From a virus: a stretch of 45,786 bases of DNA. Where the stretch lies: positions 1 to 45,786 of the IMG/VR virus record IMGVR_UViG_3300047172_000008; one strand, given 5' to 3'. The stretch's first letter is position 1. Every line of letters begins with the position of its first letter. The notes under the pieces are model-generated. The model had not been told where the DNA came from and ran no database searches. It saw nothing but the letters and a program-made list of their open reading frames with translations. The translations under genes were made by a program, and so were the position numbers. Below are positions 1 to 45,786 of this stretch, one piece after another.

Positions 1-126
1 TTCGATAGCAAAGCCTGAAGCTGAGGTCTCACAAGCTGGCGCATTGGCACTTGTGACTTACATTGTTGCCGTCGCTGATGCTGACGTTGCACAGGCTGGC
101 GTTTTGTCTTTTGTTCGTTATCCATT
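1..126. repeat. Terminal redundancy, left copy
   Basis: Bases 1-126 are identical to 45659-45784; the copies differ at the next base (g at 127, t at 45785). A reading frame runs in phase through the copy at both ends, so the contig closes into a circle of about 45,658 bases. This may be an assembler overlap on a circular or circularly permuted genome, or a short true direct terminal repeat; sequence alone does not decide. Confidence 0.9.
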
Positions 127-562
127 GCCGCCACCTGTTCCGCTACCTTTACCGCCTAGCCCGGCTTCAAACGTTGTGGACAACGCGGCAACAAGTCAAG
201 ACATGACGATTTTGCTAAACGTATCAAGAGACATTTATGTCGATACGTCAGGAAACCTAGCTGTAGGCACAGGGCAAACGGCTTTGCTTCAGATTTGTCA
301 AGCATATCTTGAAGCACAGTTGAGAGAAATGGTTTTTCAATTTAACCAAGGCATTCCCACATTTGATGATATTTTTCAGGGCAATAACATATCGGCTTAT
401 GTTGCGGCCGGGCGGCAAAGGCTTATGAGTATTCCGAGTGTCGTAAGCGTGAAATCTTTTACGGCAAAATATGTCGGCAATCAGTTTCAATATATGGCAC
501 AAATTTTGACAATATACAGTGACACTTTGCTTACTGTCACTAACCAAGGGGTTGCGACATGA
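1..562 (+). CDS. Baseplate wedge protein (gp25/Mu gp46-like), 3' part of the end-spanning gene
   Basis: This is the 3' part of a gene that begins at 45366; the frame is the same across the terminal overlap, giving a 284-residue product. The segment here holds the last two copies of a 16-20 residue repeat (core VSQAG), a proline-rich linker (PLPPPVPLPLPP), then a roughly 120-residue C-terminal domain. That domain has the pattern of phage gp46/gp25-like wedge proteins: a start like DMTILLNVSRDI, a middle with the helix of QICQAYLEAQLREM, then GIPTFDDIFQGN and a late SIPSVVSV strand. In Mu-like baseplates this protein sits beside the J-like protein, and the next gene (559) is exactly that, overlapping by 4 bases (ATGA). 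An ATG at 44 would start a shorter protein if the contig were linear, but the in-phase upstream repeats make that unlikely. The family call for the C-terminus is good; the repeat function is unknown. Confidence 0.8.
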   Translation, partial: SIAKPEAEVSQAGALALVTYIVAVADADVAQAGVLSFVRYPLPPPVPLPLPPSPASNVVDNAATSQDMTILLNVSRDIYVDTSGNLAVGTGQTALLQICQAYLEAQLREMVFQFNQGIPTFDDIFQGNNISAYVAAGRQRLMSIPSVVSVKSFTAKYVGNQFQYMAQILTIYSDTLLTVTNQGVAT

Positions 563-1788
563 GCGAAAGCACTACCCTTTACACTTACGTAAATTCGACT
601 GGCGTTATCGTGCCGGACACAACCGATTTATTGACCGAAGTGCAAAGCGAATACACTGGCGCTTTAGGCAATATTTTGAATTTAGACAGTTCAACGCCCC
701 AAGGTGCGTTGATAGCTTCTGAAACGCTGGCGCGTTCTGCTGTTGTTAAAAATAATGCGTTGCTTGCAAATCAAATAAACCCTAATCAAGCGGGCGGTAT
801 GTTTCTTGATGCTATCGCGGCTTTGACAGGTTTAGGGCGTATATCGCAAACGTTTTCGACTTATTCGAGTGTGACGATAAACGGCGTTCCAGATACTTAC
901 ATTCCTCAAAATACGCAAGGTGAAACAGCGAATGGTGATTTGTTTTATACTGTGTCGGGCGTGTTTTTGTCTGCGACGGGAAATGCAACGGTTTCTATGT
1001 CGGCAGTCAATGCCGGGCCGGTTGCCGCGCCCGCTGGAAATTTAACGCTTGTTTCTGGCGTGCTAGGACTAGAAACGATTGTCGCACCTTTAGCCGGAAC
1101 ACTTGGGCAATATGGTCAATCTGACATTTCGTTTCGCGCGCTTCGCCGTCAGACTTTGGCGCTTCAGGGAATATCGCTTAGCGAAGCTATAACGTCAGCT
1201 TTGCGAGCATTACCGGGCGTTATAGGCGTTCAATTTTATGATAACTATACCGCTGCACCTGTAACGATTGATGGCGTCACGGTCGCAGCAAATTCAACAT
1301 ACGCTTGTGTTGACGGCGGCACCGCATCGCAAATCGCCAAAACATACGTGCAAAATAAAACTGGCGGCGGCGGTTTTTCGGGCGGAACAGTTACGCCGTA
1401 CACTGAACCTTATAGCGGTCAGGTTTTTGAAGTTGCTTATGACGTTCCTACTCTAGTTCCATTCCTTATTCGTGTGACGTGCAAGCAAGGCAGTTTTACA
1501 GGAACGCTGATAAGCGCGGTCAGCAATGCGGTTGTCGCTTTTGCTAACAACACGGTAGCACAGAACACGCCTACAGATTTAGGAATAGTCGGCTTTGTTG
1601 TAGGCGGCAACGTTTCGCCTTTCGAGATTGCTGGCGCTATTCAGGCACAATGTCCGGGCGTCTATATTCAAAAAGTTGAAGTAACAACGGTTGCAGCAAA
1701 TAATTATGTCACAACCGAAGTTGATTTAAACATAAATCAAAAAGCGACTGTGACGGCTGGCAATATTGACGTGGTGGTAAACACCTAA
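559..1788 (+). CDS. Baseplate J-like protein (Mu gp47 type)
   Basis: This 409-residue protein is the baseplate wedge component that links neighbouring wedges in contractile tails. The family pattern is clear: an N-terminal block ending in STPQGALIASETLARS, then GGMFLDAIAALTGLGR, followed by a beta-rich middle, the sequence SFRALRRQTLALQGISLSEAI that marks the J-domain helix, and LRALPGVIGVQFYDN, then alternating beta-strand and helical segments to the end. Length is normal for the family. The gene overlaps the wedge gene before it by 4 bases and the DUF2612 gene after it by 1 base, which is the usual baseplate order of wedge, J and tail-end protein in Mu-like phages. Confidence 0.85.
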   Translation: MSESTTLYTYVNSTGVIVPDTTDLLTEVQSEYTGALGNILNLDSSTPQGALIASETLARSAVVKNNALLANQINPNQAGGMFLDAIAALTGLGRISQTFSTYSSVTINGVPDTYIPQNTQGETANGDLFYTVSGVFLSATGNATVSMSAVNAGPVAAPAGNLTLVSGVLGLETIVAPLAGTLGQYGQSDISFRALRRQTLALQGISLSEAITSALRALPGVIGVQFYDNYTAAPVTIDGVTVAANSTYACVDGGTASQIAKTYVQNKTGGGGFSGGTVTPYTEPYSGQVFEVAYDVPTLVPFLIRVTCKQGSFTGTLISAVSNAVVAFANNTVAQNTPTDLGIVGFVVGGNVSPFEIAGAIQAQCPGVYIQKVEVTTVAANNYVTTEVDLNINQKATVTAGNIDVVVNT

Positions 1789-2378
1789 TGGCGCTTGTTC
1801 AAGAGTTTGATTTTTCAGTTGAGTTATTGGCGTCATTAATATGGCGTTTCAATACGGCTGAAAAGCTGACCGCGCTAATTCAGGCAAAGCAAAATTGGTA
1901 TGACCAAAACCAAGAAACATTTTGGAACGATTGGTTTACAAATGTTTTTGACCTTGATACGGCAAACGAGTTTGGTTGCTCTGTGTGGGCAATCATACTA
2001 GGCATTCCCACAACAGCTTTGAGCACGGTCAGCATTACCGAAGTGCCATTTGGTTTTGGTAATTTCAACAGCAACTTTGGAAACAGCAATTTTTCACCTG
2101 TGATAAGCAATCCAGGGTTTTTATCTTTAGCTGAAACACAGCTTTTTCTAAAATTGCGGTATTATCAGCTTACGTCGCGCGGTAATGTCTATCAGACAAA
2201 CAAAATTCTTGCCGCGTTGTTTGGCGAAGGCAACGTTTATATTGTCGATAATTTGAACATGACGATTACGTGTTTTTACAAGGCAGCGTCTATGCCTACA
2301 GCTTTGTTTAATTTGATACAAGAATACGATGTTATGCCGCGTCCATCTTGTGTTAAATTGTCATACACGGCAATATAG
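1788..2378 (+). CDS. DUF2612-type baseplate/tail-end protein
   Basis: This 196-residue protein follows the J-like gene with a 1-base overlap, the place where phages with this tail type carry a DUF2612 or gpI-like tail protein. Recognisable pieces are the N-terminal segment around LLASLIWRFNTAEKL, the central VWAIILGIP, and the C-terminal region with FLKLRYYQLTSRG then NKILAALFGEGNVYIVDN. That is typical of DUF2612: a short helical N-terminus, a conserved WGxIL-like stretch and a C-terminal helix that reads RYxxLTSxGN. It probably connects the wedge to the fibre encoded next. The family call rests on visual pattern and context. Confidence 0.7.
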   Translation: MALVQEFDFSVELLASLIWRFNTAEKLTALIQAKQNWYDQNQETFWNDWFTNVFDLDTANEFGCSVWAIILGIPTTALSTVSITEVPFGFGNFNSNFGNSNFSPVISNPGFLSLAETQLFLKLRYYQLTSRGNVYQTNKILAALFGEGNVYIVDNLNMTITCFYKAASMPTALFNLIQEYDVMPRPSCVKLSYTAI

Positions 2379-2387
2379 GGGTTACGA

Positions 2388-3398
2388 ATGGAACAGAGAT
2401 ATTTCTACAGCCCGTTTGCCGCCGAAGGTGATCAAACGCAAGTTACGATGACGGTTGAAACGTCCGGCATTGTGTCTTATCCGCAAGGGTGGACGCCACC
2501 TTATAATCTTAATTTATTGACTGATCCGGCCGCATTGGCGATGGACCGTTTACGGTTTAATTCGGTTATGTACGACATAACGTTTGCTTTGCAAGATTTG
2601 CAGCAATACGGCACGCCTGAGTTTATTGACGCAACCGACAATCTAGGAACGGCTTATTCTTATGGCATAGGCGCTATGGTCCGCTATAGCAGTTCTGGCG
2701 AAGCCCCATTTATTTTATACGCATCAACGGTTAGCGAAAATACTGACACGCCTTCATTGACGGATGGAAACTGGCAACCTGTTAAACTCGCACGGTCAGG
2801 AAGCTTTGCAGCGACGGCTGGCGGCAATGGTAGTTTTACTGTCCCTAGCGGGATTTACACGATATTTGCCCAAGGCTGGGGCGGCGGCGGCGGCGGCGGT
2901 AGTACAACAGGCAATCCATCGGCCGGTTCTGGCGGGCAGGCTGGCGGCTACGTAGAAGGCTGGCAGAGCGTCACGCCAGGACAGGTCATAAACTACCATG
3001 TCGGCCTTGGCGGGGCGGCTGGCGGTGCTACTGGCACGCAGGCGGGCAATGGCGGCGATACGACGATAAATTTTGGCGGCGGCAACGTATGGACGGCGGG
3101 GGGCGGCGGCGGCGGCTACGGTGCTAATGGCGGCTTCGAACCAACTATCGGTGCCTTAGCGGTCGTTTCTGGTGGTCAATTTAGCTTACAGGCAAGTGCC
3201 GGTGCAGGAACAGGCTCTTCAGTTGGAGGAACAGCCGGATTTGGCGGCTTTGGCGGTGCTGCTTACGGCGGGTCAATTTCGCCTAGCACTTTCGCACAAG
3301 CAGGGGTCGGCGCTCATCCAGGCGGCGGCGGAGGGGGCGGCGCAAATGGCGGTGCGGGCGGAAATGGTGCTTTAGGGCTGATTAAATTTACTTGGTAA
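2388..3398 (+). CDS. Glycine-rich tail fibre / receptor-binding protein
   Basis: This 336-residue protein is the last gene of the virion operon, directly after the baseplate genes, where receptor-binding fibres lie. Residues 1-150 are mixed and probably attach to the baseplate. From about residue 160 the chain is extremely glycine-rich, with several runs of six or seven glycines separated by short inserts, and it closes with a beta-type end (GALGLIKFTW). Such poly-glycine blocks are known from phage adhesins that form packed polyglycine-II helices with host-contacting loops between them, as in phage S16 gp38. That fold is inferred here. The glycine codons are mainly GGC/GGG, which makes the segment visibly more GC-rich than its neighbours. 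A minus-strand terminator follows it. Confidence 0.75.
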   Translation: MEQRYFYSPFAAEGDQTQVTMTVETSGIVSYPQGWTPPYNLNLLTDPAALAMDRLRFNSVMYDITFALQDLQQYGTPEFIDATDNLGTAYSYGIGAMVRYSSSGEAPFILYASTVSENTDTPSLTDGNWQPVKLARSGSFAATAGGNGSFTVPSGIYTIFAQGWGGGGGGGSTTGNPSAGSGGQAGGYVEGWQSVTPGQVINYHVGLGGAAGGATGTQAGNGGDTTINFGGGNVWTAGGGGGGYGANGGFEPTIGALAVVSGGQFSLQASAGAGTGSSVGGTAGFGGFGGAAYGGSISPSTFAQAGVGAHPGGGGGGGANGGAGGNGALGLIKFTW

Positions 3399-3400
3399 CA

Positions 3401-3432
3401 AAAAAAATCGCTAGGCTTTGACCTAGCGATTT
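3401..3432 (-). terminator. Rho-independent terminator of the minus-strand replication operon
   Basis: An 11-base-pair perfect stem (3405-3415 with 3422-3432) has a 6-base loop. Read on the minus strand it is followed by eight T residues (complement of 3400-3407), so it ends transcription coming from the operon whose last gene stops at 3454. On the plus strand only TTT follows the stem, so it may also slow transcription of the tail operon. It lies exactly in the convergent gap. Confidence 0.85.
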
Positions 3433-3453
3433 CGCATTAAGCCGGTAAAAACT

Positions 3454-4098
3454 TCAGATAACTCGCAACACTCGCGCGCCTTTAACGCCGTGTTCATGGT
3501 CGTTTTCAACCGCCACAAGTGAAAATTTGCGCGGCGGCGTTTGATCCTTATACCGCTTCGTGGCGCTGCTGACCGTACCGGCCAAAGCTTTGCCAGGGTC
3601 AGGCATCGAGTCGGACGCATGGACAAAAAACGAATCGTAAAGTTTCGTTTCTCCGTCTTCGTGCAACACAGGCGGTTGCAAAGTTGAAAACGGATAGCTT
3701 TCCTTTCGATGCGAACCGGGCGCGCGTCCTGCTTTTTCGGGCAGCGTCATAAGCGCGCCGGACCGCGAAATGACGGGCGGCGTTTTCGACTTGTCTTCGT
3801 CAGCCGGAACACCTGTGGCGGGCGGCTGTGCTGCCGCATCGGGCTGGGAAAAAGCTGGCGCTGTCGGTGCTGCCGGTGCCGTCACGCCGATTTCAGAAAG
3901 ACCGGTTGCGGTCAGCCGGACGGCAACCTTAGCGGCGTCAGCCGGGTCAGTTGTGGTGCTATCGGCTTCAAGAAAGCCTTGCGCCAGAAGCGGCGCAACC
4001 AAGGGGTTTTTGACGTTCAAAAAGGTGAAATCGCCAGCTTTTACGGCGTTTTCATGCGTTTTCTTCAGCATGTTTTTCAGGTTATCGTTAAGCGGCAT
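3454..4098 (-). CDS. Conserved-looking hypothetical protein, last gene of the replication operon
   Basis: I do not recognise this 214-residue protein. The N-terminal 70 residues look globular and partly helical (LKNMLKKTHENAVKAG, then FLNVKNPLVAPLLAQGFLE). Residues about 70-130 are alanine/proline-rich linker. The C-terminal 80 residues look structured again, with TLPEKAGRAPGSHRKESYPF, KLYDSFFVHASD and a basic end with KGARVLRV. The C-terminal pattern (small polar domain, conserved R-x-F-S-L and G-A-R-V) suggests a nucleic-acid or protein adaptor, but that is inference. It is the promoter-distal gene of the minus-strand operon, 59 bases after the DNA polymerase gene in transcription order, and the strong terminator at 3401-3432 follows it. 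Confidence 0.65.
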   Translation of the reverse strand: MPLNDNLKNMLKKTHENAVKAGDFTFLNVKNPLVAPLLAQGFLEADSTTTDPADAAKVAVRLTATGLSEIGVTAPAAPTAPAFSQPDAAAQPPATGVPADEDKSKTPPVISRSGALMTLPEKAGRAPGSHRKESYPFSTLQPPVLHEDGETKLYDSFFVHASDSMPDPGKALAGTVSSATKRYKDQTPPRKFSLVAVENDHEHGVKGARVLRVI

Positions 4099-4157
4099 GT
4101 CGCTTTATTCTCCTATGAAGCCAAAGGCAATATTGCCTATTTATGGTTTATAGGCTT

Positions 4158-6050
4158 TCAAATGACACTGTCAAGCGACAAACTAAGCTGTTGATTGCTT
4201 TTTTGGTTAAAACCTATGTCTTCTAGCACGGCATAGCAATCGGCTATATATTTCTCTAAGTTCACGTCATCCGGCATAACGTCAGGTAGAACCATGCAAG
4301 GCTTGCCGCCTTCGGTCAAAGGTATGTTGTGACTATTGGTTGCGCGTGTAATGGTGCCAAGTATCTTGTTAGCATAATACCATCTAATTGTCTTTCCTAA
4401 ATATCGGCCGTCTTTTTGCGCGCCACCTGTCACTTTTCTGACCGAAACAAAGCGGCGAATGTCAGTGCATTCGGTCACAGTTTTTTCTATCGGTACGCTT
4501 TCAGCTATAAAAGCTTTCACAGCATCGGCGACAATTAAGCATTCTGGATTTTTTGAAAGACGACTATTCAAGGCGCTGCCAACTTCAGAATATACACCTT
4601 TTGTTTTCACTGTTCCGTCTAGCTTGACGGCAATGTAGTTATTCACGTCTCGGCTGAATAAGCCTTTGTATTCAGTTTCTTCGGTTTCTAATCCGGTTTC
4701 ATTTTCCCATTGTCTGAATATCGCTTCAAATTCGGCATATTTTTCTTGTGGGCATAGTGTTACTATTCCATCAGTATTTGCCGAAACGACTTCAAAACGA
4801 TGCAACGTCAAAAACTCTATTGCCATCAGTAGCGAAAGCTGACCCGTCAAAGTTGTTTGAACCATCATGACCGGACTATAAACTGTTGAGTATGGGTCAG
4901 ACGTTTTCCCAAAAACGCCGTTGCTTGCAATTTTTAAGCTATCAGCTACAACTTTGTCACCTGATTTTTTAGCTGCATATCGTTTGTCTACTATCGCTTG
5001 CAATGCTTCAATGAAAGCAGGGCCAAGGTGAACCGGATAAAAGCCATTTTTCAAAATCAAGTTCGGATAATAGCCTGTTACGTCGCGGTCTAAGATGCGG
5101 CAATTTGTCGCTCTGATACCTTGGCATTTTTCGTTACTGTGCAAGCCGCCCATGCCGATTGTGTATGCTTTGCCAGCAATCCAAAGCTTGCGGCCTTCAA
5201 TCGACTTAGGGCAAATGACATGCCCCGTAGGACCGATTAAAATATCAGCATTTTGGATTTCTGAAAGCATAGCATTTAATTCAATAGACGAAAATTTTAT
5301 GTATGACGGTGCAACGTAATTAAAACTTGTGCCTACAAGCTTTTTAAAGTCAGGACGTTTAGGCCATTTGCCAGTGATCCTAAGAAGTTCTGTGTTGATA
5401 ATTTCTTGTGCAAGCTGTGCATCCGAAAGCGAGCGCAAATCTTTGTTGAACTCGTTTGATAACGCATAGCGTAAATCAAGATGCGGCGAGACTTCGGTTA
5501 AGAGTAAGGCGGTGTTGTCAAGGTCATTAAAGTTGTATTCTCTGACGTGATTTTTTTCTTCGGCCGTCAAAACGACTTCAGGATGATATGGCAATTCTTG
5601 CATGTGTCGGCAATGCAAACGAGCGGCATAGGTTTTTAAGCTTGCCGAGAGCGGGCAAACTTCTATTAGGTCAATGTGATTTGCGCGAGCGATATTGAAC
5701 ATATATTTAGCTTCAAGGTCACGGCTTCGCGCGTTGTCGTAAATAATTTCGTTGGTCATGTTTTTTATGTCGCGCGGCGAAATACGCTCATCGCTGATAG
5801 CGTATGAAAGCACTATCATATCGTAATCGTTGCTGTTGAAACCGACAATGCAAAAGTTCGACAAAATCCATTTGATCCAGTCTATTTGCAATATCGTATT
5901 GTCGTGTCTTTCAAAAAAGCAAATCTTGCCGCTAGGGTAATGTTGAAATGAAACAACAAAGTAATTGACATAGCTTTCAACGTCAAAGACTAAGACGCTG
6001 CCTACCCATTTAAAAAGTTCTTCGTCTGTAAAAAATCGCTCAAGTTTCAC
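4158..6050 (-). CDS. B-family DNA polymerase with 3'-5' exonuclease domain
   Basis: This 630-residue protein is the phage replicative polymerase. The exonuclease domain shows ExoI FDVES (D23, E25), ExoII VGFNSNDYD (69-77) and ExoIII YNFNDLD (172-178). The polymerase domain shows an IGMGGLHS turn near 298-305, motif A RDVTGYYPN (D323), motif B LKIASNGVFG (K373, N377, G378) and motif C SANTDG (424-428). Motif C has Asn-Thr-Asp where classical B-family enzymes have Asp-Thr-Asp, so one metal ligand differs. The protein is short for the family, compatible with compact phage enzymes; I see no obvious protein-priming TPR1 insert. The start is a GTG at 6050. A sliding-clamp-like gene lies directly upstream in the same operon, suggesting clamp-assisted rather than protein-primed synthesis. 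Confidence 0.88.
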   Translation of the reverse strand: MKLERFFTDEELFKWVGSVLVFDVESYVNYFVVSFQHYPSGKICFFERHDNTILQIDWIKWILSNFCIVGFNSNDYDMIVLSYAISDERISPRDIKNMTNEIIYDNARSRDLEAKYMFNIARANHIDLIEVCPLSASLKTYAARLHCRHMQELPYHPEVVLTAEEKNHVREYNFNDLDNTALLLTEVSPHLDLRYALSNEFNKDLRSLSDAQLAQEIINTELLRITGKWPKRPDFKKLVGTSFNYVAPSYIKFSSIELNAMLSEIQNADILIGPTGHVICPKSIEGRKLWIAGKAYTIGMGGLHSNEKCQGIRATNCRILDRDVTGYYPNLILKNGFYPVHLGPAFIEALQAIVDKRYAAKKSGDKVVADSLKIASNGVFGKTSDPYSTVYSPVMMVQTTLTGQLSLLMAIEFLTLHRFEVVSANTDGIVTLCPQEKYAEFEAIFRQWENETGLETEETEYKGLFSRDVNNYIAVKLDGTVKTKGVYSEVGSALNSRLSKNPECLIVADAVKAFIAESVPIEKTVTECTDIRRFVSVRKVTGGAQKDGRYLGKTIRWYYANKILGTITRATNSHNIPLTEGGKPCMVLPDVMPDDVNLEKYIADCYAVLEDIGFNQKSNQQLSLSLDSVI

Positions 6051-6071
6051 ACATGCCGCCGTCGCATTGTT

Positions 6072-7085
6072 TCATGCTGAAAAACCGCTCTTGCCCATAA
6101 TTAGACCGCGCAAATTAGGACCGCAAAAAGCTGTAGGCTTTTTCGGGTCAGGATGAAAACAGATTGTCAAAATATGCGGTCTCATCAACTGCCAAAGCTT
6201 AAAAGAAAACTGATAGTTGCCGCGCAAACCTTCAACAAGGTAATTTGCACCTAAGCCAAGCGTTCTGTTTGTCGCCATATAATCGTTGTGCATGTAAACG
6301 TTATCATCAACAATAAAGCTTTCTATGGCGTCCATCCCATTGAAAAAGTCTTTAGGCGGCGATGCAAACGGCGCTCCTTCAAAATGAGCATACAAAGCAT
6401 GAAGCGATTTATTCGGAAATTCCGCACGGTGCAAGCGTGTTTTGACAAAGCTTCCATCGTCAAAATAAAACGTCGCGCTTGTGTCGCTAAATCCAAAAGC
6501 GGCCAAAGGCTTTTTTGATTTGACTATCGCCGTTGTGGCACGTTTTGGAATGCTCAAACCGTCAGGCAAGCTTATTCCGTGCCAATATTCAATCGCGCTA
6601 AAACCGTTAGTCGCGACAATGATATTGCCGTTTAGCTGCACACACTGGCAGAACGGCCGGTCTAGCTTTTCGTTGGCTATGTCGTTGCAGGCGTCAAAGC
6701 CTTTTTTGATCCGATCATCAATCGCAGCTATTGGTTGATCCGGCTTTGTTTCGGCTATCGTGTCGGCATCGGCAATCGGCACAACGGCATTGAACTTGTC
6801 TGACCGTAAAGAAATTGAAGCTGCATCAACCTGTGTAAACTGAAAATTCGATTTGCATTGCTGAAGCCCAGCCTTGAACTTCGCACCTTGTATGCACATA
6901 TCAAGGTCAATTTCAACCGGGTTGCCCATTGTAATCGTATTGTCTGAAGCGGTCAGCAAACGATTTTTTATTTTGATATAGTTATATAATTCGTTATCGT
7001 GACCGCTAGATGCAAACGCGACAAAGCCTAAAGCTTCAATCAACTTCGTGCGGCTGTCGATTTCTTCCTTATTAGGCTTTGCCAT
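6072..7085 (-). CDS. Divergent DNA sliding clamp (DnaN beta-clamp-like)
   Basis: This 337-residue protein shows the beta-strand rhythm of bacterial beta-clamp subdomains. The middle reads VQLNGNIIVATNGFSAIEYW, then LPDGLSIPKRATTAI, then ATFYFDDGSFVKTRLH and AEFPN, which matches the family order of 'x-x-G-x-x-x-A-T-D/N-G', the 'IP' strand, the 'F-x-F-x-D/G-G' hairpin and the 'FP' end. Length is close to the roughly 365 residues of host clamps. It would encircle DNA and tether the adjacent polymerase (4158-6050). Its own gene ends 21 bases before the polymerase GTG, so the two are co-transcribed. Sequence is far from host DnaN; the call is by pattern and context. Confidence 0.7.
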   Translation of the reverse strand: MAKPNKEEIDSRTKLIEALGFVAFASSGHDNELYNYIKIKNRLLTASDNTITMGNPVEIDLDMCIQGAKFKAGLQQCKSNFQFTQVDAASISLRSDKFNAVVPIADADTIAETKPDQPIAAIDDRIKKGFDACNDIANEKLDRPFCQCVQLNGNIIVATNGFSAIEYWHGISLPDGLSIPKRATTAIVKSKKPLAAFGFSDTSATFYFDDGSFVKTRLHRAEFPNKSLHALYAHFEGAPFASPPKDFFNGMDAIESFIVDDNVYMHNDYMATNRTLGLGANYLVEGLRGNYQFSFKLWQLMRPHILTICFHPDPKKPTAFCGPNLRGLIMGKSGFSA

Positions 7086-7107
7086 TTGGTTAGAACTCTT
7101 TTCCGCC

Positions 7108-7533
7108 TTATTTGTTTCGATTTTCTAATTTGTGATCCGTTCGAATTTCGTTAAAATCAATTTTATCACAAGCTGCACCGCCAATATCTAAGCCATATCT
7201 GCCTGCAAAATCGCACATACGAATAAGACAATCTGCAAACTCAACTTCAATCATGGGCCGATTTGTAAGCTTATCGTCCATGAGATTTTTTCGCAAGCCT
7301 TCAAAACCTTCAGAAAGTTCTGAAACCATAAGCATTAGCAATTCGCCTTTATTGCGTTCAAGCGGTTTGCCTGTGCTTTTGTCTGACCACCATCCGGCAG
7401 ATACAGCGCGAGCATGTGCAACATGCGTAAGCGTTGCAAGACCAAGTTTAATTGCTGTTCTGCTTGAATTGCCAAATAAAACAGTTTCCCCCACAATCAC
7501 AGGAAAATTTGTAGGCGTAAGTTTTGCGCTCAT
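7108..7533 (-). CDS. MazG-like nucleotide pyrophosphohydrolase
   Basis: This 141-residue protein has the all-alpha NTP pyrophosphohydrolase signature: a helix with GELLMLMVSELSEGFEGLR giving the E-x-x-E-like metal site, then PMIEVEFADCLIRMCDFAG giving the E-x-x-D site. Such enzymes hydrolyse (d)NTPs to monophosphates and are common in phage nucleotide-metabolism modules. I chose the ATG at 7533 rather than the upstream in-frame ATG at 7551, because AAAGGA lies 9 bases before 7533 and overlaps the stop of the previous gene. The substrate cannot be read from the sequence. Confidence 0.78.
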   Translation of the reverse strand: MSAKLTPTNFPVIVGETVLFGNSSRTAIKLGLATLTHVAHARAVSAGWWSDKSTGKPLERNKGELLMLMVSELSEGFEGLRKNLMDDKLTNRPMIEVEFADCLIRMCDFAGRYGLDIGGAACDKIDFNEIRTDHKLENRNK

Positions 7534-7547
7534 AACTTTTAATCCTT

Positions 7548-8396
7548 TCAATATGGTATTTCGTCGTTAGACACAAATCCCTCACAACCAGTCTGTGCCG
7601 TTTTGATAATCGACAACGGCGGCGTCATGAGGTATTTGTCGCACTTGTTTTCATTAACGTTAATCATAACGCAATCAAAACAAGTTTTCACTGACGGCGC
7701 GGCCGGTTCTTCAAGCGGCTGTTCGCGATAAACCGTAGTGATAATTTGCGTGATTTCAGATAGAAACGATTCGCCCGCTTCCCTGACCGCCTTTTCAATC
7801 CAATTATTGTCTTCAGCTTCAGGCAAGTTGTTTGTGACAGGCACTCGCACGCCTTCTAGCATGGGATGCGGCGCGGTGCCTGTTTGCCAGGATTGTGACT
7901 GCCGGGCATCGCTCATGACCGCTGGTTGCGGTCCTGGCGTGGCACCGGGCGGCGTCCAACTGTCAAAGCTTGGCGCAAAAGATGGTTGCTGAAACGCCGG
8001 TTGCGGCGTCGGCTGGGGCGCTGCCTGCGGTGCTGCTTGACCGTTCTTAGCTGCCAGAGCGGCGGCATTATCGGCGTCAATCTGTGCCTTTGTGCGTCGC
8101 CTTGGCCGGGCTGGCGGCTGTGCGACGGCAGAAGCGGGCTGTTGTGTGGGCATGGTCATTCGGCTGGTTTTAGACATTTTTTTATGTTCCTCTATGTAGA
8201 TTTCCGATTTCGAGATAGGCAATTCAATCAACAAACCTATAGCAGATTTCACGATAACGCTAAAGTCTTTAAGCGATACAACTTCAAATTCAAACGTTCT
8301 TTTTTCCGGTCCTGTTATAAAGTTGCTACGTTCGCCCGGCACAATTTGAGATAGCGCAAATTTTGCAAGGTTAGTGTCTATCATTTCAAAATTCAC
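7548..8396 (-). CDS. Hypothetical protein with proline/glutamine-rich linker and Cys cluster
   Basis: I do not recognise this 282-residue protein. Residues 1-75 form a small folded-looking domain. Residues about 80-170 are low complexity (Ala, Pro, Gln) with a basic patch RPRRRTKAQ. The C-terminus has four cysteines in the pattern C-x2-C-x9-C-x18-C (from CFDC to GCEGF), which could bind zinc. A second possible start (MSKTSRM, near residue 74) has AGAGGA about ten bases upstream, so a shorter isoform or separate protein is possible. It overlaps the helicase gene before it by 11 bases. The adjacent DUF669 and polymerase-side genes also carry Pro/Gln linkers, so it may be a replisome adaptor; that is inference. 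Confidence 0.6.
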   Translation of the reverse strand: MNFEMIDTNLAKFALSQIVPGERSNFITGPEKRTFEFEVVSLKDFSVIVKSAIGLLIELPISKSEIYIEEHKKMSKTSRMTMPTQQPASAVAQPPARPRRRTKAQIDADNAAALAAKNGQAAPQAAPQPTPQPAFQQPSFAPSFDSWTPPGATPGPQPAVMSDARQSQSWQTGTAPHPMLEGVRVPVTNNLPEAEDNNWIEKAVREAGESFLSEITQIITTVYREQPLEEPAAPSVKTCFDCVMINVNENKCDKYLMTPPLSIIKTAQTGCEGFVSNDEIPY

Positions 8397-10020
8397 AGCC
8401 GGTTATTTCGGGATATTTTTTGTTGACCCAAACTTGCACACGCTTAGGCGGGACAAGCTTGTCAAAATATTGCACACATTCTGAAGCTGTTGACGGAATT
8501 GGTATAGTTTGATCGACAAACCTTTGCCGCCACCAATCAGAAAAACGCTTTTTCATGAATGGCGAAGAATGTTCAACCGTGATCCATTCTATGAATGTTC
8601 TTAGACCGCAACTATACGACGCTTTGATAATTGGCGCGGCTGGCGGAAACTGATTTTTTTTCGTGTGCAAAGTGTAATAAACGCCACCTGTGACATTGAA
8701 CCATTCGATAATTGGTAAGTCTGACCTTATCAGTTCATCGTCATAAGCTTTGACTTTGACTTCAAACTTAGCGTCAAATATTTCGCCGCAAAATGGGCAT
8801 ACGCGAGCGGCGGCGTGGCAATAGCAATCGCAAGCCGGGCAAATTTTGACAGGTGCTTCGCCCGCACCTTTACCTTTCATTTTCGGTATTACGGGGTCAT
8901 CAACGGGGCCAAGACGCCTGACATTGCCAGCATGGTCAGATACAAGGCAATCTCGTTTTTGCCACCCATTGACTTCATATGGTCGCATTCCGCGCCCGAT
9001 CATTTGAACGTGCAAACCGACTGACATAGTCGGTCTAGCGCAAATGATATGGTCAATGCGCGGTACGTCCAAGCCCGTTGTTCCTATGCCGTTTAAGCAA
9101 AGCGTATCGACTTCGCCCGCGCGAAATGCTAACATAATATCGTCGCGTTCTTTACTGCCGTTCATTTTCGAGTGGACGGCATGAGCATTTAAGCCATACG
9201 CACGCAGCATTTCGGCCGACATAATTGCACGTTCTACGCCAGCACAAAACATAAGCCGGGTTGTTCTATCTTTTCCGTGGTCTAAAGCTTCGCCTATCAG
9301 CTTCCAAGTGATTTTTTCGTCAGCTTTGTTAGAAAGCTGACCTTGTGCAAAATCGCCGTTTTGAATAGAAACGCCTGACGTATCAATTACGTTATTAACG
9401 CGGCGCGGTCTTGGCGGAACTAAATGATAATCGGCAAAAAGCCTGCTAAAGCCTTCAATGTTACAAATGTCAAAACACGTATCGGTAAATATCGGACCAT
9501 TCGTAAGCCTTCCCATTCCGGTGCGCCATCCGGTTGCGGTAAAGCCTATAATCTTCATGCGCGGATTAACGGCGAGCAAAGCCGCAATAACTTTGCCGTA
9601 CTGACTGTCATCGTTTGGACCAAGCAAATGCGCTTCGTCTATCAAAAACAAATCGTAATGGCCTAGCACTTTAACCGCATTGACTATGGACGCTATGCCC
9701 GCAAACGTTATAGGTGCGGTCAATTCTTTCTGGCGAAGCCCGGCCGAATAAATGCCAATCGGCGCGAGCGGCCAAACTTCAAGCATTTTTCGCGCGTTTT
9801 GCTCAATCAGTTCTTTTACGTGCGTTGCCATCAAAATTCGCTGATATGGAAACAGCGAAAAAACCAAGTTGATAAACTTGGCAATGACAAAGCCTTTGCC
9901 GCTTCCTGTGGGCATACACACAAGCGGGTTGCCGTTGTTATGCTCAAAGTACGAAAACAGACTGTCTATAGCTGCTTCCTGATACCATCTAGCTTGTACT
10001 GTTTGCGGCTGGTAGTTCAC
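8386..10020 (-). CDS. SF2 DNA helicase (DEAH type) with zinc-finger insert
   Basis: This 544-residue protein is a superfamily 2 helicase. It shows a Q-like start (ARWYQEAAIDSL), Walker A MPTGSGKG (36-43), motif II LIDEAHLL (DEAH 128-131), motif III FTATGWR (160-166) and motif VI QMIGRGMRP (339-347). After the two RecA-like domains there is a four-cysteine cluster CPAC-x10-CPFC (C394, C397, C408, C411) that should bind zinc. Phage enzymes of this kind unwind DNA at forks or during recombination. It lies in the operon between the nuclease/recombination genes and the polymerase. It overlaps DUF3310 upstream by 4 bases. Confidence 0.9.
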   Translation of the reverse strand: MNYQPQTVQARWYQEAAIDSLFSYFEHNNGNPLVCMPTGSGKGFVIAKFINLVFSLFPYQRILMATHVKELIEQNARKMLEVWPLAPIGIYSAGLRQKELTAPITFAGIASIVNAVKVLGHYDLFLIDEAHLLGPNDDSQYGKVIAALLAVNPRMKIIGFTATGWRTGMGRLTNGPIFTDTCFDICNIEGFSRLFADYHLVPPRPRRVNNVIDTSGVSIQNGDFAQGQLSNKADEKITWKLIGEALDHGKDRTTRLMFCAGVERAIMSAEMLRAYGLNAHAVHSKMNGSKERDDIMLAFRAGEVDTLCLNGIGTTGLDVPRIDHIICARPTMSVGLHVQMIGRGMRPYEVNGWQKRDCLVSDHAGNVRRLGPVDDPVIPKMKGKGAGEAPVKICPACDCYCHAAARVCPFCGEIFDAKFEVKVKAYDDELIRSDLPIIEWFNVTGGVYYTLHTKKNQFPPAAPIIKASYSCGLRTFIEWITVEHSSPFMKKRFSDWWRQRFVDQTIPIPSTASECVQYFDKLVPPKRVQVWVNKKYPEITGCEF

Positions 10021-10280
10021 GTCTTTTTAATTTCCGCAACCAAACGGTTCATATACCATTGCGCTTTTTCAGCGTCTTGAACAGGCGCATTTTTTGCCAT
10101 CATGCGCCAAGTATATTTTATAACTTGTCCGCGAAGAAATGCTATTTGACCTTCTACGCCTAGCATTGATTCTATTGCGTCAATACACTCTATTTTACCG
10201 CTGGCATAATGTTTCGGCCTATTTACATCGTCAAATACTGGCGTAGGAACTGGCAATATTTTTGACACAGGTTTTTTCAT
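10017..10280 (-). CDS. DUF3310 protein (T7 gp1.7-like)
   Basis: This 87-residue protein carries the DUF3310 signature: DDVNRPKHYASGKIECIDAI, then FLRGQVIKYTWRMM, then AEKAQWYMNRLV. The domain occurs in T7 gp1.7, described as a nucleotide kinase-related protein, and in many phage early modules. I use the ATG at 10280 (ATGA overlap with the stop of the previous gene, GAGG about 11 bases upstream) rather than an upstream in-frame start at 10307. The molecular role in this phage is not known. Confidence 0.82.
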   Translation of the reverse strand: MKKPVSKILPVPTPVFDDVNRPKHYASGKIECIDAIESMLGVEGQIAFLRGQVIKYTWRMMAKNAPVQDAEKAQWYMNRLVAEIKKT

Positions 10281-10600
10281 ATCCAATTTTTCCTCTGCAC
10301 AAACCAATTAAACGCAATTTGCATTGAAACTTTTTCACGTTTCATTCGATTGTAAACGCTTCCTCTTTTTATTCCTGCTTCTTCGCAAGCCCTTATCAAA
10401 GGAACAAAACGTTGATTATATGTAACAAATGCTTTGCAAGTTTTCTTGACACAACCGCATGATTTAGCTTTGTTGCTTTCAACATACGATTTTCTCATTA
10501 ATTTGATAGTTCCGCAAGTACAAGAAACTTTGACGTAAGTGTGATAACCTTTTTTTATTTGGCTATTAGGCAGCACTGTCAGTGCGGAAAGACTTGCCAT
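10277..10600 (-). CDS. Small Cys-containing DNA-binding-like protein (homing-endonuclease-associated type)
   Basis: This 107-residue protein has an N-terminal zinc-ribbon-like segment, VSCTCGTIKLMRKSYVES followed by KSCGC, and a C-terminal helical part with VPLIRACEEAGIKRGSVYNR that reads like a DNA-binding helix-turn-helix of the NUMOD type. Both pieces are common in small phage proteins related to HNH or AP2 homing endonucleases, but no nuclease motif is present here. The ATG at 10600 has GAAAGG 9 bases upstream. The gene overlaps the end of the Cas4-like nuclease gene by 22 bases in another frame. Confidence 0.65.
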   Translation of the reverse strand: MASLSALTVLPNSQIKKGYHTYVKVSCTCGTIKLMRKSYVESNKAKSCGCVKKTCKAFVTYNQRFVPLIRACEEAGIKRGSVYNRMKREKVSMQIAFNWFVQRKNWI

Positions 10601-11454
10601 TGCTCGCAACCTTTCGACAAAACTTCACGCGGAATAATTTGATTAGCTAAAGCACAAATCCATGAAGCGCTTTGACCGGCCATGCTATGCCTACAAGAGC
10701 GGCAATTTATGTCTACAGCTTCGCCTTTGTGGCAAACGCCTTGCATCGCACAGTAAGTGCATTCGCTGTAAGCTGGCGAAGCCGATATTCGACCAGGGGC
10801 GGCTTGCGCGGTGATTATGTGTTGCGCTTTTGCCAGGAGTTTTTTGCCTAAGTTATGATCTAATTCGACAACTTCAATATGCAAATCGTCTGTGTTTTTG
10901 TTGATTGCAAAATATATTGCATAATCGAAATTGTATATTTCGGCGCTACCATAAGCACACATTTGAGCGTAATGCTTAGGCTTTGACATTATTACTCCGT
11001 TTTTGACAAGGCTTTTAAATGACCGTTCATTGTGCGTCTTGAACTCCCCAAGAAAAGGAATTTCAAGTCGATAGTTTTCAGGCAAATAAATGATGCTATC
11101 CAATGAACCGCCGTAATGACCATCAACGCCTGAAATGCGGAACTGTTTGCCGGTCGCTTCGTTGTGCGATAGCACGTTTGCCGCTATAGACTTAATCCAT
11201 TCTATTAATCGGTCCTCTTCTTTGTGACCGCGATTAAATAAGCGATACATTTTGGCACTAAATTGTTCTTTGTGAAACCATCGGAATGAATACCAAAGCT
11301 TCCGCGCGCATTTTTCGCCAATAATACTTGCGCCTAAATGCGCGCGTTGTTCACTTTCTTCGTATAGAGCAATGCAAGCAGCGTCTATGTCGGCTTTGAT
11401 TGCGGTAGCCAAATTTTTCCGTTCAAAACCGTTTAGACGTACACGCATACTCAC
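10579..11454 (-). CDS. PD-(D/E)XK nuclease, Cas4/RecB-like
   Basis: This 291-residue protein shows the RecB-family nuclease order: NRGHKEEDRL (H77, E79/E80), GSLDSII (D119), FLGEFKTH (E137, K139), then HYAQMCAYG (H161, Q164, Y168). The C-terminus is cysteine-rich: C232, C235 and C241, then C251, C254 and C267, so it may bind zinc or an iron-sulfur cluster as Cas4 and AddB do. It likely makes single-stranded ends for the recombination proteins encoded upstream (DUF669 and the Sak4-like ATPase). The start is GTG at 11454, with an in-frame ATG at 11448 as an alternative. Confidence 0.82.
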   Translation of the reverse strand: MSMRVRLNGFERKNLATAIKADIDAACIALYEESEQRAHLGASIIGEKCARKLWYSFRWFHKEQFSAKMYRLFNRGHKEEDRLIEWIKSIAANVLSHNEATGKQFRISGVDGHYGGSLDSIIYLPENYRLEIPFLGEFKTHNERSFKSLVKNGVIMSKPKHYAQMCAYGSAEIYNFDYAIYFAINKNTDDLHIEVVELDHNLGKKLLAKAQHIITAQAAPGRISASPAYSECTYCAMQGVCHKGEAVDINCRSCRHSMAGQSASWICALANQIIPREVLSKGCEQWQVFPH

Positions 11455-11457
11455 AGC

Positions 11458-11619
11458 TTATTCTTTCGTGTTGTCTTCAACAATGATTGGCACTTTAACA
11501 CAGGTAATTCGATAACGGCAAACGCCGTCTACGTTTACCCATACTGTTTTACCCAAACCGCCAGCCGAAAAATTGACTAAAATTTCAACACATTGTTCTG
11601 GCGACGTATCGTCAAGCAT
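11458..11619 (-). CDS. Small hypothetical protein, 53 residues
   Basis: This short frame starts with ATG inside a TAATG overlap with the stop of the DUF669 gene and ends 3 bases before the GTG of the nuclease gene, so it fills an otherwise unexplained 160-base gap exactly. The product begins MGAAIMLDD or, from an internal ATG, MLDDTSPEQ, and contains the strands TVWVNVDGVCRYRITCVKV. It looks like a small beta-rich protein of unknown role. Tight coupling to both neighbours is the main evidence. Confidence 0.6.
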   Translation of the reverse strand: MLDDTSPEQCVEILVNFSAGGLGKTVWVNVDGVCRYRITCVKVPIIVEDNTKE

Positions 11620-12248
11620 TATTGCCGCGCCCATGACGGCGCATTATTTGTTGCAGGCTGTTGCGCCCACGAAGGTGTGCCGCCAGCGGGCGGTTGACCG
11701 CCAAACGCCGGTTGCTGTGTCGCCTGTGGCGCACCGCCAGCCCATGACGGCGCACCGCCGCCTTGCGGCTGGGTTGCTGGCGCTTGTGTTTGGGCAAACT
11801 GCTGGGGCGGCTGTGTGGCTGACGCGGCCAATGCAGATGCGGCGCGCGTTGGCGGTGCGCCAGCTACGTCGTAAACGCCTGCAATTTGCGTATATTTTGA
11901 ATCAGGCTGTTGCGCCATTTCGAGAATAAACGGCTTGCCCCAAAGTTCAACGCCTTCAGGCTTGGCGTCAAGGTGCAACGTCTGTGTAACGTGGCAAATA
12001 GCCGAAAGCTGACGGCCTGCGATTTCCTTTGACGTGTCGTTTTTGTTCCACAAGTTTAACGTCAACTGACCCGTCATGCCGCGTTGTGGGCCGTCAAGAA
12101 TTTCGCACGTCAAAAACAACAAACCGCTTGCCGGGTCATTTGTTGAAGCACGCGGGCCAGAAGCAATGATTTTGACAGGATATTTGCCAACTGGCATTCC
12201 CTGTTGCTGAAGTTCTGGATTGTGTTCCGTCGCATTAAACCAAGCCAT
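11619..12248 (-). CDS. DUF669 protein, putative single-strand-binding/recombination partner
   Basis: This 209-residue protein has the DUF669 pattern: MAWFNATEHNPE, then GKYPVKIIASGP, then LFLTCEILDGPQRGMTGQ, then LNLWNKND and AGRQLSAICHV. DUF669 proteins have an OB-like fold and accompany phage RecA-like or Sak recombinases. From residue about 130 the chain is a Pro/Gln/Ala-rich tail that contains the motif PSWA three times, the last just before the end (PSWARQ). In single-strand-binding proteins the disordered tail recruits partners, so repeated PSWA may do that here (inference). It lies next to the Sak4-like ATPase. Confidence 0.78.
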   Translation of the reverse strand: MAWFNATEHNPELQQQGMPVGKYPVKIIASGPRASTNDPASGLLFLTCEILDGPQRGMTGQLTLNLWNKNDTSKEIAGRQLSAICHVTQTLHLDAKPEGVELWGKPFILEMAQQPDSKYTQIAGVYDVAGAPPTRAASALAASATQPPQQFAQTQAPATQPQGGGAPSWAGGAPQATQQPAFGGQPPAGGTPSWAQQPATNNAPSWARQ

Positions 12249-12249
12249 A

Positions 12250-12930
12250 TTATGTCACTCCGTTTTCTTTGTTGAAAAGCTGTTTTAGGTTAGCTGGTTC
12301 CCATAACGAGAGAAGCCCGCTTCTATTTCGCGCTATGCAATAATCATTCGTGCTACAGCGTAACGCGGAATACTGTGAACCGTCAGGCGCAACGTGACGG
12401 CTGATAAAAATTACGTTGTCAAAATTATATGGCAACGCCGGGCCAAGTTTAGGAACAGCCGTAAAGCATTCGGCCGTCTTTACGCCTGTAATTTGATCCG
12501 TCATTTCGATAGCTTTAGAAGTCATCACAACGTTTTTGTTTTGAATGCTTTGAAAGCCTAGAACAATTTCCATAACCTGTGCGGTCGTTTCAGGCGAATA
12601 TTTGCGAGCATCGTTTTTATATGCGCGACGGTTTGCCGCGAGAATGTTTTCAGACAAAGCCGATATGCTATCAAAATATATTGTGTTGAATTGCGCGGAT
12701 TCGCGGCTAGACGTTGCCCAAGCCAAAGCGTCTTTGGCGTCGCTGTAAGCTGGCGCGGCAATGTAAGGAAGTCGGTTGCGTTGAATAGACTTCAAGCCCG
12801 GTTCTGTTGAAATAATGATGACGTTATCCGCTGTCGCGGCGAGCGGCGTTTTGCCAGAACCGGCCAAGCCATACACAAGCGAGTTTGAAAAAGCGTTGCT
12901 TATGTCGCCTGTGTTGTAAATTTTAACCAT
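12250..12930 (-). CDS. Sak4-like RecA-fold ATPase (phage recombination)
   Basis: This 226-residue protein has Walker A GLAGSGKT (21-28), a strand IIISTEPGLKS (38-48), Walker B-type TIYFDSIS (83-90), and later NKNVVMTSKA and NVIFISRH strands in the order of AAA_24/Sak4 ATPases. These core-only RecA relatives stimulate single-strand annealing with a partner SSB. The partner here is probably the DUF669 protein next to it, 1 base away. I use the ATG at 12930, which overlaps the stop of the previous small gene by 8 bases; a longer in-frame version to 13011 would cover most of that gene and adds no family sequence. Confidence 0.82.
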   Translation of the reverse strand: MVKIYNTGDISNAFSNSLVYGLAGSGKTPLAATADNVIIISTEPGLKSIQRNRLPYIAAPAYSDAKDALAWATSSRESAQFNTIYFDSISALSENILAANRRAYKNDARKYSPETTAQVMEIVLGFQSIQNKNVVMTSKAIEMTDQITGVKTAECFTAVPKLGPALPYNFDNVIFISRHVAPDGSQYSALRCSTNDYCIARNRSGLLSLWEPANLKQLFNKENGVT

Positions 12931-13123
12931 GATTGTTTTGGATGCCCCAAAAACGCGCGAGCGGTATAAATTGATTAACCGGCCTGTAAAACCATTCTTT
13001 AGCAGCGTCAAAACTTTTGTCGTGATGAATACGAAACTTGACTATGTTAAAATCAACACAATCAATTTCGACAAAAAACCCGTCGCCTTTAAGTATTCGA
13101 TTGAATACAAAATTATCAACCAT
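12923..13123 (-). CDS. Small hypothetical protein, 66 residues
   Basis: This frame overlaps the stop of the gene before it by 8 bases and the ATG of the Sak4-like gene by 8 bases, the same spacing at both ends. The product has a compact alternating pattern (DNFVFNRILKGDGFFVEI, then FNIVKFRIHHDKSFDAAKEW) and looks like a folded small protein with basic residues. I do not recognise the family. Its position between two recombination genes suggests an accessory role in the same process. Confidence 0.6.
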   Translation of the reverse strand: MVDNFVFNRILKGDGFFVEIDCVDFNIVKFRIHHDKSFDAAKEWFYRPVNQFIPLARFWGIQNNHG

Positions 13124-13550
13124 TGTAAGCCGCCTTCGGCTTTGGCGCTATTTCGAGCGACGGCATACCGTCTTTAATCTCGATAAGGCCAGAACGGTCT
13201 ATCAAGGCTTTGACTTCGTCGGTGCAAGTTTCATACGTGCTTTCAGAAAAGCGCCATTCTTGCTTGAACACCTCAACCCATTGTGGGCAGATATTTGAAA
13301 ACGCCTGAAGCTGAAGTGCCAGGGCATTTAATAGTTGCTGATTGAAAACAAATTTTATGGTTTGCTTTGCCGTCAGCTTGAAGTCTGTGCCATCATCTAA
13401 ACCGACACGGTTAACGCCTTTTTTCGGCATGGGAAAAAATTCGTTTGCAATCTCTGACCGCAAGGCAGCTTCACGTTTTTTAGCGCGCTCTAGGGACGCT
13501 TTAGCAACCGCCCATTGGACGGCTAACAAACGCTTGCGAAGTTCTGACAT
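13116..13550 (-). CDS. Hypothetical protein, first gene of the minus-strand operon
   Basis: This 144-residue protein starts with a charged helical segment (LLAVQWAVAKASLERAKKR), followed by RVGLDDGTDFKLTAKQTIKF and a C-terminal part with SESTYETCTDEVKALID. Proteins with this build (N-terminal coiled helix, a 'RVxLxxGxxLK' strand pair and a C-terminal Y-x-x-L-type helix) occur next to DUF669 and Sak genes in phages, but I cannot name a function. The ATG at 13550 has AGGGTAGG a few bases upstream. It is the first gene of an operon that runs without a break to 3454. Confidence 0.65.
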   Translation of the reverse strand: MSELRKRLLAVQWAVAKASLERAKKREAALRSEIANEFFPMPKKGVNRVGLDDGTDFKLTAKQTIKFVFNQQLLNALALQLQAFSNICPQWVEVFKQEWRFSESTYETCTDEVKALIDRSGLIEIKDGMPSLEIAPKPKAAYNG

Positions 13551-13681
13551 GATGCCTACCCTGAAACTCGATCTAGTAAGGCTTGCACGCGGCTAATGTG
13601 TCTGTCAAGACGCAAAAAGTATCATTGACGATACACGGCAAATCATTCTAGCACTACTCAACCATATTACAGGGCGGCAAG
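13551..13681. promoter_or_regulatory. Divergent control region with two short palindromes
   Basis: This 131-base gap separates the minus-strand replication operon from the plus-strand regulator and primase genes, so it should hold divergent promoters. Two inverted repeats are visible: GTCT-GTCA-AGAC at 13600-13611 and GTATC-N6-GATAC at 13619-13634. The second contains TTGACG on the plus strand, a fair -35 element, but I find no good -10 at normal spacing. The minus strand has TTGACA (13603-13608). The palindromes may be operators for the helix-turn-helix protein encoded at 13682. Confidence 0.5.
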
Positions 13682-13891
13682 ATGGACGGTTGTACGCTAC
13701 TATCTGCGACGCAGCAACTTCTAAAAAATCGGCCTAGAAGCTTGACCTTTAGCAATATCAACCGCGATTTGCCAGAGCTAAACCGCGTATGGTTGTCGCG
13801 AATGGCAAACGGTCGCATCAAAGAAACTGACGTTAACCGTGTTCAAAAATTGTATGAATACCTTACCGGAAAGCCGCTGATTAACACATAA
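13682..13891 (+). CDS. Small helix-turn-helix protein (putative regulator)
   Basis: This 69-residue protein reads as a single DNA-binding domain: a first helix ATQQLLKNR, then LTFSNINRDLPELNRVWLSRMANG with a helix-turn-helix spacing, then DVNRVQKLYEYLTGKPL. It is similar in size and build to phage Cro/CI-type or small replication regulators. The ATG follows AGGGCGG by about 4-7 bases. Its gene sits right next to the palindromes in 13551-13681, so autoregulation and control of the divergent operon are likely. It is followed 12 bases later by the primase gene. Confidence 0.7.
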   Translation: MDGCTLLSATQQLLKNRPRSLTFSNINRDLPELNRVWLSRMANGRIKETDVNRVQKLYEYLTGKPLINT

Positions 13892-13903
13892 GGCTAAAAC
13901 GTC

Positions 13904-14782
13904 ATGAGTTTTGACAATATACCGTCAGAGTTAAAGCAACTTCGTCAATGGATAAATTGGAGGCAAGATGTTAGACAAAATGGAAAAATTACAAAAACGC
14001 CTATCTGTCCGCATACAGGTGCTCTTGCCTCAGTTGTCAATCCTTTACATTGGTCTAGTTTTGATTTTTGTACCTCTCATCGCAATAGCGTGTCTGGTAT
14101 TGGTTTTGTTTTTACTAAATCAGATGATTATTGCGGGATTGATTTAGACAACCCTGACGGCGTTGTTGCAATAGCCAACTCGCATCAAGCAACGCTAGAA
14201 TATTTAAACAGCTATGCCGAAGTATCGCCAAGCGGGCAAGGCGTGCATGTTATCGTCAAAGCAAAGCTATCTAACGCGGGCAGGCGTCGCAACAAAGTTG
14301 AAATATACGACTGTGACCGCTTTTTTACCTTCACAGGCGAAAGCGTCAATAATAAGCCAATAGCTTATCGTCAAGCTGAAGTCGATTTGCTTTACAACTC
14401 GCTTGACGCGCCCGCATATATTCCTCCGTTTCAGACAGGCGAAGCACAGATTTTTGATGACGCAACTGTATTGCGTCAATGCTCGCAAGCTTCAAACGGC
14501 GAAAAATTTCAACGTTTGTATATGGGAAATTGGCAATACGATTATCCGTCACAGTCTGAAGCTGACTTCGCATTAATCAATATTCTTACCTTTTACACGA
14601 AAAACAAAGAACAAATTATCAGGCTTTTTCGCATGTCAGGCTTAGGACAACGCGAGAAAGCTAAGCGTAATAAATACATAGCGTATATGGTAAATCGTGC
14701 GTTTGACCGTATGCCGCCAAAGGCCAATATGGACGCACTACATAATCAAAGGCTTAGCTTACTCGCTTCGCTCAAAGGCTAA
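13904..14782 (+). CDS. Primase-polymerase of the archaeo-eukaryotic primase superfamily
   Basis: This 292-residue protein shows the AEP/PrimPol core: GIGFVFTKSDDYCGIDLDN with the metal-binding D80 and D82, SPSGQGVH (108-115) with the conserved S-G-x-G-x-H, and KVEIYDCDRFFTFTG (131-145). The N-terminal lead-in LRQWINWR is typical of phage PrimPols such as the NrS-1 polymerase group. The C-terminal part with GNWQYDYPSQSEAD and RLFRMSGLGQREK matches the helical segment that follows the AEP core in those proteins. It probably primes replication. The helicase gene at 14792 comes directly after it. Confidence 0.85.
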   Translation: MSFDNIPSELKQLRQWINWRQDVRQNGKITKTPICPHTGALASVVNPLHWSSFDFCTSHRNSVSGIGFVFTKSDDYCGIDLDNPDGVVAIANSHQATLEYLNSYAEVSPSGQGVHVIVKAKLSNAGRRRNKVEIYDCDRFFTFTGESVNNKPIAYRQAEVDLLYNSLDAPAYIPPFQTGEAQIFDDATVLRQCSQASNGEKFQRLYMGNWQYDYPSQSEADFALINILTFYTKNKEQIIRLFRMSGLGQREKAKRNKYIAYMVNRAFDRMPPKANMDALHNQRLSLLASLKG

Positions 14783-14791
14783 ATTATAACA

Positions 14792-16486
14792 ATGCCTTGG
14801 TTTGACGCGACAAAATGGACGCCTTGGGTTTTCAAAGGGCCGGAACAGAACTACGCGACGCCTGACGCGGTTGCGGCAGTATTCCGCCCCGATGGCCCGG
14901 TACCAGCCGCAAACCCGCTTCCAGGGGCTTCCCTGAAGCGCCCTGACCCGCCTAAGCTGGGTCACGCGGTCATTTTTCCATCGGCCGTGCCTGCTACGCC
15001 TGTAGAGCGACCGCAATGGATTGACGAAGACGGCTCCCCTTTAGATTTGCCGCCGCCCAAGCCGCCTATTAAGATTCCTGGCCTTGTAGGCGAACTAGTA
15101 GATTTTTGCTGGCATGGTTCACCTTATCAAATCGCAGAAGTCGCTATAGCGTCAGCTTTATCGTCTATGTCTTTGCTGTGCTCCCGCACCTATCGACATG
15201 GTACGTTAGGCTTATCGCTTTATATTTTGCTACTTGCAAAAACGTCTGTTGGTAAAAGCTTTTGTTTTAAAGCAAACGATGCTTGGGCAAATGAACTTGC
15301 TAAACAATTTTTAGACGTAAAGCCGCCGCATAGTGAAGAAGCTAAAAAACGTCTAGCTTATGCACGCAACATGATTATAGGTGAAATAGGCAGCGCGCAA
15401 GGCTTGGCGCAACACATGCCGCAATCGCCATCTACTCTGTTTCACGGTGATGAATACGTGCACCAAATCAAAGAAATGTCGCGGCCTAACCCGCCTTCGC
15501 ACGTCGCACAAATGCAAGCTGAATTGCTTAGGCTTATGGAAATGTCAGGTCCAGGCAGAGTTTATCGCGGTCGTAAATATTCAAAGCGTGGCAAAACTGA
15601 AGAAGAAGTAGACGTGATTATGGCGTCGCTATCAATACTTGCGACAGGAACGCCAGAAAAGTTTTACGATGAAATGCAACCATCATTGCTTGAAAACGGG
15701 TTTTTGCCTCGTTTTACATTGCTTGAATATAGCGGAAATTTGACACGTAAAAATCCAGAAGTCATAGACAAGCCTTCAGAACAGCTAATGAAAAAAATAA
15801 CAATGTTGTTTAATATGGGTTTTGAGCGTGGCAGGCATTTGACAGGAGATTTGTCAGAAGTTATTGACGTTCAACCAATCGACAAAAAAGCGTCTGATCG
15901 TTTAGACTGGTTTGAAAACGTTTGTCAACGCAATGTCGTAAAAGCTAATCGCGATGACCTTCAGACGGCCGGGCTTTGGTCGCGCGCTAAAGAGCAAGTC
16001 AAAAAAATTAGCTGTTTGATTGCCATTGGCGTTAATCCATATCAACCGCAAATAACGGAAGAATATGTCAATTCAGCTATAGCAATTATAATGCCTAATT
16101 TAGAAAAACTTGTCTCTCGCATTGTAAAAGACGAAGTTGGCACAGGTGATCCGCGAAGACGTAATGACGTGATGAAATACATGGCGAAGCTGTATGTCGG
16201 CGGCTATGCAAAATACGGCAAAGGAAAAAGTCCGATAAGGCAAGAGTTAATTGACGTAGGGATTATTCAGGTTGCCATTGTTAAAAACTACTGTTCGCAC
16301 TTGGCGTCTTTTCGCAACTGCCCACAAGGGTTTGAGCGAGCGTTTAAAGACATATTCGATAGCTTGGTCAGGTATGGCGATGTTAAATTAGTTGATGCAG
16401 GCGGTCCGCTATGTGTCACGCTAGACCTTAATGCTTTTGCTCAAATATTTCATGATATAGCTGGCAGCGCCGATGAGACAAAATAA
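14792..16486 (+). CDS. DUF3987-type replicative helicase/ATPase
   Basis: This 564-residue protein is a P-loop ATPase with Walker A AKTSVGKS (149-156) after the strand LSLYILLL, a long helical block, and FHGDEYVHQI as a probable acidic motif. The segment MASLSILATGTPEKFYDEM followed by ENGFLPRFTLLEY is typical of DUF3987 proteins, which pair with AEP primases as replicative helicases in phages and plasmids. The first 90 residues are a proline-rich tether. It is coupled to the PrimPol gene (9-base gap) and ends at a strong terminator. Confidence 0.8.
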   Translation: MPWFDATKWTPWVFKGPEQNYATPDAVAAVFRPDGPVPAANPLPGASLKRPDPPKLGHAVIFPSAVPATPVERPQWIDEDGSPLDLPPPKPPIKIPGLVGELVDFCWHGSPYQIAEVAIASALSSMSLLCSRTYRHGTLGLSLYILLLAKTSVGKSFCFKANDAWANELAKQFLDVKPPHSEEAKKRLAYARNMIIGEIGSAQGLAQHMPQSPSTLFHGDEYVHQIKEMSRPNPPSHVAQMQAELLRLMEMSGPGRVYRGRKYSKRGKTEEEVDVIMASLSILATGTPEKFYDEMQPSLLENGFLPRFTLLEYSGNLTRKNPEVIDKPSEQLMKKITMLFNMGFERGRHLTGDLSEVIDVQPIDKKASDRLDWFENVCQRNVVKANRDDLQTAGLWSRAKEQVKKISCLIAIGVNPYQPQITEEYVNSAIAIIMPNLEKLVSRIVKDEVGTGDPRRRNDVMKYMAKLYVGGYAKYGKGKSPIRQELIDVGIIQVAIVKNYCSHLASFRNCPQGFERAFKDIFDSLVRYGDVKLVDAGGPLCVTLDLNAFAQIFHDIAGSADETK

Positions 16487-16514
16487 ACTCCGCTAAATGC
16501 GGAGTTTTCTTTTT
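16485..16514 (+). terminator. Rho-independent terminator after the helicase gene
   Basis: A 9-base-pair perfect stem (16485-16493 with 16499-16507) has a 5-base loop and is followed by TCTTTTT. It overlaps the stop codon of the helicase gene and also the stop of the minus-strand gene at 16493. Confidence 0.85.
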
Positions 16515-16747
16515 AAAGCGGCTATGCGCTCTTGTTGGGTCAATCCTGACCATAGGATTTGTTTGCCTAGAACTAGACGGTCAGTGTTTTCGAGTTCTGA
16601 CTTCAGGCAATACCACTCGCGGGTTGTAGCACTTTTCAGGTTAACGTCAAAGAATTTGACTTCGCCATTGCTGTATAAGCAAGCGTAAACGCTTCTCACG
16701 TCTTCAGCTTTGTATTTGACCGACTGCCAGATAATTGTGATCTGCAT
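16493..16747 (-). CDS. Small hypothetical protein, 84 residues
   Basis: The product has a folded-looking composition: beta-type N-terminus (ITIIWQSVKYKAED, then YACLYSNGEVKFFDV) and a helical C-terminus with GLTQQERIAALKRKL. I do not recognise it. It lies downstream of the small gene at 16792 on the same strand and probably shares its promoter by read-through of the hairpin at 16779-16798. The Shine-Dalgarno is weak. Its stop falls inside the terminator of the convergent helicase operon, a compact arrangement typical of real phage genes. The opposite-strand frame is poorer. Confidence 0.55.
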   Translation of the reverse strand: MQITIIWQSVKYKAEDVRSVYACLYSNGEVKFFDVNLKSATTREWYCLKSELENTDRLVLGKQILWSGLTQQERIAALKRKLRI

Positions 16748-16771
16748 TTGCGTCTTTTCTTTGTCAATGTC

Positions 16772-16807
16772 AAAAAGTAGCCTAGCTTTCGCTAGGCTTT
16801 GCTTTTT
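16772..16807. terminator. Bidirectional terminator hairpin
   Basis: An 8-base-pair perfect stem AGCCTAGC/GCTAGGCT with TTTC loop (16779-16798) is followed on the minus strand by TTTTT (complement of 16772-16776) and on the plus strand by TTTGCTTTTT. It contains the TAG stop of the minus-strand gene at 16792. The same stem recurs at 18001-18022. Confidence 0.75.
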
Positions 16808-16971
16808 ATAATGTCTTCGTGAATTTGTCTAGTTTGATTTATTTCGTCAACCTTATTTTCAAATTGTTCTTTGTGCCATACTGTTGGAAAGCTTATGTGG
16901 CCTTCGTCGCCGTGGTAAGTAACAGTTCCGCTCATTTTCTTAGCTAGTTCGACGTATTCTTTCGTTTTCAT
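16792..16971 (-). CDS. Small hypothetical protein, 59 residues
   Basis: The ATG at 16971 is preceded by AAAGGA at good spacing and by a promoter at 17002-17030, so I use it rather than the longer frame. The product is charged and helical (KTKEYVELAKKM, then HKEQFENKVDEINQTRQ) with a short strand pair around GTVTYHGDEGHISF. No family is recognised. As the first gene leftward of the repeat palindrome it is placed like an early gene or an origin-linked regulator. Confidence 0.68.
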   Translation of the reverse strand: MKTKEYVELAKKMSGTVTYHGDEGHISFPTVWHKEQFENKVDEINQTRQIHEDIIKSKA

Positions 16972-17001
16972 CGTGCTTTTTCCTTTGTTTAGTGTGCAAC
17001 A

Positions 17002-17030
17002 CTTATAACCGTAAATGATGCTTTGTGCAA
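17002..17030 (-). promoter_or_regulatory. Sigma70-type promoter, leftward
   Basis: On the minus strand TTGCAC (17025-17030) and TATAAG (17002-17007) are separated by exactly 17 bases. Transcription would begin near 16995, just before the Shine-Dalgarno and ATG of the gene at 16971. Confidence 0.55.
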
Positions 17031-17041
17031 ACATTATTATA

Positions 17042-17346
17042 ACATGGATAATTTATGTAATCTATGTATTTTAGTATGAATTAGTATGAATTAGTATGGG
17101 CTTAGGACCGAATAGTATAACGATTTCAACGTTTTAGTAGATTAGTATGGATTTGGGGGGTCAGTGCCAGTCAATCTATTATAATTAGTTTAAATTTAGT
17201 GACTAAATGTTCATTAACTTTATGTAATGTAGCTTTATTTTTGATTGCCATACTAATCTACCAGACGGGCGGAAACCCTCATATTATTACATACTAATAT
17301 ATACTAATTATATACTAATCATACTAAATACATTAATTATCCATGT
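17042..17346. repeat. Large imperfect palindrome of phased TTAGTAT repeats; origin candidate
   Basis: The block 17035-17460 has no credible gene. TTAGTAT occurs on the left arm at 17071, 17081, 17091 and 17142 (variant ATAGTAT at 17112), and its complement ATACTAA on the right arm at 17250, 17291, 17301, 17312 and 17321. Several copies are 10 bases apart, one helical turn. The outer ends match as ACATGGATAATT (17042-17053) and its complement (17335-17346), and the inner ends as a 14-base inverted repeat (17137-17150 with 17248-17261). The centre is AT-rich and non-coding. Divergent promoters flank it. A replication origin, a partition site or a master operator would all fit. Confidence 0.7.
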
Positions 17347-17375
17347 CTGTGTAATATCTTTGAGTATCGATATGT

Positions 17376-17408
17376 TTGACGGTTTGTGCAGACGTTTACG
17401 AATATAAT
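17376..17408 (+). promoter_or_regulatory. Possible rightward promoter with long spacer
   Basis: TTGACG (17376-17381) is followed by a perfect TATAAT (17403-17408), but the spacer is 21 bases, longer than the usual 16-18. It lies just right of the repeat palindrome. It may need an activator or be inactive. Confidence 0.3.
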
Positions 17409-17462
17409 CCTATTTTGTCAAAGCTTCGTGACGGTCGCAGTATTGTGGGCAAAAGATAATGC

Positions 17463-17490
17463 TTGCGTTCCTCGCTAAATGTGCTATACT
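17463..17490 (+). promoter_or_regulatory. Sigma70-type promoter with extended -10, rightward
   Basis: TTGCGT (17463-17468) and TATACT (17485-17490) are 16 bases apart, and TG at 17482-17483 gives an extended -10. It lies 32 bases before the ATG at 17522 and heads the run of small rightward genes. It falls inside the possible longer reading frame from 17459, which argues for the shorter start. Confidence 0.5.
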
Positions 17491-17521
17491 GTTTTTGTTA
17501 CTGTTCTTTGGAGTTGCAAAT

Positions 17522-17710
17522 ATGCGAGTAATAGAAGACAAGCAATACGGCTTGGTTTGCGTGCATGATTGGAGACCTGAAGCGGTCGAAATTGTTGCAA
17601 AGATTGAAAGTGACGAAACTGACGGATGGAAGTATGTTATTGAACCATTTTGCGGCGGCTATGCAATTTGCGTTTATGACGCCGAAGGCTTTGCGCTGGG
17701 TTTAATTTAA
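17522..17710 (+). CDS. Small hypothetical protein, 62 residues
   Basis: The ATG at 17522 has TTTGGAG 8 bases upstream. A longer in-frame ATG at 17459 would add a hydrophobic 21-residue leader but has no ribosome-binding site and overlaps the promoter at 17463-17490. The product (MRVIEDKQYGLVCVHDW, then KYVIEPFCGGYAICVYD) looks like a small beta-rich protein with three cysteines. The family is unknown. It is the first gene of the rightward small-gene cluster and overlaps the next by TAATG. Confidence 0.62.
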   Translation: MRVIEDKQYGLVCVHDWRPEAVEIVAKIESDETDGWKYVIEPFCGGYAICVYDAEGFALGLI

Positions 17711-17895
17711 TGGTTAAGGTTACGGTTAGGTTTGAAAGCCTGACCGGAAAGCCTACCATCTACAGCGTGTTGAAAGCTAAGCTTAGGCGTGAGCCGACAA
17801 ACCAAGAGTTAAAGGCTGACGTTAGACGGATACTTGACGAATGTATGGTTTGCCGGGCTGAAGCTGGCAAACTTAGCTGGCAGCGTAAACGATAA
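17710..17895 (+). CDS. Small hypothetical protein, 61 residues
   Basis: The ATG shares a TAATG overlap with the previous stop. The product is basic: an N-terminal strand MVKVTVRFES, then a helical part with LKAKLRREPTNQELKADVRRIL and two cysteines (CMVC). Family is not recognised; the basic, helical C-terminus could contact nucleic acid, but this is only a guess. Confidence 0.62.
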   Translation: MVKVTVRFESLTGKPTIYSVLKAKLRREPTNQELKADVRRILDECMVCRAEAGKLSWQRKR

Positions 17896-17915
17896 CATTT
17901 TGAAAGGGTAGCCAT

Positions 17916-17996
17916 ATGAATACGAAAGCACAATTTCACCTTGCAGGAGCATTGCGTAAGCGTTTGCGAAAAGCTGGTTTTACTTCAGTTTTTTGA
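17916..17996 (+). CDS. Very short ORF, 26 residues, ending at a terminator
   Basis: An ATG with GAAAGGG 6 bases upstream opens 26 codons (MNTKAQFHLAGALRKRLRK and so on) that stop 4 bases before the terminator stem at 18001. The product is basic and helical. It may be a real micropeptide or a leader peptide whose translation affects the terminator. The ribosome-binding site is better than for several of the longer neighbours. Confidence 0.45.
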   Translation: MNTKAQFHLAGALRKRLRKAGFTSVF

Positions 17997-18000
17997 ATTT

Positions 18001-18029
18001 AAGCCTAGCGAAAGCTAGGCTTTTTTTTT
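18001..18029 (+). terminator. Strong Rho-independent terminator
   Basis: A 9-base-pair stem AAGCCTAGC/GCTAGGCTT with GAAA tetraloop (18001-18022) runs into nine T residues. The stem core is the same as at 16779-16798. It separates the first three small genes from the rest of the cluster, which has its own promoter at 18032. Confidence 0.9.
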
Positions 18030-18031
18030 GC

Positions 18032-18060
18032 TTGATTTAGGGAGGAATGGCGAATATAAC
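18032..18060 (+). promoter_or_regulatory. Sigma70-type promoter after the terminator
   Basis: TTGATT (18032-18037) and TATAAC (18055-18060) are 17 bases apart, directly after the terminator at 18001-18029. It would drive the overlapping genes from 18067 onward. Confidence 0.45.
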
Positions 18061-18066
18061 GTGCAT

Positions 18067-18171
18067 ATGAAACACATTTACTTGCTACCGAAACCGAACA
18101 CGCTGATTAAGCTAGCAGTCATAACGGCTGTTTTGGCTTATGCGTTTGCACATACGAATGGATTTATGTAA
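18067..18171 (+). CDS. Small membrane peptide, 34 residues
   Basis: The frame MKHIYLLPKPNTLIKLAV and on contains one hydrophobic stretch (LAVITAVLAYAFA) that could span the membrane, with a short basic N-terminus. It ends in a TAATG overlap with the next gene, which supports translation. There is an in-frame GTG at 18061. Role unknown. Confidence 0.5.
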   Translation: MKHIYLLPKPNTLIKLAVITAVLAYAFAHTNGFM

Positions 18172-18404
18172 TGGCAAAGCTTCCTAAAAATATGATGCTT
18201 AGGCTTAAAAATGCCAGAGCGGCGGCTAACTGCGAAAAAAGCCAATTTGGAATGCCTGCTGATTTTGTCATTTATAAAGGTCAGAAAATTTCAGTAGATG
18301 AGTTTGTGAAAGAACAAATAAGAGTGCATCACAATTCATGGGTTTTGCATCCTATTGACGAAGTTATAGCTTGGGCTGAAAACCGCGATTGGTTGTTTTT
18401 ATGA
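18171..18404 (+). CDS. Small hypothetical protein, 77 residues
   Basis: The product begins MAKLPKNMMLRLKNARAAANC and continues with FVIYKGQKISVDEFVKEQIR and a C-terminal helix DEVIAWAENRDW. It looks soluble and globular. No family is recognised. It is translationally coupled on both sides (TAATG before, ATGA after). Confidence 0.62.
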   Translation: MAKLPKNMMLRLKNARAAANCEKSQFGMPADFVIYKGQKISVDEFVKEQIRVHHNSWVLHPIDEVIAWAENRDWLFL

Positions 18405-18601
18405 GCACTCCAACGCAAAAGCTTATCAGCCGGTCAGATGATGTCATAGACGGCGTTAAATTCACGGTCACGATTAGACTGCGTAAGAAAGGCAAATGGA
18501 ATTGCTTTGAGACGCGATATTACGTTAACAGCCGTCAAGTCAAAATTGGTATTTTTGAAGGCGAGCGTAAGGCGGCATTGCAACGCGAAGTCACAAAATG
18601 A
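18401..18601 (+). CDS. Small hypothetical protein, 66 residues
   Basis: The ATG lies in an ATGA overlap with the previous stop; a longer in-frame start at 18389 has no signal. The product is beta-rich and basic (DGVKFTVTIRLRKKGKW, then ETRYYVNSRQVKIGIFEG). The pattern of paired strands with a final charged helix resembles small single-domain phage early proteins, without an assignable function. Confidence 0.62.
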   Translation: MSTPTQKLISRSDDVIDGVKFTVTIRLRKKGKWNCFETRYYVNSRQVKIGIFEGERKAALQREVTK

Positions 18602-18684
18602 CTTGGTATCACTGGATAGCTTTGACCGTGTTCACATTCGTGTGGGCATCGGTCAGCTTGCATAATCGAAAGCAAAAGAAATGA
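18598..18684 (+). CDS. Small membrane peptide, 28 residues
   Basis: The frame runs from an ATGA overlap with the previous stop to an ATGA overlap with the next start. It encodes MTWYHWIALTVFTFVWASV followed by a basic tail ending KQKK, the look of a single-span membrane peptide with a cytoplasmic basic end. Its perfect fit between two overlapping genes is the main evidence. Confidence 0.55.
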   Translation: MTWYHWIALTVFTFVWASVSLHNRKQKK

Positions 18685-19031
18685 GTAAGCACGCAAAGCC
18701 GGGCTTTCGTTATAGCAAATGGACGTTAACCGATGCAAACAAACAGTATTTTGTAGCGCAAGCATCGTTAGACACTTTTGTTGAACGTCTTTTGGCAAAG
18801 TTAGACAGTTTTATAGCTGAAGGCGGTTTAATCGACGAAGGCGTTAAAAACGTGTTTGACGCTTTTAAATGGTTTTTGACGGTCAATTCTGTTTGTATTG
18901 TTTGCGGCGCTCATCATCATTTTAATTATTGCTTGCTTGCTGACATATTGACTTATCGTTGCGAGCATGATTACCGTATGGACGGCGTGACCGTTCATTT
19001 TGATGGTAGCGTCAGCACAGGGGAAGCGTGA
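18681..19031 (+). CDS. Hypothetical protein with Cys/His cluster, 116 residues
   Basis: The N-terminal half is helical (LDTFVERLLAKLDSFIAEGG). The C-terminal half carries CIVCGAHHHFNYC and then YRCEHDY, a Cys/His pattern that could bind zinc. Family not recognised. It overlaps its neighbours on both sides and belongs to the small-gene cluster. Confidence 0.62.
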   Translation: MSKHAKPGFRYSKWTLTDANKQYFVAQASLDTFVERLLAKLDSFIAEGGLIDEGVKNVFDAFKWFLTVNSVCIVCGAHHHFNYCLLADILTYRCEHDYRMDGVTVHFDGSVSTGEA

Positions 19032-19033
19032 AT

Positions 19034-19219
19034 ATGGAAGCTTGGCTTATTGCGTCTATTTTTGTTTGGCCGCTGGCGGTTTTTCCTATCGGCTTGGCGT
19101 TGCGTCGCTCGGCACGAATCGAACTAAAACCCATTCAGGACGATAGCGAGCCCGACCCGCGTGACCAATGGTTGCGCGACAATGCAAAGCGTTATAACGA
19201 TTTTGACCGCGAAGTTTAA
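19034..19219 (+). CDS. Small membrane protein, 61 residues
   Basis: The ATG at 19034 has AGGGGA about 9 bases upstream; the in-frame GTG at 19028 would be too close. The product has an N-terminal membrane span (EAWLIASIFVWPLAVFPIGL), a basic turn RRSAR and an acidic soluble tail (DDSEPDPRDQWLRDN). It is probably an inner-membrane protein of unknown role. Confidence 0.6.
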   Translation: MEAWLIASIFVWPLAVFPIGLALRRSARIELKPIQDDSEPDPRDQWLRDNAKRYNDFDREV

Positions 19220-19222
19220 GCC

Positions 19223-19306
19223 ATGCGTATCAGCGAATGGTTTATCTTAGCTGGCGTTTCGGCCGTGCTGTTCTTGGTTGTATGGTCATCGCTAATATGG
19301 CCTTAA
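19223..19306 (+). CDS. Small membrane peptide, 27 residues
   Basis: The frame MRISEWFILAGVSAVLFLVV and on is almost entirely one hydrophobic span. It begins 3 bases after the previous stop and overlaps the start of the next gene by 10 bases. It is one of three tiny single-span peptides in this cluster (with 18067 and 18598). Confidence 0.5.
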   Translation: MRISEWFILAGVSAVLFLVVWSSLIWP

Positions 19307-19512
19307 AACATTCAACTTATATCGCGTGTCAGCTTTGCGACGTGACGCATATGTATCAAGGCTTTCGCTGCACAGATTGCGGTGGACGCGGCTACGTCAA
19401 AGAAGGTAGCGAAGCGCATGCTCGGCAACGTGCCGTAGCCGTTGCTAGGTCTAATCAGAAAAGACAGGCGACATACAAACGAAAGGTGCGAGCAAATGCT
19501 AAAGGAATGTAA
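19297..19512 (+). CDS. DnaJ-type zinc-finger small protein A
   Basis: From the ATG at 19297 the 71-residue product reads CQLCDVTHMYQGFRCTDC, then GGRGYVKEGSEAHARQ, a CxxC...CxxCxGxG arrangement like one repeat pair of the DnaJ cysteine-rich domain. The C-terminus is strongly basic (RSNQKRQATYKRKVRAN). It is related to the gene at 19666, with the same C-x-D-C-x-G-x-G-(Y/W)-(V/I)-K-x-G-S order. Longer in-frame starts exist at 19237 and 19282 but overlap the previous frame. Such small zinc proteins often accompany phage early genes; function unknown. Confidence 0.65.
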   Translation: MALKHSTYIACQLCDVTHMYQGFRCTDCGGRGYVKEGSEAHARQRAVAVARSNQKRQATYKRKVRANAKGM

Positions 19513-19669
19513 GAATTGCAAGTTTTATGACGGTGAACAATGCCGACGCTATCCGGCCGTCATAATCGTGGTTGACAGCACGCCGATAGACACTTGGCCT
19601 AATGTTGACGCTAAAGACTGGTGCGGCGAGTTTAGCGAGCGTGAGCGGTCGCTAGGCAACGAAGCATGA
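19496..19669 (+). CDS. Four-cysteine small protein, 57 residues
   Basis: The ATG at 19496 has GAAAGG 9 bases upstream, better than the longer frame from 19442. The product MLKECKNCKFYDGEQCRRYP then has a final DWCGEF, giving C-x2-C-x7-C and a distant C. This is a recurring small protein type in phages and bacteria, probably metal-binding. It overlaps both zinc-finger genes that flank it. Confidence 0.68.
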   Translation: MLKECKNCKFYDGEQCRRYPAVIIVVDSTPIDTWPNVDAKDWCGEFSERERSLGNEA

Positions 19670-19851
19670 GTAAAGCCAAAAAATTAGCTTCAATTCCAAT
19701 ATCTAAGGAAACTACTTGCAAGCTGTGCAAAGGCTTAGGTATTTTTGAAGAATGCGAATGTGAAGATTGTGATGGTAAAGGCTGGATTAAAGTTGGTAGC
19801 GATATCCACGCACAGCAGCTAAAACTATCCAGAAACAAGAGACGAAAATGA
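19666..19851 (+). CDS. DnaJ-type zinc-finger small protein B
   Basis: This 61-residue product has CKLCKGLGIFEECECEDC followed by DGKGWIKVGSDIHAQQ, a clear CxxCxGxG...CxxCxGxG pair as in the DnaJ cysteine-rich domain, and a basic C-terminus (LSRNKRRK). It has no J-domain, so it is not a co-chaperone by itself. It is a paralogue of 19297-19512. Overlaps on both sides are ATGA-type. Confidence 0.72.
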   Translation: MSKAKKLASIPISKETTCKLCKGLGIFEECECEDCDGKGWIKVGSDIHAQQLKLSRNKRRK

Positions 19852-20333
19852 TTCGGCCGGATGACTACGCTAAGTCGAATACAGAACATGCTCATCAAGT
19901 CGCGCTGTTCATGTGGGCATCGCACGCTAAGACGCTAGAACCGCGCCTAGAGTGGATGCACGCTATACCTAATGGCGGGTTGCGCGACAAGCGCACGGCC
20001 GGGCGGTTAAAGGCTGAAGGCGTCAAGCAAGGCGTAAGCGACGTGTTTTTGCCTGTGCCTATGATGGACCAAAACGCTATGCGTTTAGACTATTGCGGGC
20101 TGTATATCGAACTGAAACGAATTAAGTCTTTCGCGCATGAAACCGGCATTGCTAGAGCAAAAGGCATATTAAGTGAAAAACAAGAAAAGTTTAAAGCTTA
20201 TGCTAATTCTGTAGGGTATCGCGCTGTCGAATGTTACGGCTGGAAAAGTGCAATTAGCGAGATTTGCTTGTATCTTTATTGCGACTGGAAAGTGCTTAAT
20301 CAATATGTAGAGGAAAAGTTAAATGGCAAATAG
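19848..20333 (+). CDS. VRR-NUC domain nuclease
   Basis: This 161-residue protein has the VRR-NUC signature: an N-terminal HAHQVALFMWA helix, MHAIPNGGLRDKRTAGRLKA (37-56), GVKQGVSDVFLP (58-69, catalytic D65), LYIELKR (85-91, E88 and K90), then LSEKQEKFKAYANSVGY. Phage VRR-NUC proteins are structure-specific nucleases, thought to act on branched DNA such as Holliday junctions. It would fit resolution of recombination intermediates before packaging. Confidence 0.85.
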   Translation: MIRPDDYAKSNTEHAHQVALFMWASHAKTLEPRLEWMHAIPNGGLRDKRTAGRLKAEGVKQGVSDVFLPVPMMDQNAMRLDYCGLYIELKRIKSFAHETGIARAKGILSEKQEKFKAYANSVGYRAVECYGWKSAISEICLYLYCDWKVLNQYVEEKLNGK

Positions 20334-20649
20334 TTTTACGTCTGACGAACTGAAGGCTTTGTCTGACGCTAGCAAGCCGCCAGAAACTTATGAAAAAATA
20401 CCAGACGAACACCGGTCAAAATATATTGTTTTAGCTATTGACCAAATTGGCAGCGTTCTTGTGACAATGACAACGTTGTTTTTTCAAATGGATCGTAAGC
20501 CGGAAGGCTTTATAGCAGATAGCGCTAAGATTGAAGGCTGTGTGGCCGGGCTGACGCGGGCCATATGGTACATGCGGGGTTATCGCGATACGGGTCACAT
20601 TATAGCAAATACTTCAAATAAAAAGGTTGACGCTATAACGCAAAGCTGA
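20323..20649 (+). CDS. Hypothetical protein, 108 residues
   Basis: I do not recognise this protein. It opens with MANSFTSDELKALSDASKPP, followed by a central helix pair (KYIVLAIDQIGSVLVTMTT, then SAKIEGCVAGLTRAIWYM). It looks soluble and all-alpha. It overlaps the end of the VRR-NUC gene by 11 bases and so is co-translated with it. Confidence 0.62.
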   Translation: MANSFTSDELKALSDASKPPETYEKIPDEHRSKYIVLAIDQIGSVLVTMTTLFFQMDRKPEGFIADSAKIEGCVAGLTRAIWYMRGYRDTGHIIANTSNKKVDAITQS

Positions 20650-20684
20650 TACGGTTTAGCTGTTCACAACTACAGGGTAAGCGA

Positions 20685-20867
20685 ATGGTTTTAAACTTGA
20701 TTGACCAGACGAAGCCGGAAGTTAACCATCAGGCTTTGTTGTATCGTGCCTATCTTTCGGTCATGCGTTGCCTTGGCGACGCTAGGCCGCATGAACGTTT
20801 GCCAATGCTTCGTGCATTGCAAACACAAGTTGAAATCGCAATCGACCGTGAAAACGGCATAACATAG
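20685..20867 (+). CDS. Small helical hypothetical protein, 60 residues
   Basis: The product is a predicted helix bundle (HQALLYRAYLSVMRCLGD, then RLPMLRALQTQVEIAIDRE). AGGGTAAG lies just before the ATG. No family is recognised. It is the last gene before the pilin gene, whose ribosome-binding site overlaps its stop codon. Confidence 0.6.
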   Translation: MVLNLIDQTKPEVNHQALLYRAYLSVMRCLGDARPHERLPMLRALQTQVEIAIDRENGIT

Positions 20868-20879
20868 GAGCATAGTAAA

Positions 20880-21041
20880 ATGACGAAACTTTTTGTGCGT
20901 TTTTCTGACAATCGCAAAGCTGTGACGGCGATTGAATACGCTTTGATTGCGGCGCTTATCGCCGTGGTGATCATCGGCGCTGTGACTTCGCTCGGCCACG
21001 GCGTAAGCAACACCTTCAGTCACGTCGCATCGGAACTCTAG
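20880..21041 (+). CDS. Flp/Tad-type pilin, full length (phage-encoded)
   Basis: This 53-residue product matches the Flp pilins of Tad (type IVc) pili from end to end. There is a 14-residue basic leader (MTKLFVRFSDNRKA), a cleavage region A|VTAIEY in which Glu is +5 and Tyr +6 of the mature chain, then a hydrophobic helix LIAALIAVVIIGAV, then TSLGHGVSNTFSHVAS. The family consensus for prepilin peptidase is G|xxxxEY; here the residue before the cut is Ala instead of Gly. AGGAG sits 9 bases before the ATG. Codons end mostly in C or G (GTC, ATC, GCC, GGC), unlike the AT-ending neighbours, and two strong terminators follow, so it looks like a recently acquired moron taken from a host. No other Tad gene is present, so the product would use the host machine. 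It could co-assemble with or poison the host pilus, for example to block other pilus-dependent phages; that is inference. Confidence 0.88.
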   Translation: MTKLFVRFSDNRKAVTAIEYALIAALIAVVIIGAVTSLGHGVSNTFSHVASEL

Positions 21042-21118
21042 CGGCTTGACAGGCGCGGTCAGCCCGGCCTAGGCTGGGTTGCCGCTACCCTGTGGTAAGA
21101 CAGCTTCACAGCTTCCTT

Positions 21119-21150
21119 AAATCCCGTCGCAGCCTGCGACGGGATTTTTG
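21119..21150 (+). terminator. Strong Rho-independent terminator after the pilin gene
   Basis: A 13-base-pair perfect stem (21119-21131 with 21135-21147) has a GCC loop and ends in a short T run. Its GC-rich stem differs in style from the phage's other terminators and resembles a host-type terminator. Confidence 0.88.
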
Positions 21151-21255
21151 TTGGACAACGCGCCGCCGTTTGATTACACAAGGCTTGCGCTTAGTAGGCG
21201 CGGCTTCGTGGACGTTTCCTCCCTGTACTTGGCGCGGCTTCGGCCGCGTCTTTTT
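21148..21255 (+). ncRNA. Possible small RNA between two terminators
   Basis: No credible gene lies between 21042 and 21315. The 108 bases here follow one terminator and end at another (CGCGGC-TTCG-GCCGCG then TTTTT). They contain a pyrimidine stretch TTTCCTCCC (21215-21223) complementary to Shine-Dalgarno sequences, a feature of small regulatory RNAs. The 12-mer GGCGCGGCTTCG occurs twice (21198 and 21231). I find no convincing promoter, so this is only a candidate; decayed remains of a host operon are equally possible. Confidence 0.22.
21232..21255 (+). terminator. Terminator with TTCG tetraloop
   Basis: The stem CGCGGC/GCCGCG closes a TTCG tetraloop, with a G-T pair below and CTTTTT after it. 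It is the second strong terminator downstream of the pilin gene and insulates the lysis cassette that begins at 21316. Confidence 0.85.
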
Positions 21256-21315
21256 AATTTTGCATAATGTTAGAAACACTCTAAGTTGTAGTGGTTCCTA
21301 GCTGGGGTTAAACGT

Positions 21316-21615
21316 ATGGAATGGACGCGCGAAGATATTGAAAACATAGCAAAACAAGTCGCGCGGGTCGTTTCCATGCAAGTAGTTACGGAACGATTTG
21401 AAAGCATTGGAATTGACGATAGCGACATTGAACACCGGCAGATTAACATAAAGAACAATTTTCTTTTAAATTCGCTTAGGGTAAAGCAAGAGGAAGCTGT
21501 TTTGCGTAACAGCTTGAAAGACATTGCTATACAAGTGATAGGGCAAGGAATATGGGTAATCAGTTCCGGCTTAGCCGCATGGGCGGCGCTTCAGATATGG
21601 CAACATATCAAATGA
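21316..21615 (+). CDS. Membrane protein at the head of the lysis cassette (holin-like candidate)
   Basis: This 99-residue protein has a soluble, charged N-terminal two thirds (TREDIENIAKQVARVVSM, then INIKNNFLLNSLRVKQEEAV) and one C-terminal membrane span (GIWVISSGLAAWAALQIW). One-span proteins directly upstream of an endolysin are often holins or holin regulators, and the next two genes overlap it (ATGA). The topology (large N-terminal soluble part, C-terminal anchor) is unusual for a classical holin, so a signal-anchor or antiholin role is also possible. Confidence 0.6.
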   Translation: MEWTREDIENIAKQVARVVSMQVVTERFESIGIDDSDIEHRQINIKNNFLLNSLRVKQEEAVLRNSLKDIAIQVIGQGIWVISSGLAAWAALQIWQHIK

Positions 21616-22148
21616 GCAAGCTTCAATACAATCGGTTAATGCAAATCAAACATCGGTGGTTGCCGTGGCATTTCATAGAATCTTCTAGGCTGATTGTATT
21701 AACTCTGTGCGGGATTATTTTATGTCTCGGCTACAATGCGATAACCAATGCTTTGGCAAATCGTATGCCGGTCGTAGTCAATTCTGTTCAACCAGTTTTA
21801 CACAACGGCTGGGTTACGCTTATCATAGACCGCACGCGAAAAAATTTCTGCGACGTGAAACCGTCGCGCATCATGTTTCAAGAATATAACCTTGATGCGT
21901 CGCACACAGTTCCTTTCGTCATTCCGGTCAATTCGCAAAACTTTGTGTGGCCTTATATCGGCCGTCAGATTGTCGCGCTCGGCTTGATACGCGAAAAAGA
22001 TTTGACGCCAGGACCGTGGCAGATTGTCACAACGCAAAACGAAGATTGCAACTGGATTGATTGGCTTGCTGGCGGTCGCGAGTTCACGTCTAAGCCTGTA
22101 ACCATAAACATTCCGTTATTGCCATTGTCAGAAGGTCAAGTCAAATGA
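21612..22148 (+). CDS. Membrane-anchored hypothetical protein of the lysis cassette
   Basis: This 178-residue protein begins in an ATGA overlap at 21612. It has a basic N-terminus, one membrane span (LIVLTLCGIILCLGYNAI) and a periplasmic-type domain with two cysteines (NFCDVKP, then NEDCNWIDW) that could form a disulfide. The order holin-like gene, this gene, then endolysin suggests a spanin-like or accessory lysis role, but no lipobox is visible, so that remains inference. Confidence 0.58.
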   Translation: MSKLQYNRLMQIKHRWLPWHFIESSRLIVLTLCGIILCLGYNAITNALANRMPVVVNSVQPVLHNGWVTLIIDRTRKNFCDVKPSRIMFQEYNLDASHTVPFVIPVNSQNFVWPYIGRQIVALGLIREKDLTPGPWQIVTTQNEDCNWIDWLAGGREFTSKPVTINIPLLPLSEGQVK

Positions 22149-22633
22149 ACGGCTTAAACGTTTCGCAAATAAAACAAAATGTTATCATCCCCACGCTTGA
22201 ATTGCTAACGCCAATACTTTACTCGCTTGACGCTGTAAATTTGCTTGCTGGCACAATGCTAGTCGAAAGCGGCGGCGTGTATATTCGTCAGCTTGGAACT
22301 GGCCCTGCTGTGGGCATTTTTCAAATGGAAAAAGCTACGCATGACGATTGCTACAATACGTTTTTGAATTACATTTCACAGTCGGAATTAAAGCGCGCTG
22401 TTATTTCTTTGCTTGCGGCTGAACCTGTTTTGCCGATGGACCAATTAGCCGGAAATCTTTTTTATGCGGCGGCTATGTGTCGGGTCAAATATTATCGTTG
22501 TCCGCAAGCATTACCTAGTGCTACAGATGCGCTCGGTTTAGCAAATTATCACAAGACATGGTATAACACGGCGGCAGGCGCGACGGTCGTTTCTGAAAGC
22601 CAATATCTTTTTCAACAAGCTATTGAAGCATAG
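22145..22633 (+). CDS. Endolysin, lysozyme-fold (transglycosylase-like)
   Basis: This 162-residue protein shows the lysozyme-superfamily layout in its first 70 residues: a helix AVNLLAGTMLVESGG with the likely catalytic Glu41, then GTGPAVGIFQME (51-62), matching the ESxGxxx...GxFQxE spacing of soluble lytic transglycosylases. The rest is helical with NYHKTWYNTAAG near the end. It should cleave peptidoglycan. No signal peptide is visible, so release would depend on the upstream membrane proteins. It overlaps the previous gene by 4 bases. Confidence 0.72.
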   Translation: MNGLNVSQIKQNVIIPTLELLTPILYSLDAVNLLAGTMLVESGGVYIRQLGTGPAVGIFQMEKATHDDCYNTFLNYISQSELKRAVISLLAAEPVLPMDQLAGNLFYAAAMCRVKYYRCPQALPSATDALGLANYHKTWYNTAAGATVVSESQYLFQQAIEA

Positions 22634-22640
22634 GTGATTT

Positions 22641-22931
22641 ATGAACGCGAGCGTAAAAGGCGGCGGTAGCGTTTTTAAACATTGGCTGGAATGGCTGAAA
22701 GAACTATTGCAAAGCGGATGGCTTACGCAAGCTGAATTGCGTATCATCCGCGCCGTGATTAAGGCGTTTCATCAGAAAGTACCGAATGGCGGTCAGCCTA
22801 AGATTAAAGGCATGTTGACGGCAGAGCATTCCATAGCTTTGCGGGCAATGGCAAATCGTCATGCGTCAAGCCCTGAAGTTTCAAACGCTTTGAACAAAGC
22901 GGCCGATGAAGTAGAAGATAAATTAAAGTGA
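22641..22931 (+). CDS. Hypothetical protein, 96 residues
   Basis: The product is helical and basic, with HWLEWLKELLQSGWLTQAEL followed by IRAVIKAFHQKV and AMANRHASSPEVSNALNK. No membrane span or enzyme motif is seen. It lies between the endolysin and the sulfotransferase-like gene and overlaps the latter by GTGA. The role is unknown. Confidence 0.6.
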   Translation: MNASVKGGGSVFKHWLEWLKELLQSGWLTQAELRIIRAVIKAFHQKVPNGGQPKIKGMLTAEHSIALRAMANRHASSPEVSNALNKAADEVEDKLK

Positions 22932-23554
22932 GTTCAGGTGCTTTAGTTTTAAACGGTCAGCCGGTTGCCGAAGAAATGACGCTTATCATTAGCGGCATTG
23001 GTCGTTGCGGTACTTCAATGATAGCGGCTATATTGAATAGCTTAGGTTTTAACCTTGGCCGCGTTGAACCGCCTGTTTATGAAGACGCAGATATGAACTT
23101 TGCGCTTCGTCATTTCTACCATGAGGCACGATATAAGGTTATTGCCTATAGAAACGATAACCTCGCAAAATGGGGTTTTAAAATTCCGGGCATTCAAAAT
23201 CATTTGCAACCGCCTGAAATCGTCGCGCATTTTCGTAAGCCGCGCATGGTCATTATGCAGCGAGACAACGCGGCCGTGGCAGCACGATTATTAAAAAGCG
23301 ACGGTGCGACGTTTAAGCATCCTACACATGCTTTGCGTCATGCGTCGCGCCAGCAAGATAAGCTTATCGAGTTTGCCGAATTGTGCGAATGTCCAGTCGC
23401 AGTCATTTCGTATGAAAAGTTTGTTTTGAATGCAAAACCGCACGTTGAATTTTTGGCCGGGTTTACTGGCATAAAGCTGACCGACGAAGCTTTACAAAAA
23501 GCCGTTGACTTAGTAATGCCGAATAATCCGCAATACGCTTTAGCTTTTCAATAA
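22928..23554 (+). CDS. Sulfotransferase-like P-loop protein
   Basis: This 208-residue protein has the sulfotransferase 5'-phosphosulfate loop SGIGRCGTSMIAAILNSLG (22-40), preceded by the strand MTLII and followed by an aliphatic helix. Later come KWGFKIPGI and PRMVIMQRDNAAVAARLLK, which occupy the position of the 3'-phosphate site, then VAVISYEKF near the end. It is short but covers the core fold. Sulfotransferases move sulfate from PAPS to hydroxyls or amines on glycans and other acceptors. In a phage it could alter a host surface glycan or a virion glycan, or be a kinase-like relative using the same P-loop. Start is GTG (GTGA overlap); ATG at 22976 is an alternative. Confidence 0.68.
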   Translation: MSSGALVLNGQPVAEEMTLIISGIGRCGTSMIAAILNSLGFNLGRVEPPVYEDADMNFALRHFYHEARYKVIAYRNDNLAKWGFKIPGIQNHLQPPEIVAHFRKPRMVIMQRDNAAVAARLLKSDGATFKHPTHALRHASRQQDKLIEFAELCECPVAVISYEKFVLNAKPHVEFLAGFTGIKLTDEALQKAVDLVMPNNPQYALAFQ

Positions 23555-23609
23555 CTGGTGAGGGTATGGGCCGGTTATATTTTTCAACCATGCCATAGGA
23601 GATTGTGAA

Positions 23610-23918
23610 ATGAGTGCTTCTGCCGTTACTTCTGTTATCTCGCTTGCACCGACTGTTTTGAGCGGGATTGAAACCATCGCGAATGACGTAGCAAGCGATG
23701 CCGCTGCCCACAAAACCGTGCTTCAGACTGCTTCTGATGCGCTTGGCTCGGCTTTGACTTCGGCAACCGCTATCGCCAATTCTGGCGGCGTCGGTCACAA
23801 CGATGCGAACAACATCAACGTTTCGGTGCAGGCGGTTTCGCTGGCACAGGAATTGATTGCGCCTGCCGAAGCCGCCTATAACGCCTTCAAGGCTTTGCTT
23901 GCGGAACTACACATTTAG
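23610..23918 (+). CDS. Alanine/serine-rich protein, 102 residues, own terminator
   Basis: AGGAG lies before the ATG, and a strong terminator follows, so this gene forms a separate unit. The protein is built from helix-friendly small residues (TVLSGIETIANDVASDAAAH, then DALGSALTSATAIANSGG and VSLAQELIAPAEAAYNAFKA), with no cysteine. Codons often end in C, and the gene is more GC-rich than its neighbours, like the pilin gene. Function is unknown; it may be an abundant small structural or secreted protein. The 55-base gap before it is AT-rich and may hold its promoter. Confidence 0.65.
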   Translation: MSASAVTSVISLAPTVLSGIETIANDVASDAAAHKTVLQTASDALGSALTSATAIANSGGVGHNDANNINVSVQAVSLAQELIAPAEAAYNAFKALLAELHI

Positions 23919-23938
23919 CGCCTAGTCTACCAGGGCTT

Positions 23939-23967
23939 GCCGGGCTGGGAAACCGGCCCGGCTTTTT
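23939..23967 (+). terminator. Strong Rho-independent terminator
   Basis: A 10-base-pair stem (one G-T pair) closes a GAAA tetraloop, 23939-23962, followed by TTTTT. It ends the transcript of the gene at 23610. Confidence 0.9.
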
Positions 23968-23978
23968 GTGAGGTAGAA

Positions 23979-24362
23979 ATGAGTTGTTCAACAGCCGGTC
24001 AGTCTGTCGCGGGCGATGCCTTTAAACGACAATGGCAAGTCGGCAATATGAGCGACGCTGTTCCGCCTGTTTTTGTTCCTTACAATTTGACGGGTTGTGT
24101 TGCAGGATACGGTTTAATATCGCCTGATCCTGACAATCAATATTCGATTTTTCAAGCGGCCTCAAACGATGCGAGCGGGCAAATAACGATAACAAACCCG
24201 GCTACGGGAAGCATCGCTTTGACGGTTGCTGAAGCTACAACCGAAACATGGCCTAACACGTTGGCGAAAGGTGCGTTGAAAATTGTATTTTCTGACGGCA
24301 CCGCGCAAACGGTTTATACAGAGTTTTTCTTAATTTCGGCGCAAGTAGTCGATAATGTCTAA
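23979..24362 (+). CDS. Accessory virion protein, beta-rich, 127 residues
   Basis: The ATG at 23979 has GAGG 6-7 bases upstream, immediately after the terminator. The product is a probable Ig-like or BppU-N-type beta domain: KRQWQVGNMSD, SIFQAASNDASGQITI, TNPATGSIALTVAEATTETW, then LKIVFSDGTAQTVYTEFFLI. Such small domains occur at the base of host-binding complexes. It is the first of five genes that look like virion accessories. Overlap with the next gene is 8 bases. Confidence 0.62.
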   Translation: MSCSTAGQSVAGDAFKRQWQVGNMSDAVPPVFVPYNLTGCVAGYGLISPDPDNQYSIFQAASNDASGQITITNPATGSIALTVAEATTETWPNTLAKGALKIVFSDGTAQTVYTEFFLISAQVVDNV

Positions 24363-24813
24363 TAGCGTCACACAAGTCATTGTAGACGTGCCAGGACCGA
24401 TTACGGTTGTGCTAGTGCTGGAACAAGGCCCGCCCGGTCCCCAAGGCCCTGTAGGACCGTCAGGCGGCGCATCGTTTCCGGTTGTGCTTTCGGCCGTTGT
24501 GAGCGGCGGGCAAGCCGTCGCGCTTTCTGGCGGTCTAGGTCAGCCTGCAAAAGCCGATACTGCCCAAGATGCCGCGCTATTTGTGGGCATTGCCATCCAG
24601 GGCGGTCTAGCTGGGGGGACAATCGCGGTTTGCGGAAACGGCTTGGTTACTGAAACCGGCTGGGATTGGATACCGGGCGAGTCTATTTTTCTTGACTCAA
24701 CCGGCCTATTAACTCAAACCTTCCCTAATGCTGGCGTGATATTTGCAGTTGCAGAAGCGATAGGACCGACAACCGTTTTCGTTAGACCGTCTTTACCAGT
24801 CACAATCGAATAA
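24355..24813 (+). CDS. Collagen-like-neck virion protein, 152 residues
   Basis: After a short strand segment (TQVIVDVPGPITVVLVLE) the chain has a collagen-type stretch GPPGPQGPVGPSG, five Gly-x-y triplets, then a beta-rich domain of about 100 residues with many Gly/Ala (FVGIAIQGGLAGGTIAVCG). Collagen repeats are common in phage fibres, where they trimerise a distal domain. It probably forms part of a surface appendage with the proteins encoded next. Confidence 0.65.
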   Translation: MSNSVTQVIVDVPGPITVVLVLEQGPPGPQGPVGPSGGASFPVVLSAVVSGGQAVALSGGLGQPAKADTAQDAALFVGIAIQGGLAGGTIAVCGNGLVTETGWDWIPGESIFLDSTGLLTQTFPNAGVIFAVAEAIGPTTVFVRPSLPVTIE

Positions 24814-24828
24814 GAAAGGCTTTTCAAC

Positions 24829-25341
24829 ATGGCGTCAGGCAACACGTTTATTTCTTGGGTTGGCGGTCAGCTTAAGCTTTTGACGGCTTCGCTTTTGGGC
24901 GGTGCGGGCAATGCAAACACTATTCCTCAGTTGAACGCGAGCGGTCAGCTTGACTTGACAATGATGCCTAACGGCATTGGTCCTAATACGGCCGTCATTG
25001 CGGCAAGTGAGGCAATCGCGGCCGGTGCATTGGTCAATGTTTATACAAACGCTGGCGCTGTTGCGGTACGAAATGCCGACAACAGCAATACAGCAAAATC
25101 CGCAAACGGTTTCGTTTTGGCGGCTTTCGCGAGTGCTGCTAACGCAACGGTTTATTTGACGGGTCAAATAACCGGCTTAACTGGTTTAACTCCGGGCGCT
25201 ACGTATTATCTCGGCACAGTTGGGACGCCAATTTTAGCGGCTAATTTGCCGACTACAACGGGAACGCTATTGCAGCAAGTTGGCGTTGCGCTTTCGGCAA
25301 CTATTTTGGAATTTGCGCCACAAGCCGCCGTTGCACAGTAG
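24829..25341 (+). CDS. Virion accessory protein with shared N-terminal module, 170 residues
   Basis: Residues 1-45 (SGNTFISWVGGQLKLLTASL, then QLNASGQLDLTMMP) resemble the start of the next two proteins, with the order hydrophobic helix, GLNASG-like turn and a D-x-(T/S)-x-x-P end. This suggests a common attachment module. The rest is Ala/Gly/Thr-rich beta structure with GLTPGATYYLGT, as in trimeric fibre or decoration proteins. It lies 15 bases after the collagen-like gene. Confidence 0.62.
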   Translation: MASGNTFISWVGGQLKLLTASLLGGAGNANTIPQLNASGQLDLTMMPNGIGPNTAVIAASEAIAAGALVNVYTNAGAVAVRNADNSNTAKSANGFVLAAFASAANATVYLTGQITGLTGLTPGATYYLGTVGTPILAANLPTTTGTLLQQVGVALSATILEFAPQAAVAQ

Positions 25342-25350
25342 TTTTGAAAC

Positions 25351-25935
25351 GTGGCATTAGGCCAAAGCAGTTCAACTTTTGTTGATATAGTCAACGGAGT
25401 TAGAACACGTTTTACAGCACTGACGGCGAGTTTGGGCGTGGCTAGTGCTGGGCAAGTTGTCGGCTTGAATGCTTCTGGCGTTATTGATCCGTCAATGATG
25501 CCTGCATGTGCTTTGTATCAAGGCAGCGCGGCGGCTGTGACCGCGCCAGCTTCTACGTCGTTTACGCAAGCCGGTCTAGCTGTGCCTTTTACACCTAAAG
25601 TAACTGGTAAAGTTTTAGTTATGGTCCAGGCGCAAATTAAAGACTCTAATGCGACTGCCGCTGGCAACGGCATAACCATTCAAGGGTCATACGGAACAGG
25701 CACCGCGCCAGCAAACAACGTAGCGGCAACGGGAACAGCTTTTGGCTCGCAAGCAAGCTGGCAGGCTACAACTACGGTGGTAGCTGCTGACGTTAATGAA
25801 CCAATATTTTTTAAGTCTACTGTTGTGCTGACAGTCGGACAATTATATTGGTTTGATTTGCAGCAATTCCCTCTAAATACGGTTAGCAAATGTTCGCTTG
25901 CTTTACTAGACATTACGTTGCAAGAATTTTTTTAA
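25351..25935 (+). CDS. Virion accessory protein, tandem paralogue 1
   Basis: This 194-residue protein begins with GTG (MALGQSSSTFVDIVNGVRTR, then GLNASGVIDPSMMP) and has a C-terminal beta domain with AGLAVPFTPKVTGKVLVMV, IQGSYGTGTAP and EPIFFKSTVVLTVGQLYWFDL. The neighbour at 25936 is a clear paralogue along its whole length. The C-terminal part reads like a jelly-roll or TNF-like head of a trimeric spike, by strand pattern only. It probably decorates the capsid or tail tip. Confidence 0.68.
   Translation: MALGQSSSTFVDIVNGVRTRFTALTASLGVASAGQVVGLNASGVIDPSMMPACALYQGSAAAVTAPASTSFTQAGLAVPFTPKVTGKVLVMVQAQIKDSNATAAGNGITIQGSYGTGTAPANNVAATGTAFGSQASWQATTTVVAADVNEPIFFKSTVVLTVGQLYWFDLQQFPLNTVSKCSLALLDITLQEFF
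25567..25619 (+). repeat. 53-base exact direct repeat, first copy
   Basis: Bases 25567-25619 are identical to 26155-26207, in the same frame of the two paralogous genes at 25351 and 25936. A second identical stretch of about 22 bases lies further along both genes. The surrounding sequence has diverged, so these islands may be kept by gene conversion or strong constraint. Confidence 0.9.
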
Positions 25936-26526
25936 ATGTCATTAGGTCAAAGCAATTCGACATTTACTGATATTGTTAGCGGAATATCAAACCGTTTTAA
26001 AGCTTTGCTTGTTAGTTCTGGCATTGCAAATGCCGGACAAATTTTTGGCTTAAATGCTTCTGGCGTTGCCGATGCGTCTTTACTGCCGTCTTTTGCATAT
26101 TATCAAAATTATGTCGCGACTGTTACCGCCCCGACTCCTGCTAATACTTTTGTTCAAGCCGGTCTAGCTGTGCCTTTTACACCTAAAGTAACTGGTAAAG
26201 TTTTAGTATTAATAACAATGCAGGCTTATAATTCGGGTCAAACCGGCGCTGGTTATGGCATAGGCGTTCAAGGGTCATACGGAACAGGTAGCGCGCCCGC
26301 TGTAAATGCTACAGCTAGAGGAACGGTTTTTGGACAGGTAGCGTCATGGATTGCTGCAACAGCCATAGGTGGCGGAACTGTGGGCGACGTAAACGAACAA
26401 ATATTTTTCAAGTCTACAATTCAATTTACCGTAGGGACAACCTATTGGATAGACTTGCAACAGCAACAAACGAATGTTAAATATAATTTGAACTCACTTG
26501 ATATAACCGTGATCGAGTTTTTGTAA
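25936..26526 (+). CDS. Virion accessory protein, tandem paralogue 2
   Basis: This 196-residue protein starts one base after the previous stop and is aligned to it from end to end (MSLGQSNSTFTDIVSGISNR; GLNASGVADASLLP; AGLAVPFTPKVTGKVLVLI; VQGSYGTGSAP; EQIFFKSTIQFTVGTTYWIDL). The variable middle parts differ, while the stretch around GLAVPFTPKVTGKV is identical in DNA over 53 bases. That mosaic suggests duplication followed by divergence or exchange, as in host-range proteins. Confidence 0.68.
   Translation: MSLGQSNSTFTDIVSGISNRFKALLVSSGIANAGQIFGLNASGVADASLLPSFAYYQNYVATVTAPTPANTFVQAGLAVPFTPKVTGKVLVLITMQAYNSGQTGAGYGIGVQGSYGTGSAPAVNATARGTVFGQVASWIAATAIGGGTVGDVNEQIFFKSTIQFTVGTTYWIDLQQQQTNVKYNLNSLDITVIEFL
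26155..26207 (+). repeat. 53-base exact direct repeat, second copy
   Basis: This is the matching copy of 25567-25619, inside the gene at 25936. The two copies are 588 bases apart and could recombine to give one hybrid gene. Confidence 0.9.
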
Positions 26527-26532
26527 TGCGTC

Positions 26533-27024
26533 ATGCGGACACAAATTGACATATATTGCCCATTCGGCCGCGATGTTTCTTGGATAACGCAAGAGATTTG
26601 CGAGGCATACGCTGGCGCTGTGTTACGCGGTCGCAAGGTTGCCAATCGCGAAGCTATGGCGTTGGCGGGCGATGATTTGCCGCGTGCTCACATGCTTATG
26701 TCTTTGCTCGATTCACATCCTGACTTTCTGAAGCTGAAAGATGAACTTGTTGACGAATATGGCTATGACGCTTTCATTCGGCCAAAACACATGCTTGAAC
26801 ATATTCGCGATTTAGAGGCGCGAATGGACGATTGCACGGATGACGAAATTTACGCGAAGCTTATGAAAGAACTTCGCGAGTTGCGCGGATGGACGGTTAA
26901 GCCTGCTGATAATCGCGTTGTGATCATGAATAACAATCAAAACCTTCAACAGAACGCCACGCTTTCCATTGACACTCACAACCCAGCCGAAGTCACGCGC
27001 GTATATCACAGCCTGTTAGGTTAG
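26533..27024 (+). CDS. Terminase small subunit (putative)
   Basis: This 163-residue protein is directly upstream of the large terminase (2-base gap), the usual place of the small subunit. The N-terminus has a helix-turn-helix-like stretch (ITQEICEAYAGAVLRGRKVANREAMA), the middle is helical (HMLEHIRDLEARMDDCTDDE) and the C-terminus has a Gln/Asn-rich part with VVIMNNNQNLQQN. It would recognise packaging sites and regulate the motor. The call is mainly by position. Confidence 0.65.
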   Translation: MRTQIDIYCPFGRDVSWITQEICEAYAGAVLRGRKVANREAMALAGDDLPRAHMLMSLLDSHPDFLKLKDELVDEYGYDAFIRPKHMLEHIRDLEARMDDCTDDEIYAKLMKELRELRGWTVKPADNRVVIMNNNQNLQQNATLSIDTHNPAEVTRVYHSLLG

Positions 27025-27026
27025 CT

Positions 27027-28667
27027 GTGCCGTTGCCTTTTGAGTTTGATTTTTTACGGCCGGATTATGAAAAAGTCTATCGTTGGCGTATTGAACGGTT
27101 GCAGCGCATAAGGCAAAATCCTGAAACAATACCAGCATTAAAAGCTTTCTATAAGCTAAATCCTGTCAATTTTATAAACGATTGGGGAATGACCTTTGAT
27201 CCGCGCAATGCCGGGCTGACAACGCCTGACGGTAAAGAATTGCCTATGATGCTTCCTTTCATTCTGTTTGAAAAACAACAAGAATGGATAGATTTTATTC
27301 TTCGTAAATGGCGCGAGCGTAAGCCGGGTTTGACAGAAAAAACGCGAGACATGGGCATATCATGGACAGCGCTAGCTTTGTCATGCACGCTATGTCTGCA
27401 CAACGAAGGTTTTGTGATTGGCTTTGGTTCGCGCAAAGAAGACTATGTAGATAAAATAGGTGATCCAAAATCGCTGTTTTGGAAAGCACGATATTTTATG
27501 GAGAATTTGCCAGTCGAATTTCGCGGCGGATGGGACGTTGCAAAACATGCGCCACACATGAGAATTATTTTTCCTGAAACAAATTCTTATATGACCGGCG
27601 AAGCTGGCGACGGTATTGGACGCGGTGATAGAACTTCAATTTATTTTGTTGACGAAGCGGCACATTTAGCTAGACCGCAATTAGTCGAAGCGTCGCTTAG
27701 TCAAACGACAAATTGTAGGCAAGATATTTCTAGCGTTTCCGGCATGGCTAACCCGTTTGCCCAAAAACGATTTAGCGGCAAGATAGAAGTTTTTACTTAC
27801 AACTGGCAATCTGACCCGCGCAAAGACGCGGCATGGTATGAAAAACAAAAGAACGATTTAGACCCTGTTACGTTTGCTCAAGAAATTGATATTGATTATC
27901 AGGCTTCAGTTGAAGGCGTAGTCATTCCGTCGCTTTGGATAAACGCGGCGATTGGCGCGGCCGATGCTTTGGGAATTGTGCCTACAGGCGAAACTTTCGG
28001 TGCGTTAGACGTTGCTGACCAAGGCATTGACTTAAATGCTTTCGGCACTCGGAAAGGAATTGAGATAAAGTCTCTTGCGTCATGGTCAGGCAAAGGTGGC
28101 GATATTCTCAACACAGTAGAAAAAATGTTTTTGTTGTGTGATGATAACGACTGCTTAAAAGTCGCGTATGATGCTGACGGTTTAGGCGCTGGCGTGCGAG
28201 GGGATAGTCGAGCGATTAACGATAGACGGAAAGCGCAAAACATACCAGAAATTGACGTAGACGCTTTTCGCGGTTCGGGCGAAGTTTCTGACCCTGAAGG
28301 GCTTGTAGATAGGCGCGTCAAGAAAGACAAAAACGGTCGTAAGAATAAAGATTTTTTTGCTAACTATAAAGCGCAATCGTGGTGGGAATTAAGGCGACGG
28401 TTTCAAGAAACGTTTCGTGCTGTTGAAGCTTCAGTCAAAGGCGAGTTTTACGAATTTGATCGTGACGAAATAATAAGCTTGCCGCACGATTTGCCACAAC
28501 TTGATAAGCTGAAAATTGAACTATCACAGCCAACTTATTCTATTTCAACCTTGGGCAAAATCCTGATAGACAAGGCACCGGATGGCACGAAGTCGCCTAA
28601 CTTGGCTGACGTAATTATGATGTTGTTCGCGCCGAAGAAAAAGAAGGCGGCGGGCATGTTTAGTTGA
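27027..28667 (+). CDS. Terminase large subunit
   Basis: This 546-residue protein is the DNA packaging motor. The ATPase shows an adenine-side region (LPFILFEKQQEWIDFIL), Walker A in the deviant terminase form TRDMGISW (106-113), and Walker B IYFVDEAAH (205-213). The C-terminal nuclease has FGALDVADQGIDLNAFG and later KVAYDADGLGAGVRGD, matching the RNase H-fold metal sites. Start is GTG at 27027, 2 bases after the small-subunit stop. Portal and head genes follow. Confidence 0.93.
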   Translation: MPLPFEFDFLRPDYEKVYRWRIERLQRIRQNPETIPALKAFYKLNPVNFINDWGMTFDPRNAGLTTPDGKELPMMLPFILFEKQQEWIDFILRKWRERKPGLTEKTRDMGISWTALALSCTLCLHNEGFVIGFGSRKEDYVDKIGDPKSLFWKARYFMENLPVEFRGGWDVAKHAPHMRIIFPETNSYMTGEAGDGIGRGDRTSIYFVDEAAHLARPQLVEASLSQTTNCRQDISSVSGMANPFAQKRFSGKIEVFTYNWQSDPRKDAAWYEKQKNDLDPVTFAQEIDIDYQASVEGVVIPSLWINAAIGAADALGIVPTGETFGALDVADQGIDLNAFGTRKGIEIKSLASWSGKGGDILNTVEKMFLLCDDNDCLKVAYDADGLGAGVRGDSRAINDRRKAQNIPEIDVDAFRGSGEVSDPEGLVDRRVKKDKNGRKNKDFFANYKAQSWWELRRRFQETFRAVEASVKGEFYEFDRDEIISLPHDLPQLDKLKIELSQPTYSISTLGKILIDKAPDGTKSPNLADVIMMLFAPKKKKAAGMFS

Positions 28668-28677
28668 AAGGTTTGCT

Positions 28678-30279
28678 ATGTTTGGCCGTAAGAATAAAAC
28701 GTCGCCAGTCGTAATCAAAAAAGAAGGCTATTTTAGTCATCCTGACTTTGCTGTACGCGAGCGCAAGCAAATCAAATTGCCTGAAATTAAGTTGCCAAAG
28801 GCAACATATATCGACGCATCAACGCCAGTTGGCGAAACTGGTATGGACGGCTTTGACAGTTCAACGTTGATTAAAAACGGTTTGCTTATGCAAGGCGGCG
28901 TTCCTGAAGCCGTTTTGTTTTGGTATATTCAGCAAAGTTTTGTCGGTTATCAAATTTGCGCTTACATGGCGCAACATTGGCTTATTGAAAAAGCTTGTTC
29001 TATGCCGGGTCGCGATGCAGTAAGAAATGGTTACGAAATAACCGTTAATGACGGGCAACAAGTTGATGCTAAAGTTTTAGATAAAATGCGCGAAGCTGAC
29101 AAAGCATATAAAATAAAAAAGAATATGTCAGAGTTTATTCGTAAAGGAAAAATATTCGGCATTCGCGTTGCCTTGTTTGTCGTAGAAAGTGATGACCCTG
29201 ACTATTACGCAAAGCCATTCAATATAGATGGTATTAAACCGTATAGCTACAAAGGTATTTCGCAAATTGATCCTTATTGGATGGTGCCGCAACTTACAAA
29301 CGTAAACGTGTCAAACCCGATTGATCTGAATTTTTATGAACCGACTTTCTGGCAAGTCGGTAGCACGCTTATTCATCATTCGCATTTAGCGATTTTTACA
29401 ACAGGCGAAGTTGCTGACATATTGAAGCCAAACTATAATTATGGCGGCGTCAGTGTTCCGCAACGCATTTATGAGCGTGTTTATGCGGCTGAAAGAACTG
29501 CAAACGAAGCACCAATGCTTGCTATGACCAAGCGGCTAACTACGATTAACGCTGACGTTGAAACGGCTGTGACTGACCCGACAACATTTGAACAAAAAAT
29601 GCAACAATGGGCGGCGTTTCGCGATAACTACGGCATTAAAGTTGCTGGTATGGAAGAAAAAATAGACCAACACGATACAGCTTTAGGCGACATGGATAAC
29701 CTTATAATGACGCAATATCAGCTTGTCGCGGCTATTGCCGAAGTGCCAGGAACGAAACTTTTAGGTACGCAACCCAAAGGCTTCAATTCAACTGGCGAGT
29801 TTGAAGAAAGTTCATATCATGAAAGCTTAGAAAGCCTTCAAGAAAATGATTTGACGCCTATGCTCGAAATGCACCATAAATTAGTTATCGCTTCAGACAT
29901 TGTTCCGGCTTTCGGTATTAAACCGTTTGCCGTAACCGCTGTATGGAAACCGCTAGACGCAATGACAGCACAAGAGCAAGCAGCGCTTAATCTTCAAAAA
30001 GCACAGGTTGACAGCACGCTTGCTAGTACAGGTGCGATTGACGGTCAGGATATTCGAGAGCGAGTCGTTAATGATCCTGATAGCGGCTACAATGGCCTTC
30101 CGCTTTCCGCTCCACAACTGCCTGCACAAGTTACACAAGGCGCAGGCGGCAAAACAGGGGGCAATCAGGGCGGTCAAGGCAACGGTGACCCGAATGCCGC
30201 ACCGGGCGATATAGGCGCGGCTGTAGTCAAGCCTGTGAAGGCGGCGGCGGTCCGCGTAGCGCCAACGCCCGGCGCATAA
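28678..30279 (+). CDS. Portal protein (DUF1073 type)
   Basis: This 533-residue protein has the DUF1073 portal pattern: YIQQSFVGYQICAYMAQHWL, then EKACSMPGRDAVRNGYEI, FIRKGKIFGIRVALFVVE, IDPYWMVPQ, YGGVSVPQRIYERVYAAERT, and AAIAEVPGTKLLGTQPKGFN followed by GEFEESSYHESL. It forms the dodecameric ring through which DNA enters the head. The last 60 residues are Gly/Asn/Gln-rich and disordered. Gene order terminase, portal, MuF is normal for this phage type. Confidence 0.88.
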   Translation: MFGRKNKTSPVVIKKEGYFSHPDFAVRERKQIKLPEIKLPKATYIDASTPVGETGMDGFDSSTLIKNGLLMQGGVPEAVLFWYIQQSFVGYQICAYMAQHWLIEKACSMPGRDAVRNGYEITVNDGQQVDAKVLDKMREADKAYKIKKNMSEFIRKGKIFGIRVALFVVESDDPDYYAKPFNIDGIKPYSYKGISQIDPYWMVPQLTNVNVSNPIDLNFYEPTFWQVGSTLIHHSHLAIFTTGEVADILKPNYNYGGVSVPQRIYERVYAAERTANEAPMLAMTKRLTTINADVETAVTDPTTFEQKMQQWAAFRDNYGIKVAGMEEKIDQHDTALGDMDNLIMTQYQLVAAIAEVPGTKLLGTQPKGFNSTGEFEESSYHESLESLQENDLTPMLEMHHKLVIASDIVPAFGIKPFAVTAVWKPLDAMTAQEQAALNLQKAQVDSTLASTGAIDGQDIRERVVNDPDSGYNGLPLSAPQLPAQVTQGAGGKTGGNQGGQGNGDPNAAPGDIGAAVVKPVKAAAVRVAPTPGA

Positions 30280-31760
30280 TGGCGTTCAAGGTCAAAGGCG
30301 TTCCGTTTCGGATTAGCGTTGGCGCGCAAGCAAGGTTCACGTCAAAAATAAATCAGCCGGTTGAAGCTATGGTCAACGCCGTTAATTCGGCGATTGAAAA
30401 GCTTTATAAAAGCGAACCGGCTATGACGCACATGCAGGCGTTTGAAGATACCGCAATGGATGCCGCTACTGTGGGCAGTCAATCGCGTATTTTGTTGAAT
30501 ACTTTTCAACGTCAATTCCAAAATCTTTTCGGCGCATTATCTACGACATTAGCGCAACAAATGGTTGCGGATATAAACCAAAATAGCACGCAACAAAGTC
30601 AAGCTAATGTCGGTCAGATAAACTTAGTTAACCAAGGCGCGGCTTTATCGCTTGATCCAAAGTTGCTAGACGCTGCAACTATTGAAATTTTAAAAGCTTC
30701 AGTAAATCGTGCTACTGATTTTATTAAGTCTATACCTGACAAATATTTGTCGGACGTTTCGGCGGCTGTTTACAATTCCATTCAAAACGGAAACGGTTTG
30801 CAAGATTTGCAACCGTATTTAGAAAAGTATGGAAGCACAGTTAAAAATTGGGCGCATAATACAGCAATGGACCAAACGCGAAAAACATTTAACTCACTTA
30901 ACGCTTCGCGTATGCGTCAAATTGGCATTGGAAAAGGCGAATGGTTGCATTCTGGTGGTTCGCAGCATCCAAGACCGTTGCACGTTGAAGCCGACGGAAA
31001 AACGTTTGACTTAAACAAAGGTTTACCAGTTGGAGATAACGGCGGCGATTACGTCATGCCAGGAGATGACGTTAACTGTAGGTGTACCTTTACGCCTATA
31101 CTTGATGACGTATTAGAAAAATACGACGTTTCCGATGACGATGAAAAAAACGAAGTTGAAGAAGAAACGCCTTCAGAGGAAGCAAACAATATTGTTAGCG
31201 ATGCAGAAAAGTTTGGCAATCCTGGCAACGATATTCCTATTATAGAAAATCCGAAAGTTTCTTACACTGATTATTATTCGGAAGCTTTAGCCAAAACTGA
31301 TATCAAATGGACTAAAAACGCTACTAAAAACGCAGAATTGGCTGGCGTAGCTTTGCAAAAGCTTGGCGTTAAAACATTTATTGAAGCTAGACCAAAAACA
31401 ACAGGTGCAGCTATCGGAAGCCCTAACAATGGCATTTTAATAAACAAGTCTCATAAATTTTGGAAAGACCCTGTTACAGCAATGCTTCATAGTAAGATTG
31501 CAGGATATAACTCGACAAGTGATCCGCGTGGCGTTTTAGTTCATGAAATGGCCCATTTACTTTACGATACACCAGATAATTGGTTTGGCAATCAAAAAGA
31601 AATAGCTAAACAAGTCAGCAAATACGCAACTACTAACCCGCATGAGTTTGTATCTGAAGTTAGTGCCGGAGTTAACACTGGCATCAAATACTCTCCTGAA
31701 GTTATAGACTTGTTCAAACTATTAGCTAAACCTATGGTACATACAAATTGGAAAAAATAA
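30279..31760 (+). CDS. MuF-type head morphogenesis protein fused to a zinc metallopeptidase-like domain
   Basis: The 493-residue protein has two parts. Residues about 120-290 are a Mu gpF-like head protein, with WAHNTAMDQTRKTFNSLNAS, RMRQIGIGKGEWLHSGGSQH, RPLHVEADGK and PGDDVNCRCTFTPIL. An acidic linker follows (about 285-315). Residues about 330-493 form a second domain with GVLVHEMAHLLYD (HExxH at 422-426) and later NPHEFVSEV (E456, E460), the zincin arrangement seen in phage polyvalent MuF proteins. MuF proteins travel inside or at the portal of the head, so the peptidase may act on head proteins or enter the host with the DNA. Activity is inferred. The portal gene overlaps it by 1 base. 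Confidence 0.82.
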   Translation: MAFKVKGVPFRISVGAQARFTSKINQPVEAMVNAVNSAIEKLYKSEPAMTHMQAFEDTAMDAATVGSQSRILLNTFQRQFQNLFGALSTTLAQQMVADINQNSTQQSQANVGQINLVNQGAALSLDPKLLDAATIEILKASVNRATDFIKSIPDKYLSDVSAAVYNSIQNGNGLQDLQPYLEKYGSTVKNWAHNTAMDQTRKTFNSLNASRMRQIGIGKGEWLHSGGSQHPRPLHVEADGKTFDLNKGLPVGDNGGDYVMPGDDVNCRCTFTPILDDVLEKYDVSDDDEKNEVEEETPSEEANNIVSDAEKFGNPGNDIPIIENPKVSYTDYYSEALAKTDIKWTKNATKNAELAGVALQKLGVKTFIEARPKTTGAAIGSPNNGILINKSHKFWKDPVTAMLHSKIAGYNSTSDPRGVLVHEMAHLLYDTPDNWFGNQKEIAKQVSKYATTNPHEFVSEVSAGVNTGIKYSPEVIDLFKLLAKPMVHTNWKK

Positions 31761-31811
31761 TTTGCAGCAATCTTTAGGTAATGCTAGGGCTTGTGGAAAC
31801 GAGAGGCAGTT

Positions 31812-33188
31812 TTGAGCGCAACTACTACAGCTAGAATTCCTGACGTTAACGGATGGTATGAAGTCAAAAATAATCCGTTGTCTAAGGCTGGCGTTTATCC
31901 GTATTTAGGGTCAAGCATTCGTGCGCCTGATCCTTTGAAAATGTATAATGTTTATCGTCCGGCTGAAGAACTTTCAAAACCGGAAACGCTAAACAGTTTG
32001 AAATTGTTGCCTTGGATTGACGGTCATTTAATGCTAGGTCCGCCCGAAAGCGGATACACCGACCCGGCTAAAAAAGGCGTTGATGGAGTTATTGGAGAAA
32101 ACGTTTTCTTTGCTAACGGTACGATTTACGGCAACATAAAAGTTTTTTCAAGCAAGCTTGCTTCAGCTATTCGAAAAGGTAAAGACAATTTATCTTGCGG
32201 TTATCGGTGCAAGTATGATTGGACGCCAGGGGTTTACAAAGGTCAGCCTTTTGATTGTGTGCAACGTGATATTCGTTTTAATCATTTGGCGCTTGTGCCT
32301 ACAGGTAGAATGGGCGATGACGTTTCAGTGTTAGACAGCGAAGACGTTGACGGAACTATGGTAATAACTTTTGACAGCAAGGAACTTAGTTACATGGCTA
32401 AAATCAATCAAAAGCGCGTTGCGGCTTGGCTTTCTCGTTGGACGCTGCCGCTAGGTTCAATCGTTAACGGTAAGACTGTTGATATTGCGACGTTTGACGC
32501 GGCCGAACAGGAAGCCGACGCCGAACCGGACGCGCCAATGTCGCTTGATGACGTGAACGCTTTTTTGAAGGAAATGGGACCGAAATTCGCGAAGATGCAG
32601 GACCATGTTTCGAAGTTAACCCCGCCCGCGCCTGCCGCTGGCGATGGCATGACACCGCCTGTCATGACTGGCGATAGCGATATGGAGCCGGTCATGGACG
32701 AAAAAGGCCAGCCGGTCATGGACGAAGCAGGCAAGCCCAAAATGCAAAAGAAAGGCACGGCGATGGACGGCAAAACGAAGACAGGCACCGGCATGGATGC
32801 GGCCGAAGTGCAAAAGCTTATTGACGCTGCTGTTGCACCTTTCAAAACCGAAATTGCAAAGCTTTCTGACCCGCGCCGCGTGTTTACCGAAACGGCAGCG
32901 CGCGACGCTTTGGCTGGCAAGCTTCAGGAATATGTCGGTACGTTTGACCATGCTGAAATGACAACGGTTGACGTTGCAAAATACGGTATTGAAAAGCTGA
33001 AAATTCCGGGCGTTGCCGCTGGCGCGGAAGTAACGGCAATCAATGCTTATTTGCATGGCCGCGTGCCGACGCACAAGAACAAGGTGCAGGATGGCACCGG
33101 GCTTGATGCGGGCGTTGCGCCTGTGAAGAAGGGCGGTCAGATTGACAATCTGATTAATGGCGCACCGCCTGCCAAAACTGCCGCCTAA
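31812..33188 (+). CDS. DUF2213 protein, prohead protease/scaffold-like
   Basis: From a TTG at 31812 with GAGAGG 5 bases before it (rather than TTG at 31791), the product has 458 residues. The first 190 residues carry the DUF2213 pattern: [35 protein letters not shown] and [18 protein letters not shown], then RFNHLALVP. The His in DGHLML and Ser in NLSCGYR are plausible catalytic residues, as proposed for head-maturation proteases. From about 250 the chain is acidic, with short repeats (PVMDE, DGM-type) and a coiled C-terminus, like a scaffold. Both head-maturation steps could be in one protein. Confidence 0.78.
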
Positions 33189-33230
33189 CTGTAGGCATTT
33201 CGCAACAATTTTTCAGAAGGAAGTTCTACG

Positions 33231-33743
33231 ATGCCGCAGTTGACAGTTTATAATCAAATGGCTTTGGGCGTGCCGGGCGAAATCATTTTTGACGGTCCGA
33301 AACGTTCACAGCCGTTTCAGCTTGAAAGCAACGGCGTTCCTAACATCGTTGGCGCGACGGCGTACACGGTCGTTTCAGAAGGCGTCGCGATGGCAGGCGG
33401 AACGGGTTATTTTGCGGGCATTCTCGCAAATCCGAAAGTCTACGCTTCCATCGGAACAACCGTTGGCGGTCCGCTGGCACCGACAATGCAACTGCCTGAC
33501 GGCGACGAAGCGGAACTTGTGACCGAAACTTCAGGCTTGGTCATTACTACGCCGGATGCTGGCAATATCGGCGACAACATTATTTTCAACAATGCAACCG
33601 GCGCATTATCTATTCTCGCATCGGGCACGGTTGTTCCGGGCGGTTCAACGCTTATTCCGGGCGCGTCGGTGACACGTTTTACGGTTTCGGCGGCTGGGCT
33701 GGCGGTTATCGAAATGACCGGGCAGCGCGTCAACACGGTCTAA
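33231..33743 (+). CDS. Head decoration/cement-like protein
   Basis: This 170-residue protein lies between the DUF2213 gene and the major capsid gene, the slot used by decoration or cement proteins in this phage type. It is beta-rich with many Gly, Ala, Thr (LGVPGEIIFDGPKRSQPF, VSEGVAMAGGTGYFAGIL, TETSGLVITTPDAGNIG). AAGGAAG precedes the ATG. The call is by position and composition. Confidence 0.65.
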   Translation: MPQLTVYNQMALGVPGEIIFDGPKRSQPFQLESNGVPNIVGATAYTVVSEGVAMAGGTGYFAGILANPKVYASIGTTVGGPLAPTMQLPDGDEAELVTETSGLVITTPDAGNIGDNIIFNNATGALSILASGTVVPGGSTLIPGASVTRFTVSAAGLAVIEMTGQRVNTV

Positions 33744-33792
33744 TCGGTTTTTGTCAACAGTGAGTTTCAACCGCTAATAAGGAAGTTTTATT

Positions 33793-34908
33793 ATGCCCAA
33801 AAATGCAACGCCGGTTATTTCCCATATTAGCGGCCGAAACGTCCGCCCGCTGGTGAATTTTGATGCGAGCGAATACGATGCCTTGTCTCGTCTCGGCATC
33901 AACATTTCTGACCGTCAATATGGCGCGATGGCAGCATTTCAAGAAACTGGTATGGACGCAATCGAAGGGCTTGTGACAACGGCGTCAATCATTGCGCCTG
34001 TGCAATTTCTACAAAACTGGTTGCCGGGCTTTGTGACTGTCATCACGCAGGCGCGTAAGGTTGATCAACTGCTAGGCATCACAACAGCGGGCGCTTGGGA
34101 AGATGAAGAAATCGTGCAAGGCTATTTGGAACATACCGGCAAGGCTGTTCCGTATGGCGACTATACTGACGTGCCGTTTTCATCTTGGAACAGCAACTAT
34201 GAAACCCGTACCGTTGTGCGGTTTGAAGAAGGGTTGCAAGTCGGCTTGCTGGAAAGCGCGCGTGCGTCGCGTGTCAAGATAGACAGTGCTGATACCAAGC
34301 GGCAAGCCGCGACAAACCAGCTTGAAATACAGCGCAATGCAATCGGTTTTTTCGGCTTCAATAACGGCAGCAACTACACGTTTGGCTTTTTGAACGAGCC
34401 GAACCTTGGCCCATATGTCGAAGTCGCGCCGGGCGCGGAAACTGGCGCACCGACGTCATGGTCGCAAAAAAGCTATCTTGAAATTGTGGCGGATATTCGC
34501 ACGGCTTTTGCGAAGCTTCGCGTACAGTCTGGCGACAACATTGACCCGAAGACGTTGCAAATCACGCTGGCGGTTGCGACGGCGTCGGTTGACTATCTTT
34601 CGGTCGTTTCGCAATACGGCAACAGCGTCCAAGAATGGCTTGACAAAACTTATCCAAACACGCGGGTTGTCTCTGCACCGGAACTTGACGGCGCGGAACT
34701 TGGCGACAACGTGTTTTACTTGTACGCCGAAAGCGTGCCGGATGGTTCGAGCGATGACGATAAGACTTGGATGCAAGTCGTTCCGTCCAAGTTCAAAATG
34801 CTTGGCATCGAACAGCGTGCCAAGAAATACGTTGAAGACTTCAGTAATGCGACGGCGGGCGCTTTGCTGAAGCGGCCTTATGCTGTTGTTCGTTACTACG
34901 GCATTTAA
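33793..34908 (+). CDS. Major capsid protein (DUF2184 type)
   Basis: This 371-residue protein follows the decoration gene, starts after a good AAGGAAG and is followed by a terminator, as expected for the most abundant product. It has the DUF2184 pattern: MDAIEGLVTTASIIAPVQFL, LPGFVTVITQARKVDQLLGI, GYLEHTGKAVPYGDYTDVP, WNSNYETRTVVRFEEGLQVG and IGFFGFNNGSNYTFGFLNEP. The C-terminus ends AVVRYYGI. It should adopt the HK97 fold. Codons are enriched in C/G-ending forms compared with the flanking genes, compatible with high expression. Confidence 0.9.
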   Translation: MPKNATPVISHISGRNVRPLVNFDASEYDALSRLGINISDRQYGAMAAFQETGMDAIEGLVTTASIIAPVQFLQNWLPGFVTVITQARKVDQLLGITTAGAWEDEEIVQGYLEHTGKAVPYGDYTDVPFSSWNSNYETRTVVRFEEGLQVGLLESARASRVKIDSADTKRQAATNQLEIQRNAIGFFGFNNGSNYTFGFLNEPNLGPYVEVAPGAETGAPTSWSQKSYLEIVADIRTAFAKLRVQSGDNIDPKTLQITLAVATASVDYLSVVSQYGNSVQEWLDKTYPNTRVVSAPELDGAELGDNVFYLYAESVPDGSSDDDKTWMQVVPSKFKMLGIEQRAKKYVEDFSNATAGALLKRPYAVVRYYGI

Positions 34909-34919
34909 CTGACGGCGAA

Positions 34920-34951
34920 AACAGCGAGGCAAAACCTCGCTGTTAGTTTTT
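34920..34951 (+). terminator. Rho-independent terminator after the major capsid gene
   Basis: A 10-base-pair perfect stem (34920-34929 with 34935-34944) has a 5-base CAAAA loop and AGTTTTT after it. It probably reduces transcription into the connector genes, giving high capsid dosage. Confidence 0.85.
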
Positions 34952-34969
34952 GTTCACAGGGATTTTAAA

Positions 34970-35386
34970 ATGCCTTTTGTTTATTCGACTGCAACGAATG
35001 CGACGACTTATGCCTTGTATCACGAAAACCCCGAATATAAGGGGTTGAACCGCATTAAAAAATCTGTGACGATTGCGGGCGGTTCAAACGTTGCAGCGAA
35101 ACGCACGCTCTATACACCTGTAGGTGTTGGCACCGAAGTTACCCAAGATGACCTTGACTTTCTTTTGACTGTTCCGGCCTTTCAACGTCACATAGAACGC
35201 GGCTTTGTTAAAGTGTCAAAAGACACGCGAGACAATGCAGAAGTCGCGGCGGCTGATATGAACAACCGGGACGGTAGCGCGCCGCTAGTTCCGGGGGATT
35301 TTGGGCCGAATAGTCCATTTGGCGAGAACGCACCGCAAGCTGAAGCCGCAACGGCCGCGTCAAAAACAAAAGCAAAGAAGCGTTAG
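34970..35386 (+). CDS. Head protein or connector, 138 residues
   Basis: I do not recognise a named family. The N-terminal two thirds look folded (ALYHENPEYKGLNRIKKSVT, KRTLYTPVGVGTEVTQDDLD, AFQRHIERGFVKVSKDTR), the C-terminal part is Ala/Lys/Pro-rich and disordered. It lies between capsid and DUF4054-type connector genes, so it likely binds at the portal/neck. Confidence 0.68.
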   Translation: MPFVYSTATNATTYALYHENPEYKGLNRIKKSVTIAGGSNVAAKRTLYTPVGVGTEVTQDDLDFLLTVPAFQRHIERGFVKVSKDTRDNAEVAAADMNNRDGSAPLVPGDFGPNSPFGENAPQAEAATAASKTKAKKR

Positions 35387-35389
35387 TTC

Positions 35390-35863
35390 ATGTCTGGAAA
35401 TCTGCCTACAGTCTTGACGCTAACATTGTCTGACTTTCGGGCGGCTTTTTCTATGTTCAAAAATGAATTGACTTATCCTGACGGAGTTATCGAAATGTTT
35501 TTCGGTAACGCAACAAATTATATATCTGATTTAAACGTTGGCGTTTTGAATAACGCTTCGCGCCAGCTTGCGCTATATCAAATGACGGCGCATTTGCTCA
35601 TTTTGAATAACATGCTTAACGAGAACGACGGCGCACCTGTAGGGCTGACGCAAGACGCACAGGTTGACAAGGTGCGGGTTAGCCTAACCCCGCCGCCCCA
35701 TAGGTCGCAATTTGGAACATGGCTAAACCTGACCGGGCCAGGGGCAGCATTGTGGGCATTGCTGGCGCAAAAGGCAGTTGGCGGCTTCTACGCGGCTGGA
35801 AACCCTGAAAGGCTAGGCTTCAGGCGTGTGGGGGGCGGCTTTGGGCCGGGTTGTCGCTGGTAA
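35390..35863 (+). CDS. Head-tail connector (DUF4054 type)
   Basis: This 157-residue protein has the DUF4054 order: TLSDFRAAFSMFKNELTYPDGVI (the 'FRxxFPxF...YPD' opening), a helical middle (ALYQMTAHLLILNNML), then VDKVRVSLTPPP and FGTWLNLTGPGAALW. It would form part of the ring between portal and tail. Start ATG is 3 bases after the previous stop. The C-terminus is unusually Gly/Arg-rich (VGGGFGPGCRW). Confidence 0.75.
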   Translation: MSGNLPTVLTLTLSDFRAAFSMFKNELTYPDGVIEMFFGNATNYISDLNVGVLNNASRQLALYQMTAHLLILNNMLNENDGAPVGLTQDAQVDKVRVSLTPPPHRSQFGTWLNLTGPGAALWALLAQKAVGGFYAAGNPERLGFRRVGGGFGPGCRW

Positions 35864-35874
35864 AGGTTGTTCGC

Positions 35875-36393
35875 GTGCCAGGGCCAGGGCATCGCATTCT
35901 AGCGGCTTTGGCGACGCTGGGCGAGTTTCAGGCAAGAGTCGGGTGGTTTTCCTCGGCTAAGTACCGGAACGGCGTGGCGGTCGCTTATATTGCGGCTATT
36001 CAGGAATTTGGCTACGCACCGAAAAACATTCCGCCCCGGCTTGGGTTGCGGGATATGTTGAAAAAAAATGAAGGCGAATATCGCACGCTTGCAAATCAGC
36101 TTGTTAAAGCTGTTGTGAATGGTATGTCAGCAAAAGACGCTCTTATTGCAATCGGCGGCAAATCGGAAGGCGACGTAAGAAAAACGATAACACGCGACGG
36201 CATAGAACCGCTAAAGAAAAGCACGCTTCAAAATCGCGCGTCAAGGCTTGGCATTGCTTTAGACGAATTGACAGAAACAGGCAAAAAGCCATTGGTTGAA
36301 CCTGTGATGAGTAAGGCGGCTGGCGGCGGTGCTGGCGGTTTATTACTTGCTTCAGTTGTGTCTATGGTTGTTCCGAAAGGCACGCCAGAATGA
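35875..36393 (+). CDS. Tail completion / neck protein
   Basis: From a GTG at 35875, with TAAAGG 8 bases upstream, the product has 172 residues; a TTG at 35851 (13-base overlap with the previous gene) is the other choice and lacks a ribosome-binding site. The protein shows the pattern of head-tail joining proteins: ARVGWFSSAKYRNGVAVAYI, then IQEFGYAPKNIPPRLGLRDM, with the typical NEFG-(x)-IPPRPF-like segment, then a helical LANQLVKAVVNGMSAKDAL. Its C-terminus ends in a hydrophobic Gly/Ala-rich tail. ATGA overlap with the next gene. Confidence 0.7.
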   Translation: MPGPGHRILAALATLGEFQARVGWFSSAKYRNGVAVAYIAAIQEFGYAPKNIPPRLGLRDMLKKNEGEYRTLANQLVKAVVNGMSAKDALIAIGGKSEGDVRKTITRDGIEPLKKSTLQNRASRLGIALDELTETGKKPLVEPVMSKAAGGGAGGLLLASVVSMVVPKGTPE

Positions 36394-36755
36394 AGATTTT
36401 GGGCGGTCATATTTTAAAGCGAGCAATGGCAACCGTTGGCGCGGAAAAGCCGCAATGGTTCAAGTTTTTGAATAAAACCACAAACTCGGCCGGGTTTGAT
36501 GTTGCGGTTTATGCTGACCCGGTTTTTATAACAGCGCAACCGCAAGCGGTAAGCCGTGCTCAAGTTCAGTATAACGGTTTAGACTTTGAAAAAAACTATA
36601 TGATGTTTTACACAGAGGCACCAATTAATGATTTGAAGCGTGACGGCGAAGCGGACCGTATTTGTTATAGCGGTCAAACGTTTGAAGTTGTCGCTAACAC
36701 GGCATGGAAAAAGCCGCAAGGTTTTGTTGGCGTAATGGCGGTTCAAGTCGCATGA
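36390..36755 (+). CDS. Neck/head-tail adaptor protein, 121 residues
   Basis: The product is beta-rich (FKFLNKTTNSAGFDVAVYAD, then QVQYNGLDFEKNYMMFYTEA, DRICYSGQTFEVVANTAW). It has the size and pattern of small connector proteins that cap the portal in myoviruses with DUF3383 sheaths. It overlaps both neighbours by 4 bases. No exact family is assigned. Confidence 0.68.
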   Translation: MKILGGHILKRAMATVGAEKPQWFKFLNKTTNSAGFDVAVYADPVFITAQPQAVSRAQVQYNGLDFEKNYMMFYTEAPINDLKRDGEADRICYSGQTFEVVANTAWKKPQGFVGVMAVQVA

Positions 36756-37321
36756 ATGAAAACGCTTTAGGAACAATTATAAAAGCCGCGCTTGATACCG
36801 GGTTTGCGTCATTGTCTGAAGTCGTTACGCCTTTGACTGTGTTGCCTAACACTAAAATACGTCATCAACCGACTTCGCAAGGTTTGCCAACACCTCCAAC
36901 AATTTATTGGACGGCGGTAAGTGATGAATTTTTTGGTTTTTTGAAACGTACCGATAGCTATGACGCGGTCAATGAAGTCATGGTGCATACTGAAGAACAA
37001 CCAGTAATAACAACGTTTCAATTTAACTGTACGCTAATTCAAGACCCTGCAAATCCTAACCAGCTTACGGCGAAGGACTATTTGAATTATGCAAAATCAA
37101 TATTGCAAAGCGACGTTACGCGGCTTGCTCTAGCCGCCGAAAACGTTCAAGTGCTTCGCGTAAAAACAGGTAGGCAAGTCTATTGGACTGATGATAAGAG
37201 AAGGATGGAAGCCGACCCGTCTTTTGATTTAGAATTTGCCCACACTGACGTTATTACAACGTCAACGCCTAGCACGACAACACTTGCACCGATTAACAAC
37301 GCAGGGCTTTACCCTGTTTAA
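36752..37321 (+). CDS. Tail terminator / neck protein
   Basis: I use the ATG at 36752, which lies in an ATGA overlap with the previous stop; a longer in-frame ATG at 36704 falls inside the previous gene. The 189-residue product has QPTSQGLPTPPTIYWTAVSD, GFLKRTDSYDAVNEVMVHTE, TTFQFNCTLIQDPANPNQL and later VLRVKTGRQVYWTDDKRRME. That is the pattern of neck terminator proteins (LIC_12616-like) that end the tail tube. It lies directly before the sheath gene. Confidence 0.75.
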   Translation: MNENALGTIIKAALDTGFASLSEVVTPLTVLPNTKIRHQPTSQGLPTPPTIYWTAVSDEFFGFLKRTDSYDAVNEVMVHTEEQPVITTFQFNCTLIQDPANPNQLTAKDYLNYAKSILQSDVTRLALAAENVQVLRVKTGRQVYWTDDKRRMEADPSFDLEFAHTDVITTSTPSTTTLAPINNAGLYPV

Positions 37322-37338
37322 CTTTAGGAGTTTGCGCT

Positions 37339-38850
37339 GTGGCAATTTCTTTCACACGTTATATTGATATAACGTCAGGCGTTGGCGGTGCCGGTGCAGT
37401 CAAAGCGCGTGACCTTATCTTGCGCGTGTTTACGACAAATCCTCTTGTTCCGGCTTTATCGTTTGTCGAATTTGAAACGGCGGCCGAAGTCGAAAGCTAT
37501 TTCGGTTCAACTTCGGAAGAATATTTGCGCGCTGCACCTTATTTTGGTTTCGTGTCGAAACAAATCACAAGCCCTGATAAGATAAGCTTTGCGCGTTGGA
37601 CCAATGTAGACGTCGCACCTTATGCAATCGGCGACGCAACCGAAACAGATACGCTTGCACAGTTGCAGGCGATTACCGCTGGCGAAATGACCATCACGAT
37701 AAACGGTGTGACCGAAGTTGTAACCGGCATCAATTTCTCAACTGACCTTAGCCTTGCGGCCGTCGCTGCATCGCTTCAGGCAAAGCTTGTTGCGGCTGGT
37801 TTTGTCGGTGCAACCGTCGCTTACAATGCTATTCCGGGCAATTTTGAAATTACAGGCGGAACTGTAGGCACGGCTGGCGGCACAATTTCTTTTGCGAGCG
37901 ATAGCGCGGAAACCGTGTCGCTTGCACTCGGATTTTTGTCGCCTAACGTCATTATTTCGCCGGGCAATAATGTCGAAACCATTCCGACTACGTTGCAAAA
38001 CTCTGTGAATGCTTCAACGAATTTTGCTTCATTCGTGTTTACCAATGCCGCAAATCTGACGTTGCAGCAAGTTGAAGCCGCTGCCGCATGGAACATGAAC
38101 AATAACCCTTCGGTTGACTTCGTGTTTCTCGTGCAAGTGACCGCTGCCAATGCGGCGGCTTGGAGTGCGGCACTAGCTGGTTACGAAGGCACGACTCTGG
38201 CGCTCGCACCTTTGAGCACGCAGTTTCCCGAAAGCACGCCTGCTAAAGTCGCGGCGGCGACGAACTATGCAAACCGCAACGCTTCGTCAAATTATAGCTT
38301 TCAGGTTGATAGCAGTTTAACGCCAAGCGTGACCGATGACACGGACGCTAACACGTATGACGGTCTATCTATCAACTATTACGGTCAAACGCAAATCAAC
38401 GGTCAAGAGATTAATTTCTGGCAGACTGGCGTTATGATGGGAACTGGAAACGCCGTCACGGTTTTGACCGACTACTACAACGAAATATGGTTGAAAGGCA
38501 CAATCGGCAATTTGTTTATGTCGGCTTTGCTTGCCCTAAATCAAATTGCGGCAAATGCTTCTGGCAAGGCTACTTGCATGAACATTCTTCAGCAAGCCGT
38601 AGCGCAAGGCGTGTTCAACGGGGTTATCAGCGTGAGCGAAGAATTGACTACAACACAAATCGCTTACATTGTCAATTTGGCTAACGCTAAGGCGGCGCAG
38701 CAAGTTGCTACGATTGGTTACTGGTATGACGTGACGTTTTCAAGCGTTGTCAACAATGCTGGCAAAACGGTTTATCAGGCTAACTATATCCTGATTTACG
38801 CCAAAGAAAACGTCATCAACAAAGTTTTAGGGTCACACGTTTTGATCTAA
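37339..38850 (+). CDS. Tail sheath protein (DUF3383 type)
   Basis: This 503-residue protein, start GTG with TAGGAG upstream, is the contractile sheath. The DUF3383 order is plain: SFTRYIDITSGVGGAGAVKARDLILRVFTT (in part), EFETAAEVESYFGSTSEEYL, FARWTNVDVAPYAIGD, TITINGVTEVVTGINFST, later FVFLVQVTAANAAAWSAAL, YEGTTLALAPLSTQFPES and NYYGQTQINGQEINFWQTG. It confirms a contractile (myovirus-type) tail. The tube gene follows. Confidence 0.9.
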   Translation: MAISFTRYIDITSGVGGAGAVKARDLILRVFTTNPLVPALSFVEFETAAEVESYFGSTSEEYLRAAPYFGFVSKQITSPDKISFARWTNVDVAPYAIGDATETDTLAQLQAITAGEMTITINGVTEVVTGINFSTDLSLAAVAASLQAKLVAAGFVGATVAYNAIPGNFEITGGTVGTAGGTISFASDSAETVSLALGFLSPNVIISPGNNVETIPTTLQNSVNASTNFASFVFTNAANLTLQQVEAAAAWNMNNNPSVDFVFLVQVTAANAAAWSAALAGYEGTTLALAPLSTQFPESTPAKVAAATNYANRNASSNYSFQVDSSLTPSVTDDTDANTYDGLSINYYGQTQINGQEINFWQTGVMMGTGNAVTVLTDYYNEIWLKGTIGNLFMSALLALNQIAANASGKATCMNILQQAVAQGVFNGVISVSEELTTTQIAYIVNLANAKAAQQVATIGYWYDVTFSSVVNNAGKTVYQANYILIYAKENVINKVLGSHVLI

Positions 38851-38899
38851 CTAAAAACGGCTTTGTACGTGTAGGCAGATTTGATTAGGAGTTTTCGAC

Positions 38900-39367
38900 A
38901 TGACACAAGACGTTTCTGGTTTTGGCCTCGCACTGAATATAGTTGCGAGTTCAACATATCCAAACGGCATTCCTGTTACGCAGTTTGCTGGCGACGTTGA
39001 CCCGCTGGACATTCCAGAAGTCAAGATAGCTGATTTTGAAATGGGATTGAATGGCGATTTGGTTTCATGGTCGCGCGCCATGCCAATCGTGATCAAAATT
39101 GCAGTCATCAACGGTTCTGATGATGACCAAAATCTTGCGGTTCTTTTCGAGGCAAACAGAGTCGGTCAGGGCAAAACATCGGCCTATGACCTTATCAACT
39201 TCACTGGCGTTTATCCGCAAGGAAACACTGTCAGCTTGTCGAATGGTAAAATCACTGACGGAATGCCAGGGTCAAGCGTCGCGAGCAACGGCAGGCAGAA
39301 AACGAAAACATATTCGTTTGTGTTTCAAAACATAACGGTCACGCAACCGACATTGCCGGTCGTTTAA
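38900..39367 (+). CDS. Tail tube protein
   Basis: This 155-residue protein follows the sheath gene, the normal tube position. AGGAG lies upstream. The pattern MTQDVSGFGLALNIVASSTY, GDVDPLDIPEVKIADFEMGL, NGDLVSWSRAMPIVIKIAVI, NVAVLF-like EANRV and then ISLSNGKITDGMPGSSVAS-like sequence fits the T4 gp19-like tube fold of this phage group. It forms the inner tube through which DNA passes. Confidence 0.78.
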   Translation: MTQDVSGFGLALNIVASSTYPNGIPVTQFAGDVDPLDIPEVKIADFEMGLNGDLVSWSRAMPIVIKIAVINGSDDDQNLAVLFEANRVGQGKTSAYDLINFTGVYPQGNTVSLSNGKITDGMPGSSVASNGRQKTKTYSFVFQNITVTQPTLPVV

Positions 39368-39368
39368 T

Positions 39369-39536
39369 ATGAAAAACGAAATTAAGATTTTGCTACTCGG
39401 AATTGCTATGGTGTTTCGAGTAGCTTTTTTGTTTAAACCGCCGGTTGGCAATCAAACAGATGTTGCCGTAAATATGGCGGAAGAAATGGTTTTTGCTGTA
39501 GAGCGCAAACACGGAAAGATTAATTTTGATGCCTGA
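39369..39536 (+). CDS. Small hydrophobic-N-terminus protein, 55 residues
   Basis: This frame starts two bases after the tube stop (TAATATG) and ends by overlapping the next ATG by 8 bases, filling the gap between tube and chaperone genes. It encodes [20 protein letters not shown], then [20 protein letters not shown]. The N-terminal hydrophobic helix may be a membrane or packing segment. It is probably real because of the tight fit; the role is unknown. Confidence 0.55.
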
Positions 39537-39966
39537 TTTGCTTTATCCCAAAGAGGTGCAAATCAAATGCCTTGACGGCACGGAACGCACTTACACAATC
39601 TCACGGTTTCCAGCGATTGCGGGCCGGGAGATTATCGCAAAATATCCTTTATCGGCAGCGCCCAAGCTTGGCGACTACGCGGTCAATGAAGAAACGATGC
39701 TTAAGCTTATGTCGCACGTTGCGGTCATGCCCACAAGCGGCGCGATGCTACGCCTGACGACGAAAGCTTTAGTTGATAATCATGTGCCAGATTGGGAAGC
39801 ATTGGCGCGCATCGAAGTCGAAATGCTAAGGTATAACACAAGTTTTTTTCAACGCGGCGAAGTCTCAACTTTCTTAAAGGCTACACTTCAGAAGTTCCTA
39901 GTGTCGGCTTCGCCAACGTTGAAGACTTTGTTGGAGCAATTATCGGTAGCGGAAAAGCGACGCTAA
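39529..39966 (+). CDS. Tail assembly chaperone, short form
   Basis: The ATG at 39529 is used rather than TTG at 39526. The 145-residue protein ([80 protein letters not shown]) sits between the tube and the tape measure, the fixed place of tail chaperones. A T7 run in its frame at 39843 should let some ribosomes shift into the -1 frame and make the longer form described at 39837-40088. Confidence 0.78.
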
Positions 39967-40088
39967 AAGAGTTGCGCGATGACTACACGCTTGAAGAAGC
40001 GTTAGACATTTTCGAGGTTGTCGCTGTAGGCAGATACAACGAATATCTTGCGATAGAACACGCTAAGAGTAAGAAAGGTAACAAGTAG
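39837..40088 (+). CDS. Tail assembly chaperone, -1 frameshift extension
   Basis: The -1 frame is open from 39837 to the TAG at 40086-40088 and overlaps the end of the short form. Its translation after the overlap looks coding: [19 protein letters not shown], then [20 protein letters not shown] and [19 protein letters not shown], a pattern like the C-terminal part of other tail chaperone fusions. It has no good start of its own. A slip at 39843-39849 would fuse about 105 residues of the short form to 80 of this frame, as in the G/GT and E/E' pairs of other phages. Confidence 0.7.
39843..39849 (+). promoter_or_regulatory. Slippery heptamer T TTT TTT for -1 frameshifting
   Basis: Seven T residues fall as T TTT TTT in the zero frame of the chaperone gene, a canonical X XXY YYZ slippery sequence with perfect re-pairing in the -1 frame. 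No obvious strong pseudoknot was checked downstream. Confidence 0.65.
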
Positions 40089-40090
40089 CT

Positions 40091-41872
40091 TTGTCAATTC
40101 TTGATACCTTCTATCTGCTGTTTGAAAGCAATGCCGATGAAGTAAAATCGGCTACGACAAAGGCTGAAGGTGCGAGCGCATCGCTTCAAACTGCACTCAA
40201 TAAAGACGGCGAAGCTTCAGCCAAAGTCGGCAAGGAATTAGAAGAAAGCGGCAAAAAAGGCACGCTTGCGTTTCAAGATTTAGAGCGTGTCGGCCGTCGC
40301 TTTTTTGTTGATACCATTCGGCAGATAGCAGAACTCGGCACAGGCTTTTTAGGCTTTCTCGCTGTTGAAAAGCTATTTGAAGGTCAGCTAGAAACTTCCG
40401 AAATGGTTGAACAGCTTGGCAACGCCGCTAAAGCTTTAAATGTCAATGTTTCTGATTTAGACGCTTGGGGACAGGCGGTAGTTAAAGCTGGCGGCACAAC
40501 AGAAGGTTTTCAGCAAAGCATTAGAAGTCTAAATGAACATATTGCCGGAATTGAAGTAGGCGGTCGCGGCAAAGAATTTTTGAAGTTTTTTCATTCTATC
40601 GGCGTTGAAGCCTTAGACGCCCACGGTAAAATGAAGCCGATTATGGATTTGCTGCCAGAACTAGCGGATGCGTTACATAAGCTTCCTGCTAATCAAGCAA
40701 CGGCAATAGGCGAGCGTTTAGGCTTTGACCAAGGCACGTTAAACTTACTAGAGCAAGGCAAAGTTTCAACGCTTGAAATGGTCGCGGCGGCTAGAGCGTT
40801 AGGCGTAGTCAATCAAGACGATGTTGAAATAAACGAAAAGTTTCAGGACGCTTTAAAAGATACGCGCGAGACAATGCGCGGCGTCAGAGTTGAAATTAAC
40901 GATTACGTGTTGCCTGTCTTTACAGCTTTTCTTGAAGGCATGGACGCAATTATATCATATTTGACCGAACACAAACAACTTATTGAAGGCTTTTTTATCG
41001 GCCTTGCAAGCGTGCTTACGGTTTATTATGGTCCGGCTTTGGTCGCGACTGCATTGGAAACTTGGGCGTTAATTGCGCCAATGGTTATAACTATCGCTTT
41101 GATTGCGGCGCTAGGCGCGGCATTCGCTCTTGCATACGATGACTTGATGAACTTTTATGAAGGCAACAATTCGGTAATAGGTCAGCTTTCAAAAACATGG
41201 CCGGTCATAGGTCAAATAGCAAACGGCTTGCCGCCTATTTTTAAGTTATTGGAAGCAACCGCTAAAGGTGCGTTTAAGGTAATTGTTGACGGCATCTTAG
41301 GTCTAATAACTTACCTGTTTGAGTTTGGCGAAGGCATTGGCGACGTAATTAAATGGTTTACTAAATTGCAAATTGCGGGCGTCAGTGTAGGCACAGCCCT
41401 GACCGACATTTTCCAAGGTTTGATTACTATGTTGCTAGACTTAGGCAAGATGATTGCCCAAGTCATCCAAGCGGCGGGAGGCATCAAAAACATAGGCGCT
41501 ACCATCGAACACGTAGTCACAGGGGACGGCACAGGGAACGCACCTGTAGGGCCGGGCGGCATTCGGCTACCAGTTTCGGGAGTCATGCCAACAAGCCCGG
41601 CTGGCGCTTCCCTGACGGGTCAGGACCGGGCGAATATTGCGGCCGGGCAGAGCGGCCTAGCTGCAACACAAACCCCGCTGGCGGCACAGACAAGCGGTAG
41701 CGTGACAGGCGGGCAAGTTGCCAGCACAATCAACAATAACGTGACCGTTGGGGACACTACGGTTAACACACAGGCGACTGACCCTAAAGCCGTGTCAAAA
41801 GCCGTTGGCGACACTTTGAGCACACATATCAAAGCGGCGATAAACCACTATAGCGACGGGACGCAAAGCTAG
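40091..41872 (+). CDS. Tape measure protein
   Basis: This 593-residue protein follows the chaperones and precedes the baseplate genes. It starts with TTG (MSILDTFYLLFESNADEVKS). It has a long helical N-terminus, hydrophobic segments in the middle (IEGFFIGLASVLTVYY, then VITIALIAALGAAFALAY) and a Gly/Thr/Gln-rich tail. This is the usual build of a tape measure protein that sets tail length. At 593 residues it predicts a short tail, very roughly 90 nm if 1.5 Angstrom per residue applies. Confidence 0.88.
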   Translation: MSILDTFYLLFESNADEVKSATTKAEGASASLQTALNKDGEASAKVGKELEESGKKGTLAFQDLERVGRRFFVDTIRQIAELGTGFLGFLAVEKLFEGQLETSEMVEQLGNAAKALNVNVSDLDAWGQAVVKAGGTTEGFQQSIRSLNEHIAGIEVGGRGKEFLKFFHSIGVEALDAHGKMKPIMDLLPELADALHKLPANQATAIGERLGFDQGTLNLLEQGKVSTLEMVAAARALGVVNQDDVEINEKFQDALKDTRETMRGVRVEINDYVLPVFTAFLEGMDAIISYLTEHKQLIEGFFIGLASVLTVYYGPALVATALETWALIAPMVITIALIAALGAAFALAYDDLMNFYEGNNSVIGQLSKTWPVIGQIANGLPPIFKLLEATAKGAFKVIVDGILGLITYLFEFGEGIGDVIKWFTKLQIAGVSVGTALTDIFQGLITMLLDLGKMIAQVIQAAGGIKNIGATIEHVVTGDGTGNAPVGPGGIRLPVSGVMPTSPAGASLTGQDRANIAAGQSGLAATQTPLAAQTSGSVTGGQVASTINNNVTVGDTTVNTQATDPKAVSKAVGDTLSTHIKAAINHYSDGTQS

Positions 41873-42468
41873 TGTCTCAAACCTTTACAGATGCCGTCGC
41901 GGCATCGCTTATAAACAACTTTGCTAACCCGTCTATCGGCGCGGTTGATGTTGTGGGCATATTTGACCAAAACTATAATCAGATTGTGCCAAACGTGCGG
42001 CCGATACGCGCGAGCGTAAAAGAAGATGCAGAATTTCCCAAGCATCCGCTAGAAACAGGTGCTTCTATTCAAGACCATAGGATATTCAATCCTATAGAAA
42101 TTGAATTAAGCGTTGTGTTTAATGGTCAAACTTTTGTTGACGATTACGCGACGTTAGAGATTGCCTACAACGGCACAACGGCTTTAAACGTGCTGACAAA
42201 AACTAGAACATATGGCAATATGTTCATAAAGTCTTTGCCACACATAGAAGACGCTGACACGTATGACACTATTCGTATGGTCATTACGTTGACTGAAGTT
42301 GTCGTAGTGCAATCTCAAACCCAAGCGTTGCCGCAAAATCCTGAAAATGGCGCGACGGTAGCACGCGGCGCGCAACAAGGCACAGCGCAAACCGCACCGA
42401 CAAGCATCAACGGAAACCAGAACACAGGAAGCGCGGCCTATCAATTTTTCTATGGAGGCAAGCAATGA
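41872..42468 (+). CDS. Baseplate/distal tail protein, 198 residues
   Basis: The GTG start overlaps the tape measure stop by one base. The product has IGAVDVVGIFDQNYNQIVPN, SVKEDAEFPKHPLETGASIQ, DHRIFNPIEIELSVVF, then KTRTYGNMFIKSLPHIED and IRMVITLTEVVVVQSQTQAL, the pattern of Dit-like N-terminal domains in phages of this type (a ring below the tube). The last 45 residues are Gln/Thr/Gly-rich and disordered. The plug gene overlaps by 4 bases. Confidence 0.75.
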   Translation: MSQTFTDAVAASLINNFANPSIGAVDVVGIFDQNYNQIVPNVRPIRASVKEDAEFPKHPLETGASIQDHRIFNPIEIELSVVFNGQTFVDDYATLEIAYNGTTALNVLTKTRTYGNMFIKSLPHIEDADTYDTIRMVITLTEVVVVQSQTQALPQNPENGATVARGAQQGTAQTAPTSINGNQNTGSAAYQFFYGGKQ

Positions 42469-42773
42469 TATTGTTTAGCCTTCTGCCTATTCCTAATCAG
42501 TCAATCGTTACGACGCAAGACAGTAATCGTTACGAAATAAGAATAGTAAGTTGTAACGGTTGTGTTGCGTGCGACGTGACCTTAAACGGAATAGTCTTGT
42601 TTACTGGCGCGCGTATTGTTGGCGGCGTGCCGGTCATACCGTTTCCATACCTTGAAGCTGAAAACGGCAATTTTATTGTCGTTTGCGACACTGAAGACTT
42701 GATAGATTATAGCCTGTTCGGAACAACCCAAAATTTGTACTATTTAAGCCGTGCTGAAATGCAAGCGTTATGA
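42465..42773 (+). CDS. Baseplate plug-like protein, 102 residues
   Basis: This small beta-rich protein (LLPIPNQSIVTTQDSNRYEI, IVSCNGCVACDVTLNGIVLF, TGARIVGGVPVIPFPYLE, TEDLIDYSLFGTTQNLYYLS) matches the phage baseplate plug family by length, pattern and position between the distal tail and hub genes. It has four cysteines (C-x2-C-x2-C and another). It would close the tube end in the virion. Confidence 0.72.
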   Translation: MILFSLLPIPNQSIVTTQDSNRYEIRIVSCNGCVACDVTLNGIVLFTGARIVGGVPVIPFPYLEAENGNFIVVCDTEDLIDYSLFGTTQNLYYLSRAEMQAL

Positions 42774-43681
42774 GTACGGTGCTAGACCCTCGCATCTTAA
42801 AAGTAGTCGTTTCTGTCGGCACGGAGTCTTTCACCTATCAAGACTTAGGAACAAGCTTAGGGTTTGCCATAACAGCACGTGGCACAAAATATGCAAATCC
42901 CATTCAAAACGAATGCGAAGTTGAAATTTTTAATCTGTCAACGCAAGAGAAAAACTATATTTTGACAGAAACAAGCCCTTACAATTCAAACCTTGGGACT
43001 GAAAAAACTATTTCGGTTTATGCCGGGCGAGTATCAACCGGGTTTTCTTTGGTCTATGTTGGCGACATTACAAACGTCACAGTCAAGAGTCCGCCTGACG
43101 TAGCTATCACCATTAAGTCGGCAACAAAGCAAAGCAAGAAATCTCTTGTGGGCATCAACTCGTTAGGCACTTTGGCAAAGCTATCTAAAATTTCTGGCAG
43201 CGTTGCCAATGCGCTAGGGCTTCAGCTTAACTTTGTTGCGACTGACAGAAACATAGCGAATTACGCTTTTTCAGGGTCACAGTTAAAACAGGTTGATGCA
43301 ATAAACGACATGGGAAACGTCAACGCTTATGTTGATGATAATTCACTAGTCGTAAAAAATTATAATCAACCTGTCGATAATACGATTACAATAATAAATA
43401 TCAATACCGGAATGATTGACATTCCGCAAGTGACGGAAGAAGGCGTAGAAGTCAAATTTTTGTTTGTCAATTCGGTCAAGCTTGGCGGTGCCATTCGTTT
43501 ATCTAGCGTTCAAAATCCAGCGTTGAACGGCGATTACGTTATATTCAAACTGGCATTTGACCTTGCTAACCGTGACAACAATTTTTATTACACAGCGTCA
43601 TGCGTTAACCCTGCCTATAGCGGCGTCGGAATAACAGACAATAGCGTATCGACTGACGCGGCCACGGATAACCCGCCATGA
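42770..43681 (+). CDS. Baseplate hub protein (gpD/gp27-like)
   Basis: This 303-residue protein lies between the plug and the spike. It has an N-terminal beta barrel (LDPRILKVVVSVGTESFTYQ, NECEVEIFNLSTQEKNYILT, ISVYAGRVSTGFSLVYVGDI) followed by TIKSATKQSKKSLVGINSLG, IANYAFSGSQLKQVDAINDM and VNAYVDDNSLVVKNYNQ, in the order of hub proteins that trimerise to hold the spike. Overlap with both neighbours is 4 bases. Confidence 0.78.
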   Translation: MSTVLDPRILKVVVSVGTESFTYQDLGTSLGFAITARGTKYANPIQNECEVEIFNLSTQEKNYILTETSPYNSNLGTEKTISVYAGRVSTGFSLVYVGDITNVTVKSPPDVAITIKSATKQSKKSLVGINSLGTLAKLSKISGSVANALGLQLNFVATDRNIANYAFSGSQLKQVDAINDMGNVNAYVDDNSLVVKNYNQPVDNTITIININTGMIDIPQVTEEGVEVKFLFVNSVKLGGAIRLSSVQNPALNGDYVIFKLAFDLANRDNNFYYTASCVNPAYSGVGITDNSVSTDAATDNPP

Positions 43682-44307
43682 GCGAAAATTTTACAGACAC
43701 AAACGCACCGACCGATTACGACTTTGCAAACAAAGATACGTTAACGGGTTTGCTTCGCCATGTGCTTAGAGAAAATTCAAAAAATCACGAAGATATGCTA
43801 CCTGGTATTGTCGTAGCTTATGACCGTGTTTCTAACATGGCGACAATACAACCGCAAATTAAAATATTGACAAAAGATAATAAAATCGTCAGCCGTGTGC
43901 AGCATACAAGCATTCCTGTCTTTGCTTACGGCGGCGGCGGCTTTGTCATAAGCTTTCCGGTCAAGGCTGGCGATAAAGGATGGATAAAGGCTAACGATAG
44001 GGATATAAGCCTGTATATGCAGGCGCAAGCCGAAAGCGGACCGAACACAAACCGCCTTCATTCGTTTCGCGATGGCATGTTTTTCCCTGACGCTATGGCG
44101 TCGTTTACCGTGGCAAGCGTTGACATAGGAAATATGGTCATTCAAAATTTAGCTGGCACGGTAAAAATAGCAATTAGCAATTTAGGCATAGCTTTTACAA
44201 CGCCTAACGCAAACGGCTTGACGCATAATGGCGTGCCGATTGGCGCTAGTCATGCTCATACAAATGTTCAAACAGGTTCGGACGTTTCCGGTCCGCCAGT
44301 AGCATAG
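43678..44307 (+). CDS. Baseplate spike protein (gpV / Gp138-N type)
   Basis: This 209-residue protein has the N-terminal OB-fold pattern of gpV/Gp138-type spikes: MLPGIVVAYDRVSNMATIQP, then FAYGGGGFVISFPVKAGDKGW, DRDISLYMQAQ and LHSFRDGMFFPDA. The C-terminal half is a repeating beta-strand section (VASVDIGNMVIQNLAGTVKI, SNLGIAFTTPNANGL) as in membrane-piercing spikes, ending with NGVPIGASHAHTNV, where the HAH may bind a metal at the tip. Such proteins puncture the outer membrane. Confidence 0.82.
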   Translation: MSENFTDTNAPTDYDFANKDTLTGLLRHVLRENSKNHEDMLPGIVVAYDRVSNMATIQPQIKILTKDNKIVSRVQHTSIPVFAYGGGGFVISFPVKAGDKGWIKANDRDISLYMQAQAESGPNTNRLHSFRDGMFFPDAMASFTVASVDIGNMVIQNLAGTVKIAISNLGIAFTTPNANGLTHNGVPIGASHAHTNVQTGSDVSGPPVA

Positions 44308-44317
44308 GAGAATTACG

Positions 44318-45355
44318 ATGCAATTTGACGCAATCGACGGCGGCGAGAGAGCAGCAAATAATTCAAATTACTATTTGGGTTTAGGCGTTGCAGGAACTTT
44401 AGCCGGTTCTTTTATTTCCATTTCAAATGCGGCTATAAGCGGCAAAGACGCATTTAGCTTCGGTAACAATCAAAACACGCCAAGTTGTTATTGGACGCCA
44501 AAAGTAAGTTTTTCGTCTGCAACGTTTTTTCACGGTGTAAGAATTTTAATTCAACAATACCCATTCCAAATTGATTTTTTTAACGCAAATCGTAATGCAC
44601 AGTTTTCAGTTGTGGTGAACGTTGGCGGTTCAATAAGTATTGTTTCAAATAACGTTATTTTGGCGACGTCGCCAAGCGGTTTAATTTTGCTTAACACCGC
44701 GTTTTATTTAGAAATATACGGTGTAATATCGGCTTCGCTTGGCGCAGTTACTATTAGGTTAAACGGAAATCCTTCGCCTGTTATGACGCCTTTAGTAAAT
44801 GTGAACACGGCCGCTGATACATCGTCTTTACCGATTACATATTTTCATTATTCATGCAATGCGTCTTTTACCAGTTTTGTTCGAGATATGTACGTTCATG
44901 ACGGCACAGGCGCTAGTCCATTTAATACGTTTTTGGGCAATGTCGGTTGCGAATGGTTGCCGGTCGCGTCTTTGGTTTCTTCGGCATTTACGCCAGTTGG
45001 GGGAACAAATTTATCTAACGCGGCATCAACGCCACCTAATCCTACGGTTGACTATAACGAAAGTTCAACCGTAGGCGCATTGGACAAATTCGGCATCACA
45101 GCATTGCCTAGCGACGTTGCAAGCGTCATCGCGGTCATGCCGGTTGACTACTCTTACAAGTCAGATACGGGACCACGCGCGCTTCAGAAAACTTTATATT
45201 CCGGTTCTTCAACGGTTGTAGGCACGGAAAATTATTTGAACGAAAGCCCGACATGCAATCAAGACCCTTGGGTTACCAAAGACCCTGCTACGTCCGCAAA
45301 CTGGACAAATACGGCCGTCAATGCGATTAGCATAAGCTATGAAATCGCCGCGTAA
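44318..45355 (+). CDS. Virion protein with lectin-like domain, putative baseplate-associated
   Basis: This 345-residue protein lies between spike and wedge genes, with AGGAG 8 bases before the ATG. The first 210 residues have the alternating strands of a concanavalin-like lectin domain (FHGVRILIQQYPFQIDFFNA, FSVVVNVGGSISIVSNN, LLNTAFYLEIYGVI, GAVTIRLNGNPSPVM). The C-terminal third differs, with YNESSTVGALDKFGI and GVTD-like strands. It may bind a host surface glycan. The fold is judged by strand spacing only. Confidence 0.68.
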   Translation: MQFDAIDGGERAANNSNYYLGLGVAGTLAGSFISISNAAISGKDAFSFGNNQNTPSCYWTPKVSFSSATFFHGVRILIQQYPFQIDFFNANRNAQFSVVVNVGGSISIVSNNVILATSPSGLILLNTAFYLEIYGVISASLGAVTIRLNGNPSPVMTPLVNVNTAADTSSLPITYFHYSCNASFTSFVRDMYVHDGTGASPFNTFLGNVGCEWLPVASLVSSAFTPVGGTNLSNAASTPPNPTVDYNESSTVGALDKFGITALPSDVASVIAVMPVDYSYKSDTGPRALQKTLYSGSSTVVGTENYLNESPTCNQDPWVTKDPATSANWTNTAVNAISISYEIAA

Positions 45356-45365
45356 GTAAATTGCG

Positions 45366-45786
45366 ATGACGACTGGCAACGTTGGGCAAGCTGGCGCTTT
45401 AGCTTTAAGCAAGTCTTCGCCTAAAGCTGAAGTCTCGCAAGCTGGCGCACTTGCCACGGCTATTTCAAATCCTCAAACTGAAGTTTCACAAGTTGGCGTT
45501 TTAGCTTTAGAAATTTCTGACCCGAAAGTAGAAGTGTCGCAAGCTGGCGTTTTAATGCTAGTTCGATACATTACGGGAGACGTTGCACAAGCTGGCATTC
45601 TCGCGACGGCGCTTGCTAATCCGCAAGCTGAAATTTCGCAATCTGGTATTGTTGCGCTTTCGATAGCAAAGCCTGAAGCTGAGGTCTCACAAGCTGGCGC
45701 ATTGGCACTTGTGACTTACATTGTTGCCGTCGCTGATGCTGACGTTGCACAGGCTGGCGTTTTGTCTTTTGTTCGTTATCCATTTC
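45366..45786 (+). CDS. Repeat-bearing baseplate wedge protein, 5' part of the end-spanning gene
   Basis: This is the 5' part of the gene that continues at 1-562. From the ATG at 45366 the product has eight imperfect repeats of 16-20 residues: NVGQAG, EVSQAGALA, EVSQVGVLA, EVSQAGVLM, DVAQAGILA, EISQSGIVA, EVSQAGALA and DVAQAGVLS, most followed by a short polar spacer often containing Pro. They precede a proline linker and the gp46/gp25-like wedge domain. The pattern predicts regularly repeated short beta strands, and similar V-x-Q-x-G repeats are known in other phage baseplate proteins. The Shine-Dalgarno is weak. The last two bases of the window differ from the start-copy. Confidence 0.75.
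   Translation, partial: MTTGNVGQAGALALSKSSPKAEVSQAGALATAISNPQTEVSQVGVLALEISDPKVEVSQAGVLMLVRYITGDVAQAGILATALANPQAEISQSGIVALSIAKPEAEVSQAGALALVTYIVAVADADVAQAGVLSFVRYPF
45659..45784. repeat. Terminal redundancy, right copy
   Basis: This copy is identical to bases 1-126. The reading frame of the end-spanning wedge gene is the same in both copies, so joining them gives one uninterrupted gene and a circle. Confidence 0.9.

Follow-up and report, generated by a model that had tools for sequence, protein, structure and literature searches.

Pili are common phage receptors. The locus considered here raises a related question, namely why a phage might itself carry a gene for a pilin. It lies in IMG/VR record IMGVR_UViG_3300047172_000008, whose whole length of 45,786 bp was analyzed and is called the window below. 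We ask whether the gene encodes a genuine pilin, whether it belongs to the phage, and what it might do there.

A predicted Flp prepilin gene in a phage genome

The first 126 bases of the window recur at its end, so the record is probably a complete genome. The two copies (positions 1-126 and 45659-45784) form a direct repeat within a repeat-rich coding region. Because the window encodes TerL, portal, head, sheath, baseplate and tape-measure proteins, together with a DNA polymerase, a primase and helicases, the virus is, by its predicted gene content, a contractile-tailed phage. We found no tyrosine integrase in the window.

The plus-strand open reading frame (ORF) at 20880-21041 has the predicted product MTKLFVRFSDNRKA|VTAIEYALIAALIAVVIIGAVTSLGHGVSNTFSHVASEL*, where the bar marks the leader cleavage site. 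An earlier note on this DNA had described the 53-residue frame as a full Flp prepilin, and each part that it named was confirmed: a 14-residue leader, the cleavage region A|VTAIEY, Glu at +5, a hydrophobic helix and a polar tail. Tyr at +6, which together with the Glu characterizes Flp/Fap pilins, is also present. In the Pfam search that the note had proposed, PF04964 (Flp_Fap) matched at 59.1 bits (E 3.7e-16; profile positions 1-44 of 46), above the family's curated cut-off of 32.2 bits, which argues that the frame is not a chance ORF. No NCBIfam model passed for the pilin, and a PDB search matched it to the Tad pilin structures 8U1K and 8U2B (E 6.5e-06). By its profile score, the product is a member of the Flp family.

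The numbering of the pilin coincides with that of PilA of C. crescentus, in that 14 residues are removed and the conserved pair is Glu19 and Tyr20. PilA likewise has a 14-aa leader, and its E19 and Y20 are needed for filament assembly (PMC11067988). The residue at -1 is Ala, where Gly is usual for Flp pilins in general; in our alignment, Ala at this position is the rule among the Acetobacteraceae/Acidocella clade. These features support the prediction that the pilin is fit for processing by a host's Tad machine.

The surroundings of the gene (Table 1) also agree with several points of the earlier note. The AGGAG that it had reported is present, and because this Shine-Dalgarno sequence overlaps the stop of the phage ORF that precedes it, the pilin gene appears to be wired into a phage transcript. 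Both of the downstream terminators that it had claimed correspond to hairpins followed by T runs. A scan gave no clear promoter belonging to the pilin gene itself, which closes a plus-strand run of small ORFs. The note's observation of C-ending codons unlike those of the neighbors holds in direction, with a GC3 of 0.63 (0.70 in the mature part) versus 0.29-0.57 in the record's other ORFs, but the difference is only moderate.

Table 1. Features at and near the pilin gene, in window coordinates
Feature	Positions	Strand	Evidence or remark
VRR-NUC-like nuclease gene near the pilin	19848..20333	+	weak Pfam VRR_NUC match, E 0.0017, under its cut-off
60-aa phage ORF directly upstream of the pilin, 12-nt gap	20685..20867	+	no Pfam match
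Shine-Dalgarno AGGAG	20866..20870	+	sequence; overlaps stop codon (20865-20867) of preceding phage ORF
Flp/Tad prepilin gene, 53 aa (14-aa leader, 39-aa mature part)	20880..21041	+	Pfam Flp_Fap 59.1 bits; phage homologues 78 and 84% identical
Strong hairpin and T run, where the pilin transcript likely ends by intrinsic termination	21119..21148	+	within a -22.9 kcal/mol fold, z -5.9
Second terminator-like hairpin and T run, before the next phage genes	21231..21250	+	scan; fold -16.4 kcal/mol, z -3.8

The gene is the only Flp copy in the record. The earlier note had seen no other Tad genes, and indeed neither the Tad ATPase (PF00437) nor the prepilin peptidase (PF01478) was found in the window or in the two phages with a similar pilin that are described below, G001 and G002; linked tad/cpa machinery of the kind that marks a Tad locus is absent from all three. 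As for the other neighbors, we found no relatives of a flanking 198-aa gene, and relatives of the VRR-NUC-like gene occurred in 11 contigs, none with an Flp gene. From 21316 onward, some ORFs encode small proteins predicted to lie in the membrane and one ORF is lysozyme-like; these were recognized by inspection and have no Pfam match.

The same pilin type in other phages

A scan of IMG/VR identified similar pilins in G001 (53.7 kb; 78% identical to the window's pilin) and G002 (50.3 kb; 84% identical). G001 encodes TerL, portal and major head proteins, a DNA polymerase, a helicase and an endolysin, while G002 encodes TerL, a DNA polymerase, thymidylate synthase, helicases and tail proteins; on this predicted gene content both are real phages, and we found a tyrosine integrase in neither. 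When the listed window proteins were compared by tblastn with stretches of roughly 16 kb around the two pilins, only the pilin matched, apart from a sulfotransferase in G002 (32% identity). By this comparison the window phage is unrelated to G001 and G002, which are also unrelated to each other. All three have the same type of pilin, which looks more like an accessory gene that recurs among phages than like a single isolated capture.

In G001 and G002 the pilin gene likewise stands alone, amid replication and recombination genes. The neighbors are a helicase and an exonuclease in G001, a DNA polymerase and a resolvase-like nuclease in G002, and the VRR-NUC-like gene in the window. The nuclease gene directly 3' of the G002 pilin matches a PHROG family of Holliday junction resolvases (E 0.00024). 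Leader length varies across the three pilins, and no phage copy has lost the leader, the cleavage motif, E+5 or Y+6. A separate observation is that sulfotransferase-like genes with 32% identity lie 2-3.5 kb downstream of the pilin in the window (22928-23554) and in G002 (11473-12096 of contig stretch L003). A link between pilin and sulfotransferase, observed in Acidocella aromatica and in two phages, failed across hosts and was dropped.

The earlier note had suggested looking for the gene in related phages and for signs of frame decay. The frame has no such signs, but an Flp gene was found in none of the 44 terminase relatives of the window, which are distant (35-61% TerL identity) and many of which are fragments. 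Because it is absent from all of them, the pilin can be an accessory gene at best. It has the attributes of a moron, i.e., its own ribosome binding site (RBS) and terminator-like hairpins, absence from the 44 relatives, and a higher GC3.

Cellular relatives and selection

Among cellular proteins, the closest (69-84% identity) are the products of orphan flp genes from Acetobacteraceae, Acidocella among them, and the mature pilin is 90% identical to the closest of them over 40 aa. In A. aromatica, the flp genes are orphans amid housekeeping genes. TadE was present in all eight of the tested Acetobacteraceae-type genomes that carry the closest pilins. From the pilin alone, we infer that the host of the window phage belongs to the Acetobacteraceae. 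Relatives of the window's TerL were sought in 397 genomes from the GTDB family to which Acidocella belongs; none was found, and so this search does not confirm the host. We know of no phage receptor in Acidocella.

A tree built on 40 aligned residues unites the three phage pilins in a single clade (support 97/92), whose nearest relative is an Acetobacteraceae MAG; a DNA tree does not group them, though their grouping is not rejected (AU p 0.39). Between the phage pilins dN is 0.10-0.15 and dS 1.3-2.3, the latter near saturation, so that their divergence appears to be mostly synonymous. The pilin protein would thus have been conserved while the sequences diverged for a long time, either in phages or in part within hosts. 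If the phages acquired the gene separately, part of the purifying selection could date from periods in which it resided in host genomes. Taken together, the profile match, the conserved cleavage and assembly residues, and this mostly synonymous divergence argue that the phage carries a genuine, processable Flp prepilin.

The phage pilins also differ from cellular ones in common ways, at positions that were chosen for comparison after the sequences had been seen. All three have His40, which occurs in only three of 131 unique cellular pilins, and all lack Asn47, which is present in 18 of the 19 cellular pilins of the same clade. One of the three cellular pilins with H40, from Acidocella, contains GHGVS; LGHGVS, which on a first check had seemed to be a phage-only motif, was dropped after this fuller count. 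Positions 40 and 47 lie in the outward (exposed) half of the filament, close to N43, K48, T51 and the C terminus, which are contacted by phage PhiCb5.

In its leader, cleavage region, E+5/Y+6, helix and tail, the window pilin resembles the Flp/Fap pilins of Tad (type IVc) systems, such as C. crescentus PilA (PDB 8U1K/8U2B) and the orphan flp products of Acidocella and other Acetobacteraceae. It differs from them in being encoded by a phage without Tad machinery, in having His40 and no Asn47, and in its Ala at -1, which is a trait of its clade.

Pilins in other viral contigs

A broad profile scan detected Flp genes in 43 viral contigs, some of which are probably bacterial flanks. Several of the genes are located in phages, among them L206, with a portal gene, L217 (129 kb), with a NAMPT gene of a PHROG family beside its Flp-like pilin, and L006, with a terminase. 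L006 belongs to the weaker viral matches, as do L007, with tail and DNA circularization genes, and L005, with an Acb1/SLT protein. The L007 Flp gene sits at the contig end, as do some other matches in the viral collection. L004, in which only a resolvase was seen, was not counted as a phage. Among the remaining observations, two large viral contigs (L230 and L231; 183 and 94 kb) have Flp-like pilins beside PhoH and glycosyltransferase genes, and a contig with an Flp pilin (L146) encodes at 11562-19541 a 2659-aa phage protein with transglycosylase (SLT) and anti-CBASS Acb1 domains.

The clearest group with Flp genes consists of phiLM21-like (pro)phages of Sinorhizobium (L203, L207-L212 and L236), whose pilin is a different Flp pilin from that of the window, G001 and G002. 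Its site is fixed, between the terminase and a NusG-like gene and adjacent to a phage tRNA-Met; the pilin is absent from phiLM21 itself. The pilin alleles are 72-76% identical, while most neighboring genes are ~87-97% identical in DNA, and some alleles are 100% identical across phages of different terminase type. Their dN is 0.42 in the C-terminal half versus 0.05 in the leader and core. This pattern is what allele exchange under selection on an exposed surface would give; however, variation in the outward half is also normal for Flp pilins generally.

A tblastn search of annotated phages with the pilin gave no match. The same query also missed plasmids, where Flp genes exist (one was seen on S. 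meliloti pSymB), so these blanks, probably due to low-complexity filtering, are no evidence of absence. A distant blastn search against phages gave chance pieces only.

Possible functions of the phage pilin

We propose that the gene encodes a working Flp prepilin of the Tad (type IVc) kind and stands alone, and that the phage gained it from an Acetobacteraceae-like host lineage and retains it as an accessory gene. During infection, the host prepilin peptidase would cut the phage prepilin at Ala14|Val15, and the host Tad machine would then build the phage pilin into host pili. The phage subunits would present a changed exposed C-terminal surface or change the behavior of the filament, and the altered pili would serve other pilus-using phages poorly as receptors, a form of superinfection exclusion in which the receptor is altered. 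We hold this reading, in which the phage pilin would enter host Tad pili, alter their surface or function and exclude pilus-using phages, with somewhat less than even confidence. The view that the pilin acts on host pili and thereby blocks other pilus-using phages is favored by its recurrence, its probably early location and its outward differences. Recurrence in unrelated phages, the location in a replication or early module and the phiLM21-like variation in the exposed half lend indirect support to exclusion. The suggestion in the earlier note that the pilin might be displayed as a decoy found no support.

It might instead be the amount of pilin that matters. An ordinary pilin would be kept available after host shut-off, or its level raised, so that infected cells keep or increase their pili (for attachment, biofilm or delayed detachment) and progeny find hosts. 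The 90% identity of the mature part to the closest cellular pilin, the retention of all assembly residues and the orphan state of the Acidocella flp genes fit such a role, but if quantity alone counts, one would expect neither the common changes at positions 40 and 47 nor the differing alleles of the phiLM21-like pilins. A gain for a lytic phage is also not obvious. We regard this explanation as unlikely. The pilin could also be a passenger, i.e., a host gene gained by illegitimate recombination, intact because the gain is recent, and functionless for the phage. Although its GC3 exceeds that of the genome and the terminase relatives lack it, a passenger is rather improbable given the same pilin type in three unrelated phages, the mostly synonymous divergence with dS above 1, and the fusion of its RBS to a phage stop codon with terminator-like hairpins behind the gene.

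We are more doubtful still that piliation is blocked because the small prepilin saturates the host's prepilin peptidase or its pilus platform, without joining a working filament. The gene's early-module location is compatible with jamming of this kind, and the Ala at -1 and the variable leader length in the three phages could alter processing; however, this Ala is normal in the host clade, and conservation of the entire mature helix, including the assembly residues, goes beyond what a peptidase decoy needs. That the hydrophobic helix serves a purpose unrelated to pili, e.g., as a small holin-like lysis protein, is highly improbable. The product is indeed short, with a single hydrophobic helix, and the membrane and lysozyme-like genes from 21316 on lie nearby, but both hairpins separate the pilin from those genes, its neighbors in G001 and G002 are replication genes, and every phage copy retains the leader, cleavage motif, E+5 and Y+6. 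The least plausible explanation is host DNA misassembled or wrongly binned into a viral contig. Matches at contig ends such as that in L007 illustrate this risk, yet phage ORFs flank the present gene in the middle of its contig, the record carries a 126-bp terminal repeat, the RBS of the gene overlaps a phage stop codon, and the pattern is repeated in two more long phage contigs.

Comparison with known systems

The earlier note's statement that nothing like this had been described needs qualification. Flp pilin genes were already listed for V. harveyi, in the prophages phi354 and phiGAN1709, as a virulence factor (PMC12482185), and in a gene table for phiLM21-like prophages of S. meliloti (PMC12429752), in both cases without experiments. 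We found no functional study of a prophage flp gene in the literature searched, which excluded most subscription journals. These prophages are like the window in that a stand-alone Flp gene is present in a tailed (pro)phage. They are temperate and have other hosts, whereas no tyrosine integrase is present in the window, G001 or G002, which have an Acetobacteraceae-type pilin in common. Two findings are new here: unrelated phages that lack a tyrosine integrase repeatedly carry the same pilin type, and phiLM21-like prophages have a pilin locus that has diversified.

Receptor alteration by small phage proteins has precedents. The Pseudomonas phage proteins D3112 Gp05, DMS3 Aqs1, QDWS Gp21 and Pf4 pVII disable type IV pili and exclude rivals (PMC11436027), an effect on a receptor pilus that is demonstrated there and proposed here. 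However, these proteins inhibit motors, platforms or expression and are not themselves pilins, whereas the window phage encodes a subunit of the filament. As for the filament surface, PhiCb5 contacts residues V29, V30, V32, T33, N43, K48 and T51 and the C terminus of the C. crescentus pilin, and a natural variant with N43R and T51A loses PhiCb5 binding (PMC11067988).

Implications

An intact pilin in the window virus, in at least two unrelated viruses and in Sinorhizobium prophages suggests that phages have repeatedly taken up a pilin gene, perhaps to alter a surface structure by which other phages enter. It is possible, though rather doubtful, that several tailed-phage lineages carry pilin genes as receptor-altering morons, in which the host subunit is replaced or mixed, competitors are shut out, and the exposed part diversifies by allele exchange. 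If a phage does supply a filament subunit in this way, the receptor would be rebuilt rather than removed, while known countermeasures switch pilus assembly off. The Acetobacteraceae-type pilins of the three unrelated phages and those of the phiLM21-like prophages of Sinorhizobium, a host that is easily grown and makes Tad pili, are genes with which this can be tested. Even if their role is only to supply pilin, they would still show that phages maintain the adhesion of their host during infection.
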